Shown piece by piece: positions 1 through 64,000 of a DNA stretch of 64,000 nt; within the stretch, counting starts at the first letter, position 1, and the number at the start of each line of letters is the position of its first letter. Source of the DNA: Bacteroidales bacterium (GTDB lineage Bacteria > Bacteroidota > Bacteroidia > Bacteroidales > WCHB1-69); assembly GCA_016288655.1 (NCBI GenBank), contig JAEEKX010000003.1:1-64000 (forward strand). Direction: 5' to 3'. The notes beneath the pieces are model-generated. The model had not been told where the DNA came from and ran no database searches. It saw only the letters and a list, made by a program, of their open reading frames with translations. The position numbers and the translations under genes were made by a program.

Positions 1-218
1 CCTTCTCCATCTATCCGAACCCCGCTACCACCGTTCTGAATGTGAACGCTGAAGGTTACAACACCCTCGAGATCGTGAACCTCCTTGGTCAGACCGTTTA
101 CACCGCTAACGCTACCAGCAACATGCAGATCAACGTCAGCAACCTCAACAACGGCGTTTACTTCGTTCGCATGAACGGCGAAAACGGTACCGCTACCCAG
201 AAATTCATCAAGAAATAA
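1..218 (+). CDS. C-terminal end of a secreted protein with type IX secretion (T9SS type A) sorting domain, 5' truncated by window
   Basis: Translation FSIYPNPATTVLNVNAEGYNTLEIVNLLGQTVYTANATSNMQINVSNLNNGVYFVRMNGENGTATQKFIKK*; classic T9SS CTD motifs (YPNPA, G.Y.V, K at end). Confidence 0.92.
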   Translation, partial: FSIYPNPATTVLNVNAEGYNTLEIVNLLGQTVYTANATSNMQINVSNLNNGVYFVRMNGENGTATQKFIKK

Positions 219-240
219 GGTTTCTTGAACTTCCTACGAA

Positions 241-272
241 AAGGGAATTCCGACAGGAGTTCCCTTTTTTTG
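241..272 (+). terminator. Intrinsic terminator after T9SS cargo gene
   Basis: aagggaa / ttccctt stem followed by T-tract. Confidence 0.75.
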
Positions 273-331
273 TTGGATCAGGCGAATATTTCACCATTTC
301 GTTGTAATTTTGCCGCCGAAAAAAAAAGAGA

Positions 332-832
332 ATGCAGGATTTTGCCGCCATCGACTTCGAGACTGCCAACAAGGAATACACCAGTGTATGCTCCATCGGC
401 ATCGTCATTGTGCGCGGTGGCGAGATGGTGGACAGTTTCTACAGTTTAGTCAAGCCCACTCCCAACTACTACCCGTGGTTCTACACGCGGGTTCACGGCA
501 TCCGGTGGAAGGACACCGCCGACGCGCCGCTCTTCCCGGCGGTGTGGGCGCAGGCGGCCGAGAAGATCGGCGACCTGCCGTTGGTGGCGCACAACAAGGC
601 CTTCGATGAGAACGTGCTGAAGACGACCTTCAAACACTACAAGATGCCCTACCCGAACTATCCGTTCTATTGCACCTTGCAGGCGTCACTGAAACTCCTG
701 CCTTCGCCTGAAATGATTGAGAACCACCGTCTTCCCACAGTCGCCAAGTACTGCGGGTACGACCTGTCGCACCACCATAATGCGCTGGCGGATGCCGAGG
801 CATGCGCGGCCATCGCCATCAAGTTGTTGTAA
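332..832 (+). CDS. DnaQ-like 3'-5' exonuclease domain protein
   Basis: FAAIDFETAN (Exo I), LVAHNKAFDENVL (Exo II), HHNALADAEACA (Exo III); TAATTTTG promoter box at 305-312. Confidence 0.9.
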   Translation: MQDFAAIDFETANKEYTSVCSIGIVIVRGGEMVDSFYSLVKPTPNYYPWFYTRVHGIRWKDTADAPLFPAVWAQAAEKIGDLPLVAHNKAFDENVLKTTFKHYKMPYPNYPFYCTLQASLKLLPSPEMIENHRLPTVAKYCGYDLSHHHNALADAEACAAIAIKLL

Positions 833-848
833 CCGAAAAATTCCGAAC

Positions 849-1328
849 ATGATCCATAACATTCTGAAATCCTTTGTAATAGCGATTCTCGTTTTCTTCT
901 CGGTATCTGCGGCCGTTGCCCAGGAGGACGGCAATGGTGGCGGCGCGGTGCGCATCAGTTTCGGCAACGGGGATGTCGTCGAGCCAATCACACTCTCCGG
1001 CGATGACCCGGCGGTGCCGTCCAAGCCCAAACCCGTGTTCCACACCAACAGCATGGTGTTGAACCAGATCCTGGCAGATTGTGACGAGTTTGAACATGTC
1101 CGGCAGACGCTGGCACAACTTCAGTCGTCCGGCCAAATTTCCCTGCCTGAAGATGCCGACTGTCCCGACTGTTTTCTCATTGTTCATAACTTTTCAACGG
1201 GAATGGTGGTCGCGGTTTTGGATAAAGGGAAGGGAAAACGGATGAATCTCCTTAATAATCAATTTGAAACGGATGCGATGTATGAGGGGGATGAATTCAA
1301 AAAGTTGCGTTTTTCTTTAGTGGAATAA
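849..1328 (+). CDS. Hypothetical secreted protein
   Basis: ORF with signal peptide MIHNILKSFVIAILVFFSVSAAVAQ; no family recognised. Confidence 0.7.
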   Translation: MIHNILKSFVIAILVFFSVSAAVAQEDGNGGGAVRISFGNGDVVEPITLSGDDPAVPSKPKPVFHTNSMVLNQILADCDEFEHVRQTLAQLQSSGQISLPEDADCPDCFLIVHNFSTGMVVAVLDKGKGKRMNLLNNQFETDAMYEGDEFKKLRFSLVE

Positions 1329-1415
1329 AGTTATCAACAGACTGAGGAATCGCTTTCTTGGAGCAGTATCTTTGCGGTGTAAATGAACGGAAAGATACAC
1401 TAAAGAGACTGCGAT

Positions 1416-2957
1416 ATGCTCATAAGAACTCATAGTTGTGCCCTGATGGGGGTGGCCGCGATACCCATCACGGTGGAAGTCAGCGTGGAAATCGGCGTGG
1501 GATATTTTTTAGTCGGTCTGCCCGACAGTGCGATCAAGGAGAGCCAGCACCGCATTGGGGCGGCGTTGAAGGCCGTGGGGCGGAAGATGCCGGGGAAGAA
1601 GATCATCATCAACATGGCGCCGGCGGACATCCGCAAGGAGGGGGCGGCATTCGACCTGACGCTGGCGGTGGCGATCCTGATGGCGTCGGAGCAGATGCGC
1701 GGGGCGGCGGAGGTGGAGGACTACTATATCATGGGCGAGTTGTCGCTCGACGGGTCGTTGCAGCCGGTGCGCGGGGTGCTGCCGATGGCCATCGAGGCGC
1801 GTCGGCGCCAGAAGAGGGGACTGATTCTGCCGATCCAAAACGCCCGCGAGGCCGCGGTGGTGGAGGGCATCGACGTGCTCGGGGTCGAGAGCATCCAGCA
1901 GGTCATCGACTTTTTCGACGCGGGCGTGCCCATCCCCAAAACGGAACTCGACATCCGCGCCGAGTTCCAAAATAGTCTGAACAACTACGAGTTCGACTTC
2001 GCGGATGTGAAGGGACAGGAGAACATCAAGCGGGCCTTGGAGATCGCCGCCGCGGGCGGGCACAACGCCATCCTCATCGGTCCGCCCGGCTCCGGCAAGT
2101 CCATGTTGGCCAAGCGGCTGCCTTCCATCTTGCCGCCATTGACACTTGACGAGGCTCTGGAGACCACCAAGATTCATTCGGTGGCCGGCAAAATGAGCCG
2201 GTATTCATCGTTGATCTGCGTCAGGCCCTTCCGTGCGCCGCATCACACCATCAGTGATGTGGCGCTGGTGGGTGGCGGCCAGCATCCGCAGCCAGGCGAG
2301 ATCTCGCTCGCCCACAACGGGGTGCTCTTTCTCGACGAATTGACCGAGATGAACCGGGCCACGCTGGAGGTGCTCCGGCAGCCGCTCGAAGACCGACGCA
2401 TCACCATCTCGCGCTCCAAGTACTCGGTCGATTTTCCCGCCTCCTTCATGCTGATCGCGGCGATGAACCCTTGCCCGTGCGGCAACTACAACAATCCGAA
2501 GATCCCATGTACCTGCGCGCCCGGGGTGGTGCAGAAGTACCTCGGACGTATCTCCGGTCCTCTGCTCGACCGCATCGACCTGCACGTGGAGGTGAAGCCG
2601 TTGAGCAATGACGAGTTGTTGGCGAAGGCGCGGGGGGAGAGTAGCGCGGCCGTGCGCGAGCGGGTGGTGCGCGCCCGCGGCATCCAGGAAGAGCGCTACC
2701 GCGAATACCCCGACATCCACTGCAACGCGCAGGTGAATGCCAAGTTGTTCCACCAGTATTGCGCCATCGACGAGGGGTGCAAGGCATTGATGAAGGTGGC
2801 AATGGACCGGCTGGGACTGTCGGCACGGGCCTACGACCGCATCCTCAAGGTGGCGCGCACCATCGCCGACCTTGCGGGCGCCCCCGCCATCACCGCCGAA
2901 CACCTCAGCGAGGCCATCAACTTCCGGAGTCTGGATCGGGACAGTTGGGGAAGATGA
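1416..2957 (+). CDS. YifB/ComM-family Mg chelatase-like AAA ATPase
   Basis: 513 aa, GPPGSGKSMLAKRLPSILPPL Walker A, GVLFLDELTEM Walker B, MNPCPCG motif typical of YifB/ComM. Confidence 0.95.
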   Translation: MLIRTHSCALMGVAAIPITVEVSVEIGVGYFLVGLPDSAIKESQHRIGAALKAVGRKMPGKKIIINMAPADIRKEGAAFDLTLAVAILMASEQMRGAAEVEDYYIMGELSLDGSLQPVRGVLPMAIEARRRQKRGLILPIQNAREAAVVEGIDVLGVESIQQVIDFFDAGVPIPKTELDIRAEFQNSLNNYEFDFADVKGQENIKRALEIAAAGGHNAILIGPPGSGKSMLAKRLPSILPPLTLDEALETTKIHSVAGKMSRYSSLICVRPFRAPHHTISDVALVGGGQHPQPGEISLAHNGVLFLDELTEMNRATLEVLRQPLEDRRITISRSKYSVDFPASFMLIAAMNPCPCGNYNNPKIPCTCAPGVVQKYLGRISGPLLDRIDLHVEVKPLSNDELLAKARGESSAAVRERVVRARGIQEERYREYPDIHCNAQVNAKLFHQYCAIDEGCKALMKVAMDRLGLSARAYDRILKVARTIADLAGAPAITAEHLSEAINFRSLDRDSWGR

Positions 2958-3063
2958 GAATGGATGCAATACGCTACCCGTAGCTTGGTGTCACTATCCC
3001 TAATCCAATCAATAACAGAATGATTACCAACGATATAGAATAATCCTTATGGCAAAGGACGGA

Positions 3064-3363
3064 TTACAAAAATGCGGTTTTTTCATGAATCAACCACACG
3101 GTATACACAAGCACCACGCCCCAGAGCACGAGCAACAAGGGTATGAGAATCATGAACTTCCGGTGCTGTGTCTTGTGATGGAATGCCTTCATGCCGACAA
3201 CCGCGCCGAGGGGGCCGCCCACGACGGCCAGCAGCAACAATGCCGATTCGGGGATGCGCCAGCGTTTGAGACGCGCCCTCCGCTTGTCGATGCCGTATGC
3301 GGCAAACGCCATCACGTTGACGGCGATGAGATAGATCGCAACTACTCGAATCGCCAGACTCAT
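3064..3363 (-). CDS. DUF1294 family small membrane protein
   Basis: AAYGIDKRRARLKRWRIPESALLLLAVVGGPLGAVVGMKAFHHKTQHRKF matches DUF1294 pattern; start re-assigned to ATG at 3363. Confidence 0.88.
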   Translation of the reverse strand: MSLAIRVVAIYLIAVNVMAFAAYGIDKRRARLKRWRIPESALLLLAVVGGPLGAVVGMKAFHHKTQHRKFMILIPLLLVLWGVVLVYTVWLIHEKTAFL

Positions 3364-3365
3364 CT

Positions 3366-4559
3366 CTACCTGGAGAACATGATCTTCTCGCTGTTGAACA
3401 TTCTTGTCAGCCCCCATACGGCCGCTGCGGTGTAAACCACATTGGCGCAGAGGCATACGATGGTCATGCTCCATTGCGCCTCGTGCATGAACACGCCCAC
3501 CATCACCTCGGTGGAGTTGTAGAAGGGAATCAGGTAGGCAGCGAAGTTGGTGCTGGCGTTGCCTTGGAACATGGGAATGAGCCCGCAGACCATCACCACC
3601 AGCATTCCCGGCACCATCATCGTGCCCGCGTTCTTGACATCCTTAGCCAAGGCCGACAGCATGCTCACGACGGACGACATGATCAGCACGGTGGAGAGGA
3701 TGACCAGTAATAGGATGACGTAATCGCTGGGGGTATAGTGGAATGTCGCGCCGGCATTGTCCAGGTTGATCATCTTGGGCAGAGAGAGCACGATGCCGAT
3801 GAAACTGGAGAGGCCGCTCAATATGCCGATGCATGAGAGCGACACGATCTTGCCCAATGCCAGGTCATTGCGCTTCATGGGCGTTACCAGCAGGGTAGCG
3901 ATGGTGCCGCGTTCCTTTTCGCCGGCGATGGCGCTGGGCGCGATGGCCATCATGCCGGAAAAGAGCATGATCAGAATCATCATGGGCAGGATCTTGCTCC
4001 AGATCATGGCTCCGATGGATTCTTCGCTGGCCATGTCGAACTGCGCCTCCGCCGTGTCTGCGCGGTTGACGTCAAAGCGGTTACTCATCATGCTCTCGTA
4101 TCCGGAAAGCATGTTTTCCAACACTGTATAGATCCTTTGCGAGGCGTTGTTGGTTGAGTTATAGTAGATCTTGATGTTGGGGGCGAGTTCGCCGCTTTGC
4201 GGGTCGTAGTTGGCCACCTGCTGGTCGAAATCGTTGGGGAAACGCACTAGTAGGGTGTTCAAGTCATTGTCTTCCAACTGTTTGATGTCTGCATCGGTGA
4301 AAGCGGCAGGCAATACGGTTACCCCTGCGCTATCCAAACTTTGCAGTATCGGCTCCAGACTCTTGGGCATGTGTTCCACCCGCAGGGTCACGGGATCTCC
4401 CGCGCCTTCTGAGACCATTTTCCCTATGCCGTTGCCCATCATCGAGTAGATGAGGTAGATGAGGAGACCGGGCATGATGACGGTGGTGAACAGGAGTTGG
4501 CGGTCGCCGAAGAAGCGGGCAAACTCTTTTTTGATGATGGTCAGGGTGTTCGATTTCAT
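3366..4559 (-). CDS. ABC transporter permease (NatB-like, ABC-2 type)
   Basis: 397 aa with N-terminal TM, large extracytoplasmic loop, AGEKERGTIATLLVTPMKR motif; overlaps the adjacent ATPase gene. Confidence 0.9.
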   Translation of the reverse strand: MKSNTLTIIKKEFARFFGDRQLLFTTVIMPGLLIYLIYSMMGNGIGKMVSEGAGDPVTLRVEHMPKSLEPILQSLDSAGVTVLPAAFTDADIKQLEDNDLNTLLVRFPNDFDQQVANYDPQSGELAPNIKIYYNSTNNASQRIYTVLENMLSGYESMMSNRFDVNRADTAEAQFDMASEESIGAMIWSKILPMMILIMLFSGMMAIAPSAIAGEKERGTIATLLVTPMKRNDLALGKIVSLSCIGILSGLSSFIGIVLSLPKMINLDNAGATFHYTPSDYVILLLVILSTVLIMSSVVSMLSALAKDVKNAGTMMVPGMLVVMVCGLIPMFQGNASTNFAAYLIPFYNSTEVMVGVFMHEAQWSMTIVCLCANVVYTAAAVWGLTRMFNSEKIMFSR

Positions 4560-5332
4560 TCCTCACCTCCTTTCTGTTCCTTGTAGATTTCAAAAAAACG
4601 GTCCTCCAGGTTCATGTCGCCGCACACCTCGTTCAGCGTTCCGTAACTGATCATGCGTCCGTCGATGATGATACCCACGCGGTCGCAGAGGCGTTCCACG
4701 AGACTGAAGATGTGGGTGCTGAGGATGATGGTCTTGCCCTCGCTGCGGAGTTCCTGTAGGTAGTCGGTCACCGTTCTGGCGGTCAACACATCGAGTCCGT
4801 TGGTGGGTTCGTCGAAGATGATGATGTTGGGCTGATGCACCAGCGAGACGATCAGGGAGAGTTTCTGCTTCATGCCGGTGGATAGGTTGGCCACCTTCAC
4901 CTCGGCGAACTTGTCGATGCCGAATCGGCTGAACATCTGCTGTTTTCGCTCCTGCATCACCCGCTCGTCCACGCCATGCAGTTTGCTGAAGAAGTCGAAA
5001 ATGTAGTTGGGGGTGAAAAAGTCCTCAAGTTTCAGTTCGCTCGTCAGGAACGCTATCTTGGAGCGTACGTCGGTGGGGTGGTTGACCACGCTGCTGCCGT
5101 CGATGATGGCATCGCCGCTGTCGGGCCGGATGAGGGTGCTCAACATGCGGAGTGTAGTGGTCTTGCCTGCCCCGTTGGGCCCCAGTAGTCCGAAAATCTC
5201 GCCTTGATAGGCGTTGAACGACAGGTGGTCAACGGCCGTTTTGTAACGTTGCGTTGTCCGCTCTATCTTCTGTTGTTTGGGGGAGAGTTTAAAGGTCTTG
5301 CACAGCTCTTCCACGCGCAGAATCTCTTTCAT
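4556..5332 (-). CDS. ABC transporter ATP-binding protein (NatA-like)
   Basis: GPNGAGKTTTLRML Walker A, NLSTGMKQKLSLIVSLVHQPNIIIFDEPTNGLD signature/Walker B. Confidence 0.93.
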   Translation of the reverse strand: MKEILRVEELCKTFKLSPKQQKIERTTQRYKTAVDHLSFNAYQGEIFGLLGPNGAGKTTTLRMLSTLIRPDSGDAIIDGSSVVNHPTDVRSKIAFLTSELKLEDFFTPNYIFDFFSKLHGVDERVMQERKQQMFSRFGIDKFAEVKVANLSTGMKQKLSLIVSLVHQPNIIIFDEPTNGLDVLTARTVTDYLQELRSEGKTIILSTHIFSLVERLCDRVGIIIDGRMISYGTLNEVCGDMNLEDRFFEIYKEQKGGEE

Positions 5333-5428
5333 TTTGTATTTTTTTGATTTGCAAAAATACATGAAATTCTTTGAACAGAGAATCTCCTTTTGTGGACTTA
5401 TTGAGCAGAGATGCGGTTGTCCTCGACG

Positions 5429-5980
5429 CTATTTCAACAGCGCCTGCACTCCCAACCCGATGAGCACCAACCCCGCCAACACCGCCGCCCAACGGTCGGG
5501 GATGGGGATGGCCTGCTTGCCGAGGAATACCCCGAAGATGGAAGCGGCGAAGGTGACGACGGATATCACCAGCATGGTCGGGAGAATCTGCGCCATCGAG
5601 GTCTCCAGACCGAGCCCCACGCCCACGGCGAAGGCGTCGATGCTGGTGGCCACCGCCAACAGGCAGATGATGCCGAAACGGCTGACATCGAAGGTGGAGG
5701 CATCCTCGCCGCCGCGGATGCCGTCGATGATGTTCTTCAATCCTACGGCCAACAGCAACCCGAAGGCGATCCAGTCGGCGAAACGCTCCACCAAGGCACG
5801 GAACGCCTCGCCACCCCAGGCCCCGACCAACGGAAATCCGCCTTGGAAAACCGCGAACGTAGCCGCTAACAGTAGCCCACGCCGGTAGCTCATCTTCGAT
5901 TTCAACCCGCAGGTGGTCGAAATGACCAGACTGTCAACGCTGAGTGCCAACGCCAAGATCAGTGAAGGGCCCAAACTCAT
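5429..5980 (-). CDS. mntP: Putative manganese efflux pump MntP
   Basis: 183 aa, six TM, ALALSVDSLVIS and ATSIDAFAVGVGLG motifs of MntP/DUF204. Confidence 0.92.
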   Translation of the reverse strand: MSLGPSLILALALSVDSLVISTTCGLKSKMSYRRGLLLAATFAVFQGGFPLVGAWGGEAFRALVERFADWIAFGLLLAVGLKNIIDGIRGGEDASTFDVSRFGIICLLAVATSIDAFAVGVGLGLETSMAQILPTMLVISVVTFAASIFGVFLGKQAIPIPDRWAAVLAGLVLIGLGVQALLK

Positions 5981-5982
5981 CG

Positions 5983-7032
5983 CTATGCGTTATCTGCTCT
6001 CTTTTTCTGGGGAATCACCAGCGACAGCACGATTGAAAGCGTCAAAAACCCGAGGATGATGATCAGCGAGGCGATGGCGGAAATTTCCCTGTGGAAAAAT
6101 TCATGTCCGATCATTTTCACACCAATGAAGCACAACAGCAGCCCGATGCCATATTTGAGCAGCCAGAACGAATCGGCCATGTTGCTGAACAGGAAGAACA
6201 TCGATCGTAATCCCATGATGGCGAAGATGTTGGAGAAGAAAACGATGAAGGCGTCGGTGGTGACGGAGAAGACAGCCGGGATGGAATCGACGGCGAAGAT
6301 GACATCGGAGAACTCGATGACCAGCAGCACTAAGAAAAGGGGCGTCATGAAATGCTTTCCGTCGATTTTGGTGAAGAAATCGTGGCCGTTGACATTCGGC
6401 GTGGTGCGGAAGTGCTTGGAGGCGAACCGCACGATGGGGTGGTTCGCCGTGTCCACATTTTGGTTCCCCTTGTCGAGGAACATCTTGATGCCGCTGTAGA
6501 TCAGGATGCCGCCGAAGATGGCTAAGATCCAGGAGAAGCGGGAGACCATCGCACCGAGGGCGAAGATGAAGGCGAAACGCATCAAGATGGCGGCGAGGAT
6601 GCCCCAGAACAATACGCGGTGGTAATACTGCCGGTCGATGCCGAAACTCGTGAATATCATGATCATCACGAAGATATTGTCAATGGAGAGCGTCTTCTCT
6701 AAGAAGTAACCCGCCAGGTACTGCATCGTGATCTCCTTGCGGTAGATGCTCAGACTGGCCGAGTAATCCATCCCCTCCTTGATTTTCCCTGCTAAATCGG
6801 TGCCTTTGACGTACGCCAGCAGATCGTCCATGTTGGAGATGCCATGTACCCACTCCGCGTGGAAAAGCAGCAGCAGCGAGAAAAGGAGCGACATGCCGAT
6901 CCAGATGCCCGTCCACAAACCGGCCTCCTTGTTGCCGATGACGTGGTCCTTCTTGTGGAAAACACCTAGGTCCAACGCCAGCATGACGATGATGAAGACC
7001 ATGAAAACAGCAAAGAATAGGAATCTTGACAT
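5983..7032 (-). CDS. TerC family integral membrane protein
   Basis: 349 aa, EKTLSIDNIFVMIMIF and EFSDVIFAVDSIPAVF motifs. Confidence 0.93.
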   Translation of the reverse strand: MSRFLFFAVFMVFIIVMLALDLGVFHKKDHVIGNKEAGLWTGIWIGMSLLFSLLLLFHAEWVHGISNMDDLLAYVKGTDLAGKIKEGMDYSASLSIYRKEITMQYLAGYFLEKTLSIDNIFVMIMIFTSFGIDRQYYHRVLFWGILAAILMRFAFIFALGAMVSRFSWILAIFGGILIYSGIKMFLDKGNQNVDTANHPIVRFASKHFRTTPNVNGHDFFTKIDGKHFMTPLFLVLLVIEFSDVIFAVDSIPAVFSVTTDAFIVFFSNIFAIMGLRSMFFLFSNMADSFWLLKYGIGLLLCFIGVKMIGHEFFHREISAIASLIIILGFLTLSIVLSLVIPQKKRADNA

Positions 7033-7070
7033 TGCGTTTCTGTTTTAGTTTTGGTTGTTCGTTCGTTCAT

Positions 7071-7111
7071 AAAAAAAACGACCCATAGACAGCATTGGTT
7101 GTCTATGAGTC
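7071..7111 (-). terminator. Regulatory intrinsic terminator (expression platform) upstream of terC-mntP
   Basis: On minus strand GACTCATAGACA-accaatgc-TGTCTATGGGTC-GTTTTTTTT. Confidence 0.85.
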
Positions 7112-7199
7112 TTATTGCTTAGGAGCGGCACCAAGTTTTGCAACTGGGTTTGTTGATGCCGTTCACGACTTTCTTTCTGTCGCCAATTACTCCCTCATA
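7104..7199 (-). ncRNA. yybP-ykoY (manganese) riboswitch aptamer
   Basis: Minus strand TATGAGGGAGTAATTGGCGACAG...AAAGTCGTGAACGGCATCAA...TTGGTGCCGCTCCTAAGCAATAAGACTCATA; P1 TATGAG/CTCATA, internal stems CGAC/GTCG and GGCATCAA/TTGGTGCC; lies upstream of terC and mntP, the classical regulon. Confidence 0.82.
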
Positions 7200-7208
7200 A
7201 TTGCGCTG

Positions 7209-7216
7209 CAAAAGTA
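7209..7216 (-). promoter_or_regulatory. Bacteroidota -7 box TACTTTTG upstream of riboswitch
   Basis: Matches TAnnTTTG; predicted transcription start falls just before the aptamer; no clear -33 TTTG seen. Confidence 0.55.
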
Positions 7217-7248
7217 CGATTTTTTTTGGAAATGACGGGGAATGCCAT

Positions 7249-7280
7249 AAAAAAAGGGTGAACATCAGCTCACCCTCTTT
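7249..7280 (-). terminator. Intrinsic terminator after small lipoprotein gene
   Basis: gggtga-acatcagc-tcaccc stem with A-tract on + strand (T-tract on minus). Confidence 0.75.
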
Positions 7281-7299
7281 TTCGGATTGTCGTTGCAAA

Positions 7300-7515
7300 T
7301 TATTTGCACTCCATACCGGTCTTGCCATTGCCGAGATCAACAACTGCGGTGGTGGCATAGTCGGAGCACTTTTTGTCAGAGTCCTTGTCGATGGTGTACT
7401 CGTTGGTGGCGGTGACGTCACCGTTGACATAGGTCTTGCAGACGCATTTTTTGTCACAGGAAGTGATGCCGAAAACGAAAGCGGCAGCAGCGACAACTAA
7501 AAATAATTTCTTCAT
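7300..7515 (-). CDS. Small cysteine-rich lipoprotein, hypothetical
   Basis: MKKLFLVVAAAAFVFGITSCDKKCVCKTYVNGD...; lipobox GITSC; own terminator. Confidence 0.75.
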   Translation of the reverse strand: MKKLFLVVAAAAFVFGITSCDKKCVCKTYVNGDVTATNEYTIDKDSDKKCSDYATTAVVDLGNGKTGMECK

Positions 7516-7620
7516 AACCATTTGATTTTTAGAGGTTAATATTGATGTGATTTTGGCTGCAAAAATACAATTTTTTAATATACTTTCTTGTTAATAAACG
7601 TTAAAACTCAAAGGGAGATG

Positions 7621-9138
7621 TTATGACGATCGTTTCATCTTGGCTATGACCTTCTGAATCATTAGGTTGACTTCAGGGGAGATATTCCATCGGTATAGAA
7701 TGTAAACTCCTATTGCACAGATGAATCCTGTTCTGATAACGGCTTCCGCCAACCAAGGAACGATGCTGGTGGAGGTGATGAGGTGGGAAGAGACAAAGTG
7801 ACAGCCCACATTCAGAAGATACAACAGGCCGATCAAGCCGACCACTTTGAGCAGATTCCATGAGAACGGGGTCGTTCCCACTTTTTTCTGTACAAACCAT
7901 AGAAGAAATACATAAAAGATGAGATAGGATAGAAGGGTAGCCATCGCACCGCCGTTTATGCCAAATTTTGGCACAAGTACAATGTTGAGTGTGATGGAGG
8001 CGACCATCAGTAATAATGTGAAAATCAGGGAGAAATAGTAAAATTTGGTATATCCCAAAGCGGAGCCGCCAATGCCAAAAGATGAGTTGAGCAGTTTGGA
8101 AAGGGAGAGGATGAAAACCGCCCATTTGCCCGCGACATATTGATCGCCGTTGGGTAGGATATGGAAGAAGAGGTCGATGTTGATCCAAATGATGAGGAAT
8201 ATCACACTGCCGGCCAGGAATTGATGCAGTGCAACTTTCTGACACAATCTGGTGGCTTGGGGAATGTCGTTCTCCTTGATAGCCACAGAGATATGCGGTT
8301 GCGTGATTGCTCCGAGAGAGCGGTAGGGCACCTCTATGACGGCCGCGATGTAGTTGGCGATGGCGTAGATGCCGGCAAAGGCAAGCCCCTGTTGCGCACT
8401 GATAAAGAAACTGCTAAGCGTTGGCATCGCGCTGTTGACCAACGCAGAAACCACCATGAAAAGCGTGTACCAGAGAAAGTTGGTGACCAGCGATTTCGTA
8501 ATGTGTTTGAAATCGGGCTTGAACGACACTTTGCCGCTGGAAAGAAGATAGACGAGATTGAGCAGTGCTGCAAGTCCGTATGTAGCGCATAATACGATGA
8601 CCAACCCATCCAACGAAATAACCCCCATTCCAAATAGGATGTATCCAATTAATAAACAGCATCTTATGACAACCTCGCGAATAAATTTGGGAATGGCCAC
8701 ACGATTCAGTATAGTGGCGTTTACCTCGAAAACCGCCATGTATAGCATGAAAAATGCTATGGGGATGACGAAGTAGAAATAGTTGACAAATAGAGCGGAA
8801 TTATCTTGAAAAGTATTGATTATTAGTTCTTTACATAAGAAAAAAACTACAAGGAAAACCAAGAAGCCGATGAAGGGGATGATCAATGTCCAGAAAAAAA
8901 TCCCATGATTCTTGTCGTCGTCTTTAAAATAGGGAAAGTAACGTAGTATGGATGAGCCAGTTCCAAGTTGCGCCAAAGTGGAGAAAAGTATGGCTGCATC
9001 CACCAATACGCGCGTCAAGCCGACCTCTTCTGTCGTCAGGTACTTTGTCAGGATGAAGAAGGTGGTGACAAAACCGACGGCAATGCCAATGTAGTTGGCA
9101 ATGGTCCCTTTGATGCTCTGTCGGATGATGACGCCCAT
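7621..9138 (-). CDS. Polysaccharide biosynthesis / flippase (Wzx/MATE-like) membrane protein
   Basis: 505 aa, multiple TM, N-terminal IRQSIKGTIANYIGIAVGFVTTFFILTKYLTTEEVGL typical of the oligosaccharide flippase family. Confidence 0.88.
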   Translation of the reverse strand: MGVIIRQSIKGTIANYIGIAVGFVTTFFILTKYLTTEEVGLTRVLVDAAILFSTLAQLGTGSSILRYFPYFKDDDKNHGIFFWTLIIPFIGFLVFLVVFFLCKELIINTFQDNSALFVNYFYFVIPIAFFMLYMAVFEVNATILNRVAIPKFIREVVIRCCLLIGYILFGMGVISLDGLVIVLCATYGLAALLNLVYLLSSGKVSFKPDFKHITKSLVTNFLWYTLFMVVSALVNSAMPTLSSFFISAQQGLAFAGIYAIANYIAAVIEVPYRSLGAITQPHISVAIKENDIPQATRLCQKVALHQFLAGSVIFLIIWINIDLFFHILPNGDQYVAGKWAVFILSLSKLLNSSFGIGGSALGYTKFYYFSLIFTLLLMVASITLNIVLVPKFGINGGAMATLLSYLIFYVFLLWFVQKKVGTTPFSWNLLKVVGLIGLLYLLNVGCHFVSSHLITSTSIVPWLAEAVIRTGFICAIGVYILYRWNISPEVNLMIQKVIAKMKRSS

Positions 9139-9182
9139 GGTAATTGATTATATGATGTTGATTTCTTGTTCGTTACAATATT

Positions 9183-9863
9183 TTACCAGCATCCGCTCTC
9201 CACCACTTGGTTGATGAAATCGTTGCAGGGTTTGGCCTCGCGGAAGATCTCTGTGACGTAGTGCAGGAGTTGGGTTTCATCGCCCAAAACGACCTTGTCC
9301 GGAAGTTCTGCGGCGATGGTGAAAGTCTTGAGTTTCAGATATTCCGCGTGCCTTGCGTCTTGCGGATAGCCGTTGGGAACACGCCGGAGTCTGGCATTGT
9401 CGTCCCAATGGTAGTGTTTAGCCGCCTGAATGGCCTGTTCAAAGTTGTCGGGTTCGTTGTGGATTTTGTCGCGGATGGCGATCGCCAGCGACGGCGTCGG
9501 GTTGTAAAGCCCTGCCGCCAAGAGGTTTCCGAAAGAGTAATCCTCTGATTCAGAGGGTTCTAAATGAAAGTAGTAGCCGGCATATCCCGATTTCTTCCCA
9601 TGCGGACAAAGGTAAGCCCCCATGTGCGTTTTGTAGGGAATCTTCTCCTTGGAAAAACGCATGTCCTTGTAGATGCGGTAGGTGCAGTCTTTCACGGTCA
9701 GGTCGCGGATGGAGGGGTCGAATTTCCCGACCTCCGCAATCAGCTGTTCGGTAAACTGGTTGAAATGGGTCTGTGCGGCCACATACTCCTGTTTGTGTTC
9801 CATGAACCATTCACGGTAGTTGTGGCGCATCAGCTGGTCCAAAAATCTCAAAATTTCCTGCAT
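9183..9863 (-). CDS. DUF2461 family protein
   Basis: FLDQLMRHNYREWFMEHKQEY...KDMRFSKEKIPYKTHMGAYLCPHGKKSGYAGYYFHLEP. Confidence 0.92.
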   Translation of the reverse strand: MQEILRFLDQLMRHNYREWFMEHKQEYVAAQTHFNQFTEQLIAEVGKFDPSIRDLTVKDCTYRIYKDMRFSKEKIPYKTHMGAYLCPHGKKSGYAGYYFHLEPSESEDYSFGNLLAAGLYNPTPSLAIAIRDKIHNEPDNFEQAIQAAKHYHWDDNARLRRVPNGYPQDARHAEYLKLKTFTIAAELPDKVVLGDETQLLHYVTEIFREAKPCNDFINQVVESGCW

Positions 9864-9902
9864 GGGGGAGTTTATAGTTAAAGATTAAATCCTTTGTTTA
9901 CA

Positions 9903-10096
9903 GCATCTTCAAATCTTTCAAATCTTTCAATTATTTGATACTCACTTCGTTCGCATTTGAGCTCGCTGCGCGAGCATTTGCAGATTTGTTGCTCACTTCG
10001 TTCGCATTAATAATCTTTCAAATCTTTCAAATCTTTCAAATCTTTCAAATCTTCAATCTCTCAAATCTTTCAAATCTTCAATCTCTCAAATCCCTC
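9903..10096. repeat. Dispersed low-complexity compound repeat (reverse-oriented relative of 27.4-28.1 kb array)
   Basis: (aaatctttc)n arrays flanking tttgatactcacttcgttcgcatttgagctcgctgcgcgagcatttgcagatttg...ctcacttcgttcgcattaataatc. Confidence 0.85.
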
Positions 10097-10778
10097 CATT
10101 TCCTGTCATCTCCCAATGTATCGGTTCTATGCCATTTTTTAGCAGAATCTCGTTGGTTTTGGAGAAGTGTTTGCAGCCGAAGAAACCGCGGTAGGCCGAC
10201 AAGGGTGAGGGGTGGGGCGCCATCAGCACGTAGTGGCGGGAGGTGTCGATAAGTTGCACTTTGGCTTGGGCGTAGGAGCCCCACAGCAGGAATACCAAAC
10301 CGTTGCGTTTTTCCGACAGCCGTTGGATGGCGGCATCGGTGAACAGTTCCCAGCCGTGGCGTTGGTGGGAACCGGCGAGGTGTGCGCGCACCGTGAGCGT
10401 GGCATTCAGCAGCAGCACGCCCTGCCGTGCCCAACCCTCCAAGTTGCCGGTTTGCGGTATGGGCATCCCGAGGTCGGTGTGCAGTTCCTGGAAAATGTTG
10501 ACCAGCGAGGGCGGGAACTTCGTGCCGGGCTGCACCGAAAAGCACAGTCCGTGCGCCTGACCCGGCTCATGATAGGGATCCTGCCCGATAATCACCACCT
10601 TCACTTTATCGAACGGCGTGAGGTTGAAAGCGTTGAAGATCAGCGGGCCGGGCGGATAGACCGCATACTGCTGCTTTTCGGCCACCAAAAAACTCTTCAG
10701 TTCCGCAAAGTAGGGTGCGGCGAACTGGTCGGCCAACTCGCGCTTCCAAGATTCTTCGATGACGGGGTTGATGGTCAT
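10086..10778 (-). CDS. ung: Uracil-DNA glycosylase
   Basis: [67 protein letters not shown]. Confidence 0.97.
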
Positions 10779-10801
10779 CTATCTTACAGATTTATAAGTG
10801 T

Positions 10802-12076
10802 TTAGTTTGTTTTGATTTTGTTGGGATCGTGCTTGTACTGGAAGAGGATGGCAAACAAAACGGCGACGACCAATGCGTAGGCGGCGAAAATGTACCAAGT
10901 GCTTGACCAGGCCGAAATTTGTGCCGTGACATCGGAATTGCTGTAAACCAGTTTGTTGACAACGCCCTGTGCAGCCAAAGTCCCGATGGTGGCGCCGAAG
11001 CCGTTGGTCATCATCATGAAAACGCCTTGCGCACTGGAACGGATCTCCGGGCTGGTCTCCTGATCGACAAACAGCGAGCCGCTGATGTTGAAGAAGTCGA
11101 AAGCCACGCCATAGACGATCATCGACAGGATGAAGAGCCAGACGCCCGAGCCGGGGTTCCCGACTCCGAAGAAGCCGAATCGCAGCACCCAGGCGAACAT
11201 CGCGATCAACATCACTTTTTTAATTCCAAATTTACGTAAACAGAAGGGAATCAGTAGAATACAGAGCGTTTCGGAAATCTGGGAGAGGGAAATCAAGATG
11301 TTGGCATGCTGCACGGCGAACGTATCGGCATACTCTTTCACATCTTTGAAGGCGGAAATGAAGGTGTTGGCGTAGCCGTTGGTGATTTGAAGCGAAACGC
11401 CCAGCAGCATGGAAAAGATGAAGAAAAGGCACATCCGCTTTTCCTTGAAAAGGGTGAAGGCACGCAGTCCGAACGTATCGACGAACGACTGTGAGGGCTT
11501 GCCCTTGTTGACGGGGCAGTTGGGAAGTGTCAACGCATAGATTCCTAAGATGACGCCCCAAATAGCACAGACGAAGAACTGGCGGTAGTCGTGTTGGAAG
11601 CCCAGCAAATCGACGATCCACATGGAGCAGATGAAGCCGATGGTGCCGAAGACGCGGATGGGTGGGAAGGCCTTGACGGTGTCGTAGCCGCCCGCGGTGA
11701 GTGCGGTGTATGACACGGAGTTGTCGAGTGCGATGGTGGGCATGAAGAAGGCCACGCTGAGCGTATAGAGGGGAAATAGTTGTGCAAATGTCACGTTTTC
11801 ACCGTATTTCATTCCCATATAACCCGCTCCGGCCATGAAGATTGCTGCCAGAAAATGGCAGATGCTAAGCATTTTTTGTGCCGGAATCCACCGGTCGGCG
11901 ATGATGCCGATGATGGCGGGCATGAAGAGCGAAACGATGCCCTGCACAGAGTAGAACCAACCGATGTTGGTGCCCATGCCGACACTGGCTAAGTAGGATC
12001 CCATGCTCGTCAGGTACGAACCCCATACCGCGAACACGAGGAAGTTCATGATGATCAATCTGATTTTCAGTCCCAT
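10802..12076 (-). CDS. Nucleoside:H+ symporter family MFS permease (NupG/XapB-like)
   Basis: 424 aa, FAVWGSYLTSMGSYL...FFMPTIALDNSVSYTAL, GTIGFICSMWIVDLLGF. Confidence 0.87.
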   Translation of the reverse strand: MGLKIRLIIMNFLVFAVWGSYLTSMGSYLASVGMGTNIGWFYSVQGIVSLFMPAIIGIIADRWIPAQKMLSICHFLAAIFMAGAGYMGMKYGENVTFAQLFPLYTLSVAFFMPTIALDNSVSYTALTAGGYDTVKAFPPIRVFGTIGFICSMWIVDLLGFQHDYRQFFVCAIWGVILGIYALTLPNCPVNKGKPSQSFVDTFGLRAFTLFKEKRMCLFFIFSMLLGVSLQITNGYANTFISAFKDVKEYADTFAVQHANILISLSQISETLCILLIPFCLRKFGIKKVMLIAMFAWVLRFGFFGVGNPGSGVWLFILSMIVYGVAFDFFNISGSLFVDQETSPEIRSSAQGVFMMMTNGFGATIGTLAAQGVVNKLVYSNSDVTAQISAWSSTWYIFAAYALVVAVLFAILFQYKHDPNKIKTN

Positions 12077-12097
12077 GGTAAAACGTTTAGTAAGTGA

Positions 12098-12709
12098 TTA
12101 TTTTATATTGAAATTCAGTAATTTACGACCTTCAATCCAACCTTCGAGCCGGTCGCTGACAGCCACCTTCCCGACTCCTTTCGGCGTGCCCGTGAAGATG
12201 ACGTCCCCGACTTGCAGCGTCAGGAACCGCGATACGTGCGAGATGATTTTATCGAAAGAAAAGATCATCTCGTTGATGTTGCCCGATTGCACCGTCCGAC
12301 CATTGAGGTCCAGGTGGAAATGCAGGTTGTCGATGGATTCAAACTCTTTTATATCAATAAATTGGCTAATGACAGCCGAGCCGTCGAAGGCCTTGGCGAT
12401 CTCCCACGGATTGCCCTTCTCTATGCATTTTTTTTGCAAATCGCGGGCGGTGAAGTCGATTCCCAAACCGATTTCATGGTAGTGGTTTCGCGCATCGCTC
12501 TCGGTAATGCACTTCCCCGTGCGGTCGATGCGCACCAGCAGTTCCACTTCGTGTTCAATTTGTTGGGAGAAATCAGGCAGGAAAAACGGCTGGTTGTCAA
12601 CCAATACCGAGGATTCCGGCTTCAAAAAGAACGTGGGCTCCGTGGGGACTTCATGTCCAAGTTCTTGTATATGTGGTAGATAGTTTCTCCCGATGCAAAT
12701 GACTTTCAT
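12098..12709 (-). CDS. Fumarylacetoacetate hydrolase family protein
   Basis: MKVICIGRNYLPHIQELG...EHEVELLVRIDRTGK...GDVIFTGTPKGVGKV. Confidence 0.93.
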   Translation of the reverse strand: MKVICIGRNYLPHIQELGHEVPTEPTFFLKPESSVLVDNQPFFLPDFSQQIEHEVELLVRIDRTGKCITESDARNHYHEIGLGIDFTARDLQKKCIEKGNPWEIAKAFDGSAVISQFIDIKEFESIDNLHFHLDLNGRTVQSGNINEMIFSFDKIISHVSRFLTLQVGDVIFTGTPKGVGKVAVSDRLEGWIEGRKLLNFNIK

Positions 12710-12781
12710 CTCTTCCCTTTTTTCTGTTGGATTTTAAAACAATCAGCAAACATACGCAAAAATCCCGAATTATCGCGCTTC

Positions 12782-14173
12782 TTACTTCACCGTTTTATCC
12801 AACCAATTCAAAATCAGTTGAATGGCCTTCGGAGATAGGGTTTGCTCGATCTTGCCGTACTCGTCCCACAACCCCGTATCGCACTCTTGGAGAAGATGAT
12901 TCATTCCTTTCAACTCAATACATTCAGATACAGGATTTTGCGTGAGGTTGTCCTGAATGCCGGCGAGGTTGGCGTTGGACTCCACTTGCGCATCTTGGCT
13001 GCCGTTGAGTGCCAAAACAGGACATTTCACCTTCTTGATGTACACGGTGGGGTTAATGTGCATGAGCGTGAAGAACCAGGGCTGTAACAGTTGCTCCTTT
13101 TCCGCACTGACCATCTCTTTCACGGTGCTGTCAGTCTGCCCATTGCCCGCTCGGAGGAGTTTTTCGTAATATTGATCCACTTTCTTGCGCGCACGCTCAA
13201 TGGTTTTGGACTTTTTTATGATATTGTATAAGTCGTTGCTGACCTGTAAAATACGATCTGTTTTCCCATGATTGGATTCCGCTGACTGGTATGTCTTTTT
13301 CACTTGGTACAAGAGGATTTTATCCAATTGTTGGGATGGACCGGCTAAGGAGACGACGAAGGCGATGCCGGGATTTTCTGCCGCCGCAATCCAGGAAACC
13401 AATCCTCCCTCGCTGTGACCGAGCAGTCCGACAGGTGCGCTGTGTAGGTTCTTTCTTGTTGATAATGAGTCAAATATGGCTTGTACAATCTGGACGAAGT
13501 CGAAGGTGGTCTGCTTGACGAAGGTGGCGCGGGGTGGGTCATCATACCGAAAAGTGGCATAGCCCGCGCGGGTCAGTTGGTCGGCCAAGAGTTTGAAGGG
13601 CTTGTGTCCGAATATGCTTTCGTCGCGGTCTTGCCATCCTGAACCGGAAATGAAGATCACTGCTGCCTTAGGCTTGCCCTCGCGGGGAAGCGTCAGCGTT
13701 CCGTTAACTTTCTGTCCATTAGTAGTATAAGGGATGGACAACTTGATTTCATCGTAAGGGTAGGGGGTCATCGGCTCCTGCGGACGCGGGAAGAGTTGAC
13801 GCACTTCGGTCTTCTTCAAGGTCAGTTTGAAGGATGCTCCGCGCTGGGTGAATTTCCCGACAATTTTTTCGCCATCGTATCGCCCGACATACTTGCACTC
13901 CAGGGCCTTGACCGTAAAGCGCACCGTATCATTCCTAAAACTATAACTATCTGTCTTTATGTCTGTTACATATTGATCAGGACTGTCCAATACTACGTAC
14001 AACGAATCCCCACGGTCCTCTATGAAAAGCACGAGTTTGAGTCGTTCTTCGCCGATGGAAAGGTCACCTTCCCAAATTCCAGACAAAGCCGTCATTTGCC
14101 CTTTAATAGTCGTGCAAAATACTAACAATAAAGGAATTAGTATGAATAGACGAAGATAGATGAATTTTTTCAT
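12782..14173 (-). CDS. Secreted alpha/beta hydrolase
   Basis: N-terminal signal; DUF3887-like/beta N-domain then GHSEGGLVSWIAAA nucleophile elbow, LALNGSQDAQV, catalytic His in MNHLLQ. Confidence 0.9.
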   Translation of the reverse strand: MKKFIYLRLFILIPLLLVFCTTIKGQMTALSGIWEGDLSIGEERLKLVLFIEDRGDSLYVVLDSPDQYVTDIKTDSYSFRNDTVRFTVKALECKYVGRYDGEKIVGKFTQRGASFKLTLKKTEVRQLFPRPQEPMTPYPYDEIKLSIPYTTNGQKVNGTLTLPREGKPKAAVIFISGSGWQDRDESIFGHKPFKLLADQLTRAGYATFRYDDPPRATFVKQTTFDFVQIVQAIFDSLSTRKNLHSAPVGLLGHSEGGLVSWIAAAENPGIAFVVSLAGPSQQLDKILLYQVKKTYQSAESNHGKTDRILQVSNDLYNIIKKSKTIERARKKVDQYYEKLLRAGNGQTDSTVKEMVSAEKEQLLQPWFFTLMHINPTVYIKKVKCPVLALNGSQDAQVESNANLAGIQDNLTQNPVSECIELKGMNHLLQECDTGLWDEYGKIEQTLSPKAIQLILNWLDKTVK

Positions 14174-14218
14174 GCTTTCGAAAAAGGGTTATATCGTGCC
14201 AAATCTTGGCATAGTGAA

Positions 14219-15475
14219 TTACTCTCCGTAAATGAGTTCGACGAGGTTGTAAAGCAGCAGGAAGTCAATCATGTTGGCATCGCCGATGTCTTTGTTGTGC
14301 CAAGGGCAGAACAGCGAGCCGGAGTTCCACGGGGCAGGTGTTCTAACGCTCTTTCCATCAATGATTTTCGTAATGGCACCATCAGCGGGGGCACTATCGA
14401 GGTAGGCGTCGTACAACGTGCGAGGCACCAAGTCCTTGCCCTCTTTCCCGTACAGCACCAAGTTGATGAGCGGCAGGTGGGGAAAGATGAGTGTTTGCTG
14501 CAGGTCCGGGCGTTTTTTGACGATTTTGTCGCAGGTCTTCACGAGCCAGGCGTAGCAGTCGCCGTTGCCGCCGTCGTTCAGTATGGCGGTCATGGCTAAG
14601 ATGCCGTACCAGCGGAAGTTGCCGTCCTTGGCCATCAGCATGTTGTTCTGCACAAAGTGCCACATGCTGCGCCATCTTCCGCGGTCGCTTTTGCCAAAGT
14701 GGAGGTTCTGCGCGCTCAGTAGAGTGCCGATTTCGGCGTGCGCGTACTGTAGCCATTGGATGTCGCTCTCTCTCTGTAACATCATGCCATTCACGGGGTT
14801 GACGATCTCCCAATGGGTCCTGCCGGCGCTATCCACGTGTTGCATTCCCTTCACCATGCGGCAACTGATCTCTGCTATTTCTTGGTGCAGTTTGGGGTCG
14901 TCCACTAATTTCTGGGCCAAGGCGAAACCGATGTAACTGCCCCAGGCCTGATCTTGGGAAGGCGTGTTCCCCGTTGCATTCGGACGATTGTAGTTGGAGG
15001 CGTAGTCGCTGGAGATGGCGTCGAGGTGCATGCGGGTGGTGTCGCTGCGTTGGATGTCGTCGCGAAGGTAGAAGCCGTTGAGTTGCGGGATGCTGTCGCT
15101 TTTCCAAAATTTTTCCGCATTGAGATCCAAGCGGTTATAGACTTCGATGGCGCAGCGCAACTCTTTCAGCGTCGCCTCGGTCGGCTTGCCCTCGCGTTTC
15201 AGTCGCGCATACTCGGTAGCCAAAAGCGCTACGTAATGGCCTTGCCACCAGGTTCCGTCGGCCCAATATCCTGTCAGTCCGTACTTTCCGACATAGCGCC
15301 GTTCCATCGGCAGGGAGGTCCCCCGTTCGCTGCCGTCGCCGGTATAGTACATGAACTCTTCCCGCAACCGCTGGCGTAACTGCTCGTATTTGATGGCATT
15401 TTTATCCATAGACTGTGCCGAAATTTGGCACACTATAAGCGGCAATAAAAGGAGCAGTAGTGTGCGTTTCTTCAT
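14219..15475 (-). CDS. Secreted protein of unknown function (possible alpha/alpha-toroid glycosidase-like fold)
   Basis: Signal peptide MKKRTLLLLLLPLIVCQISAQ; 418 aa ORF; fold suggestion is inference only. Confidence 0.7.
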   Translation of the reverse strand: MKKRTLLLLLLPLIVCQISAQSMDKNAIKYEQLRQRLREEFMYYTGDGSERGTSLPMERRYVGKYGLTGYWADGTWWQGHYVALLATEYARLKREGKPTEATLKELRCAIEVYNRLDLNAEKFWKSDSIPQLNGFYLRDDIQRSDTTRMHLDAISSDYASNYNRPNATGNTPSQDQAWGSYIGFALAQKLVDDPKLHQEIAEISCRMVKGMQHVDSAGRTHWEIVNPVNGMMLQRESDIQWLQYAHAEIGTLLSAQNLHFGKSDRGRWRSMWHFVQNNMLMAKDGNFRWYGILAMTAILNDGGNGDCYAWLVKTCDKIVKKRPDLQQTLIFPHLPLINLVLYGKEGKDLVPRTLYDAYLDSAPADGAITKIIDGKSVRTPAPWNSGSLFCPWHNKDIGDANMIDFLLLYNLVELIYGE

Positions 15476-15499
15476 GATTATGATGTTGTTACAAAAAAT

Positions 15500-15991
15500 C
15501 TACTTCTCTTCGTCGTAGATTTCAAGGTTGCTGAGTTGGGTTCCGTTGATGTCGAGGCGGAGGAAGGTGAGGCGGGTGTGGTGGCCGAAGCGCGCGGCGG
15601 ATCCCGGGTTGATGAACATGAGGTGGTGTTTCTGGTCGTTCATCACCTTCAGGATGTGTGAATGCCCGCCGATGAAAATGGTCGGCTTTTCCGTCTGGAT
15701 CAGTTTCAACGCGTTGTCGGTATAGTAGTTGCCGTTGCCGGCGATATGGGTCATGGCGACGCGAAACCCTTCGCAGTTAAACACCTGATTCTCTTGGGTA
15801 TAGTCGCGGATGTCCCAGTCGTCGCAGTTGCCATAGACGGCGCGGACGACGGGCGCGATGTACTGCAGTTCTTCCAGTACCTCAATCCGTCCGATATCGC
15901 CGGCATGCCAGATTTCATCACAGTTCTGAAAGAAGTTGCAGAGTTCTGGATGAATGTAACCGTGTGTATCAGAGATGATTCCGACTTTCAT
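15500..15991 (-). CDS. YfcE/MJ0936 family metallophosphoesterase
   Basis: MKVGIISDTHGYIHPEL, DEIWHAGDIG, VYGNCD, GGHSHILKV, NPGSAARFGHHTR. Confidence 0.95.
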   Translation of the reverse strand: MKVGIISDTHGYIHPELCNFFQNCDEIWHAGDIGRIEVLEELQYIAPVVRAVYGNCDDWDIRDYTQENQVFNCEGFRVAMTHIAGNGNYYTDNALKLIQTEKPTIFIGGHSHILKVMNDQKHHLMFINPGSAARFGHHTRLTFLRLDINGTQLSNLEIYDEEK

Positions 15992-16006
15992 GAAGGTGGA
16001 GTGCGG

Positions 16007-16381
16007 CTATTTTACGGCCACGGTCTCGATTTCCACCATCACGCCCATGGGCAGTGCTTTCACGGCGAAGGCAGCGCGGGCGGGCGGGTTGGTGCTGTAA
16101 TATTTGGCATAGACCTTGTTCATGGGCTTGAAGTTGGCCATGTCGCTCAGCAGGCAGGTGGATTTGACGACGTCGGCGAAGGTGTAACCGGCCTCCTCAA
16201 GGATGGCGCCGATGTTCTTCATCACCTGTTCGGTCTGTTCCTCAATGGTTTCTGCGACCTTGCCGGTGGCGGGATCTACCGGAATCTGACCGGAGATGTA
16301 GAGGGTGCCGTTGATTTCAATCGCTTGGCTGTAAGGTCCGATGGCCTTGGGTGCTTTGTCGGTGTGGATGACTTTCTTCAT
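16007..16381 (-). CDS. ridA: RidA family reactive intermediate/imine deaminase
   Basis: AIGPYSQAIEINGTLYISGQIPVDPATG, NPPARAAFAVKALPMGVMVEIETVA. Confidence 0.96.
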   Translation of the reverse strand: MKKVIHTDKAPKAIGPYSQAIEINGTLYISGQIPVDPATGKVAETIEEQTEQVMKNIGAILEEAGYTFADVVKSTCLLSDMANFKPMNKVYAKYYSTNPPARAAFAVKALPMGVMVEIETVAVK

Positions 16382-16383
16382 GA

Positions 16384-17709
16384 TTATTTGTTTTTAAGTT
16401 GTTTGTTTTTTCCGTCGAATTTGTAACCGAGGGTGGCAAAGAAGAGGATGTAGAGGTAACTGACGAAGAGCAGGAGGTAGCCCTGTTGGTTACCGATGGA
16501 TGGAATGTCGATCAACTTGCCGTATATCAGCGACATGACACCGCCGCCGGCGCAGGCCATGACCAGCAGTCCGCCGGCGATTTCGGTATGGCGGCCGAGG
16601 TCGTGGATGGAGAGTGGCCAGATGGCGGGCCACATGATGGCGTGGGCGAAACTGAGCATGATGACGCAGGCGATGGAGAGCCGCGCGGAGGTGGCGTAGA
16701 GTTCGTCGGGGGCGAGATTGGGCTGGAACATGTGTACCACCGACTTGGAGTAGATGGCGACCGCCGCGAGGATCATGGCGATGAAGAGGTGCGCGATCAG
16801 CGCTTGCCGCTGCGAGATCATCTTCGGGATGGTGACCAACCCTAAGAAGTAGCCGGCAATCAGGGCGAAGAGGGCGTACATCGGGAAGTTCTTGCATGCC
16901 TCGGTGGGGAAGCCCAAGTAGTCGCCGTAAGGGATGAGGTAGTCGATGGCGATGACCTCGGCACCGACGTAGAAAAAGATGGCGAAGACGCCGAGCCACA
17001 GGTACGGATAGGAAAAGATGGAGCGGTGGGCGTTGTCGCCGGCTTCGGTGCTCTGTTCGATGTGCGGCAGTTTGGCTAATTTGATGAAGATGACTAAAAG
17101 AATGAATACCGCGGTGATGATGATGTACGGAAGTATCACTTGATTAGAGAGATGCTGCAAGGTGGCCTCGCGCATGTGGTCGGGAATCAGGCCATTTTTT
17201 AGCATATCCAACTCATCTTGCATGCCAGAGAAAAGGGCCTTATAGAGGGTGTAAAACCCGATCACTCCTGCAAATTTGTTGCATACTCCCATGATGCTGA
17301 TGCGGCGGGCAGCCGTCTCAATCGGTCCCAAGATGGTGGCGTAGGGGTTGGAAGCCGCCTGCAGAATGGTCAAACCGGCACCCTGGACGAACAGCCCCGT
17401 GAGGAAAAGCCCGAACTGCCGTGTGATTGCGGCGGGTACGAAGGTGATTGCGCCGATGGCCATGATCAGCAGGCCAATCATCATGCCACCGCTATACCCG
17501 ACCTTCTTGATCAGAAAAGAGGATGGAATCGACATGAAAAAGTAGGAGATGTAGAAGGCAAAGGGGACGAAGGAGGCCTGGAATTTGGTCAACTCGCACG
17601 CCTCTTTGAGAAAAGGCATCAGAATACCATTGATCCAAGTGATATAGCCGAACACGAAAAACAACGTGCCGATGACGAACAAGCTGAATGCGTATCTGTT
17701 TTTCTGCAT
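16384..17709 (-). CDS. FucP-like sugar:H+ symporter (MFS)
   Basis: FVFGYITWINGILMPFLKEACELT..., GAGLTILQAASNPYATILGP, FFYVGAEVIAIDYL. Confidence 0.9.
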   Translation of the reverse strand: MQKNRYAFSLFVIGTLFFVFGYITWINGILMPFLKEACELTKFQASFVPFAFYISYFFMSIPSSFLIKKVGYSGGMMIGLLIMAIGAITFVPAAITRQFGLFLTGLFVQGAGLTILQAASNPYATILGPIETAARRISIMGVCNKFAGVIGFYTLYKALFSGMQDELDMLKNGLIPDHMREATLQHLSNQVILPYIIITAVFILLVIFIKLAKLPHIEQSTEAGDNAHRSIFSYPYLWLGVFAIFFYVGAEVIAIDYLIPYGDYLGFPTEACKNFPMYALFALIAGYFLGLVTIPKMISQRQALIAHLFIAMILAAVAIYSKSVVHMFQPNLAPDELYATSARLSIACVIMLSFAHAIMWPAIWPLSIHDLGRHTEIAGGLLVMACAGGGVMSLIYGKLIDIPSIGNQQGYLLLFVSYLYILFFATLGYKFDGKNKQLKNK

Positions 17710-17835
17710 GTGATGGATATTTAGGCCGCAAAAATACGAAATTCTTGCCGCAAATTAAACCTCTATTCTCCTTTTTTGTCAAAACCACATTCTTTTTCGG
17801 AAAAATAATTAATCAATAAAGTAAATATTAGAATT

Positions 17836-18432
17836 ATGAAAAAGTTTTTGGCATTTGGGATGATGTTCTCATTCTTGTTTTATGTTCAGGCACAGGTGGT
17901 TACGCAGCCGGCACAGAAGTCTGACAATATGAAGGCAGCACAGGCCGCCCCCTCTCCATCTAAATGCGAGACCAAGGATTGCCAGACCATGATGAAGTTG
18001 AAAAAAGAGTATTTCCAAAAGAATTTCACTCTGCAACCCGAACAAGAAAAAGATTTTTGGAATGCATTTGATGCTTACGCCAATACTGAATTTGACGCTT
18101 TTAAATCCCACCGCGAAGCTTTGGCCAAGGTCGGTATAGACCATCGCGTTCCCGCCGACAGCGTCCAGTACCTTTCCGACGATCAGATTCGCGCCCTCTA
18201 TTCCTCCCGTCTGGAACTCCGGAGCAAGTTGTTGAAAGCCGAAAACGAATTTTTCAAATCCATTAGTAAATGCTTGTCTGCAAAGCAGTTGAATGAATAT
18301 TACCAATTAGAGCAGAAGTTCAAACGTTCCGCGGCCAAACATCAGCACAAGCCCGGGTGTTGCGAAAAGGAAAAACCGATGCTCCCCAAAGAACCGCAAA
18401 CTAAGACGAAGGCCACTCCGGCCAATCGCTAG
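17836..18432 (+). CDS. Hypothetical periplasmic protein (Spy/CpxP-like helical organisation)
   Basis: Signal peptide; charged helical body KKEYFQKNFTLQPEQEKDFWNAFDAY; family assignment tentative. Confidence 0.65.
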   Translation: MKKFLAFGMMFSFLFYVQAQVVTQPAQKSDNMKAAQAAPSPSKCETKDCQTMMKLKKEYFQKNFTLQPEQEKDFWNAFDAYANTEFDAFKSHREALAKVGIDHRVPADSVQYLSDDQIRALYSSRLELRSKLLKAENEFFKSISKCLSAKQLNEYYQLEQKFKRSAAKHQHKPGCCEKEKPMLPKEPQTKTKATPANR

Positions 18433-19415
18433 CAGAGGATTGCTCCTGGAGCCGTAGGAATGATCCTCACATCGCCGATCGCGTGGATGACGATTAAGTT
18501 ACACCGCCCTTCGGCGATTTTTTTGTCTTGGGAAATGGCTTCCAAGAGCATTTTTTTGTCGATGTCGGCCGGAATCTCCGTGGGGAGATTGCACTGCTTT
18601 AATGTATTGACAATAAGATCAATGTCTTTGCAATGCCCATTTTTTGCAGCGCAGACGATCCCGATGGAAACGGCTTCTCCATGCGAAATTTTGGCACAGT
18701 GCTCCAGGGCGTGCGCAAAGGTGTGACCGAGGTTCAACAGCCGCCGAAGCCCCTGTTCCTGTTCATCTTCCTTCACAATCCGCTCTTTCACGGCTCTTGA
18801 CTCTGTAATAAAATGGCATAGTTGAGCCATTTTTGCTTCTGTACAGAAAATAGTATCCAATTCATTCTCAGCGAAAAAAGATCCGCTTTCCCCAAAATTC
18901 TGGCCACTGATAATGAAGGTCTTGAGCATTTCGGCAACTCCATTTCTGAACTCTTTCGGGGGTAGGGTACGGAGCAAATTCGGACAGGTGAGCACAAATT
19001 CTGGCTGGCGGATAGTGCCAATCATATTCTTGAAATTCAGCACGTTGACACCGTTTTTTCCACCGATGGCAGCATCCACCATAGCCAACAGCGTTGTCGG
19101 GATGAAGCCAAATGGCACGCCGCGCTTGTAGATGGCAGCGACGAAGCCGCAGAGGTCGGTGGTGATACCGCCGCCGATGCCGAGCAGGAGGGTGTCTCGG
19201 TCGGCATGGAGGTGCAGCAGTTGATGGACGATCTCTTCGGCAGTGGCCAGTGTCTTCCGCTCTTCGGTCGCCTCGATGACGATTTTCTCAAAGGGAAACA
19301 GCGTACCGTGAAGCCGATCGACCTTTTCGTCGATGATGGCGACAACGCGGCGTGTTCCGATGAGCCGACGAAGTTCGTGGGTGATCTCTGATGGGGTAAA
19401 CGTCTTCATAATCAA
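18429..19415 (-). CDS. aroB: 3-dehydroquinate synthase
   Basis: LLGIGGGITTDLCGFVAAIYKRGVPFGFIPTTLLAMVDAAIGGKNGVN, LLNLGHTFAHALE, HGEAVSIGI. Confidence 0.96.
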   Translation of the reverse strand: MIMKTFTPSEITHELRRLIGTRRVVAIIDEKVDRLHGTLFPFEKIVIEATEERKTLATAEEIVHQLLHLHADRDTLLLGIGGGITTDLCGFVAAIYKRGVPFGFIPTTLLAMVDAAIGGKNGVNVLNFKNMIGTIRQPEFVLTCPNLLRTLPPKEFRNGVAEMLKTFIISGQNFGESGSFFAENELDTIFCTEAKMAQLCHFITESRAVKERIVKEDEQEQGLRRLLNLGHTFAHALEHCAKISHGEAVSIGIVCAAKNGHCKDIDLIVNTLKQCNLPTEIPADIDKKMLLEAISQDKKIAEGRCNLIVIHAIGDVRIIPTAPGAILC

Positions 19416-21217
19416 CGGTTTTCGTCGAGTTGGGGCTGTGGGGCAAGGGCCTCCTTGACAGCTTTGGCCTTGGCGGGTCCGATCACGGCGGCGATTTCGG
19501 CTTCCGAGGCCTCTCCGATGCGCTTGACGCTTTTGAACTTTTGCAACAACTTTGTCTTCAATACCTTGCCAATTCCAGGGATGTGGTCAAGTTGCGATTC
19601 AATGCTCTTCTTGGCGCGGCGTTTGCGGTGGTGCGCGATGCCGAAGTCGTGGACGGCGTCGCGGATGCGCTGGAGCAGTTTCTGCGCTTCCGACTTCTTG
19701 TCGATATATAACGGCAGACTGTCGCCGATGCGGTAGATGTCTTCCAACCGCTCGGCGATGCCGATGAGGTAGATTTTATCGACAAGGTCCAGTTTCTGCA
19801 GACTGCGGTAGGCGGCGTTGAGTTGTCCTTTGCCGCCATCGACGACGATGAGGTCGGGGAGGGGTTTCTCCTCGGCGAGCAGTCGGGAGTAGCGGCGGGT
19901 GATGACCTCTTCCATGGTGGCGAAGTCGTCGGCGCCGACGACGGTCTTGACCAAGTAGTGGCGGTACTCCTTCTTGGCGGGCTTGCCGTTGATGAAGCAG
20001 ACCATCGCCGAGACGGGTTCGCAGCCCTGTGTGTTGGAGTTGTCGAAGCATTCGATGTGGTTGGGCAGGCGGTCCATGCCCAGGTCTTTTTGAAGTTGGG
20101 CGAGCACGCGGCTGCTGCGGCGGTTGGGGTCGATGAGGTCGCGGCGTTTGTTCTTTTCTGCCATGAAGGTGAGCGCGTTGCGGAGCGACAAGTCGAGCAG
20201 TTTCTTCTTGTCACCGCGTTGCGGAACGATGACGTTCACGCCTTCGATATCGGTCTCCGGAGTGAACGGGAGCAGGATGGTGGGGCAGAAGTCGCCGAAG
20301 CGTTCTCTGATTTCCACCATACCCAAGAGAAGAAGGTCCTCTTGGGTTTTGTCGAGTTTGTGGGCGATTTCGAGTGTATAGGATTGAACGACAGCACCTT
20401 CCATCACGCGCATGAAGTTGACGTAGGCGCTCTGTTCGTCCTCCACGATGGAGAAGACGTCGAGTTGGGTGATTTCGGGGTTGACGACGACGGACTTGCC
20501 GTGGAATTGGGTGAGGATGTCGAGTTTGAGTTTGATCTGGTGGGCTTTCTCAAACTCCCAGCGTTCGGCGCAGGCGTTCATCTCGTCGCGCATCTGTCGG
20601 ATAATCGTGTTGCTGTTTCCTTTGAAAATTTCTATAATCTTGTGGATATCAGATAGATATTCTTCTTTGGAGATTAATCCGCTGCACGGTCCGGGGCATT
20701 TTCCGAGTTGGTATTGAAGGCAGGGGCGGCTGTTTTTGTGAAGGATTTTGCAGGTGCGTACGGGGAAGATCTCGCGGACGGTCTGGAGCAAAGTGTTCAT
20801 GTACTTGACCGAGGCGTAGGGGCCGAAGACCTCCTGACGTTTGCGGTCGGGGGTGCGGGTGGCAAAGACACGGGGAAAATCCTCCTTGGTGACGGCAATC
20901 CAGGGGTAGGTTTTGTCGTCTTTTAATAATATATTGTATTTGGGTTTGTACTCCTTGATGAGCGTATTCTCAAGCAGGAGGGCTTCCCACTCGGTATCGA
21001 CGATGGTGGTCTGGATGTCGCGAATTTTGGTGACGAGCATCCGGACTTTGGGGGAATCATGTTTTTTGTTGAAGTAGGAGGAGACGCGGCGTTTGAGGTT
21101 CTTGGCCTTGCCGACGTAGATGACCTTCCCGTTTTCGTCGAGGTATCGATAGACTCCGGGTTTGGTGGAAAGGGCGGAGAGGATGAGTTTGATCTTACGC
21201 TGTAGTTCCGCTTCCAT
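19412..21217 (-). CDS. uvrC: UvrABC system protein C (excinuclease subunit C)
   Basis: KPGVYRYLDENGKVIYVGKAKNLKRRVSSYF GIY-YIG domain; HIECFDNSNTQGCEPVSAMVCF; C-terminal HhH. Confidence 0.97.
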   Translation of the reverse strand: MEAELQRKIKLILSALSTKPGVYRYLDENGKVIYVGKAKNLKRRVSSYFNKKHDSPKVRMLVTKIRDIQTTIVDTEWEALLLENTLIKEYKPKYNILLKDDKTYPWIAVTKEDFPRVFATRTPDRKRQEVFGPYASVKYMNTLLQTVREIFPVRTCKILHKNSRPCLQYQLGKCPGPCSGLISKEEYLSDIHKIIEIFKGNSNTIIRQMRDEMNACAERWEFEKAHQIKLKLDILTQFHGKSVVVNPEITQLDVFSIVEDEQSAYVNFMRVMEGAVVQSYTLEIAHKLDKTQEDLLLLGMVEIRERFGDFCPTILLPFTPETDIEGVNVIVPQRGDKKKLLDLSLRNALTFMAEKNKRRDLIDPNRRSSRVLAQLQKDLGMDRLPNHIECFDNSNTQGCEPVSAMVCFINGKPAKKEYRHYLVKTVVGADDFATMEEVITRRYSRLLAEEKPLPDLIVVDGGKGQLNAAYRSLQKLDLVDKIYLIGIAERLEDIYRIGDSLPLYIDKKSEAQKLLQRIRDAVHDFGIAHHRKRRAKKSIESQLDHIPGIGKVLKTKLLQKFKSVKRIGEASEAEIAAVIGPAKAKAVKEALAPQPQLDENR

Positions 21218-21647
21218 TGTCGGTGTTTTGCTTTTCGGCGGCATCCTTGGCGGCCTGCACGCGGGCGTTCTCCCGCTTCATAATGAACACTTCGCAGACA
21301 GCGAATAGGAAGTAAATGACGATGAAGGCGATGGCGAAGCGCCAGCGGTCGGGTTTGTTGACGAAGAAGTATATGAGCAGAAAGAGCAGGCATGACATGA
21401 ACTTGATGCCGCGGGAGAGCATGTAGCCGGAGACGAACTTGCGGGAGTCGCGTTGGGCTTGGTCGCGGAGGACGATGTAGAGGGTGAAAAGGGTAATGAA
21501 GAAGAAAAAGAGGATGATGAAGGGCATGGCCGGGGTGGTGTAGGCGGGCCATACGGCCTGGAGCACCACCGACAGGATGGCGACGATGATGGAAAACGCC
21601 AGAAGTTGGATGACGTACTTGGGGACTTTGTAGTTGACTCTTTTCAT
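21195..21647 (-). CDS. Hypothetical four-TM membrane protein (AtpI-neighbour type)
   Basis: 150 aa membrane ORF between atpZ-like gene and uvrC; overlaps uvrC start. Confidence 0.75.
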   Translation of the reverse strand: MKRVNYKVPKYVIQLLAFSIIVAILSVVLQAVWPAYTTPAMPFIILFFFFITLFTLYIVLRDQAQRDSRKFVSGYMLSRGIKFMSCLLFLLIYFFVNKPDRWRFAIAFIVIYFLFAVCEVFIMKRENARVQAAKDAAEKQNTDNGSGTTA

Positions 21648-21649
21648 CG

Positions 21650-21865
21650 TTATTCGTCCTTTTTTTTCTGTGAAAGCTTATGCACCATGACGTACATGGC
21701 GAGGGCGATGGAAAGCAGGGCGCACACAATGGTAAAAAGGGGCGAGAGGTTGAGCCATTGGTCCAACTTCACGCCGCCGTATGTACCTAATGCGATGATG
21801 GCTCCCATTTGGAAGGCCATGCCGGAATAGGCGGCTCCGGCGTCCCATCGTTTGCGGTTGCGCAT
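21650..21865 (-). CDS. AtpZ/AtpI family protein
   Basis: 71 aa, AYSGMAFQMGAIIALGTYGGVKLDQWLNLSPLFTIVCALLSIALAMYVM. Confidence 0.88.
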   Translation of the reverse strand: MRNRKRWDAGAAYSGMAFQMGAIIALGTYGGVKLDQWLNLSPLFTIVCALLSIALAMYVMVHKLSQKKKDE

Positions 21866-22278
21866 TAGTTGTTCTTCGCGGGCTGCTGCTGGGGAGCGGG
21901 GCTGGGCTGGGGCATGCCGCCGCGGTTGTTCTGGATCTTGCAGTTGCCGACGAAGGTGGCGCCGGGCTCGATGGCCAGTTTGCAGGAGGCGATGTCGCCG
22001 GCGAGGACGGCGGTGGAACGCAGCGAGATGATGTCGGCAGCGTTGATGTTGGCCTTCACCTGACCTTCGATGTCGATGCTGTTGCAGTTGATGTCACCTT
22101 CGACGACGCCGGTCTTGCCGATGATGATTTTGGACTTGCAGTTGATGTTGCCTTTGATTCTACCGTCGATGCGGCAGTCGGTGGTGGCATCGATGTTGCC
22201 CACGAGGTTGGTCCCATTGGCGATGGTGTTCACGCTTGCGCCGGAGATGGCACCTGTCATTTCTTCAGGTCTATTCAT
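21865..22278 (-). CDS. Bactofilin (polymer-forming cytoskeletal protein)
   Basis: NTIANGTNLVGNIDATTDCRIDGRIKGNINCKSKIIIGKTGVVEGDINCNSIDIEGQVKANI. Confidence 0.93.
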   Translation of the reverse strand: MNRPEEMTGAISGASVNTIANGTNLVGNIDATTDCRIDGRIKGNINCKSKIIIGKTGVVEGDINCNSIDIEGQVKANINAADIISLRSTAVLAGDIASCKLAIEPGATFVGNCKIQNNRGGMPQPSPAPQQQPAKNN

Positions 22279-22289
22279 GTTGGTTGGTT

Positions 22290-24968
22290 TTATTGATTGA
22301 AATAATTCTTTTTGAAAAAGTTGTCGTATAAAGGTCTGTCATCCTTCTGTTTGTAGAAGGTGCTGTAGTTGGATGCCCCCATGGCGTAGGGGGTGATGTT
22401 CTTGGCCAGGATGTCGGCGCGGAACTTGTCGTTCTGGCAGATGGCGTTGTAGTAGTCGATGGCGGCCTCGGCATTGCGGAAACGGGCGATGGTGACCATC
22501 TGTTCGTCCTGGTTGATATAGAAACTGTTGATGCTGAGTTTTTGCAGACTGTAAAATTCGCGGTTGAAGTCGGAGACGGTGACTTTGAAGTCCATCACCT
22601 TGATTTTGTGTACGTTGACAATCAAGGTGACGTAGTGCCACTCGTTGGGGTCGAAGGTGAAGGGGCCGTCTGCCTCGTTGGTGGGGGCGGGTGTTTCGCT
22701 GGCCGTGGGGGTGGTGACGGCGACGGGAGCGGGACTGAGCCCTTCGAGGAGGATGCGGGCGAGCTCGGCCACGGGTAGGTCGCCGTAGTCGGCGAGGACA
22801 CCTTCGAGGGCGGTACGGTAGTTGGCTTCGCTCTGCGTCTGCCCCACGGCGACGGCACGCAGATAGGCGAACTGGCTGCGGAGGGTCCTGTCGGAGCAGT
22901 TGGGGATGGAGGCGTCAGCCGAGGCGATGACCTTCTGCCACTGCTTGGCATTGTAATCCTGGTAGGTGGTCTCGTAGGTGGCTTCTATCTCTTTCAGTTT
23001 GGCGGCCACCTGCTTGTAATAGTCGGGCTCGCGGATGAGGCGGGCGATGTCGGTGTCGGCGTATTTGGTGAGTATGATCTCTTTCGGTCGGTTGGCGCGG
23101 GCGTCGTTCATCTTGGTGTAGTTGAGGTAGAGGAGGTAGAGCACGCCGGGAGCGAGGGTGTGGTCCGGGAATCTGGAATAGAGTTTCTCAAGGGTTTCGC
23201 AACCGCGTTTCTGATCGTTCAACAGGTCAAGGTAGATGATGGATGCTTGGTACAACGCATTGGCTATCATCGCATTGGATGTGTCGATGGCACCTGGGGT
23301 GAGCGGAAGGTCCTGGGTGTAGTAGCGCTCCTTTTCGGGGTCGGTCTCGCGTTTGATAATGGGGTTGCCGTCTTCGTCGTACTCGGTGGTGTCGGATTGG
23401 GCGTTGGGGTTGTTCATGTTGGCGAGGTCATCGAACGAGAGCTGCTGCTTGTTGCTGATGCGCCAGTTGTCCTCCAGTTTGCGGTTGCCCCATTTGCGCA
23501 GGAATTCGGTCTTGCCGGCGGCCATCAAGGTGGAGTTGTAGAAGTACCACTTGCCGGAACTTCCGCTGTTGTTGAGTTGGTTGTTGTAGTTGGCGTAGCC
23601 GAGGGCGCTCTGCAAGGCGAGTTCCTTGTCGCGTTCCTCCTTCTCTTTGCGGGCCTTCTCCTGCTTGTAGGCAGCGATCTTGCCCTTCACCCAGCGGTCG
23701 CGTTCGCTCTCGCTCATCTTGGCGATGCGTTGCAGACTATCCTGTACTACAACGAGTTGCAGATTATCTACCAGTTCGGTGAGCACCTGTGACTTGCGCT
23801 GGATTTCGGCGTAATTGGGGTAATTCTTCGGCATGGAGACGGTGGCGGTGTCGTAGTAGGCCTTGGCCTGCGGGTACTGTTCGGCGTCGAAGTAGAGGTC
23901 GGCGAGACGCAGGGAGGAGTGGGTGCGTTGGAAGTCGTTGTTTTCGTAAGAGGCGACGGAGAGCGCGAGGTTCTTCATCCAGCCGGTGGTGTCCTCGTCG
24001 ATGCGGTCGATTTCCGACAGCGCATAATAGATCTGGTCGCGGTAGTCGTGGTTCTTCTCCTCCTCAAGCATCTTGTTGAGTTCCTTGATGATCTGTCCGC
24101 GCTTGGCGGGACTGCCGTCGTAGTTGGAGGCCAAGTGCATGCGCGCGTTGAACTCCATGTTGTAGTCGGGACTGTGCTGGGCGACCCAGAGGAAGTAGTC
24201 GTGGGCGGCGGCGGGTTGCTCGAGTTTCTCGTACAACTGTCCGAGGATGAAGTACATGCGGGTTTTGAAAGTCTTGGATGGCTTGTTCTTGAGGGCGTCG
24301 GTGATGTAGTCGATGGCCACTTCAGGATCGCCGGTGGGGGAGGTGAGTTCCAATTCGGCGCCGGCGGCGGCATACTGCAGGTTGAGTTTCTTCGACTTCT
24401 TCGGCTGGACGTAGTATTTGGTTTCGTTGATGAGGTCTTCCGCCTGCCCGTAGTATCCTTGGCGGATGGCGCAACGCACGTTCCAAATCATGGCCTCCTC
24501 CACGCTGTTGCTGTTCTTGTGGGTGGTCATGATGTAGTTGAAGATGCGCTTCGCCTGGTTGTAATCCTGTTTGTAAAAATAGGCCTTGCCCATCATCAGG
24601 TAGGCCTCGTCGATGTTCTTCACATACTCTTTTCCTTTAAAGAACATGGAGTGCTTGTAGATGCACTTCGAGGACTTCTCAATGACGCGGTCCATGGAGG
24701 GATAGATGCTGGAAAGATTCTCTTTCGGAGGATAGCAGTAGATTGGCAGGGTGGTGATGTAGTTGTCCTGGCAGATCTTGGCATGTTCTTCTTCTCCGGT
24801 TTTCAGGGCTTCCTTGCCATTGAAGTTCACGTTGAAGCGCGAGGTCATGTTGTGATAGCCCCGGTTGATCGGCGTGTTTTTCCGCGTGGAGCAGGATACA
24901 CAGATAAAAGCAAGCAGTGCGAGCACCACGAGGCGGGGGAGAATATGATGTAAGTTCCTAATTTTCAA
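22290..24968 (-). CDS. porW: TPR lipoprotein, PorW/SprE-like component of type IX secretion
   Basis: 892 aa; lipobox CVSCSTRKNTPINRGYHNMTSRFNVNFNGKEALKTGE; TPR repeats; upstream of bactofilin. Confidence 0.83.
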   Translation of the reverse strand: MKIRNLHHILPRLVVLALLAFICVSCSTRKNTPINRGYHNMTSRFNVNFNGKEALKTGEEEHAKICQDNYITTLPIYCYPPKENLSSIYPSMDRVIEKSSKCIYKHSMFFKGKEYVKNIDEAYLMMGKAYFYKQDYNQAKRIFNYIMTTHKNSNSVEEAMIWNVRCAIRQGYYGQAEDLINETKYYVQPKKSKKLNLQYAAAGAELELTSPTGDPEVAIDYITDALKNKPSKTFKTRMYFILGQLYEKLEQPAAAHDYFLWVAQHSPDYNMEFNARMHLASNYDGSPAKRGQIIKELNKMLEEEKNHDYRDQIYYALSEIDRIDEDTTGWMKNLALSVASYENNDFQRTHSSLRLADLYFDAEQYPQAKAYYDTATVSMPKNYPNYAEIQRKSQVLTELVDNLQLVVVQDSLQRIAKMSESERDRWVKGKIAAYKQEKARKEKEERDKELALQSALGYANYNNQLNNSGSSGKWYFYNSTLMAAGKTEFLRKWGNRKLEDNWRISNKQQLSFDDLANMNNPNAQSDTTEYDEDGNPIIKRETDPEKERYYTQDLPLTPGAIDTSNAMIANALYQASIIYLDLLNDQKRGCETLEKLYSRFPDHTLAPGVLYLLYLNYTKMNDARANRPKEIILTKYADTDIARLIREPDYYKQVAAKLKEIEATYETTYQDYNAKQWQKVIASADASIPNCSDRTLRSQFAYLRAVAVGQTQSEANYRTALEGVLADYGDLPVAELARILLEGLSPAPVAVTTPTASETPAPTNEADGPFTFDPNEWHYVTLIVNVHKIKVMDFKVTVSDFNREFYSLQKLSINSFYINQDEQMVTIARFRNAEAAIDYYNAICQNDKFRADILAKNITPYAMGASNYSTFYKQKDDRPLYDNFFKKNYFNQ

Positions 24969-25044
24969 TGTATAATTACTTTTATCTTATAAAGGCGCAA
25001 AAATAACGTTTTTTATTTAATAATATTTTATTGTTGATAACTTT

Positions 25045-26040
25045 TTATGGGGTTGTGGTGGACGGGGTGGCGGGTGGCGTCTGGCGTTCCTTGTCCCAGT
25101 TCTCGTAGCGTTGGATGATTTTGGTGACGAGGTGGTGTCGGACGACGTCGGAGTTGTCGAGGTAGATGAATTCTATTCCTTTGATTCCCTGTAAGATGCG
25201 ACCGGCTTGAAGCAGTCCGGAGTGTTGGTTTCTAGGCAGATCGACTTGGGTGATGTCGCCGGTGATGAAGAACTTGGCGTTCTTGCCCATGCGGGTGAGG
25301 AACATCTTGAGTTGGCTTTCGGTGGCGTTCTGGGCTTCGTCGAGGATGACGTAGGCGTTGTCGAGGGTACGGCCGCGCATGAAGGCGAGGGGGGCGATCT
25401 CGATGGTCTTGTCTTCGAGGTAGGCGAGGAGTTTCGACATGGGCATCATGTCGCGGAGGGCGTCGTAGAGGGGTTGGAGGTAGGGATCGAGTTTGTCGCG
25501 CAGGTCTCCGGGGAGGAAGCCGAGGTTCTCGCCGGCTTCGACGGCGGGGCGGGTGAGGATGATGCGTTTGATCTGCTTGTTCTTGAGGGCGCGGACGGCG
25601 AGGGCGACGGAGGTGTAGGTCTTGCCGGTGCCGGCGGGTCCGATGGCGAAGACCATGTCGTTGTGCTCGAGACTTTCGACGAGCCGTTTCTGGTTGGGGG
25701 TGAGGGCTTTGATGACCTTGCCCTCGCGGCCGTGGAGGATGACGTCGCTGCCGCCCATGCGCTCCTTGTCGAGGAGGAAGAAGTGCTCGTCTTCGTTGGC
25801 GGTGATGTTGAGAATGTCGGTTTCGGTGAGTTTCTCGAAGTGTTCGTAGTAGGCGACGAGGAGTTCAAAGCGGCTCTCGAATGTGGCGACCTCCTCGTCG
25901 GTGCCGGCGACCTTGAGCTCGTTGCCGCGGGCGGTGAGCTTGAGGGTGGGGAAGAGATTGCGCAGCAGGTCGATGTTGCGGTTGTTTTTGCCGTAGAGGC
26001 CGACGGCTGCGTGCGGGTCGATTTCGATGATTTTTTCCAT
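25045..26040 (-). CDS. PhoH family protein
   Basis: MVFAIGPAGTGKTYTSVALAVRALK, LTRPAVEAGENLGFLPGDLRDKLDPYL, ILDEAQNATESQLKMFLTRMG. Confidence 0.97.
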   Translation of the reverse strand: MEKIIEIDPHAAVGLYGKNNRNIDLLRNLFPTLKLTARGNELKVAGTDEEVATFESRFELLVAYYEHFEKLTETDILNITANEDEHFFLLDKERMGGSDVILHGREGKVIKALTPNQKRLVESLEHNDMVFAIGPAGTGKTYTSVALAVRALKNKQIKRIILTRPAVEAGENLGFLPGDLRDKLDPYLQPLYDALRDMMPMSKLLAYLEDKTIEIAPLAFMRGRTLDNAYVILDEAQNATESQLKMFLTRMGKNAKFFITGDITQVDLPRNQHSGLLQAGRILQGIKGIEFIYLDNSDVVRHHLVTKIIQRYENWDKERQTPPATPSTTTP

Positions 26041-26043
26041 GGG

Positions 26044-27078
26044 CTATTTCTCTTGTTCAATGAATCCTTGCGCCTTCAGTTCGATCTGCTTGTTGTCGTT
26101 GGAGATGAGGTTGCGGCCGCCGTTCTTCTCTCCGATGTAGCCGATGACGGCGATCTCGTGCTCTGTCTTCACCTTTTCGTAGTCGTCTTGGCGGATGGTG
26201 AAGAGTAGTTCGTAGTCTTCGCCGCCGTTGAGGGCGACGGTGGTGGCGACGATCTTGAGTTGGCGGAGGGTGTCGAAGGTGAGTTGCGCGAGCGGGATCT
26301 TGCCTTCATAGATGGTGCAGCCGAGGGTGTCGGGTTCGCAGAGGTGGAATAGGGAGGTGGCGAGGCCTTCGGAGACGGCGGTCATGGCGGTGGGCACGAC
26401 GTCGAGTTCGCGCAGTTTGCGGATGATGTCGAGGCGGGGTTCGGGTTTGAGTTGCCGTTCGAGGAGGTACTCGTAGCCGTCGAAGTCGGGATGGCTGTTG
26501 TGGGTGGCCTCGAAGATCTGTTTCTCGCGTTGCAGGAGAAGCAGGCCGGCGTAGGCGGCGCCGAAGTCGCCGGTGGCGCAGATGAGTTCGTTCTCGCGGG
26601 CGCCGTTGCGGCGGACGAGGCGGTCGGGTTCGACGGCGCCGGTGGCGGTCATGCCGACGGTGAGCCCGGCGACGGAACTGGTGACGTCCAGCCCGGTGAG
26701 TTCCACTTCGTTGTAGTGGCAGCAGGCGCGCACGCCCGCCATGAACTCGTCGAGCGCTTCGATGGAGAAGCGGTTGGAGACGGCCAAACAGAGCGAGAGC
26801 TCCCGCGGCAGGGCGTTCATCGCCAGCACGTCGGTGAAGACGATGGTGGCGCACTTGAAGCCCAGGTGCTTCAACGGGAAATAGGTGAGGTCGAAGTGGA
26901 CGTTTTCGACGAACAACTTCTGGGCGGTCACCGTCAGTTGGCCGCCGGTGTCGGTCACCATGGCGTCGTCGATGACGTGCGCGGGTGGGTTGTTTTTCTC
27001 ATCATGGCCCATCAAGTGGCTGATGAGCCGATATTTACCGAGTTGCGAGATCTCGCTTCGGATGTCTTCTTCTGCCAT
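26044..27078 (-). CDS. thiL: Thiamine-monophosphate kinase
   Basis: ENVHFDLTYFPLKHLGFKCATIVFTDVLAMNALPRE; GGDYELLFTI; AIR synthase-type fold. Confidence 0.92.
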   Translation of the reverse strand: MAEEDIRSEISQLGKYRLISHLMGHDEKNNPPAHVIDDAMVTDTGGQLTVTAQKLFVENVHFDLTYFPLKHLGFKCATIVFTDVLAMNALPRELSLCLAVSNRFSIEALDEFMAGVRACCHYNEVELTGLDVTSSVAGLTVGMTATGAVEPDRLVRRNGARENELICATGDFGAAYAGLLLLQREKQIFEATHNSHPDFDGYEYLLERQLKPEPRLDIIRKLRELDVVPTAMTAVSEGLATSLFHLCEPDTLGCTIYEGKIPLAQLTFDTLRQLKIVATTVALNGGEDYELLFTIRQDDYEKVKTEHEIAVIGYIGEKNGGRNLISNDNKQIELKAQGFIEQEK

Positions 27079-27113
27079 TTTTCTATTGATTTTTTATGCC
27101 TGCAAAAATACAT

Positions 27114-27144
27114 AAAAAAACAACGGCGATTCACATCGCCGTTG
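27114..27144 (-). terminator. Intrinsic terminator (minus strand) upstream of thiL
   Basis: CAACGGCGAT-GTGA-ATCGCCGTTG followed by T7 on the minus strand. Confidence 0.85.
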
Positions 27145-27387
27145 ATAACCATTAACCTTTAATGATACGTAAAGGATCTCTCCTTTTGTTGTTCACTTGT
27201 CTCTTACGCATGTTATAGACCAATGTTACAAAATTTTGAAAATTTTTTACGCATCACTATATTATACAACTGAAAAACCACAAAAATGTTGCCTGAGAGG
27301 GAAAAAAGAGAAGATATTGACATTTGCTGGGGGCTCGCTGCGCGAGAATTTGGGTACACGATAGAGGACGGTTGGAGATTGGGGAGA

Positions 27388-28110
27388 TTGGGAAGATTTG
27401 AGAGATTTGAAGATTTGAAAGATTTGAGAGGTTTGAGAGATTTGAAGATTTGAGAGATTTGAGAGATTTGAAAGATTTGAGAGATTTGAGAGATTTGAGA
27501 GATTTGAAAGATTGAAGATTTGAAAGATTATTAATGCGAACGAAGTGAGTATCAAATCTGCAAATGCGAGCGCAGCGAGCTCGAATGCGAACGAAGAGAG
27601 TATCAAATAATTGAGGGATTTGAGAGATTTGAAAGATTTGAAGATTTGAAAGATTATTAATGCGAACGAAGTGAGTATCAAATCTGCAAATGCGAACGCA
27701 GCGAGCTCGAATACGAACGAAGTGAGTATCAAATAATTGAAAGATTTGAAGATTTGAGAGATTATTAATGCGAACGAAGAGAGAATCAAATCTGCAAATG
27801 CGAGCGTAGCGAGCTCAAATGCGAACGAAGTGAGTATCAAATAATTGAGAGATTTGAAAGATTTGAGAGATTTGAGAGATTATTAATGCGAACGAAGAGA
27901 GTATCAAATCTGCAAATGCGAGTGCAGCGAGCTCAAATACGAACGAAGTGAGTATCAAATAATTGAGAGATTTGAGAGATTTGAAGATTTGAAAGATTAT
28001 TAATGCGAACGAAGAGAGAATCAAATCTGCAAATGCACGCGCAGCGAGCTCGAATACGAACGAAGTGAGCAGAATCCCAAATCCGAGCGCAGCGAGCAGA
28101 ATCCCAAAAT
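27388..28110. repeat. Nested tandem repeat array, five major units (starts ~27531, 27657, 27765, 27883, 28000)
   Basis: Units TTAATGCGAACGAAG(T/A)GAG...ATCAAATCTGCAAATGCGAGCGCAGCGAGCTC(G/A)AATACGAACGAAGTGAGTATCAAATAATTGA separated by variable numbers of ~9-10 bp GAGATTTGA subrepeats. Confidence 0.93.
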
Positions 28111-28223
28111 CTTTGCGAATTCGTGATATTATTCCAAAAAAAATTCGTACTTTAGCGGCCGTGATATGTAAAAAATCAAAATATTGATAATCAACCTATT
28201 AAAAAACTTAAATTCTAAACATT

Positions 28224-28445
28224 ATGGCATTTAAAGGAGCTTTAGTCATTGACACGGAAAAGTGCAAGGGTTGTGGCGTCTGCATCACCGGGTGCCCGAA
28301 CCAGTGCATCGCGCTTTCCAAACATGTAAATGCGAAGGGTTACAACTACCTTGAGATGGTCCAGGAGGACAAGTGCATTGGCTGTGCCAGTTGCGCGGTG
28401 ATCTGTCCCGACGGCGTGATTGAGGTCTATCGTGCGAAGGAGTAA
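28224..28445 (+). CDS. 4Fe-4S ferredoxin, 2-oxoacid:ferredoxin oxidoreductase delta subunit
   Basis: CKGCGVCITGCPNQCI and CIGCASCAVICPDGVI; first gene of 2-oxoacid oxidoreductase operon. Confidence 0.93.
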   Translation: MAFKGALVIDTEKCKGCGVCITGCPNQCIALSKHVNAKGYNYLEMVQEDKCIGCASCAVICPDGVIEVYRAKE

Positions 28446-28497
28446 TCCTATTCCCGTGAGAAACAAAAACAACAATTAACAACTAAACAATTTAGAA

Positions 28498-29577
28498 ATG
28501 GCAAAAGAATTAAAATTAATGAAGGGTAATCAGGCCATCGCGGAGGCGGCGATTCGCTGCGGCTGCGACGGATACTTCGGATATCCGATCACTCCTCAGA
28601 GTGAGGTTCTCGAGCACCTGATGGCCGAGCGGCCGTATCTGACCACCGGCATGGTCGTTCTTCAGGCCGAGAGTGAGCTGGCTTCCATCAACATGGTGTA
28701 TGCCGGTGCTTCTTGCGGCAAGCGCGTCATGACGTCTTCGTCTTCCCCTGGCTTTTCTTTGATGCAGGAAGGTCTTTCCTATATCGCCGGCGCTGAACTG
28801 CCCGCATTGTGTGTCAACGTCGTCCGCGGCGGCCCAGGCCTCGGCACCATCCAGCCCTCCCAGTCCGACTATTTCCAGACCACCAAGGGCGGCGGTCACG
28901 GCGACTATCGTCTGATCACCCTCGCCCCTGCGTCCGTGCAGGAGATGTACGACTTCGTGGAACTCGGCTTCGACCTCGCCTTCAAGTATCGCAACCCGGT
29001 CGCCATCCTCTCCGACGGTGTCATCGGCCAGGTGATGGAGAAGGTGATGGTGGACGACTACAAGCCGCGTTGGACCAACGAGTACATTGAGAAGAACTGC
29101 CCGTGGGCGGCCACCGGCCATCGTTCCACCGGCAAGCACAGAATTGTCACTTCCCTCGAACTCGAAGCCCTCAAGCAGGAAGCCATCAACGAGCGCATCC
29201 AGGCCAAGTACCGCAAGTGCGAGGAGGAGGATGCCCGCTATGAGGCCATCCAGTGTGACGACGCCGAATACCTGTTCGTGGCTTACGGCTCCGCTGCCCG
29301 TATCTGTATGAAATCCATTGAGTTGGCTCGCGCAGAAGGCATCAAGGTCGGCCTGGTCCGCCCGATTACCCTGTGGCCCTTCCCGACGAAAGCCGTGGCA
29401 GAAATCGGCGGCCGCGTGAAGAAGATCCTGAGCGTGGAGATGAACGCCGGCCAGATGATGGAGGACGTCAAACTCGCCGTCAACTGCAAGGTGCCCGTCG
29501 AGCATTACGGCCGTTACGGCGGCGTCATCCCGACCCCGATCGAGATTCTGGATGCTTTGAAAAAAATGGTTAAATAA
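28498..29577 (+). CDS. 2-oxoacid:ferredoxin oxidoreductase alpha subunit (VorB/KorA-like)
   Basis: KGNQAIAEAAIRCGCDGYFGYPITPQSEVLEHLM; SSPGFSLMQEGLSYIAGAELP. Confidence 0.94.
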   Translation: MAKELKLMKGNQAIAEAAIRCGCDGYFGYPITPQSEVLEHLMAERPYLTTGMVVLQAESELASINMVYAGASCGKRVMTSSSSPGFSLMQEGLSYIAGAELPALCVNVVRGGPGLGTIQPSQSDYFQTTKGGGHGDYRLITLAPASVQEMYDFVELGFDLAFKYRNPVAILSDGVIGQVMEKVMVDDYKPRWTNEYIEKNCPWAATGHRSTGKHRIVTSLELEALKQEAINERIQAKYRKCEEEDARYEAIQCDDAEYLFVAYGSAARICMKSIELARAEGIKVGLVRPITLWPFPTKAVAEIGGRVKKILSVEMNAGQMMEDVKLAVNCKVPVEHYGRYGGVIPTPIEILDALKKMVK

Positions 29578-29594
29578 TTTAATGCTTTGAAATT

Positions 29595-30437
29595 ATGACA
29601 AGAGAAGAGATAATCAAACCTGAAAACTTAGTGTACAGACGCACGCCGGTCCTCACCGACAACGTCATGCACTACTGCCCTGGCTGCGGCCATGGTGTGG
29701 TTCACAGAATCATCGCCGAGGTCATTGAAGAGATGGGCATCCAAGACAACGTGGTGGGCATCTCCCCGGTAGGTTGCTCCGTGTTGGCGTACAACTACTT
29801 CGACGTTGACTTTGTGGAGGCGGCCCACGGTCGTGCTCCGGCGTGCGCCAGCGCCATCAAGCGCCTGCGCCCCGAGACCTTCGTGTTCTCGTACCAGGGC
29901 GACGGCGACCTGGCCTCCATCGGCTGCGCCGAGGTGATGCACGCTTGCAACCGCGGCGAGAACATCACGATGATCTTCATCAACAACGGCATCTACGGCA
30001 TGACCGGCGGTCAGATGGCTCCCACCACCCTTGAGGGTATGGAGACCGTGACCAGTCCCTACGGCCGTGATCCCGAGATCATGGGTCATACGATGCGTCT
30101 CACCGAGGTCCTGGCTCAACTGCCCGGCACTTACTACGTGACCCGTCAGGCGGTCTATACCCCGGCTTTGGCCCGCAAGTGCAAACGCGCCATCCGCCAG
30201 GCCTTCGAAAACCAGAAGCTCAACAAGGGCGTCTCCTTCGTGGAAGTCACCTCCAACTGCAACTCCGGCTGGAAGATGACCCCCGTGCAGGCCAACAAGT
30301 GGATGGAAGAGAACACGCTCAAGTACTTCCCGCTCGGCGACATGAAAGTTGACGGCAAGTTCGATCCCAAGTTCATCGAGCGCGTTGCCACGTTCGACCA
30401 GCCCAACGAAACCCGTTTCTCCTTGAGAAGCAAGTAA
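29595..30437 (+). CDS. 2-oxoacid:ferredoxin oxidoreductase beta subunit (TPP-binding)
   Basis: YCPGCGHGVVHRIIAEV; YQGDGDLASIGCAEVMHACNRGENITMIFINNGIYGMTGGQMAPTT. Confidence 0.95.
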   Translation: MTREEIIKPENLVYRRTPVLTDNVMHYCPGCGHGVVHRIIAEVIEEMGIQDNVVGISPVGCSVLAYNYFDVDFVEAAHGRAPACASAIKRLRPETFVFSYQGDGDLASIGCAEVMHACNRGENITMIFINNGIYGMTGGQMAPTTLEGMETVTSPYGRDPEIMGHTMRLTEVLAQLPGTYYVTRQAVYTPALARKCKRAIRQAFENQKLNKGVSFVEVTSNCNSGWKMTPVQANKWMEENTLKYFPLGDMKVDGKFDPKFIERVATFDQPNETRFSLRSK

Positions 30438-30458
30438 TTAATTAAAAAATCAAGAACA

Positions 30459-31010
30459 ATGACAGAAGAAATAATTATCGCAGGCTTCGGCGGGCAAGGC
30501 GTCCTCTCCATGGCTACGATCTTGGCCTACGCCGGCATCATGCAAGACAAAGAGGTGAGCTGGCTCCCCTCGTACGGTCCGGAAATGCGTGGTGGCACCT
30601 CCAATGTCACGGTCATCCTCAGCGATGAGCGCATCTGCTCCCCCTACCTGAACCAGTTCGACACCGCCATCATCCTCAACCAGCAGTCCATGGACAAGTT
30701 CGAATCGTCGGTGAAACCTGGCGGTTTGCTGATCTATGACCCCAACGGCATCACCAACCACCCAACCCGCAAGGACATCAACATCTACCAGGTGGCTGCC
30801 GCCGACAAGGCCAACGAACTCGGCATCTCCAAACTGTTCAACATGATCGTTCTCGGTGGATTTTTGGCAGTGAAACCGCTCGTCACCCCCGAAATGTTGC
30901 ACAAGGGACTGGAGAAGTCGCTTCCCGAACGTCACCACCACCTCATTCCCAAGAACGAGGAGGCCGTGGAGATCGGCAAGGGCTTGCTGAAACCCTATCA
31001 CACCTTGTAA
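30459..31010 (+). CDS. 2-oxoacid:ferredoxin oxidoreductase gamma subunit
   Basis: IIIAGFGGQGVLSMATILAYAGIMQDKEVSWLPSYGPEMRGGTSNVTVI. Confidence 0.95.
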   Translation: MTEEIIIAGFGGQGVLSMATILAYAGIMQDKEVSWLPSYGPEMRGGTSNVTVILSDERICSPYLNQFDTAIILNQQSMDKFESSVKPGGLLIYDPNGITNHPTRKDINIYQVAAADKANELGISKLFNMIVLGGFLAVKPLVTPEMLHKGLEKSLPERHHHLIPKNEEAVEIGKGLLKPYHTL

Positions 31011-31030
31011 CCCATTGGGTGATAATAAAA

Positions 31031-31057
31031 AAGGCGACCGAAAGGTCGCCTTTTTTT
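31031..31057 (+). terminator. Intrinsic terminator of the oxidoreductase operon
   Basis: aaggcgacc-gaaa-ggtcgcctt stem followed by T-run (GAAA tetraloop). Confidence 0.9.
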
Positions 31058-31063
31058 TGAACG

Positions 31064-31137
31064 TCGGGGTGAGAAGACTCGAACTTCCGACCCCTTGCAC
31101 CCCATGCAAGTACGCTAGCCAACTGCGCCACACCCCG
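31064..31137 (-). tRNA. tRNA-Pro (GGG)
   Basis: Minus strand CGGGGTGTGGCGCAGTTGGCTAGCGTACTTGCATGGGGTGCAAGGGGTCGGAAGTTCGAGTCTTCTCACCCCGA; acceptor, anticodon CTTGC/GCAAG and T stems intact; anticodon GGG; CCA not encoded. Confidence 0.93.
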
Positions 31138-31354
31138 TTCAAATTTGCGAGTGCAAAAGTAGGAAAATTTTCAATACGCGCAACCCTTTTCTAAAAAATT
31201 TTTTTCAAGTAGAAAAAATGAGGTCGGAGAATGGAAAAAAACAATAAAAGTCCGCGATTTTAATACCCAAAATGACTAATTCCATTTTTTCAAGCATAAA
31301 AATGATCACTTAATTCCATAAAAGCCAGCTGTTTTGATGAAAGAAAAAAATACG

Positions 31355-31362
31355 TATTTTTG
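31355..31362 (+). promoter_or_regulatory. TATTTTTG -7 box upstream of gmk
   Basis: Matches TAnnTTTG; TTTG at 31333-31336 18 nt upstream. Confidence 0.6.
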
Positions 31363-31393
31363 CAGTCGTAAGATTGAAAATTGCAACCGCCTT

Positions 31394-31963
31394 ATGCAGA
31401 CCAAGTTAATCGTTGTATCCGCCCCGTCGGGCGCCGGCAAGACGTCCATTGTCCGCCACTTGCTTGAGAAGTTTCCGGAACTCTCTTTCTCCGTTTCCGC
31501 CACCACCCGTGCCAAACGCGGCATGGAGGTTGATGGCCACGACTACTATTTCATCAGCGTGCCGGAGTTTCAGAGCCGCATTGAGAACGGCGCTTTCTTA
31601 GAGTGGCAGGAGGTGTATGCAGGCCAGTACTATGGCTCGTTGAAGTCGGAGGTGGACCGCTTGGGCGCCGAGGGCAAGGTGGTGATCTTTGATGTGGACG
31701 TGCTGGGCGGGCTCAACATCAAGAAGTACTACGGCGACCGCGCTCTGTCGGTCTTCATCCAGCCGCCGACGCTGGAGAGTCTGGGAGAGCGGCTGAGGGG
31801 CCGCGGCACCGAGACGCCCGAGTCGCTCAAGAAGCGCCTCGACAAGGCGGCCTACGAACTCTCCTTCGCACCGCAGTTCGACGTGGTGGTGGTGAACGAC
31901 GACCTGCCGACCGCGCAGCGTGAGGCCGAGAACCATATCCATCAGTTCCTATGCCAAAAGTAG
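31394..31963 (+). CDS. gmk: Guanylate kinase
   Basis: KLIVVSAPSGAGKTSIVRHLLEKFPELSFSVSATTRAKRGMEVDGHDYYF. Confidence 0.97.
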   Translation: MQTKLIVVSAPSGAGKTSIVRHLLEKFPELSFSVSATTRAKRGMEVDGHDYYFISVPEFQSRIENGAFLEWQEVYAGQYYGSLKSEVDRLGAEGKVVIFDVDVLGGLNIKKYYGDRALSVFIQPPTLESLGERLRGRGTETPESLKKRLDKAAYELSFAPQFDVVVVNDDLPTAQREAENHIHQFLCQK

Positions 31964-32532
31964 GCCTTTTCTTCGGATCTTTCAACCCCATCCATATCGG
32001 GCATCTCATCATGGCCGAATATTTCGTGGAGAACACCGACCTGGCGGAGGTGTGGTTCGTGGTTTCCCCCAACAACCCGCTGAAGCAGAAGAGTTCGCTG
32101 TTGAGTGCGGCGCAGCGGCTCTACATGGTGAACTTAGCTGTGGAGGACGACGCCCGTTTCCGCTCTTCCGACATCGAGTTCCACTTGCCGCTGCCCTCCT
32201 ACACCTGCCACACGCTGGTGCACTTGCAGGAGAAGTACCCGCAGAAGGAGTTCGTGCTGATCATGGGGGAGGACAACCTGGAGAGTATCGAGAAGTGGAA
32301 GAACTACCAGTATATCCTAGACAATTACAATATATATGTCTATCCGCGTCCGGGCAGTGACGGCGGGAAGTGGAAGGATGCACCGAAGGTGAGGATGGTG
32401 CCGGCGCCGCAGATCGGCATCTCGGCCACGATGATCCGCGAGGCGATTGCCGCGGGGCGGTCGGTGCGGTACTTCCTGCATCCGAAGGTGGCGGAGTGCA
32501 TCGACGAGATGGGATTTTACAAGAAGTTATAG
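31951..32532 (+). CDS. nadD: Nicotinate-nucleotide adenylyltransferase
   Basis: VGLFFGSFNPIHIGHLIMAEYF; ISATMIREAIAAGRSVRYFLHPKVAEC. Confidence 0.96.
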   Translation: MPKVGLFFGSFNPIHIGHLIMAEYFVENTDLAEVWFVVSPNNPLKQKSSLLSAAQRLYMVNLAVEDDARFRSSDIEFHLPLPSYTCHTLVHLQEKYPQKEFVLIMGEDNLESIEKWKNYQYILDNYNIYVYPRPGSDGGKWKDAPKVRMVPAPQIGISATMIREAIAAGRSVRYFLHPKVAECIDEMGFYKKL

Positions 32533-32559
32533 GTTGGCGCTGAGAACGCACGCCTTTTG

Positions 32560-33654
32560 TCATTTTCGTGCCACTTTGTTCCGAAGCAGCATGAACCATC
32601 GTTCTACGGCAAGGTACAGGACCAAGGTGAGAAGAATCGTGGCGAGCCAGAAACAGAGGTAAGTCGTGACTCCGTGGGCATGGGAGAAGTCGGCGAAGTG
32701 GGTGTCGATGATCTGGCAGGCCAGCAGGTTGGTGAGAAACATGGCGTAGGAGAGCAGACTCAAGGCGGTGATGGGGCGACTGATGGCGGTCGGTGCACTC
32801 TCCCACGAGGTGAGTGCGGGCAGCATCAGTCCGATGGCGATCGCGGTGAGGATGGGGTATATGATGTTGATGTAGGTGGCGCTCACCTCGTGGGGGATGA
32901 AGAGCACGGCGGCCATCACCGCGGCTCCGGCCGCGAGGGACACCCACCGGTGTCGCTTCCAGCCGTCGGAATGGTAACGGGCGAACCAGGCGGCCAGTAC
33001 TCCGACGTAGATCGTGTCCGTGCGGCTGAACACCGTCTTGCGGATCCAGATGTCCCAGTCGAATGTGCTGTTCACGTGTTCGGACACCGAGATGCGGAAT
33101 AGTGTAGAGCCGATGATGACGGCGGCGACCAGTCCGGGGACGGCTTTGGGACCGAATGTGCGATGCAGGAGGAGCATCAGCAGGGGAAAGCAGAGGTAGA
33201 ACCACCATTGCACCGGAGTGGACCACGACTCCCAGTAAAAGCCCATGAAGGGGGTGGAGATGTTTTGCGTAAGGGTGGCGAAACGCCATAGCGGTGTTGA
33301 TTCCATATTGCCGGGGATGACGCCCGTGCTGACCACCAGGATATAGACGGCCAGCATGAGGAGGTAGTCGGGAAGGATGCGCAGGGCTGTCCGGAGATAG
33401 AAGCGGGGTGTGGCTTTGAGCAGCGTGTCTGTGCCTTGGTCCGCGTATTTCATGATGGAGCGTCCGATAAGGTAGCCGCTGAGTACGAAAAAAAGGTCCA
33501 CGCCGTGAGGCAGGTGGAGGTTGCCCAGCCAGTCGAGCGACGTGCCGTAAATGAAGTGCTTGCCATGTCCGTGCACCACGCAGATGATGGCGAATGCCCG
33601 GAGCAGGTCTAATCCGAAGATGCGGTTATTAGTGCCAGAGACAAAGAGGTTCAT
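32560..33654 (-). CDS. Acyltransferase 3 (OafA/YrhL-like) membrane protein
   Basis: RIFGLDLLRAFAIICVVHGHG; LPHGVDLFFVLSGYLIGRSIM. Confidence 0.92.
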   Translation of the reverse strand: MNLFVSGTNNRIFGLDLLRAFAIICVVHGHGKHFIYGTSLDWLGNLHLPHGVDLFFVLSGYLIGRSIMKYADQGTDTLLKATPRFYLRTALRILPDYLLMLAVYILVVSTGVIPGNMESTPLWRFATLTQNISTPFMGFYWESWSTPVQWWFYLCFPLLMLLLHRTFGPKAVPGLVAAVIIGSTLFRISVSEHVNSTFDWDIWIRKTVFSRTDTIYVGVLAAWFARYHSDGWKRHRWVSLAAGAAVMAAVLFIPHEVSATYINIIYPILTAIAIGLMLPALTSWESAPTAISRPITALSLLSYAMFLTNLLACQIIDTHFADFSHAHGVTTYLCFWLATILLTLVLYLAVERWFMLLRNKVARK

Positions 33655-33973
33655 ATTGGGAGGGTTCGCAGGATGTGCAAGGGTGCTTGTGGATGGATTT
33701 CAGTTTTCCGATGCTCGAATCGTAATGGTATCAAGGCGATGCCGTTCGCGTCGGTCCCCATGGGAGGGTTGTCCCATTACCGCTTTGTTCGCTCCCTTGA
33801 CTTTTATGATTTTGAGCGTGCAAAGATACGATTATTTTGAAATACGGGGAGTGGTGGGAGACCTTGTTGCGCACTCCTACAAACCGTCATCGTGGCGCTT
33901 TCAGCGAGGATGTCGTTGATGAGTATTTACGATGATGTTGGAAAGTTGCGTAAAATTTGAAAAAGGACTTTAT

Positions 33974-34004
33974 TTTGGGGATAAGCATTTTTTTTGTAAT
34001 TTTG
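33974..34004 (+). promoter_or_regulatory. Consensus Bacteroidota promoter TTTG-N19-TAATTTTG upstream of the RecQ/UvrD fusion gene
   Basis: TTTG 33974-33977, TAATTTTG 33997-34004, 19-nt spacer. Confidence 0.8.
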
Positions 34005-34036
34005 TCGCGCTTTTTGCATGCACAAGTGGTTAAAAA

Positions 34037-37000
34037 ATGGAACAATACGGTCCAAAAATCATTTTTTTTGACACGGAAGTGACGCTAAAGGACAAAAAAG
34101 TCAAGGATATTGGGGCAGTCAGTTCCGAAAATGTTGCTTTCCACTCGTCATCCAAGATCGCATTTATATCATACATTGCAAATGCCCAATATTTATGTGG
34201 ACATAATGTCGTACACCATGACCTGAGGTTCCTCCATTTGGACAATCTTCCTCAGGTGATTGATACACTTTATCTTTCTCCGCTACTGTTTCCGAAAAGG
34301 CCCTATCACTCCTTGTTAAAGGAGGATAAGTTGCAAGTGGATGAACTGAACAATCCAGTAAACGACAGCGAGAAGGCACGCAACCTTTTCTACGATGAAG
34401 TCAATGCATTTTTGTCTCTTCCGGCTGAATTGCAGTCCATTTTTTATGGTCTTTTGAATAAAGAAGCAGAGTTTTCGGGCTTCTTTCATTATATGAAGAA
34501 TGCCCACAACTGGATGCCTGTCATCAGGGGAGAGAGTCAGTTGACGGGTTTCATCGGTTCTTTTTTTACGGGGAAAATATGCGCACATGCTGATTTGTCG
34601 TTGTTGATTAGAAACGCGGCGGTTGAGTTGGCATATACTTTGGCTCTTGTTTTTGCTGATGACACACACTCAATCACACCCTATTGGTTGGTAAGAAATT
34701 ATCCTCAAATCGAGTATGTGATGAAAGTGCTGGTGGGAACTCCTTGTGTTGACGGGTGTGACTACTGTTCAAGGCATTTCAACATCCATGCTGGATTGAA
34801 GCGGTTTTTTGGGTATGATGGATTCCGTCTTTTTGATGGAGAGAATTTACAGGAACGTGCGGTTCAGGCGGCGGTGGATGGACAGTCGTTGTTGACGGTT
34901 TTTCCCACGGGCGGGGGCAAGTCGCTTACATTTCAGTTGCCGGCGCTGATGGCCGGAGAGAGCGAGCACGGACTGACGGTGGTGATCTCTCCATTGCAGT
35001 CGTTGATGAAGGATCAGGTGGATGGCCTTTATCAGCGGGGCATTTTGGATGTTGTCACGATCAATGGAATGTTGGATCCTGTGACTCGAGCCGATGGATT
35101 CAACCGGGTCCGCGACGGCTCGGCGTCGTTGCTTTATATCGCGCCCGAGATGTTGCGCTCGAAGACGCTGGAACGGCTTTTGCTCTCGCGTCACATCACC
35201 CGTTTCGTCATTGACGAGGCGCACTGTTTCTCTGCTTGGGGACAGGATTTCCGTGTCGATTATCTATACATTGCTGATTTTATCCGCAAATTGCAGGAAC
35301 AGAAACAGTTGAAGACACCCATTCCCGTCTCTTGTTTCACGGCCACAGCCAAGCCCAAGGTGATCGCAGACATTTGCGACTATTTTAAGTCAAAACTCAA
35401 TCTTGAGCTGCAATTATACGCCACCACATCCACCCGCAAGAACTTGCGTTATGTGGTACAATATGTTGAGACAGAAGAGGAAAAGTACAATGTGCTGCGC
35501 AATCTCATCTCTGGCCGTGATTGTCCGATCATCGTATATGTGTCTCGTACTCGCAAGGCGGTGGAAATAGCCGAACATTTGCAAAGAGACGGCATTTCGG
35601 CACTGCCGTTCCATGGCAAGATGGACACAAAAGAGAAGGTTGACAACCAAAACCGTTTCATCCAAGATGAGATTCAGGTCATCGTGGCCACGAATGCCTT
35701 CGGAATGGGAGTTGACAAGTCTAATGTGGGATTGGTGATTCACTACGACATTTCGGATTCGTTGGAGAATTACGTGCAGGAGGCGGGACGTGCTGGCCGC
35801 GATCCCAATACGAGTGCGCAATGTTATATTCTCTATAATGAAAGCGATCTGGACAAGCATTTCATCTTGCTTAACCAGACCAAGTTGAGCATGGCGGAGA
35901 TACAGCAGGTGTGGAAGGCGGTCAAAAGTCTTACTCGTCGCCGTCCTGAAGTCACCTGCTCCGCATTGGAGATCGCGCGACAGGCAGGCTGGGACAGCAA
36001 TGTCGGCGATGTTGAGACGCGAGTCAAAACGGCCATCTCCGCTTTGGAGACAGCCGGCTATCTGAAACGCGGCACCAATGTGCCTCATGTGTATGCCACC
36101 AGCATCCAAGTGAAAAATATGGACGAGGCCCACAAGAGACTGATGAACTCGCATCTGCTTGATGAACGTGGGCGACAGAATGCGGTCCGCATCATCAAAT
36201 CGCTCATCTCGTCGCGGAGTGTCGCCCAGGCTCAAGGTGAAGATGCGGAATCGCGCGTGGATTATCTGGCTGACATGCTGGGTTTGGAAAAGGAGGATGT
36301 GATTCGTGCCGTCAACACCATGCGACTGGAGGGAATCCTTAGCGATGAGCAGGATATCTCAGCTTACATTATGCCGAAAGACACCCGCGAAAAATTACGG
36401 TCATCACTGGATACATTCTCTCGTCTTGAACGCTTTTTGCTGTCGCAAATACCGGAGAGTGGCGCTGAGGTCCAATTGAAGGAGTTGAATGAAAAAGCTC
36501 AAACCGCCGAACTTCGCAATTCTTCTGTCAAAAATTTCAGAACGATCATCTATTTTCTCAAACTCAAGGGCTATTTTCGCAAAGAGGGTGGAATTGCGTC
36601 GGATACCATGCGACTCTCGCCCTGTTATGAGATGTCCAAGCTCCGCGATAGATCTGTCAAAAGGATAGAACTCTGCCGTTTTATTATAGATCAACTATAC
36701 CAAACCTACTTGGAACATTTTTCGACAGAAAAAGACAGGCCGATTACGTTTTCTCTGTTGGGATTGATGCAGGCATACCAAAAACACATTCAAACACAAC
36801 TATATACGGATCAAGTCACCCAACAAGTTACCCAACAAGATGTTGAGGAGGCCCTGCTGTATTTATCCAAAATCGGTACTTTGAATTTGGAGGGAGGTTT
36901 CATGGTGTTGTATAATGCCATGCAGATCAAACGGATCTCAGACAGCAGGCAATACAAGGTTGATGACTACCGGTTGTTGAATGAGTTCTATAAACAGAAG

Positions 37001-38854
37001 ATGCAGCAGATTCATATCGTTGGAGAGTATGCCAAACTGATGGTAAGCGACTATTCTGCCGCACTGCAGTTCGTTCATGACTATTTCTCTATTGACTTCA
37101 AGAAGTTTATTTCCAAGTATTTCAAAGGGGAAAGACGCAATGAGATAGAACATAACATCTCGCCAACGAAATATCAGCAGGTTTTTGGAGCGTTGTCGCA
37201 GGTGCAACTTCAAGTAATCAACGACAAGACGTCAAAATACATTGTGGTGGCGGCTGGTCCCGGGAGCGGAAAGACGAGACTGTTGGTGCACAAGTTGGCT
37301 TCTTTGCTGCTGATGGAGGATGTGAAGCATGAACAGTTGCTCATGTTGACTTTTTCGCGCGCTGCGGCAACGGAGTTTAAGAAACGTTTGGTGGATCTCG
37401 TTGGAGGTGCGGCGTACTTTGTGGAAATCAAGACATTCCACTCTTTCAGTTTCGACCTGATGGGTAAAATCGGGAATCTGGATGATTCCAAGGATGTGGT
37501 GAAACATGCCACTGATATGATCCGTTCGGGTGCGGTGGAACCCGAAAAAATAGCCAAGACGGTTTTGGTGATTGACGAGGCCCAGGATATGAGCGGCGAC
37601 GAGTTCGAGTTGGTGAAATCGCTAATGGAGCAGAATGAGGAGATGCGCCTCATCGCCGTGGGCGACGACGACCAGAACATCTACGAATGGCGCGGCTCCA
37701 ACTCATCCTATTTTCACTCATTGGTCACACAGTATCAAGCCACATTATATGAAATGGTCGATAACTACCGCAGTGAACGACGGATTGTGGATTTTGCGAA
37801 TACTTTTGTTCGCAAAATAAAAAATAGGATGAAAACCAATGAGATACATGCAATCCAAGAGGGTGGGGAAGTGTTGTGGATGGATTGTGACAGTCCCAAT
37901 CTGGAAACTCCGGTGGCGGACCATTTGAAAGCCAATCGACAAAGAGGCAAATGCTGTGTCTTGACGCTCAAGAATGAAGAGGCCTTCAGAATGCATGGCT
38001 TGCTGCTGAAGATGGGTATCCGTTCCAAACTCATTCAGTCAGTTGAGGGTTTTGCCTTCCATAATCTGGTTGAACTCCGCTATTTCGTGAAACAAATTGT
38101 GGATAGGGTCACTTCGCCTGTTATCAGCGATGAACTATGGCAACAGGCAAAAGAAAAAACCGAGCGCAAATACAAAGACAGTTTGTGTTTGGATAATATT
38201 TTGAATTTTATTGCTGATTTTGAAGGAGTTAACAAGAAAAAGTACGTATCAGACCTATTTGAGTTCATTAAGGAGTCCAACTATGAGGATTTTTATGACG
38301 ATGAGGATGACATGGTCTATATCTCAACCATCCATAAGGCAAAGGGACGGGAGTTTGATACGGTGTATATGATGATCAATCAGGCAAATACGATGACGGA
38401 CGAGGAATGCCGTAAACTTTATGTCGGTATGACACGTGCCAAACGTGCCTTGTTTATTTATACAGATAACCATTTGTTTTCAGATATGCGGTTGTCGGCA
38501 GCCCTTCATTTCCATGATACGAGAGTTTATCCGGAGTTGGAGGAGATTGCGGTGCAGTTAACCCACAAGGATGTCTATTTGGATTTTTTCAAAGGAAAAA
38601 AGAGTGACATTTTGAAACTGCATAGCGGCAGTCCGTTGTATGTGGTTGATGGCGGTTTGAACGCGAAAGTGGAAGGCAGGGTGCTTCCGATGGTGCGTTT
38701 TTCTTCAAGATGCAGACAGAAATTGGAAGAGTTGAAGGAAAAAAGGTATGAGTTGGAGCGTGCGGAGGTGGCGTTTGTTGTGGCATGGAAAGGCGAGAAC
38801 GACGCGGGTGAGTCGGCGGTGATACTGCCCCATCTTCACCTGCGCTTGCGATAG
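34037..38854 (+). CDS. 1605-aa DEDD exonuclease - RecQ-type helicase - UvrD-type helicase fusion
   Basis: Exo: IIFFDTEVT, LCGHNVVHHDLRFL, HSLLKEDKLQVDELNNPVNDSEKA; RecQ: FPTGGGKSLTFQLPAL, FVIDEAHCFSAWGQDFRVDY, QEAGRAGRDP; SF1/UvrD: VAAGPGSGKTRLL, VIDEAQDMS, GDDDQNIYEWRGS, STIHKAKGREFDTVYM, LYVGMTRAKRALFIY. Confidence 0.93.
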   Translation: MEQYGPKIIFFDTEVTLKDKKVKDIGAVSSENVAFHSSSKIAFISYIANAQYLCGHNVVHHDLRFLHLDNLPQVIDTLYLSPLLFPKRPYHSLLKEDKLQVDELNNPVNDSEKARNLFYDEVNAFLSLPAELQSIFYGLLNKEAEFSGFFHYMKNAHNWMPVIRGESQLTGFIGSFFTGKICAHADLSLLIRNAAVELAYTLALVFADDTHSITPYWLVRNYPQIEYVMKVLVGTPCVDGCDYCSRHFNIHAGLKRFFGYDGFRLFDGENLQERAVQAAVDGQSLLTVFPTGGGKSLTFQLPALMAGESEHGLTVVISPLQSLMKDQVDGLYQRGILDVVTINGMLDPVTRADGFNRVRDGSASLLYIAPEMLRSKTLERLLLSRHITRFVIDEAHCFSAWGQDFRVDYLYIADFIRKLQEQKQLKTPIPVSCFTATAKPKVIADICDYFKSKLNLELQLYATTSTRKNLRYVVQYVETEEEKYNVLRNLISGRDCPIIVYVSRTRKAVEIAEHLQRDGISALPFHGKMDTKEKVDNQNRFIQDEIQVIVATNAFGMGVDKSNVGLVIHYDISDSLENYVQEAGRAGRDPNTSAQCYILYNESDLDKHFILLNQTKLSMAEIQQVWKAVKSLTRRRPEVTCSALEIARQAGWDSNVGDVETRVKTAISALETAGYLKRGTNVPHVYATSIQVKNMDEAHKRLMNSHLLDERGRQNAVRIIKSLISSRSVAQAQGEDAESRVDYLADMLGLEKEDVIRAVNTMRLEGILSDEQDISAYIMPKDTREKLRSSLDTFSRLERFLLSQIPESGAEVQLKELNEKAQTAELRNSSVKNFRTIIYFLKLKGYFRKEGGIASDTMRLSPCYEMSKLRDRSVKRIELCRFIIDQLYQTYLEHFSTEKDRPITFSLLGLMQAYQKHIQTQLYTDQVTQQVTQQDVEEALLYLSKIGTLNLEGGFMVLYNAMQIKRISDSRQYKVDDYRLLNEFYKQKMQQIHIVGEYAKLMVSDYSAALQFVHDYFSIDFKKFISKYFKGERRNEIEHNISPTKYQQVFGALSQVQLQVINDKTSKYIVVAAGPGSGKTRLLVHKLASLLLMEDVKHEQLLMLTFSRAAATEFKKRLVDLVGGAAYFVEIKTFHSFSFDLMGKIGNLDDSKDVVKHATDMIRSGAVEPEKIAKTVLVIDEAQDMSGDEFELVKSLMEQNEEMRLIAVGDDDQNIYEWRGSNSSYFHSLVTQYQATLYEMVDNYRSERRIVDFANTFVRKIKNRMKTNEIHAIQEGGEVLWMDCDSPNLETPVADHLKANRQRGKCCVLTLKNEEAFRMHGLLLKMGIRSKLIQSVEGFAFHNLVELRYFVKQIVDRVTSPVISDELWQQAKEKTERKYKDSLCLDNILNFIADFEGVNKKKYVSDLFEFIKESNYEDFYDDEDDMVYISTIHKAKGREFDTVYMMINQANTMTDEECRKLYVGMTRAKRALFIYTDNHLFSDMRLSAALHFHDTRVYPELEEIAVQLTHKDVYLDFFKGKKSDILKLHSGSPLYVVDGGLNAKVEGRVLPMVRFSSRCRQKLEELKEKRYELERAEVAFVVAWKGENDAGESAVILPHLHLRLR

Positions 38855-38882
38855 CTATTTCGCAATCTTGTTGAGCCGTCGG

Positions 38883-39959
38883 TTACAGTTTCACGATTTC
38901 TCCGATCTTGGCGACGATGAGCGGGATGCCGCTCTCTTGGGCGGCCTGCTGCTCGTTGCGGCGCGGCTCGTCCCAGGCGTGGCGTGCGAGGGCGTACTTC
39001 GAGTGGTGTACCGTGACGAATCGCTTGGGGTTCAGCGCGCGCACCTCTTCGCCCAACTGGTACGGCATGGTGTGGATCTGGTTCCACTGCTCGTTGTACT
39101 GGCCGTTCTCCATGATAGCGAGGTCGATGTCGGGATATTGCTTGCCGAAGCGGTAGAAGCGGTCGCTGTAGCCGCCGTCTCCGCTGTAGAAGACGGTGCG
39201 GGTGGGCGCCTCCACCAGCCATGAAGCACGCTGTGTGCGCATGGAACGCAGTCCGCGGCCGGAGAAGTGACGCGTGGGCAGACAACGGAAGACCATGTCT
39301 CCGTCGTTGGCCGACTCGTTGCAGTCCAACTCGATGAGTTTGTCTTCCGAAAAGCCCCAGCACTCGAAGTCCTCGCCCACACCTAACGGACAGACCACCT
39401 TGCCGATGCGGTCGCGGAGTTCGGTAACCGTTTGGTAATCGAGGTGGTCCCAATGGTCGTGGGAGATGACCAGATAGTCGATGCTGTCGGGCATCATGGA
39501 GGGCTTGTAGATGTCGGTGCCCGGGAAGGGCTTGTTGACGAAGGAGACGGGCGAGGCGTCGTAAAAGACGGGATCGACGAGGATGACCTTCCCGTCAAGT
39601 TGCAGCAGGAAGGAACTGTGTCCGAACCAGACGTAGCAGTCCTGGTTTTCGGGCAGTTTCTTGAGGTTGGAGATGACGAGTTCAATCTCGTTCTCCTGCG
39701 GCTTGAGGCGGTCGGATTTCTCCGCGGTGAGGAACTTCCACATCAGGGAGAATTTGCTCTCGTCGCCGCCGATTTTCGTGGGCGTCTCATTCTCGAGGAT
39801 GCCCTCCTTGAAAAACACGGACTTCTCAATCCGTTGCTGACGTTCACCTTCGGGCAGTCGGCCGAATTTGGTCTGGCTGGTGAAGATGACGACGACGGCG
39901 GCGATGACGACCGCGATGATCAGCAGGGTGAGGAGCGTTTTCATGAGGAAGCGCGACAT
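38883..39959 (-). CDS. MBL-fold metallo-hydrolase (UlaG/NAPE-PLD-like)
   Basis: YVWFGHSSFLLQLDGKVILVDPVF; YLVISHDHWDHLDYQTV; FYSGDGGYSDRF; TVHHSKY. Confidence 0.93.
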   Translation of the reverse strand: MSRFLMKTLLTLLIIAVVIAAVVVIFTSQTKFGRLPEGERQQRIEKSVFFKEGILENETPTKIGGDESKFSLMWKFLTAEKSDRLKPQENEIELVISNLKKLPENQDCYVWFGHSSFLLQLDGKVILVDPVFYDASPVSFVNKPFPGTDIYKPSMMPDSIDYLVISHDHWDHLDYQTVTELRDRIGKVVCPLGVGEDFECWGFSEDKLIELDCNESANDGDMVFRCLPTRHFSGRGLRSMRTQRASWLVEAPTRTVFYSGDGGYSDRFYRFGKQYPDIDLAIMENGQYNEQWNQIHTMPYQLGEEVRALNPKRFVTVHHSKYALARHAWDEPRRNEQQAAQESGIPLIVAKIGEIVKL

Positions 39960-40021
39960 GGTGGAATTTTATTAAAAAGGCCTCAAATCGTGATGATTCA
40001 AGGCCAATTTGTTGTTGGGTG

Positions 40022-40102
40022 TGCCCGGGACAAGAGTCGAACTTGCACGTCTCTCGACACTCGCACCTGAAACGAGCGCGTCTACCATTCCGCCACCCGG
40101 GC
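40022..40102 (-). tRNA. tRNA-Leu (CAG)
   Basis: Minus strand GCCCGGGTGGCGGAATGGTAGACGCGCTCGTTTCAGGTGCGAGTGTCGAGAGACGTGCAAGTTCGACTCTTGTCCCGGGCA; class II tRNA with variable arm; anticodon CAG. Confidence 0.94.
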
Positions 40103-40108
40103 AAAGTG

Positions 40109-40423
40109 CTATTTGAGCGAGTCGATCAGTTTCACCAGGTCGTTCTTGCGCTGCAGGCCGACCAAGGTCTCAACGACTTCACCGTTTTTCAAGAAAACCA
40201 GCATCGGGATGTTGCGGACGCCGAACTGCATAGCGATTTCGTTATTCTCGTCGGTGTCGCATTTGCCGATGACCACCTGGTCTTTGTACTCCTCGGAGAG
40301 CTCTTCCATGATCGGAGCGAGGGCGCGGCAGGGGCCACACCACGTTGCCCAGAAGTCAATGATGACGAGTTTGTCACTCTTGATGACCTCTTCGAAGTTG
40401 CTGCTGTTGATTTCCAATGCCAT
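40109..40423 (-). CDS. trxA: Thioredoxin
   Basis: VIIDFWATWCGPCRALAPIMEELSEEY; 104 aa. Confidence 0.97.
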   Translation of the reverse strand: MALEINSSNFEEVIKSDKLVIIDFWATWCGPCRALAPIMEELSEEYKDQVVIGKCDTDENNEIAMQFGVRNIPMLVFLKNGEVVETLVGLQRKNDLVKLIDSLK

Positions 40424-40541
40424 AACGGTGTTTTTTTATCGTTCAAAAAAGCGTGCAAAAATACAATTTTTTTCAATACGAAAATCGTCCTTTCTGAAAT
40501 TTTTCATTTATGCTAAATATCAGCAGATTAAAAAAACATTG

Positions 40542-40549
40542 TAATTTTG
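40542..40549 (+). promoter_or_regulatory. TAATTTTG -7 box upstream of nadB
   Basis: Matches TAnnTTTG. Confidence 0.6.
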
Positions 40550-40608
40550 CAGTTTGAAACACACGGCGGCGGAAATGCTTTCAGAACCGTGGAAAATCAT
40601 TTTTTGAG

Positions 40609-42204
40609 ATGAGAAAAAAAGTAGATTTCTTGGTCATCGGCTCCGGCATCGCGGGGCTTTGTTTCGCCCTTAAGGCCGCCAACTACGGCAAGGTCTGCAT
40701 GGTTACGAAGGCGAAAATCGACGATACTTCCACCAAATATGCGCAGGGCGGCATCGCCGCGGTGATGTACAGTCCCGACACTTACGAGAAGCACATCCAG
40801 GATACCATGGTTGCGGGCGATGAACTGTCGGACCGCCACATCGTGGAGATCACAATCCGCGAATCGACCGAGCGCGTGATGGAGTTGGTGGAGTGGGGCG
40901 TCGATTTCGACAAGACGCAGTCGGGCAAGTTCGCCCTCGCCAAGGAGGGCGGTCACTCGGAGTTCCGAGTGCTGCACCACAAGGACATCACCGGCTACGA
41001 GATCGAGGAGAAGTTGATCATGGCTGCCCACAAGAACCCCGACATCGAGATCCTTGACAACCACCTTGCCGTGGAGATCATCACCCAGCACCATCTCGGT
41101 ATCGAGGTGAACCGCCACACCGACGGCATCACCTGTTACGGTGCCTATGTCTATAATCCCAAGACCAAGGAGGTTGACACCATCCTGTCGAAGGTGACGA
41201 TGATGGCTACGGGCGGTATCGGCACGGTATATGGCAACACCACCAACCCGACGGTGGCCACCGGCGACGGCGTGGCGATGGTCTATCGAGCCAAGGGTGC
41301 GGTGCGCGGCATGGAGTTCGTGCAGTTTCACCCCACTTCGCTCTACAACCCCAGCGAGCGTCCGTCGTTTCTGATCACCGAGGCGATGCGCGGCGCCGGC
41401 GCCGTACTCAAGACTAAGGACGGCGAGGAGTTCATGCGCAAGTACGACAGCCGCGGCTCGCTGGCGCCGCGCGACATCGTGGCCCGTGCCATCGACACCG
41501 AGATGAAACTCGCCGGCGTCGATCATGTCTATCTCGACACCACCCTCATCAAGCGCGAGGAGATGTTCGAGCACTTCCCCAACATCTACGCCAAGTGCCT
41601 CAGCATCGGTATTGACCCCACGAAGGAGATGATTCCCGTGGTGCCCGCCGCCCACTACTCCTGCGGCGGCATCCAGGTGGACGAGTGGGGCCGTTCCACC
41701 ATCGACCATCTGTATGCCTCTGGCGAATGCGCATCCACCGGGCTGCACGGCGCCAACCGTTTGGCATCCAACTCGTTGCTTGAAGCCCTCGTCTTTTCCC
41801 ACCGTGCCTGTCTGAATGCCGTGCAGGCCATCGACAGCATCGGCTTCTGCGACGCCGTGCCCGACTGGAACATCGAGGGTACGGTCCCCAACGAGGAGAT
41901 GGTGCTCATCACGCAGTCGATGAAGGAGGTGCAGACGATCATGGCGAGCTACGTCGGCATTGTGCGGTCGAACCTGCGGTTGCAGCGTGCCTTCGACCGT
42001 TTGGAGATCCTTTATCGGGAGACGGAGGAGTTGTACAAACGGTCGATTCTGATCCCGGAGATCTGCGAACTTCGTAATGTCATCAATGTCGGCTACCTTA
42101 TCATCCGCAACGCAATGGCGCGGAAGGAGAGCCGCGGGCTGCACTATTCGCTCGACTACCCCGAGCACCGCGACGTGAGCCAGGTGACGGAGGACAAGTT
42201 GTAG
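40609..42204 (+). CDS. nadB: L-aspartate oxidase
   Basis: FLVIGSGIAGLCFALKAA; KYAQGGIAAV; PAAHYSCGGIQVDEWGRSTIDHLYASGECASTGLHGANRLASNSLLEALVFSHRA. Confidence 0.97.
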   Translation: MRKKVDFLVIGSGIAGLCFALKAANYGKVCMVTKAKIDDTSTKYAQGGIAAVMYSPDTYEKHIQDTMVAGDELSDRHIVEITIRESTERVMELVEWGVDFDKTQSGKFALAKEGGHSEFRVLHHKDITGYEIEEKLIMAAHKNPDIEILDNHLAVEIITQHHLGIEVNRHTDGITCYGAYVYNPKTKEVDTILSKVTMMATGGIGTVYGNTTNPTVATGDGVAMVYRAKGAVRGMEFVQFHPTSLYNPSERPSFLITEAMRGAGAVLKTKDGEEFMRKYDSRGSLAPRDIVARAIDTEMKLAGVDHVYLDTTLIKREEMFEHFPNIYAKCLSIGIDPTKEMIPVVPAAHYSCGGIQVDEWGRSTIDHLYASGECASTGLHGANRLASNSLLEALVFSHRACLNAVQAIDSIGFCDAVPDWNIEGTVPNEEMVLITQSMKEVQTIMASYVGIVRSNLRLQRAFDRLEILYRETEELYKRSILIPEICELRNVINVGYLIIRNAMARKESRGLHYSLDYPEHRDVSQVTEDKL

Positions 42205-42228
42205 GAGGCAGCGCGTTGAACAAAAAAA

Positions 42229-42257
42229 ACGCCACCTTTTCGGGTGGCGTTTTTTTG
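42229..42257 (+). terminator. Intrinsic terminator between nadB and tsf (likely bidirectional)
   Basis: acgccacc...ggtggcgt stem flanked by A-tract and T-tract. Confidence 0.88.
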
Positions 42258-42274
42258 TGTGACAGTTGGAAGGA

Positions 42275-43270
42275 TTATCCCAACTGGAAGCGGAAGAAGC
42301 CGGTGCAGGTGAGGTCCTTGTTGGTCTTCTTCATGAATTCTTCGACGGACATCTTGCCTTCGCCGTAGTAATCCTGGGCGAGGAGGGTGTTCTCTTTGAA
42401 GAACTTGTTGAGACGGCCTTGGGAGATCATCTCGATCTTCTTGGCTTGTTTCTCGAGGTTGGTCGTGGCTTCAGCCGTGGCGGCCGCCTTGATCTCGCGG
42501 GCTTGTTGTGCCTGCTCGGGGGTGATCCAACCCTTGGCGGTGTTGCTCTCGATATGGTCTTCGGAATCGACGTGTGCGGGGTTGATGCCGGCCTTGCGGA
42601 TGGCGTTTTCCACGTACTTCTCGATCTCTTCGGCCTTGGTCTTCTCGATATAGACGGCGAGTTCGCGGGCCTTGACTTCATCGGAGATGCTGTCGGCGCT
42701 GAGGGCCATCGGGTTCATCGAGGCGATCTGGAGGGCCACTTCGTGGGCGGTCTCATCGACGCCGGTCATGTTGAAGCCGGCGATGGTGGCGAGGCGGTTG
42801 CCCATGTGGTTGTAAGCGGTGACGTAGGGGGCTTCGATGACGTTGTAGGCGGGAAGTTCGATCTTCTCACCGGTCTTGCCCATGAGGTCCTGGATATGGT
42901 CGGCGATGGTGCGGCCGTCCACGTCGAGGGCGAGGACTTCGTCGCGGGTCTTGGCATCGGCCTTGACGGCGAGGTTGATGAACTGCTCGCTGGCGGCGAC
43001 GAACTCGGCGTTCTTGCCCACAAAGTCGGTTTCGCAACTGAGCACAAGGATGTAACCCTTGGTGTTGTTGGCGTTGACTTTGGCGATGACGCGGCCCTGG
43101 TCGGCGGTGCGGTCGGCGCGTTTGGCGGCGACTTTCTGGCCTTTCTTGCGGAGAATATCGACGGCTTTGTCGAAGTCGCCTTCGGCTTCCACGAGGGCAT
43201 TCTTGCAATCCATCATGCCGACGCCGGTCATTTTTCTCAGCTCGTTAACTTGTGCTGCTTTGATTTCCAT
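42275..43270 (-). CDS. tsf: Elongation factor Ts
   Basis: VNELRKMTGVGMMDCKNALVEAEGDFDKAVDILRKKGQKVAAKRADR. Confidence 0.98.
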   Translation of the reverse strand: MEIKAAQVNELRKMTGVGMMDCKNALVEAEGDFDKAVDILRKKGQKVAAKRADRTADQGRVIAKVNANNTKGYILVLSCETDFVGKNAEFVAASEQFINLAVKADAKTRDEVLALDVDGRTIADHIQDLMGKTGEKIELPAYNVIEAPYVTAYNHMGNRLATIAGFNMTGVDETAHEVALQIASMNPMALSADSISDEVKARELAVYIEKTKAEEIEKYVENAIRKAGINPAHVDSEDHIESNTAKGWITPEQAQQAREIKAAATAEATTNLEKQAKKIEMISQGRLNKFFKENTLLAQDYYGEGKMSVEEFMKKTNKDLTCTGFFRFQLG

Positions 43271-43300
43271 GTGTTTATGAAATTAAAGGGTGATACGAAA

Positions 43301-44200
43301 TTATTTCTTGGTGGAGGTGACTCTGGTGGGGCCTCTCTTGATGGTGGGGCGTTTCTTGCGCTGGCCATCTTCGCCCTCTTCGGCGACGTCCTTCACTTTG
43401 CGTACGCCTTCGCGGGTTCTGCTCTCGCGGGTCTCCTCTTCGTCGATCTGGGTGTCCTCGTATTCGGCACCCTCTTCGTTCATCTCTTCGTCAACGTTGT
43501 TGTCCTTGTCGAGTTTGCGCTCGGCGAGGCCTTCGTTGATGGCGTCGCAGACGGCCTTGACGATGAGGGCGATGGACTTGGAGGCGTCGTCGTTGGCGGG
43601 GATGGGGAAGTCGACGAGGTTGGGGTTGGAGTTGGTGTCGACGATGGCGAGAGTGGGGATGTTGAGGCGGTGGGCCTCAGCCACGGCGATGTGTTCCTTC
43701 AGGATATCGACGATGAACACGGCGGCGGGCAGTCTCGAAAGGTCGGCGATGGAGCCGAGGTTCTTGTCGAGTTTCGCTCTTTCGCGCTGGATCTGCAATT
43801 TCTCTCTCTTGGAGATCTTGTCGAACAGGGGGCCGGACATGAGGCGGTCGATGTCGCTCATTTTCTTGATGGCCTTACGGATGGTGAAGAAGTTGGTGAG
43901 CATGCCGCCAGGCCAACGTTCGGTGACGTAGGGCATGCCGGTCTCCTTGACCAGTTCGGCGACGGTGTCTTTCGCCTGCTTCTTGGTGGCGACGAAAAGG
44001 ATCTTGCGGCCGGACTTCGCGATCTGCTTGGCGGCGGCGCAGGCCTCTTCCAACTTGTCGGCGGTCTTGTGGAGGTCGATGATGTGGATACCGTTCTTCT
44101 CCATGAAGATGTACGGTGCCATCTGGGGGTTCCATTTTCTTCTCAGGTGCCCGAAGTGACAACCGGCATCCAATAATTGTTCAAAGGTAACTTGTGCCAT
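43301..44200 (-). CDS. rpsB: 30S ribosomal protein S2
   Basis: LLDAGCHFGHLRRKWNPQMAPYIFMEKNGIHIIDLHKT; 299 aa with extended acidic/basic C-terminus. Confidence 0.98.
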   Translation of the reverse strand: MAQVTFEQLLDAGCHFGHLRRKWNPQMAPYIFMEKNGIHIIDLHKTADKLEEACAAAKQIAKSGRKILFVATKKQAKDTVAELVKETGMPYVTERWPGGMLTNFFTIRKAIKKMSDIDRLMSGPLFDKISKREKLQIQRERAKLDKNLGSIADLSRLPAAVFIVDILKEHIAVAEAHRLNIPTLAIVDTNSNPNLVDFPIPANDDASKSIALIVKAVCDAINEGLAERKLDKDNNVDEEMNEEGAEYEDTQIDEEETRESRTREGVRKVKDVAEEGEDGQRKKRPTIKRGPTRVTSTKK

Positions 44201-44311
44201 TTTTTTGATTTGTTTACGTTCTTTAAGTCAACAGATGGGTAGTTCCAGCGGGAAGTCCCAACTGTTTCGATACTAAACTGGTTATAAATTGAATAAATTG
44301 TGTGCCAACGA

Positions 44312-44698
44312 TTAACGCTTGCTGAACTGGAATCTCTTACGGGCTTTCGGCTGGCCGGGTTTCTTACGCTCCACCATACGGGGGTCGCGCTTGAGAAGAC
44401 CTTTGGACTTGAGGGCCGGGCGAAGGTCGGGATAGAGTTCCACGAGGGCGCGGGAGATGGCCAGACGCAGGGCTTCCGCCTGTCCGGACATGCCGCCGCC
44501 GTCGAGGTTGGCCTTGATGTCGAATTGGTCTTGCATCTCGGCGATCTGAAGGGGCTGGGTGACGACATACTGAAGGGTGCCCAGCGAGAAATACTCTTTA
44601 TAATCACGCTTGTTGATGGTGATCTGGCCGCTGCCTTTCTTCATATAGATTCTGGCCACAGCGGTTTTTCTTCTGCCAATGGTATTTGTGACTTCCAT
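44312..44698 (-). CDS. rpsI: 30S ribosomal protein S9
   Basis: IGRRKTAVARIYMKKGSGQITINKRDYKEYF...RDPRMVERKKPGQPKARKRFQFSKR. Confidence 0.98.
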   Translation of the reverse strand: MEVTNTIGRRKTAVARIYMKKGSGQITINKRDYKEYFSLGTLQYVVTQPLQIAEMQDQFDIKANLDGGGMSGQAEALRLAISRALVELYPDLRPALKSKGLLKRDPRMVERKKPGQPKARKRFQFSKR

Positions 44699-44703
44699 TT
44701 TAA

Positions 44704-45159
44704 TTATCTGATTTCGTTAATGTTGATCGTTTTGGGTTGCTGGCCTTCGTGCGGGTGGTTGGGGCCTTCATACACATAAAGGTGACGGTAGATCTGGTCA
44801 CCCAGTCTGTTCTTCGGCAGCATGCCGCGCACAGCGTGCTCGACCACGCCAATGGGGTTCTTCTTCAAGACCTCACGGGGAGTCTGGAAGCGCTGGCCGC
44901 CCGGATATCCGGTGTGGTGCGTGTAAACCTTGTCGGTCATCTTCTTGCCGGTGAAGCGGATCTTTTCGGCGTTGATCACGATGACATTGTCCCCACAATC
45001 GAAATGAGGGCTGTAATAGGTCTTCGTTTTGCCGCGCAAAATGCGTGCGACGATGGCCGCCAAGCGTCCGACGACTGCGTTTTCAGCATCGATGACCACC
45101 CATTCCTTCTTGACGATCTTCTCGCTCGCAGGAATTGTTCTGTAACTTAATGTGTTCAT
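44704..45159 (-). CDS. rplM: 50S ribosomal protein L13
   Basis: EWVVIDAENAVVGRLAAIVARILRGKTKTYYSPHFDCGDNVIVINAEKIRFTGKK. Confidence 0.98.
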   Translation of the reverse strand: MNTLSYRTIPASEKIVKKEWVVIDAENAVVGRLAAIVARILRGKTKTYYSPHFDCGDNVIVINAEKIRFTGKKMTDKVYTHHTGYPGGQRFQTPREVLKKNPIGVVEHAVRGMLPKNRLGDQIYRHLYVYEGPNHPHEGQQPKTININEIR

Positions 45160-45251
45160 TCTCAGTGTTTTGTTTTTGGGGCTTATCTTCACCCATAAGT
45201 CCCTGTTCGTAATTTCTTTGACTAGTTGATAATAACCGGATTTTCGGGCGG

Positions 45252-45259
45252 CAAAAATA
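45252..45259 (-). promoter_or_regulatory. TATTTTTG -7 box upstream of the rplM-rpsI-rpsB-tsf cluster
   Basis: Minus strand GTATTTTTGCCGC, matches TAnnTTTG. Confidence 0.55.
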
Positions 45260-45350
45260 CAAAAATTTTCTTTACGCTAACACATTGGGAAATAATATTT
45301 TTTCACACGAAAAAAAACATAAATCCACGGGGGAGTGTTCGTGATTTTTT

Positions 45351-46295
45351 TTACGGCTGAACAATCCCCAGCGAGTCGAGGTCGTGCGCCAACTGCGTGC
45401 TGAACAGCGTCGCCCCCTTCCGGTTCAAATGGATGGCGTTGTAAAAATAGCAGGTGTCGTTGCAGACGGGATGATGCGTATAGTCCAACGTCTTGCAGTT
45501 GTGCTTTTCCGCAATCCCGTCGAACATGCGGTGCATCCCCTCCACGTCTTTCACCTTCGCGGTCGCCCCGATGTAGTACGGCGCATAGACCATCACCACC
45601 TGGATGCCCTCCCGCTGGCAGCTGTTCAAGAAATCCTCGAACGCGCGAATCGCCTTGGGACTTTTGTCGTAGTTGATCTCCTTGACCTGCTCATACCTCG
45701 ATCCGTCCCATTTCTTGTCGTGGTCGATGAAGCCCTTATACAATATATTATCATGGTTGGTGTAGTAGGATTTGTTGACCATGATATCCCGATAAATCTT
45801 CATGTTCTTGATGTAGCGCCAGCAGGGGACGAAGCGGTCGGCCCAGGAGAGATTCCGGCGTTTCCGCACCTGCTCCCACAGGTATTTGTCGTAAACGTAA
45901 GGATCGTATTGGAACTCTTCGTACCTGCCGCCACAGTACATCGTCCCGGGGGACACTTCATACAGGATGTACTTGGGCTTGGCGGTGGCGTGGCGTCGGT
46001 ATAGGTCGTACTTCAGCAATTCGCTGTCCATCCCTTGTCCATTGCAGCCCAGGTTGTAACTGTCAACCTGCAGGATGCTGTCCAGAATCTTGGGATTGAA
46101 CTGCACGAACGCCCGTGAAGAGCCCATGATGAGCATGTCATGTTGCAAGTTGTCAGAGCAATAGATGTCGTTCCAGTTGGCGTAGGGTGCGGTCTCTAAA
46201 TGCTGTATTTTGTACGTCATGGCCATATCCACCCCCAAGGCCAGCAGGTAGAGGATGCCCGAAAACAGCAGCAGTTTCTGGAGGAATTTTTTCAT
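45351..46295 (-). CDS. Membrane-anchored SGNH/DltD-like protein, partner of MBOAT
   Basis: N-terminal TM; HDMLIMGSSRAFVQFNPKIL (GxS-type block I), late block NAIHLNRKGATLF; 2-nt gap from the MBOAT gene. Confidence 0.8.
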   Translation of the reverse strand: MKKFLQKLLLFSGILYLLALGVDMAMTYKIQHLETAPYANWNDIYCSDNLQHDMLIMGSSRAFVQFNPKILDSILQVDSYNLGCNGQGMDSELLKYDLYRRHATAKPKYILYEVSPGTMYCGGRYEEFQYDPYVYDKYLWEQVRKRRNLSWADRFVPCWRYIKNMKIYRDIMVNKSYYTNHDNILYKGFIDHDKKWDGSRYEQVKEINYDKSPKAIRAFEDFLNSCQREGIQVVMVYAPYYIGATAKVKDVEGMHRMFDGIAEKHNCKTLDYTHHPVCNDTCYFYNAIHLNRKGATLFSTQLAHDLDSLGIVQP

Positions 46296-46297
46296 GG

Positions 46298-47722
46298 CTA
46301 AAATTGGAAATAGATGAAGGTTTCGGCTCCTTGGTAGGAGATGAACATGAGGAAAATCAGGGCGTAATAGATGGAGAACTTCAGGGCATGTGAGTGGATG
46401 CCGCAGAGGTCGAGGGCGTGCGGTTGGGCGCGTTGCACCCACTCTACCGCGGTCATCAGCAGGATGCAGAGGAGGGTGATGCCGATGCCGCTGGCCCTGA
46501 GCGATCCGCCGCTGGTGAACATCTGTACGAAGTAGTCGCCGGCGACGGCGATGCTCTCGGCACGGAAGAGGATCCAGCCGATGACGGCCAAGGCGAACGT
46601 CAGCAGCATCTGTCCCAGCTCCTTCAGCGTGGGCAGGCGACGGCCTTCCGCCACGCCGTTGGTGTATTTGCGGTTCTTGCCCAGCAGAATTAGCGGCAGG
46701 AAGAGCAGTGCATGGAAGGCGCCCCATGCCAGGAAGGTCCAGTTGGCGCCGTGCCAGAAGCCGCTGAGCAGGAAGATGACGAAGGTGTTGCGCACGATCT
46801 TGGCCTTCGACACGCGGCTGCCGCCGAGCGGGATATAGACGTAGTCGCGGAACCAGGTGGTGAGCGAGATGTGCCACCGCCGCCAGAACTCGGCGATGTC
46901 GCGACTGAAGTATGGGTTGTTGAAGTTGCGCATCAGCCGGATGCCGAAGAGTTTGGCGGTGCCGATGGCGATGTCGGAGTAGCCGGAGAAGTCGCCGTAG
47001 ATCTGGATGGCGAAGAAGACAGCCGCCAGTGCCAGGTTCCAACTGCTCGCCCCTTGGTAGTGGCCGAACACTTCGTTGACGAAGACGGCGCAACCGTCGG
47101 CGACGGCGATCTTCTTGAAAAGCCCCCACAGGATCTGGCGCATTCCGTCGATGGCCTGGTCGTGGTCGAAGGTGCGCGGCTGGGCGAACTGCGGCAGCAG
47201 GTTCGTCGCCCGCTCGATGGGACCGGCCACCAGTTGCGGGAAGAAACTCACGAAGGCGAAGAACTGGATAATGTCGCGCGTCGGCTCCAGCTTTCCGCGA
47301 TATACGTCGATGCTGTAACTGAGCGCCTGGAAGGTGTAGAAACTGATGCCCACGGGCAGCACGATCTTCAACAGCAGTCCGTCGGTGTGGCCGCCTAAGA
47401 AGAGGTTGGCGAATGAGGTGGCGAAGAAGTCGTAGTATTTGAAGACGCCGAGGATGGCAAGGTTGAGCACGATGTTGCCGATATGTACGGCCTTGGCCGC
47501 TGTCCCCCCGCGGTACCGTTCTATGAGCAGGCCGCTTCCCCAACTGCACAGCGATGTGAAGGCGATCAGGAAGAGGAAACGCCAGTCCCACCAGCCGTAA
47601 AAAAGGTAGGACACCGCGACGATGAAGAGGTTCTGCAGCCGCAGGTTGCGGTTGACTACGAACCAGTAGGTGAAAAACACCAGCGGTAGGAAAATCGCAA
47701 ATTCAAGGGAGTTGAAAAACAT
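46298..47722 (-). CDS. MBOAT family O-acyltransferase (AlgI-like)
   Basis: PVGISFYTFQALSYSIDVYRGKL; DFSGYSDIAIGTAKLFGIRLMRNFNNPYFSRDIAEFWRRWHISLTTWFRDYVYIPLGGSR; GFWHGANWTF. Confidence 0.96.
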   Translation of the reverse strand: MFFNSLEFAIFLPLVFFTYWFVVNRNLRLQNLFIVAVSYLFYGWWDWRFLFLIAFTSLCSWGSGLLIERYRGGTAAKAVHIGNIVLNLAILGVFKYYDFFATSFANLFLGGHTDGLLLKIVLPVGISFYTFQALSYSIDVYRGKLEPTRDIIQFFAFVSFFPQLVAGPIERATNLLPQFAQPRTFDHDQAIDGMRQILWGLFKKIAVADGCAVFVNEVFGHYQGASSWNLALAAVFFAIQIYGDFSGYSDIAIGTAKLFGIRLMRNFNNPYFSRDIAEFWRRWHISLTTWFRDYVYIPLGGSRVSKAKIVRNTFVIFLLSGFWHGANWTFLAWGAFHALLFLPLILLGKNRKYTNGVAEGRRLPTLKELGQMLLTFALAVIGWILFRAESIAVAGDYFVQMFTSGGSLRASGIGITLLCILLMTAVEWVQRAQPHALDLCGIHSHALKFSIYYALIFLMFISYQGAETFIYFQF

Positions 47723-47731
47723 GGCGCGGCT

Positions 47732-49096
47732 CTATTCTTCTTTGGCTAACGCCAGAAATTCGTCATCAACATGGAAGATGCGGGCGATGGTGAGTGCCTC
47801 GGCAGGCACCTCGTCGGAGGTGGTCTCGGTGAGACGGTAGTCCATGTAACGGTTGAGACTGTGCGGCGTCACCTCGCCGGAGATCTTGTCGGTGGTCAGC
47901 CCCTTCACGCGCAGACGGCGGCATGGGGCGGGGATCCCGCTGTAGTGGGTGGTCACTATCGACATGACATGGTACTTCTGCATCATCCGCACGAAGGCGT
48001 TCACTATGCGGCGGCCTTCGTCGGGGTTGGTGGTGCGTGCCAACTCATCGACCAACGCCAGCAGTTTCACCCCGCGTTTCGCCTGCAACAGGATCTCATT
48101 GACCGACAGCATCTCGGCGGCGAACGACGAGAGTCCGTGCTGTTCGGTCTGCTGGTCGTCGATGAGGCAGATGACCTCTTCCACGGGTACGATCTCGGCG
48201 CGCTCCGCAGGCACGTAGAAACCGAACTGGAACATGTGCTGCGCCAACGCCAACGACTTGAGCAGCACGGTCTTGCCCGACATGTTGGCGCCGGTGATGA
48301 GGCACGGTCCCTGCTCGAGCGCGATGTCAACGGCCTGGAAGTGGCCGCCGCGTTCGGCGAGTGTTGCTGCGATCTGCGGGTGGAAGATGGCGGTGTAGGT
48401 GGTGCGTTCTGTGGCGGTGGCGGGGCGGGTGAGGTGCCATTCCGCGGCCATCTGCGCCTTGGCGTTCAGCACGTCGAGGTCGCCGAGGCGGTGCAGGTTG
48501 CGCAGCAGCGCCTCGCGATAGGGCTGCAACATCTCGGTGAGTTTCTGGCGCACGGAATCCTCCATCTGCGACACTTCCCACGTCAGTTTCTCACGCTCGC
48601 TCTCCTCCTCCGATTGCAGTATCTTCTTCCGCGCCTCCTCCAGCTCCGGGTGGTAGCAGGAATATACGTAGAAGTGGGCGATGCGGCTGCCTTCGGGGTC
48701 GAGTAGTTCGACCACTTTCGACAGGTCGTCGAGTTCCATGCACTCGTATTGCGTCTCGCGCAGCAACTCCGCAATCTTCTGCGAGGCGAGCGAGAACTTC
48801 TTGATCTCGAAGAGCTCGATGTCGTCCAGCACCTGCAACTGCTTGAGATTCTGCAAGGTCTTGGTGATGTCGTTGATTTCATGCAGCAGCACGACCAGTT
48901 GGTGCGCGGGTTGCGGGTGCCGTTCGAGGAAGGCGATGTGGCGTTGCAGGTCGTCAAGGTTCCGCTCGATGGCGGCGGCGTCGGTCATGAAGGGCTGGTT
49001 GAGCAGCAGCGACTTGCCCCACGAGGAACAAACCTGCACGTGCTCAAATACATACGGAAGACCGTTGACCTTCTTGATGGCGTCCTTGACGAGCAT
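47732..49096 (-). CDS. MutS-related ATPase lacking N-terminal mismatch-recognition domain (possibly KamC-like)
   Basis: 454 aa; CLITGANMSGKTVLLKSLALAQHM; LALVDELARTTNPDEGRRIVNAFV; STVTTHYS-like switch. Confidence 0.85.
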   Translation of the reverse strand: MLVKDAIKKVNGLPYVFEHVQVCSSWGKSLLLNQPFMTDAAAIERNLDDLQRHIAFLERHPQPAHQLVVLLHEINDITKTLQNLKQLQVLDDIELFEIKKFSLASQKIAELLRETQYECMELDDLSKVVELLDPEGSRIAHFYVYSCYHPELEEARKKILQSEEESEREKLTWEVSQMEDSVRQKLTEMLQPYREALLRNLHRLGDLDVLNAKAQMAAEWHLTRPATATERTTYTAIFHPQIAATLAERGGHFQAVDIALEQGPCLITGANMSGKTVLLKSLALAQHMFQFGFYVPAERAEIVPVEEVICLIDDQQTEQHGLSSFAAEMLSVNEILLQAKRGVKLLALVDELARTTNPDEGRRIVNAFVRMMQKYHVMSIVTTHYSGIPAPCRRLRVKGLTTDKISGEVTPHSLNRYMDYRLTETTSDEVPAEALTIARIFHVDDEFLALAKEE

Positions 49097-49099
49097 TGT

Positions 49100-51061
49100 C
49101 TATCTCTTTTTCTGTTGTTGAAGTTGCTGTTGTTGTTTCAGCATCTCCTCCATGCGGGCCTGCCAACGGCTCTTCTTGACGGGCTTCACCATGTTGGTCT
49201 CCATCTTTTTCAGAAGTTTCTCTTCGTTGATGGCCATGCGGAAAATCCACATCTGCAGGAAGGTGATGAGGTTGATGAGCAGATAGTAGTAGGTGAGGGC
49301 GGAGGAGAAACTGTTGAACATGCCGAGGAAGAGGATGGGCATGAGGTACATCATCCATTTCATCACCTTCATCTGGTCGTTGTTGCCGGCCGACATCAGC
49401 TTGTTGTTCAGCCAGGTATAGACGAGGGTGGCGATGGTCATCAGCAGGGTGAACAAACTGACGTGGTCGCCGTAGAAGGGAATGTTGAAACTGAGGTCGA
49501 GGATGGAGTCATAAGAGGAGAGGTCTTCAGCCCAGAGGAAACTCTGCTGACGGAGTTCGTAGGAGGCAGGGAAAAAGCGGTACATGGCGATGAGGATCGG
49601 CATCTGGATGAGCATCGGCACGCAGCCGCCCATCGGACTGATGCCCGCCTTCTTGTACAGGGTCATGGTCGCCTGCTGCTTCTTCATGGCATCTTCCTGT
49701 TTCGGGTACTTGGCGTTCAGTTCTTCGATCTGCGGTTTCAGCACACGCATCTTGGCCGAGGAGAGGTAGGTTTTGTAGGCGAGCGGCAGAATGAGAACTT
49801 TGATGAAGATACTGAGTATCAGGATGATGATACCGTAGCTGATGCCGTATGCCTCCAACCAGTTGAAGATCGGGATGACGATGAAGCGGTTGATCCAGTG
49901 CAGCAGGAAGAATCCCCAGCCCAGCGGGACCAACTTCTCAAGGTTCAAGTCGTACTCTTTCAGCACCTTGTATTGGTTGGGGCCGAAGTACATCTGCATG
50001 TTGAACTTGCCGTTGTCGTAGTCGGCAATGTCGAAGTCGGTGCGGGCGCGCATATTTTTCAGCAGCGGGTCGTTGTCCTTGACTTCCGGCACCTTGACCT
50101 CCATCTTGCCCTTCTTGAACTCCTTGTCCTTGGCGATGAGAATGGAGGTGAAGAACTGTTGTTTGAAGGAGACCCACTTCATTTCGGTGGGCATCTCTTT
50201 CTCCTCGGAGCCGCGCTCGTTGAGGTTCTCCACTTCGTCGCGGTTGTCCATATAATATAGTGTGGAGAGGTCTCGTTCGGCCTTCACGTTCTTTTCGACA
50301 GAATAGAGGGACGCCTGCCATTCCATGTCGAAACTCTTCCGGTGGAGGTATTTCGACATGTTCTTGAGTTGCACGCTGTAGTCGAGCATGTATTCGTCGG
50401 CGTTGAAGGTGTAGTCGAACATGAGGTAGGCGTTGGAGTCGAGTTGGCTGCGGGCTTCAATGGTGCTGTCGGCGAGTTTGTAGGGGTGGAGGTAGAGGCG
50501 GAGGTGCCCGGTACCGGAGGTGATGTCAACGGTGTCCTTGTCGGCTGTGAAGTAGCAGTCGGCGGTGGAGACGAGCGACTGCTGGTCATCGCGAACGCGC
50601 AGCGGGATGGACATGGAGGTGGTGTTGTCGTTGTAAAGCACCAGTTCGTCCTTCTTCTCGCCCTTGGGGGCGTATTTGTAAATGTCCTTGAGCCGGATGT
50701 ACTTGATGTATCCGCCGTAGCGGGCGAAGTGGTATTCCGCCTTGTTGGTGCGCACCACGAAGTCGTTGGTGCGGGCGTCGTCGGCATAGCCGAGGATGGC
50801 GTTGCTGGCTTGGACGGCCGGTTCGGCGGTGGCAGTGGGCTCGCCCTCTGCGGGAGACTCTGCGGCGGCGACGTTTTCTGCGGAGTCGGCGGCTAATTGC
50901 ACGTATTTGGTGGTGTCGCTCTTGGCTTTCTGCTGGGCTTGGGCCTCCTGTTCTTTCATCTGCTGTTCGCGGGCCTCCTTCGCTTTGTGGGAGGAGTAGA
51001 AACTGAAGCCCATGAACATGGCGAAGATGATCAGCAGGCCGATGATGGTGTGTTTGTCCAT
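49100..51061 (-). CDS. yidC: Membrane protein insertase YidC
   Basis: 653 aa; GGCVPMLIQMPILIAMYRFFPASYELRQQSFLWAEDLSSYDSIL; large periplasmic domain. Confidence 0.97.
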   Translation of the reverse strand: MDKHTIIGLLIIFAMFMGFSFYSSHKAKEAREQQMKEQEAQAQQKAKSDTTKYVQLAADSAENVAAAESPAEGEPTATAEPAVQASNAILGYADDARTNDFVVRTNKAEYHFARYGGYIKYIRLKDIYKYAPKGEKKDELVLYNDNTTSMSIPLRVRDDQQSLVSTADCYFTADKDTVDITSGTGHLRLYLHPYKLADSTIEARSQLDSNAYLMFDYTFNADEYMLDYSVQLKNMSKYLHRKSFDMEWQASLYSVEKNVKAERDLSTLYYMDNRDEVENLNERGSEEKEMPTEMKWVSFKQQFFTSILIAKDKEFKKGKMEVKVPEVKDNDPLLKNMRARTDFDIADYDNGKFNMQMYFGPNQYKVLKEYDLNLEKLVPLGWGFFLLHWINRFIVIPIFNWLEAYGISYGIIILILSIFIKVLILPLAYKTYLSSAKMRVLKPQIEELNAKYPKQEDAMKKQQATMTLYKKAGISPMGGCVPMLIQMPILIAMYRFFPASYELRQQSFLWAEDLSSYDSILDLSFNIPFYGDHVSLFTLLMTIATLVYTWLNNKLMSAGNNDQMKVMKWMMYLMPILFLGMFNSFSSALTYYYLLINLITFLQMWIFRMAINEEKLLKKMETNMVKPVKKSRWQARMEEMLKQQQQLQQQKKR

Positions 51062-51087
51062 GTAATGATGATGTTATGTAAAAGGAA

Positions 51088-52092
51088 TTATTTTTTGAGG
51101 ATGGCGAATGCGGCGGCGGTGGCATCGGTGAGGGTGTCGCGGATGCTGAGCGGCTGTTTGGCGGTGCCGGCGACGAACAGACCATCGACGGCAGTGAGGT
51201 TGTCGCCCAAGTGCGGGCCCTGCGTGGCGATGAAGTGGTAGTCGCCCTCGATGCCGCAGGCCGCGCCGAGGTTGCGGGTGCCCGCCGACGGCTCCATGCC
51301 GCACATCAGCACCAGCAGGTCGGTGGTCATCTTCAACGGCTGCCCGATGAGCGTGTCCTCCGACTTGATCTGCACCTTGTTGTCGAAAGTGGCTGAGGCT
51401 TCCGAAATGCGCCCGCGGATGAAACGGATGTCGTACTTCTCCTGCGCCTCGCGGTACATCTCCTCGAAGCCCTTGCCCCACATGCGCAAATCCATGTAAT
51501 ACAGGTAGATTTCGGCTTCAGGGAGCAACTTGCGCACCTCGATGGCCTGCTTCACCGCCGTCACGCAACACACTTTCGAACAGTAGTTGTTGCCCGACTT
51601 CTCGTCGCGGGAGCCAACGCACTGCAGGAACACGATCTTGCCCGGCTCTTCGCCCATCGAGTTGGTGATCTGTTTGTGGTGGATCATCCGCTCCAAATCC
51701 AGCGAGGTGATGACGCCTTTGTAGATGCCGTAGCCCAACTCCTCCTTGCGGTGCGCGTCGAAGAGCGTGTATCCCGTTGTAATCAACACTTTCTCAGCAA
51801 AATATGCCTTTCCTTCCTTGTCGGTCAACTTGAACTCGCCTTCGTTTTTCACGATATTCACGATCTCCTTCTCACAAAGCACCTTGATGTTGTCGTTCAG
51901 CAACTTGGCACTCAGTTTGTCGGCTAATTCCTGCGACGACGAGAAGTCGGGAAACAGGAATGCCTTGTCGAGGATGTTGGGCAGGGGAGCGGTCGATTTC
52001 TCGAACAACACGACCTCGCAGTCGTTGGCGGCGAGCACGGATGCGGCTTCAATGCCTGCGGGACCGGCTCCGATGATGGCTACCTTCTTCAT
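51088..52092 (-). CDS. HdrA/QmoA-like FAD-dependent oxidoreductase
   Basis: VAIIGAGPAGIEAASVLAANDCEVVLFEK; VFLQCVGSRDEKSGNNYCSKVCCVTAVKQAIEVRK; DGLFVAGTAKQPLSIRDTL. Confidence 0.88.
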   Translation of the reverse strand: MKKVAIIGAGPAGIEAASVLAANDCEVVLFEKSTAPLPNILDKAFLFPDFSSSQELADKLSAKLLNDNIKVLCEKEIVNIVKNEGEFKLTDKEGKAYFAEKVLITTGYTLFDAHRKEELGYGIYKGVITSLDLERMIHHKQITNSMGEEPGKIVFLQCVGSRDEKSGNNYCSKVCCVTAVKQAIEVRKLLPEAEIYLYYMDLRMWGKGFEEMYREAQEKYDIRFIRGRISEASATFDNKVQIKSEDTLIGQPLKMTTDLLVLMCGMEPSAGTRNLGAACGIEGDYHFIATQGPHLGDNLTAVDGLFVAGTAKQPLSIRDTLTDATAAAFAILKK

Positions 52093-52239
52093 GTTTCAGC
52101 GGGTTAATTAGCAATCTTGCTTCTTTATAATCATTTGATTTATAAATAGTTATAAAGAAACAAGAACATTTTTATTCAAAATGCAAATTTACATTAAATT
52201 CTTGAATGGAGAACCATAAAAAGTGAGCGAAAAAAATCG

Positions 52240-52247
52240 TAACTTTG
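52240..52247 (+). promoter_or_regulatory. TAACTTTG -7 box upstream of sufB
   Basis: Matches TAnnTTTG. Confidence 0.6.
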
Positions 52248-52273
52248 CCGCTCCAAATTATATTGGGAATATT

Positions 52274-53728
<1,455 letters not shown>

Positions 53729-53774
53729 TCCCTGTTTTTCTAGACTCAGCATGACATTAGAAATTTGCTATTTT

Positions 53775-53796
53775 GAGACGCGGCATGCCACGTCTC
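53775..53796. repeat. Palindromic intergenic repeat gagacgcggcatgccacgtctc
   Basis: Near-perfect inverted repeat with GGCATGCC core. Confidence 0.8.
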
Positions 53797-53805
53797 TACA
53801 ATAAA

Positions 53806-53868
53806 AACTTTTAACTTTCAACTTTCAACTTTTAACTTTTAACTTTTAACTTTTAACTTTCAACTCCC
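53806..53868. repeat. Tandem ~7 bp repeat (AACTTTY)n
   Basis: aacttttaactttcaactttcaacttttaacttttaacttttaacttttaactttcaac. Confidence 0.9.
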
Positions 53869-53870
53869 CC

Positions 53871-54914
53871 ATGCACCTTGCAGATACCACCATCCAACAC
53901 ATCGCCGTACACGCTGTCGGCAACAAACAGTTAGACGAGCCGCTCACCCTGTCGCACGAACTGCTCAATGTGAGCGACGAGGTGAAGAATCTGCTCAAGA
54001 CGTACTTTCTCTTCCCCTTCAAGTCGGAGGAGTATTTCCAGCTGTTCCATGAGGACGGGGTGGAGATGAACGACATTTACAAGGCGGCCACGGCCATTTT
54101 CGAGGACCCCGACAGCTTGCTTGAGCAGTCGCTCTACATGGCCCAGCACCTCTACAACCAGTGCAACCACCCGAAAATCAAGGACGGCGAGTTCTATGTG
54201 GTCTATTTCAAGGACTGCGTTTTGGATGATGAGCAGGTGGATGCCGTCGGACTTTTCAAAGCCGAGACCAAAGACTCGTTCCTGAAGATTCATCAGGAGG
54301 ACGATAAGTTTGTGGTAGAGAGCGACTTCGGCTTCGGTCTCAATAAGCTCGACAAGGGCTGTCTGATTCTCAACACCGAGAAGGAGCGCGGCTACGTGCT
54401 GTCGGTGGTCGATAACACCAACCGCGGGGGCGAGGCGCAGTACTGGATGGACGACTTCCTGCACTGCCGCCAGCGCAAGGATGAATACTACAACACCCAG
54501 AGCATGCTTACCCTCTGCAAGGAGTTCGTAACTGATTATATGCCAGAACAATTCGAGGAGGTTTCCAAAGCCGACCAAGCCGAAATCCTCAACCGTTCGG
54601 TCAACTTTTTCAAGGAGAACAAGACCTTCGAGATGGAGGATTTCAAACAGGAGGTTATCGGCAACGAGGAGCTCATCGAAAGTTTCGACACCTACAAGGA
54701 GGAGTTCCAGCAGGCCAACGACATGGTGGTGCCCGACAGCTTCGGCATTTCCGACAGCGCCATCAAGAAGCAGTCGCGCAACTTCAAGAGTGTCATTAAG
54801 TTAGATAAAAACTTTCACGTTTACGTGCATGGCGACACCAAGCGCATCAAGAAGGGTGTGGACCCCGAGACGGGCCTGAACTATTACCAGCTTTTCTTCG
54901 AAGAGGAGTACTAA
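53871..54914 (+). CDS. Nucleoid-associated protein (NdpA/YejK family)
   Basis: IQHIAVHAVGNKQLDEPLTLSHELL; GCLILNTEKERGYVLSVVDNTNRGGEAQYWMDDFL; KNFHVYVHGDTKRIKKGVDPETGLNYYQLFFEEEY. Confidence 0.92.
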   Translation: MHLADTTIQHIAVHAVGNKQLDEPLTLSHELLNVSDEVKNLLKTYFLFPFKSEEYFQLFHEDGVEMNDIYKAATAIFEDPDSLLEQSLYMAQHLYNQCNHPKIKDGEFYVVYFKDCVLDDEQVDAVGLFKAETKDSFLKIHQEDDKFVVESDFGFGLNKLDKGCLILNTEKERGYVLSVVDNTNRGGEAQYWMDDFLHCRQRKDEYYNTQSMLTLCKEFVTDYMPEQFEEVSKADQAEILNRSVNFFKENKTFEMEDFKQEVIGNEELIESFDTYKEEFQQANDMVVPDSFGISDSAIKKQSRNFKSVIKLDKNFHVYVHGDTKRIKKGVDPETGLNYYQLFFEEEY

Positions 54915-54949
54915 GCGGTACTATATTATTAATGTAGCTTTTTTTTATT

Positions 54950-55460
54950 TGGGCGGCCCGGCTCCCTGCGGTCGCCGTCGGGCTATACGCTTTACTTCGC
55001 TTCGCTCGTGCTCGCTTCTATCCCTGCCGCGACGGGACCTCGGGGCGGTGTCGGCATAATCCATTCTGCCATGGGGAGGGCATCCGTTCCCGCAGGCGGC
55101 GGCCTTACGGCCTTGCCTGCGGCTGTGTTCTGGTGCCCTTTCAGGGCGCGATGGTGGATTCCGCCAGCCTGCGGCCGGCGGAATGGTGACGGACCCAAGG
55201 TAAAAGTTTGGGGTGAGGGGCGGCTTTGCCGTCCCTCACCCCCTTGTTAATGACTAGGTTGTCCGCCATTCCGTTGCCGACGATAGGAGGCAACGGAACC
55301 TCCACCGCCCCACCAGCAAGTATCATCATCCATCCCGCCCGCGTCCTGAAAGGACGCACTCCCAGTAACCTCAGACAAGGCCTCTTGAGGCCGCAGTCTG
55401 GGGTGGGGAACCGCACGGGAGACCAGCGTGCTGAAAGCACGCTACTCATCATTTTCGCGT
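54950..55460. repeat. GC-rich hairpin-dense non-coding intergenic element
   Basis: Several stems: ccgcaggc..ggcc-ttac-ggcc..gcctgcgg; gccctttcagggc; attccgcc..ggcggaat; gtcctgaaaggac; ggcctcttgaggcc; cgtgctgaaagcacg. Confidence 0.75.
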
Positions 55461-55796
55461 AATTCGCGTCCATTCGCAGTGAAAAAACTTATCAACAACT
55501 TACTAACAGGTTTTCAACAGAGGGAAAATCTCGTTTCTTGCCCTCTTTCCATCAAAAAATGCAAATTTTGAGAATGAAATTTCCAAGATAATAACTCTCT
55601 CTATGCCAAAAAGTTGCAGAGCGATTTGCATCGGATTTTATAGTAACTTTGTGGAGTATTATTAACCTAAAAAACTTCCAGAACTATTGAATGTTATCAG
55701 GTCATACGCCTGGGTAGATCAAAAAATCGCATTTTAACGGACAAAGTGGCGATATTTTACATTAATTTGCGTAATTTTGCGGCGCAACAGACGGAG

Positions 55797-56123
55797 ATGA
55801 CGGAAGAGATGCGGACATGGCTCAAGTTGCTGAAGGAGATGCCGTATATGGATGAAAGCGACTATGCCGGGCAGCCGGAGTTCTTCCAAGAGCTGATGGA
55901 CGAATGCAGAATATCAAAATTGGATACCATGGAAAAAGCAAATTACGAAAAGAGCGTATTGGAGTACGAGGACGTGCAGGATGCCATGTCGTGTGCCCGT
56001 GCTGAGGGCAGGGAAGAAGCACTGCTCAGTACCGCTCGCAAGTTATTAGAATTGGGAGTTTCATTTTCTGACATCGTCAAAGCTACCGGTTTGAGCGAAG
56101 AGCAGGTAAGAGAACTGAAATAA
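55797..56123 (+). pseudogene. C-terminal remnant of Rpn-family / PD-(D/E)XK nuclease transposase
   Basis: MTEEMRTWLKLLKEMPYMDE...EKANYEKSVLEYEDVQDAMSCARAEGREEALLSTARKLLELGVSFSDIVKATGLSEEQVRELK; typical C-terminal tail but catalytic N-terminus absent. Confidence 0.75.
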
Positions 56124-56295
56124 TACCTTAAAGACTTGGGTAAGAAGCTGCATCTTGCTCGCGCACCATTTATTTTCCCCTTTTGGTCGGCAACGGAACA
56201 TCCACTGCCGCCTTGCAAATTCTGGCGTGAAGCACCTTTTAAACGCTTTTTTGTGAAAAAAAATAAAAGGGTGTGAAGCGACTGAAAAAAAGCTG

Positions 56296-56303
56296 TATAT
56301 TTG
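56296..56303 (+). promoter_or_regulatory. TATATTTG -7 box upstream of DUF177 gene
   Basis: Matches TAnnTTTG; overlaps the TTG start proposed by the ORF track. Confidence 0.6.
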
Positions 56304-56321
56304 CAGCCCAATTTTGAGAAG

Positions 56322-56876
56322 GTGAAAAGTGATCCGAAAAAAGAGGAATTTAAGCTCCGAATCTCCGGAGTTGAACTTGGAAATCATTCATTTTCAATAG
56401 ATTGCGACAAACGGTTCTTTGAGCTTGCAGAGATTCCCGATGTGCAGGAGGGAAATGTGGCTTTGCGGATTGACATGGAAGTTTTGGAGAAAATCATCAA
56501 CTTGGACTTCCATTTCAAGGGTTTCGTGACGATTCCCTGCGACCGCTGCCTCGACCCCGTGCGCGTGCCCCTCGACTTTGAGGAGCATCTGGTGGTGAAG
56601 TTGATGCCTTGGCAAGAGGGCATCCAAGAGGAGGACGGCATTTGGATCGTGAACGAGAACGAGTACGAACTTGACGTGTTCCACTTCGTCTATGAGGCCA
56701 TCACCCTGGCACTGCCCACCCGCGTGGTCCATCCCGACGACGAGAACGGAAATCCTACCTGCAATCCCGATATTCTGAAAAAGTTGGAAGAGTTGTCCCA
56801 ACCCGCCAAGAACGACGATGATGTTGATCCGCGTTGGGAGGCCCTGAAACATATAAAAGAAAGTAAAAAACATTAA
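56322..56876 (+). CDS. DUF177 (YceD-like) protein
   Basis: FVTIPCDRCLDPVRVPLDFEEHLVVKL; directly upstream of rpmF, the conserved context; GTG start chosen. Confidence 0.9.
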   Translation: MKSDPKKEEFKLRISGVELGNHSFSIDCDKRFFELAEIPDVQEGNVALRIDMEVLEKIINLDFHFKGFVTIPCDRCLDPVRVPLDFEEHLVVKLMPWQEGIQEEDGIWIVNENEYELDVFHFVYEAITLALPTRVVHPDDENGNPTCNPDILKKLEELSQPAKNDDDVDPRWEALKHIKESKKH

Positions 56877-56887
56877 ATCAACAAATT

Positions 56888-57076
56888 ATGCCACATCCGA
56901 AAAGAAGACACTCAGCAATGAGAAGAGACAAGAGAAGAGCGCACGATTTCATCACCGCTCCCCAGTTGACGACTTGCAGCCACTGCGGTGCCGTCATCCT
57001 GACCCACAGAGTTTGCCCTGAGTGCGGTTATTACAGAGACAAGCAGGCTATCGAAATCAAAGGTGCCGAGGCGTAA
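56888..57076 (+). CDS. rpmF: 50S ribosomal protein L32
   Basis: MPHPKRRHSAMRRDKRRAHDFITAPQLTTCSHCGAVILTHRVCPECGYYRDKQAI. Confidence 0.97.
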   Translation: MPHPKRRHSAMRRDKRRAHDFITAPQLTTCSHCGAVILTHRVCPECGYYRDKQAIEIKGAEA

Positions 57077-57098
57077 TCCCCTCCGGCTCCATTGAGCG

Positions 57099-57674
57099 AT
57101 GGAACTGATATTCGCCACGCACAACAGGCACAAGTTACAAGAGGCAGCCGCCATTGCGGGTGCTTCTTGCGTTGTATTCGGCCTTGACCACGTCGGCTGC
57201 TCCGAAGAGATTGAGGAGACGGGGGAAACCCTCCAAGCCAACGCCCGTATCAAGGCCGAATACGTTTTCCAAAAATACCAGGTCAACTGTTTTGCCGACG
57301 ACACCGGTCTTGAGGTGGAAGCCCTCGGCGGCCGACCGGGAGTCTATTCCGCCCGCTATGCCGGCGAGCACTGCAGTTTCCAGGACAACATCCGCAAACT
57401 GCTCGTCGAACTCGATGGCGCCACCAACCGCAAGGCCTGTTTCAAAACCGTCATCCATCTGATTCTCAACGGACAACACTACGAGTTCGAGGGGCGTGTG
57501 GATGGCATCATCCTTCCCGAGCAACATGGGACGGAGGGATTCGGCTACGACCCCGTCTTCATGCCCGACGGCTTCAACGTCACCTTCGCCGAGATGAGCG
57601 AATACGACAAGAATGCCATCAGCCACCGTGGCCGTGCCATGCGCAAGATGATCAATTTCTTGCAAACCCTGTAG
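57099..57674 (+). CDS. rdgB: RdgB/HAM1 family non-canonical purine NTP pyrophosphatase
   Basis: MELIFATHNRHKLQEAAAI; ANARIKAEYVFQKYQVNCFADDTGLEVEALGGRPGVYSARYAGEH; GFGYDPVFMPDG. Confidence 0.97.
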   Translation: MELIFATHNRHKLQEAAAIAGASCVVFGLDHVGCSEEIEETGETLQANARIKAEYVFQKYQVNCFADDTGLEVEALGGRPGVYSARYAGEHCSFQDNIRKLLVELDGATNRKACFKTVIHLILNGQHYEFEGRVDGIILPEQHGTEGFGYDPVFMPDGFNVTFAEMSEYDKNAISHRGRAMRKMINFLQTL

Positions 57675-57700
57675 TTTTCTTTCCGCTTTTTCCGCCCGCG

Positions 57701-58453
57701 CTAACTGAGGTCGCGGATGCGCTGCGTCAGCGGCTGCGCGAAGATGAAGTCGTTGAGCGTTTCGCAGTCGCTCGTGAGCACGTGGTCTTTGTCGCCGCGC
57801 CACGCCAGCGTGCCCTGATAGACGAAGGAGATCGTCTCCCCGATGGTGATCACCGAGTTGATGTCGTGGGTGTTGACGACCGTGGTGATGCCGAATTCGT
57901 GCGTGATCTCGAAGATCAGTTCGTCGATGAGCAGGGATGTCTTCGGGTCGAGGCCGGAGTTGGGCTCGTCGCAGAAGAGGTACTTCGGATTGCATGCGAT
58001 GGCCCGTGCGATGGCGGCACGCTTCTTCATGCCGCCGCTCAGCTCATCGGGAAAGAGACTGTTGGTGCCTTCCAGATCGACGCGCTTCAGGCAGAAGTTC
58101 ACCCGCTCCAGTTTCTCATCGTACTTCTGGTCGGTGAGCATGGTGAGCGGGAACATTACGTTCTCTTGGATAGTCATCGAGTCGAACAGGGCGGAACCCT
58201 GATAGACCATGCCCATCTCGGTGCGTAGGTCCTGTTTCTCCTTGGCGGTGAATTGGTTGAAGTTGCGCCCGCTGTAAAGGATTTCGCCCTCTTCTGGCAC
58301 CAACAGGCCGATGAGACTCTTCATCATCACAGTCTTCCCGGAGCCGGAACGCCCGATGATCAAGTTGACCTTGCCCTCTTCGAACTGCGTGTTGATGCTC
58401 TTCAGCACCTGTCGTTCGCCAAAATACTTCGATACGTTGTGGAGCTCTATCAT
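57701..58453 (-). CDS. ABC transporter ATP-binding protein (MlaF-like)
   Basis: LIIGRSGSGKTVMMKSLIGLL; PDELSGGMKKRAAIARAIACNPKYLFCDEPNSGLDP. Confidence 0.94.
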   Translation of the reverse strand: MIELHNVSKYFGERQVLKSINTQFEEGKVNLIIGRSGSGKTVMMKSLIGLLVPEEGEILYSGRNFNQFTAKEKQDLRTEMGMVYQGSALFDSMTIQENVMFPLTMLTDQKYDEKLERVNFCLKRVDLEGTNSLFPDELSGGMKKRAAIARAIACNPKYLFCDEPNSGLDPKTSLLIDELIFEITHEFGITTVVNTHDINSVITIGETISFVYQGTLAWRGDKDHVLTSDCETLNDFIFAQPLTQRIRDLS

Positions 58454-58459
58454 ATTCTG

Positions 58460-59203
58460 TTACAGCATTATGGATGTGATGACAAGGTTGAGCACGAGGA
58501 TGATGAAGGAGGAGACCACGATGCCGTTGACGTTGGCTTTACCGAGTTCGAGTGCGCCGCCTTTGATGCGGTAGCCGTAGAACGACGACACCGACGACAG
58601 TACGAAGGCGAAGATGGTGGTCTTGGTGAGCACATACACCAAGTCGTACATGCGGAAGAAGGAGGTGAGCCCGTCGTAAAATTCGTACGGCGATGACACG
58701 TGGGTGACGATGACCGTGATGTAACCGCCGACGAGGGCAAAGAAGATGGCGATGATGATGAGGATGGGGATGGTGATGAGGGCGGCCACGATCTTCGGCA
58801 GCACCAAGAACGACGCGGGGTTGATGCCCATGACTTCCAAGGCATCGATCTGTTCGGTGACCCGCATACTACCGATTTCGGAGGTGATGCGCGAGCCGAG
58901 GTTGCCCACCAGCAGCAGTGTGATGATGGTGGGGCACAACTCCATCACCACGGAGGTGCGCACGGTGAAGCCGAGGGTCCACTTCGGTATCCACGGACTC
59001 TCGATCTGCAGGGCGGTCTGGGTGGTGATGACGCTGCCCATGCAGATCGCCACGATGCAGACAATCAAGAGGGAACCCACACCCATCGAGTTCATCTCGT
59101 CGATGAGACGCCTAAAGAATTCCGATCTTTTGGCCGGCTTCGAGAACACCTTCCCGAGGAAGATGAAGTATTCGCCGACGGTTTCCAAGAAGCGTTTGAT
59201 CAT
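58460..59203 (-). CDS. MlaE family ABC transporter permease
   Basis: LRVTEQIDALEVMGINPASFLVLPKIVAALITIPILI. Confidence 0.95.
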   Translation of the reverse strand: MIKRFLETVGEYFIFLGKVFSKPAKRSEFFRRLIDEMNSMGVGSLLIVCIVAICMGSVITTQTALQIESPWIPKWTLGFTVRTSVVMELCPTIITLLLVGNLGSRITSEIGSMRVTEQIDALEVMGINPASFLVLPKIVAALITIPILIIIAIFFALVGGYITVIVTHVSSPYEFYDGLTSFFRMYDLVYVLTKTTIFAFVLSSVSSFYGYRIKGGALELGKANVNGIVVSSFIILVLNLVITSIML

Positions 59204-59251
59204 GCGTTCAGGTGTTGGTGGGTTGATGGGTGTGGGTGGATAATGATTTGT

Positions 59252-60451
59252 TTAGCAGGTCTTTCCGGGATAGACCTTGAGGGCGGCGGCGAGGCAGGCC
59301 ATGGCCTTCTGCAGGTCGGCGACTTTGAGACAGTAGCTGATGCGCACCTCGTTGGTGCCTTTGCCCTGCGTGGAATAGAACCCGGTGGCGGGGGCCAGCA
59401 TCACGGTCTCGCCATTGAGGTTGAACTCCTCGAGCAGCCAGCGGCAGAACTTGTCGGAGTTGTCGATGGGCAGTTTGGCCACGGCGTAGAAGGCGCCCTT
59501 CGGCTTGGGACAGAAGCAGCCCGGCATGGCGTTGATGGCATCGACGACGGTGTTGCGGCGTGCCACATAGTCGTTGATGACGGCGTCGAAGTACTCCTGC
59601 GGGGTATCAACGGCGGCTTCGGTGAGCACCTGGCCGTAGGTCGGCGGGCTGAGACGGGCCTGGGCGAACTTCATGGCGGTGGCATACACCTCCTTGTTGT
59701 GGGTGATGAAGGCACCGATACGGACACCACATGCGCTGTAACGTTTTGAAACAGAGTCGAGCAGTACTACGTTCTGAGCGATCTCCGGAACTTCCATCAC
59801 GGAGAAGTGCTTCACGCCGTCGTAGCAGAACTCTCTGTAAACCTCGTCTGCGAACAGGAACAGGTCATATTTCTTCACGATTTCGGCCAGTTTCAGGATC
59901 TCCTCTTTCGAGTAGAGGTAGCCGGTCGGGTTGTTGGGGTTGCAGATCATGATGGCCTTCGTCTTCGGGGTGATGATCTTCTCGAACTCCTCGATGGAGG
60001 GGAGGGCGAAGCCGTTGTCGATGGTGGACATGATGGGTTTCACGGTCACGCCGCAGGTGATGGCGAAACCATTGTAGTTGGCGTAGAACGGCTCGGGGAT
60101 GATGACCTCGTCGCCCGGGTCGAGGCAGCTGTTGAAAGCGAACAGGATGGCCTCGGAGCCGCCGGTGGTCATGATGATCTCATCGGGGGTGAGGTCGATG
60201 TTGACGGTCTTGTAGTACTCCACCAGCTTCTCGCGGCAGGAAAGGATACCTGCGGAGTGGCTGTAGGCGATCACCTTCTGGTCGAACTCCTTGACGGCCT
60301 TGCGGGCGCACTCGGGGGTCTCGATGTCGGGCTGACCGATGTTGAGGTGATAGACGTGGACGCCCCGTTTCTTCGCTTCATCAGAGAAGGGGACGAGTTT
60401 CCGGATGGGGGAGGAGGGCATGTTCTGCCCTTTAGTTGAAATTCTTGGCAT
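59252..60451 (-). CDS. PLP-dependent aminotransferase (aspartate aminotransferase family, class I)
   Basis: HLNIGQPDIETPE; ICNPNNPTGYLYSKEEI; LLDSVSKRYSACGVRIGAFITHN. Confidence 0.94.
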   Translation of the reverse strand: MPRISTKGQNMPSSPIRKLVPFSDEAKKRGVHVYHLNIGQPDIETPECARKAVKEFDQKVIAYSHSAGILSCREKLVEYYKTVNIDLTPDEIIMTTGGSEAILFAFNSCLDPGDEVIIPEPFYANYNGFAITCGVTVKPIMSTIDNGFALPSIEEFEKIITPKTKAIMICNPNNPTGYLYSKEEILKLAEIVKKYDLFLFADEVYREFCYDGVKHFSVMEVPEIAQNVVLLDSVSKRYSACGVRIGAFITHNKEVYATAMKFAQARLSPPTYGQVLTEAAVDTPQEYFDAVINDYVARRNTVVDAINAMPGCFCPKPKGAFYAVAKLPIDNSDKFCRWLLEEFNLNGETVMLAPATGFYSTQGKGTNEVRISYCLKVADLQKAMACLAAALKVYPGKTC

Positions 60452-60865
60452 TTTTATTTGTTTTTTAATTAATTGATTTTCAATTTATTATAGTAAAAAC
60501 CAGAAATTTAATTCAGCAAGCAAAGGTACACATTTTTTTTACAAAAACGAAATGAACCGTATTACAAATTTGGTCATAACTTTTTTCTTTATTCTTGTAT
60601 TTGTATATTTGGGGCTTAATAGTCATTTCGCAAGCTGGAAAGTGACGGAAAGCCAGATACAGCTTTTTTGCAAAAATTAAAAAGTTCGACACGTACAGAA
60701 AAAGGTGCCACACTTAACGGCATGGCATTGTTGCGCGGTCGCAAATTGCTAACGAGCTTGAATCCCTATCGGGAATCGGACGCATGTGGCAACCTCGTAA
60801 CGTAAAACGTTGTATTCCGTCCCGTATTTCCGTTTTTCGGCACATCATGGAAATGGGCAAAAACA

Positions 60866-60894
60866 CACCCCCCGACAAATCTTGCCGGGGGGTA
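60866..60894 (-). terminator. Intrinsic terminator downstream of pnp
   Basis: CCCCCCGGCAAGATTTGTCGGGGGG-type stem followed by GTGTTTTTG on minus strand. Confidence 0.75.
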
Positions 60895-60921
60895 CATACG
60901 AAATCTCGATTTCAATCTCGG

Positions 60922-63183
60922 TTAGCGGCGCGGGCCGTGGCCACCTTCCCTGCGGGGGCCGCCATCCTTACGGGGACCGCCGTCTCTGCGGGGACCGCCA
61001 TCTCTACGCGGGCCGCGCGGACGCTGCTCGGGCTCCTTGTATCCTTCCGGCTTCGGCTCCAGTACGCGCATCGAGAGGCGCAACTTGCCGCCGTTCTCGA
61101 ACTCAATGAGTTTCACGCGCACGTGGTCGCCCACGTTGATGCCGGATTCCTCCATCGTCTCCAATCGTTTCCAGGAGATCTCGGAGATGTGGAGCAGTCC
61201 GTCTTGACCGGGCAGGATCTCCACGAAGGCGCCGAAGGGCTGGATGGTCTTGACCACGCCGTCGTAGATCTCGCCGACCTCGGGCACGCGGGTGATCGCC
61301 TTGATGCGCTCCATGGCGGCGTTGATGTCATCCACGTTGGCGGCGGCGATGTCGATGATGCCGAACTCGCCCACCTCTTCGATGTTGATGGTGGTGTTGG
61401 TCTCGCGCTGCATCTCTTGGATGACCTTGCCGCCAGGGCCGATGACCGCGCCGATGAACTCGCGCGGAATCTGCATCTGGACGATGCGCGGGACGAAGGG
61501 ACGGTACTCGGCGCGCGGCTCCGGAATGGCCTCGTGCATCTTCTCCAAGATGAACATGCGTCCCTTGCGGGCTTGCTCCAAGGCCTCAGCCATCGTCTCG
61601 GACGACAGACCGTTGACCTTGATATCCATTTGGCAGGCGGTGATGCCGTCGGCGGTGCCGCAGACCTTGAAGTCCATGTCGCCGAGGTGGTCTTCGTCGC
61701 CGAGGATGTCGGAGAGGATGGCGTAGTTGCCGCTCTTCTCATCGGTGATGAGTCCCATGGCGATGCCGGAGACGGGCTTGCGCATCTTCACGCCGCAGTC
61801 GAACAGGGCGAGGGTGCCGGCGCAGACGGTGGCCATGGAGGAACTGCCGTTGGACTCGAGGATGTCGGAGACCAGACGGACGGTGTAGGGGAACTCGGGA
61901 TCGTCGAAAGGAATCATCGGCTTGAGGGCGCGGTGCGCCAGGTTGCCGTGACCGATCTCGCGACGGCCGGTGCTGCGGATGGGCTTCACTTCGCCCACGG
62001 AGAAGGGCGGGAAGTTGTAGTGCAGGATGAATCTGGAACTGCCTTCGATGATGGCGCCGTCGATGGTCTGCTCGTCAAGTTTGGTGCCGAGGGTGCAGGA
62101 CATCAGCGACTGGGTCTCGCCGCGGGTGAAGATGGCGGAACCATGGGCGGAGGGCAGGTAGCCGGTTTCAATCCAAATGGGACGGATCTCGTCGAGTTTG
62201 CGGCCGTCGAGGCGGACGCGCTCGTTGAGAATCATGTTGCGCATGGCGTGGTACTGCACGTCGTGGTAGTAGCGGGCCACCATGTATTTCTTCTCTTCGC
62301 GCTCCTCTTCGGGAATGGTCTCCATGAACTCCTCGAGGATCTGGTCGAAGGCGTCGTTGCGCTCGTGCTTGCCCATGAACGACTTGGCGATGGCATAGAC
62401 CTTGTCGTAGGTCTCCTTGTTGACGCGCTCGCGCAACTCCTCGTCGTTGGTCTCGTGGCAGTATTCGCGTTTGGGGTTGGCCTTCTCCACTTGGGCGGCG
62501 AGGTCGAGTTGGGCTTGGCACTGCACCTTGATGGCGGCATGGGCGGCGTTGAGGGCCTCTACCATGTCGGCTTCGGAGATCTCCTTCATCTCGCCTTCCA
62601 CCATCATGATGTTGTCGATGGTGGCGGCGACGATCATGTCGATGTCGGAGTTCTCCATCTGTTCGACGGTGGGGTTGATGACCATTTGGCCATCAACGCG
62701 GCCGACGCGGACTTCGGAGATGGGGCCTTCCCACGGGATGTTGGAGACGGAGAGGGCGGTGGAGGCGGCGAGGCCGGCCAAGGCGTCGGGCAGGTTGTTG
62801 CGGTCGCCCGAGATGAGGGTGACGAGCACCTGCGTCTCGGCGTGGAAGTTGTCGGGGAAGAGCGGGCGGAGGGCGCGGTCAACTAGACGGGCGATGAGGA
62901 TCTCGTACTCGCTGGGACGGCCTTCACGTTTGAAGAAACCGCCAGGGAAGCGTCCCACGGCGCCGTATTTCTCCTGATATTCCACCTGCAAGGGCATGAA
63001 GTCGGTGTTCTCCACCGCGTCTTTCTTGCAGCAGACGGTGGCGAGCAACATGGTGTCGCCCATTCTCACCACGGCGGAACCGTCGGCCTGCTTGGCCAGG
63101 ATTCCGGTTTCGATGGTCACTTCACGGCCATCGGGAAGAGCAAAGGTCTGTCTTGCTCCAATAGGTTTATTAGATTCACTCAT
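60922..63183 (-). CDS. pnp: Polyribonucleotide nucleotidyltransferase
   Basis: 753 aa; [44 protein letters not shown] domain [15 protein letters not shown]1 domain; R/G-rich tail. Confidence 0.97.
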
Positions 63184-63290
63184 GAATTTTCTTTTTTAGG
63201 GATGGATTAAATAAATTGAACCAAAGGCACCGCACGTCCCGTGCCGGTGGATTGGTGTGGATAAAGGATGGATGGGGCAATATTCAAAAA

Positions 63291-63313
63291 AAGGCAATTT
63301 CGTGAATTGCCTT
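63291..63313 (-). terminator. Intrinsic terminator downstream of rpsO
   Basis: aaggcaatt-tcgtg-aattgcctt stem with A-tract (T-tract on minus). Confidence 0.85.
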
Positions 63314-63328
63314 TTTCTGAAGCCGTGA

Positions 63329-63598
63329 TTATTTTCTCAAACCAAGTTTCTTGACGATGGCTCTGTAGCGCTCGATGTCCTGTTCTTTCAGGTAGGACAG
63401 CATTTTCTTTCTCTTGCCGACGAGCTGCATCAGTGCGCGCTTGGTACCGAGGTCTTTGTGGTTTTCCTTCATGTGTTCGGTCAGATGTTTGATCCTGTAC
63501 GTGAACAGGGCCACCTGGCTCTCCGGGGAACCGGAGTCGAACTCGTTCTTTCCGTTTTCTTTGAAGATGTCTTTCTTTACTTCAGGTGTCAGATACAT
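63329..63598 (-). CDS. rpsO: 30S ribosomal protein S15
   Basis: DSGSPESQVALFTYRIKHLTEHMKENHKDLGTKRALMQLVGKRKKMLSYLKEQDIERYRAIVKKLGLRK. Confidence 0.98.
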   Translation of the reverse strand: MYLTPEVKKDIFKENGKNEFDSGSPESQVALFTYRIKHLTEHMKENHKDLGTKRALMQLVGKRKKMLSYLKEQDIERYRAIVKKLGLRK

Positions 63599-63943
63599 AA
63601 CTTTTTACTCTCTTTTGGTTAATTTCTTATCGTCTTATTTTTCAGCCGGCAAAAGTACAACATTTTTTCGGATTGACGTGGCGGGATTTTCATTTTTTGA
63701 AAATTTTATGGGAACGATGTAATTGTCCGCGCCATCAAGGCGACGCGGAGAGGACGGTGGCACGGTTTTGTTGCTGAGTTCAAGATAGAAATGCGTCGGA
63801 TGGCGGTGGGGCTTTAAGGGAAATGGGAAAAGTTGTCGCCTTTTCTTGATTGGTGTAGAATGCTTGGAGTTGCTTTTCTCATGGTCTTGTTGGAAAACGG
63901 ATATTTTTCCTGTTTTTGACGCCGTCAATTCGGCAGAATCGTG

Positions 63944-63951
63944 TATTTTTG
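63944..63951 (+). promoter_or_regulatory. TATTTTTG -7 box upstream of the gene starting at 63968
   Basis: Matches TAnnTTTG. Confidence 0.5.
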
Positions 63952-63967
63952 CAAAAAATTTCGTCCT

Positions 63968-64000
63968 ATGGAATTCAAAGTTGCACAAATCGCCGGAATC
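63968..64000 (+). CDS. Start of a CDS, possibly lpxD (truncated by window)
   Basis: Only MEFKVAQIAGI visible; resembles LpxD N-termini; too short to be certain. Confidence 0.4.
   Translation, partial: MEFKVAQIAGI

Follow-up and report, generated by a model that had tools for sequence, protein, structure and literature searches.

A single gene in the window, the stretch of 64,000 nucleotides analysed here, encodes a predicted helicase-nuclease in which a DnaQ-like exonuclease domain, a RecQ helicase core and a UvrD-type helicase core follow one another on one chain of 1605 residues. The protein belongs to a scattered and frequently transferred bacterial family that is apparently unstudied so far: a search of the published literature found neither a RecQ-UvrD fusion named as such nor a functional description of its homologues. 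Our favored reading, tentative and somewhat short of an even chance, is that of a solo, horizontally transferred helicase-nuclease whose most likely role is a single-gene anti-phage or anti-plasmid function.

Gene layout and promoter

The reading frame runs from ATG to stop without interruption, as a preliminary description of this DNA had claimed, and the features recognized in it are collected in Table 1. The motif residues of all three proposed catalytic modules are conserved, with one unusual residue, N105, in the first. Because this architecture is kept in more than 80 homologues, it is more than a chance joining of domains. The gene had also been described as standing alone with a promoter of its own, and both points hold. 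A search of both strands of the 64-kb window for TTTG-N19..21-TANNTTTG, whose chance expectation in the whole window is 0.39, returned the promoter of the fusion gene, with its TAATTTTG element, as the sole match, and the clustering of 980 neighboring proteins from 76 loci yielded no recurring partner gene, the only repeated context being an M13 peptidase locus in some Flavobacterium. In the window, the flanking genes encode an acyltransferase and a metallo-beta-lactamase-fold protein. Elsewhere in the window, an AT-rich tandem-repeat array (27375-28108) lies between thiL-like and 2-oxoacid oxidoreductase genes; it is built from a 9-bp unit, GAGATTTGA, inside larger units of 108, 126 and 234 bp, and contains spurious ORFs.

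Table 1. Features of the fusion gene and its promoter (window coordinates).
Feature	Position	Strand	Basis or role
Bacteroidota-type promoter, TTTG-N19-TAATTTTG	33974..34004	+	Pattern match; 33 bp 5' of start codon
Exonuclease-RecQ-UvrD fusion gene	34037..38854	+	ORF listing; full-length homologues
Predicted DnaQ/RNase H-fold 3'-5' exonuclease domain, residues 1-126	34037..34414	+	AF2 model, Foldseek, hhalign, invariance
Exonuclease D12/E14	34070-34078	+	Predicted metal ligands
Exonuclease GHNVVHHD (D62)	34199-34222	+	Predicted metal ligand
Exonuclease NNPVND (N105, D110)	34349-34366	+	D110 predicted metal ligand; N105 at His position
Helical extension with probable C4 metal site	34415..34786	+	Four Cys co-occur; helical in model
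C182	34580-34582	+	Fourth member of probable C4 site
C237, C241, C244	34745-34768	+	Probable C4 site
RecQ SF2 helicase core, residues 254-616	34796..35884	+	Pfam DEAD + Helicase_C; TIGR00614; phmmer
RecQ Walker A TGGGKS, residues 291-296	34907-34924	+	Motif
RecQ DEAH, residues 393-396	35213-35224	+	Motif
Linker, residues 617-1050	35885..37186	+	AF2 pLDDT 70; weak winged-helix Foldseek matches
UvrD-type SF1A helicase core, residues 1055-1475	37199..38461	+	Pfam; conserved motifs
UvrD Walker A GPGSGKT, residues 1074-1080	37256-37276	+	Motif
UvrD DEAQ, residues 1180-1183	37574-37585	+	Motif
C-terminal tail, residues 1476-1605	38462..38851	+	Weakly conserved, no domain

The N-terminal exonuclease domain

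The domain search that had been suggested for this protein recovered the RecQ and UvrD cores, and the exonuclease proved invisible to Pfam: residues 1-255 gave no Pfam match, and a PDB sequence search with the exonuclease profile returned chance matches only. Structure prediction, likewise suggested, was more informative. The AlphaFold model of this region, built from a 27-sequence alignment, reached a pLDDT of 89 and displays an RNase H-like topology, and its two best Foldseek matches in the PDB are both to S. aureus DinG, with a probability of 1.00, an E-value of about 1e-3 and a query-length TM-score of 0.47. As this E-value is modest, two further lines of evidence were added. Residues 23-93 are matched by a PHROG model for an exonuclease subunit of DNA polymerase (E = 4e-4), and hhalign to RNase_T proteins taken from related genomes gave probabilities from 76% (local) to 91% (global), pairing D12/E14, GHN..HD62 and D110 with the DEDD ligands. 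When the catalytic residues were sought in alignments, D12, E14, D62 and D110 were found to be invariant, in 86/86 homologues.

Membership of the DEDD (DnaQ-like) exonucleases calls for an RNase H-like fold and four acidic metal ligands (D, E, D, D), and the model topology, the Foldseek and hhalign matches and the ligands all place the domain there. The two subclasses are defined by a catalytic His five residues before the last Asp (DEDDh) or a Tyr four residues before it (DEDDy), and neither assignment survived. In the hhalign alignment, the DEDDh His position corresponds to Asn105, which is Asn in 85 of the 86 homologues and Ser in the remaining one, while residue 106, at the DEDDy position, is Asn in 83, Asp in two and Ser in one, and Tyr in none. 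Since Asn105 aligns to the His and position 106 lacks the Tyr, the predicted exonuclease is a member of the DEDD superfamily outside both subclasses. The exonuclease first proposed for this protein therefore stands as to its fold and its DEDD ligands, but the NNPVND motif assigned to it carries an Asn and not the expected His. This substitution could mean a weak or altered nuclease activity, and its invariance raises the question of what that catalytic position needs. At four of the 80 genome-contig loci (L031, L059, L060 and L086), the exonuclease part is a separate ORF just upstream, split off by a frameshift or stop that reflects either sequencing error or natural splitting.

Ahead of the RecQ core, the preliminary description had noted a cysteine cluster. 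The CVDGCDYC sequence is indeed present, but it supplies only three of the four members of the probable C4 site, the one overlooked being C182, some 55 residues upstream of C237/C241/C244. The co-occurrence of all four cysteines in 84/86 homologues suggests a C4 site for zinc or an iron-sulphur cluster; the Aliarcobacter and Nostoc proteins are the ones that have lost the set.

Two helicase cores and the linker between them

The RecQ and UvrD motifs originally reported were found at, or very near, the nucleotides assigned to them, and are conserved among homologues. In the first core, the GRAGRD motif was confirmed, the Pfam DEAD/Helicase_C span covers residues 271-588, the NCBIfam RecQ subfamily model TIGR00614 scores 279 bits against a cutoff of 219.8, and phmmer aligns the region with E. 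coli RecQ (1oyw) at E=8e-55. A RecQ-type SF2 core with motifs I-VI places it in the broad RecQ helicase family. A canonical bacterial RecQ (TIGR01389) was ruled out, as the score is 312 vs 640 bits and the RQC, Zn-binding and HRDC domains are missing. In the second core, GDDDQNIYEWRG and VGMTRAKRAL were confirmed, and Pfam reports UvrD-helicase (PF00580, 4.6e-31) and UvrD_C (PF13361, 6.3e-24), both above cutoffs. The presence of both UvrD domains, Walker A, DExQ, the QxxR region and motif VI is that of the UvrD/PcrA/Rep SF1A helicases; the core falls short of the equivalog cutoffs for PcrA, UvrD and Rep, and is thus an orthologue of none of the three. The helicase motifs are conserved in 80 aligned homologues and kept in the full-length homologues of Aliarcobacter, Rhizobium, Sulfitobacter and Nostoc, so that both sets are intact across four phyla.

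The RecQ (SF2) and UvrD (SF1A) families both translocate in the 3'-to-5' direction, unlike RecB/RecD. The initial notion of two opposing-class helicases is therefore correct in that the cores belong to different superfamilies, but not as regards direction, which by family is 3'-to-5' for both. Two such motors combined with a nuclease pose the question of whether they run along the same strand or along opposite strands.

The linker (residues 617-1050) showed no match to RQC, RecQ Zn-binding or HRDC domains nor to any Pfam family, and a PDB sequence search with its profile gave chance matches only. Its AF2 model, of moderate confidence (pLDDT 70), weakly resembles strings of winged helices in Foldseek, and the linker is probably a row of such domains. 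It also holds the family signature, EGGFxVxYN ... QQIHIVGEYA.

Distribution of the family

Full-length homologues, 26-60% identical, occur in Bacteroidota, Campylobacterota, alphaproteobacteria and cyanobacteria, and plasmid homologues (at least 74% of the protein covered) are found in these same groups. In NCBI they are labelled only 'RecQ family ATP-dependent DNA helicase', in line with the earlier suggestion that similar fusions might be so labelled, and a conserved cross-phylum family is hidden behind this one-domain label. The distribution is sparse: homologues were found in 9/40 relatives (two of them split over contigs and one known from end fragments alone) and in 11 of the 247 further Bacteroidota genomes with a completeness of 90% or more. 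In the latter sample, every match to the N-terminal domain lay within an open frame of 1601-1731 aa, which indicates that the exonuclease travels with the fusion. The genome of the window has two other, separate RecQ proteins (40-41% identity).

Among 50,697 phage records, matches were RecQ-only or partial, none covering most of the fusion protein. The family-specific middle region was detected on seven IMG/VR contigs, a small sample biased towards mobile elements; the ORF is full length in L207-L209, L211 and L212, and the call starts later in L210 and L213. Five homologues from MAGs labelled Clostridia/Bacillota (L019, L023, L024, L026 and L030) form one clade, which may represent real cross-phylum transfer rather than misbinned contigs, since Shine-Dalgarno-like purine runs precede the starts of L024 and L026.

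Horizontal acquisition

Horizontal acquisition of the gene, proposed from the outset, is supported by its composition, its sporadic presence, an incongruent tree and differing loci. Its GC3 is 0.554 vs 0.70-0.85 in the 15 genes of the window that served as baseline, which bears out the earlier impression that it is more AT-rich than its neighbors. In a quick tree, where the window protein forms a long branch, orders are intermixed, with at least 5 changes needed for Flavobacteriales, 6 for Bacteroidales and 4 for Cytophagales, and two members of the window's family (G017 and G013) are placed among Chitinophagales/Flavobacteriales. Universal synteny with core-genome composition, which had been named as the pattern that would contradict acquisition, was looked for and not found: carriers within the window's genus have no flanking proteins in common, and the locus differs in every checkable congener carrying the gene. 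In two sister genomes, the interval that separates glyA from the following conserved block measures 110 bp in G004 (L174 4547-4658) but about 8.4 kb in G005 (L153 6578-14955), where it holds the fusion gene and a neighboring hydrolase-like gene. At the window locus itself, neither the nadD-side nor the nadB-side neighborhood is kept in the congeners examined, and an empty site is therefore not definable there.

When 59 locus pairs with a DNA identity of 75% or more were compared, homology ended at most 200 bp from the ORF in 58, and only 10 pairs, all Flavobacterium, had any neighbor family in common within 6 kb. Such abrupt ends are not in themselves proof that the gene was transferred singly, because intergenic DNA diverges fast and core-gene synteny also decays within this genus. 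Inspection by eye of the boundary sequences for transposon ends or terminal repeats revealed no conserved motif beyond the promoter region.

Neighborhood and possible function

The anti-phage role suggested in the preliminary description was not established by the neighborhood survey. Around 75 chromosomal homologues, the 296 genes lying within 3 kb showed no significant enrichment of PADLOC matches over 270 control genes drawn from randomly chosen stretches of the carrier genomes (18/296 vs 12/270, p = 0.45), the 18 and 12 being estimates and upper bounds, since PADLOC reports families and not proteins and distinct proteins were counted generously. No PADLOC model has a matching architecture. 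Single chromosomal loci do have clear defence neighbors, namely an HsdR-like protein in Arenibacter, an Argonaute pair in Owenweeksia, PDC-S06 in a Flavobacterium and, in a Chitinophagaceae MAG, a type II R-M pair. On virus-like contigs, the homologue lies beside a type II R-M pair (L213), two DNA methyltransferases (L210) or an IrrE-type peptidase and a methyltransferase (L208), and L211 has a weak PDC-S01 match. In L207 (1-8063), it lies immediately downstream of a pair of large serine recombinases, an arrangement like that at the edge of an integrated element. Carriers in the window's genus have housekeeping or ordinary neighbors, and annotated plasmid neighborhoods contain partition, SSB and HipA genes and are not defence islands. 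The random control stretches (L134-L152) include matches to the Shango (SngABC) and PARIS (AriAB) models, so the carrier genomes hold other defence systems.

A working cycle can be proposed for the protein. A DNA end, fork or recombination junction would be bound by the winged-helix region and opened by RecQ and UvrD, probably along different strands; if the two motors ran on opposite strands, a duplex or fork could be opened from two sides. Trimming of the exposed 3' ends would fall to the N-terminal DnaQ-like domain. In this way, the protein might remove or remodel DNA without normal host processing, such as linear phage DNA, plasmid replication intermediates or stalled forks. The rare, patchy, single-gene occurrence of the family, at variable loci and on plasmids and virus-like contigs, argues for conflict with mobile elements over housekeeping repair. 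Given that the biology of the gene is accessory and mobile, foreign DNA is the likelier target, a judgement that falls a little below an even chance and leaves accessory repair and a mobile-element helper as serious rivals. A defence role is plausible, although unproven; if true, the system would consist of one gene and would lend itself to transfer and testing. The broader proposal of an undescribed, widespread single-gene immunity family, combining in one chain a DnaQ-like exonuclease of a new His-to-Asn subclass, a C4 site, RecQ, winged helices and UvrD, is more doubtful.

A serious but less probable alternative to the favored reading is that the protein serves recombination or repair as an accessory enzyme, in effect a WRN-like exonuclease-RecQ to which a UvrD motor has been joined, helping hosts to survive DNA damage or stalled forks and spreading because it is occasionally useful. 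Every domain is indeed a repair or recombination domain, no toxin, modification or sensor partner is conserved, the neighborhoods in the genus are housekeeping, and the T. thermophilus HB27 DnaQ-DinG-RecQ fusion is catalogued among strain-specific DNA-metabolism genes (PMC1274311). However, carriers make up less than 5% of genomes, the window's genome is already provided with two separate RecQ proteins, and a core repair gene would not usually be so patchy in its distribution or so mobile by itself.

It is rather unlikely that the gene serves the replication, transfer or counter-defence of plasmids or integrative elements themselves, the chromosomal copies being remnants. The long or complete plasmid-borne copies known from four phyla, the parAB genes adjoining the Aliarcobacter copy, the SSB and partition genes near that of B. 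finegoldii and the recombinases of L207 would fit this origin, but most copies are chromosomal, recombinases, relaxases and integrases are absent from the repeated-neighbor analysis, the phage records lack a match covering most of the protein, and homology stops at the ORF and not at element ends. Finally, an ordinary core-genome RecQ, unusual in appearance only, is highly improbable despite its NCBI label, as the separate RecQ proteins in the same genome, the absence from most relatives, the atypical composition, the missing RQC and HRDC and the low recQ equivalog score rule out a housekeeping RecQ.

Comparison with known systems

The closest relatives are true homologues with identical domain order, represented by WP_022275194.1, WP_151029446.1, WP_271690178.1 and WP_179069529.1 (~1600-1700 aa, 26-54% identical), in which the RecQ label covers one domain out of three. 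WRN likewise carries a 3'-5' exonuclease N-terminal to a RecQ core, but this exonuclease is DEDDy, RQC and HRDC are present, UvrD is lacking, and the exonuclease part of the fusion has no sequence match to it. ExoDinG (S. aureus or B. subtilis DinG), the best fold match to the exonuclease, also has an N-terminal DnaQ-like exonuclease, a helical bundle and a helicase (PMC11981726, PMC12525004), although the helicase is a single XPD-like one and the exonuclease a canonical DEDDh.

Among defence systems, Gabija (GajAB) combines a UvrD-like helicase, GajB, which aligns to the UvrD core, with a nuclease, and acts on DNA ends (PMC12407980); its nuclease, however, is of the OLD/TOPRIM type and on a separate protein, and RecQ is absent. 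Membership was rejected, as there is no GajA OLD-type ATPase-TOPRIM partner and the 76 loci lack a conserved neighbor. The model of the RecQ-like PsyrT of PsyrTA (RqlHI) matches the RecQ core, but PsyrTA is a two-gene toxin-antitoxin-like system with neither exonuclease nor UvrD, and it was discarded because no phosphoribosyltransferase-type antitoxin is adjacent in the window or recurs in the 76 loci. RecBCD and AddAB offer a functional likeness only, as helicase-nucleases on DNA ends, and differ in their PD-(D/E)XK nuclease, multi-subunit composition and lack of RecQ. WRN, ExoDinG, Gabija and PsyrTA each have one or two modules in common with the fusion and fail in their defining features.

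The nearest published precedent found is the three-domain DnaQ-DinG-RecQ fusion on the T. thermophilus HB27 megaplasmid (PMC1274311). By its description, it likewise unites a nuclease and two helicases in one strain-specific, plasmid-borne protein, its second helicase being DinG (XPD-like SF2) where here it is UvrD (SF1A). The present protein is a helicase-nuclease of a known kind in a new form.
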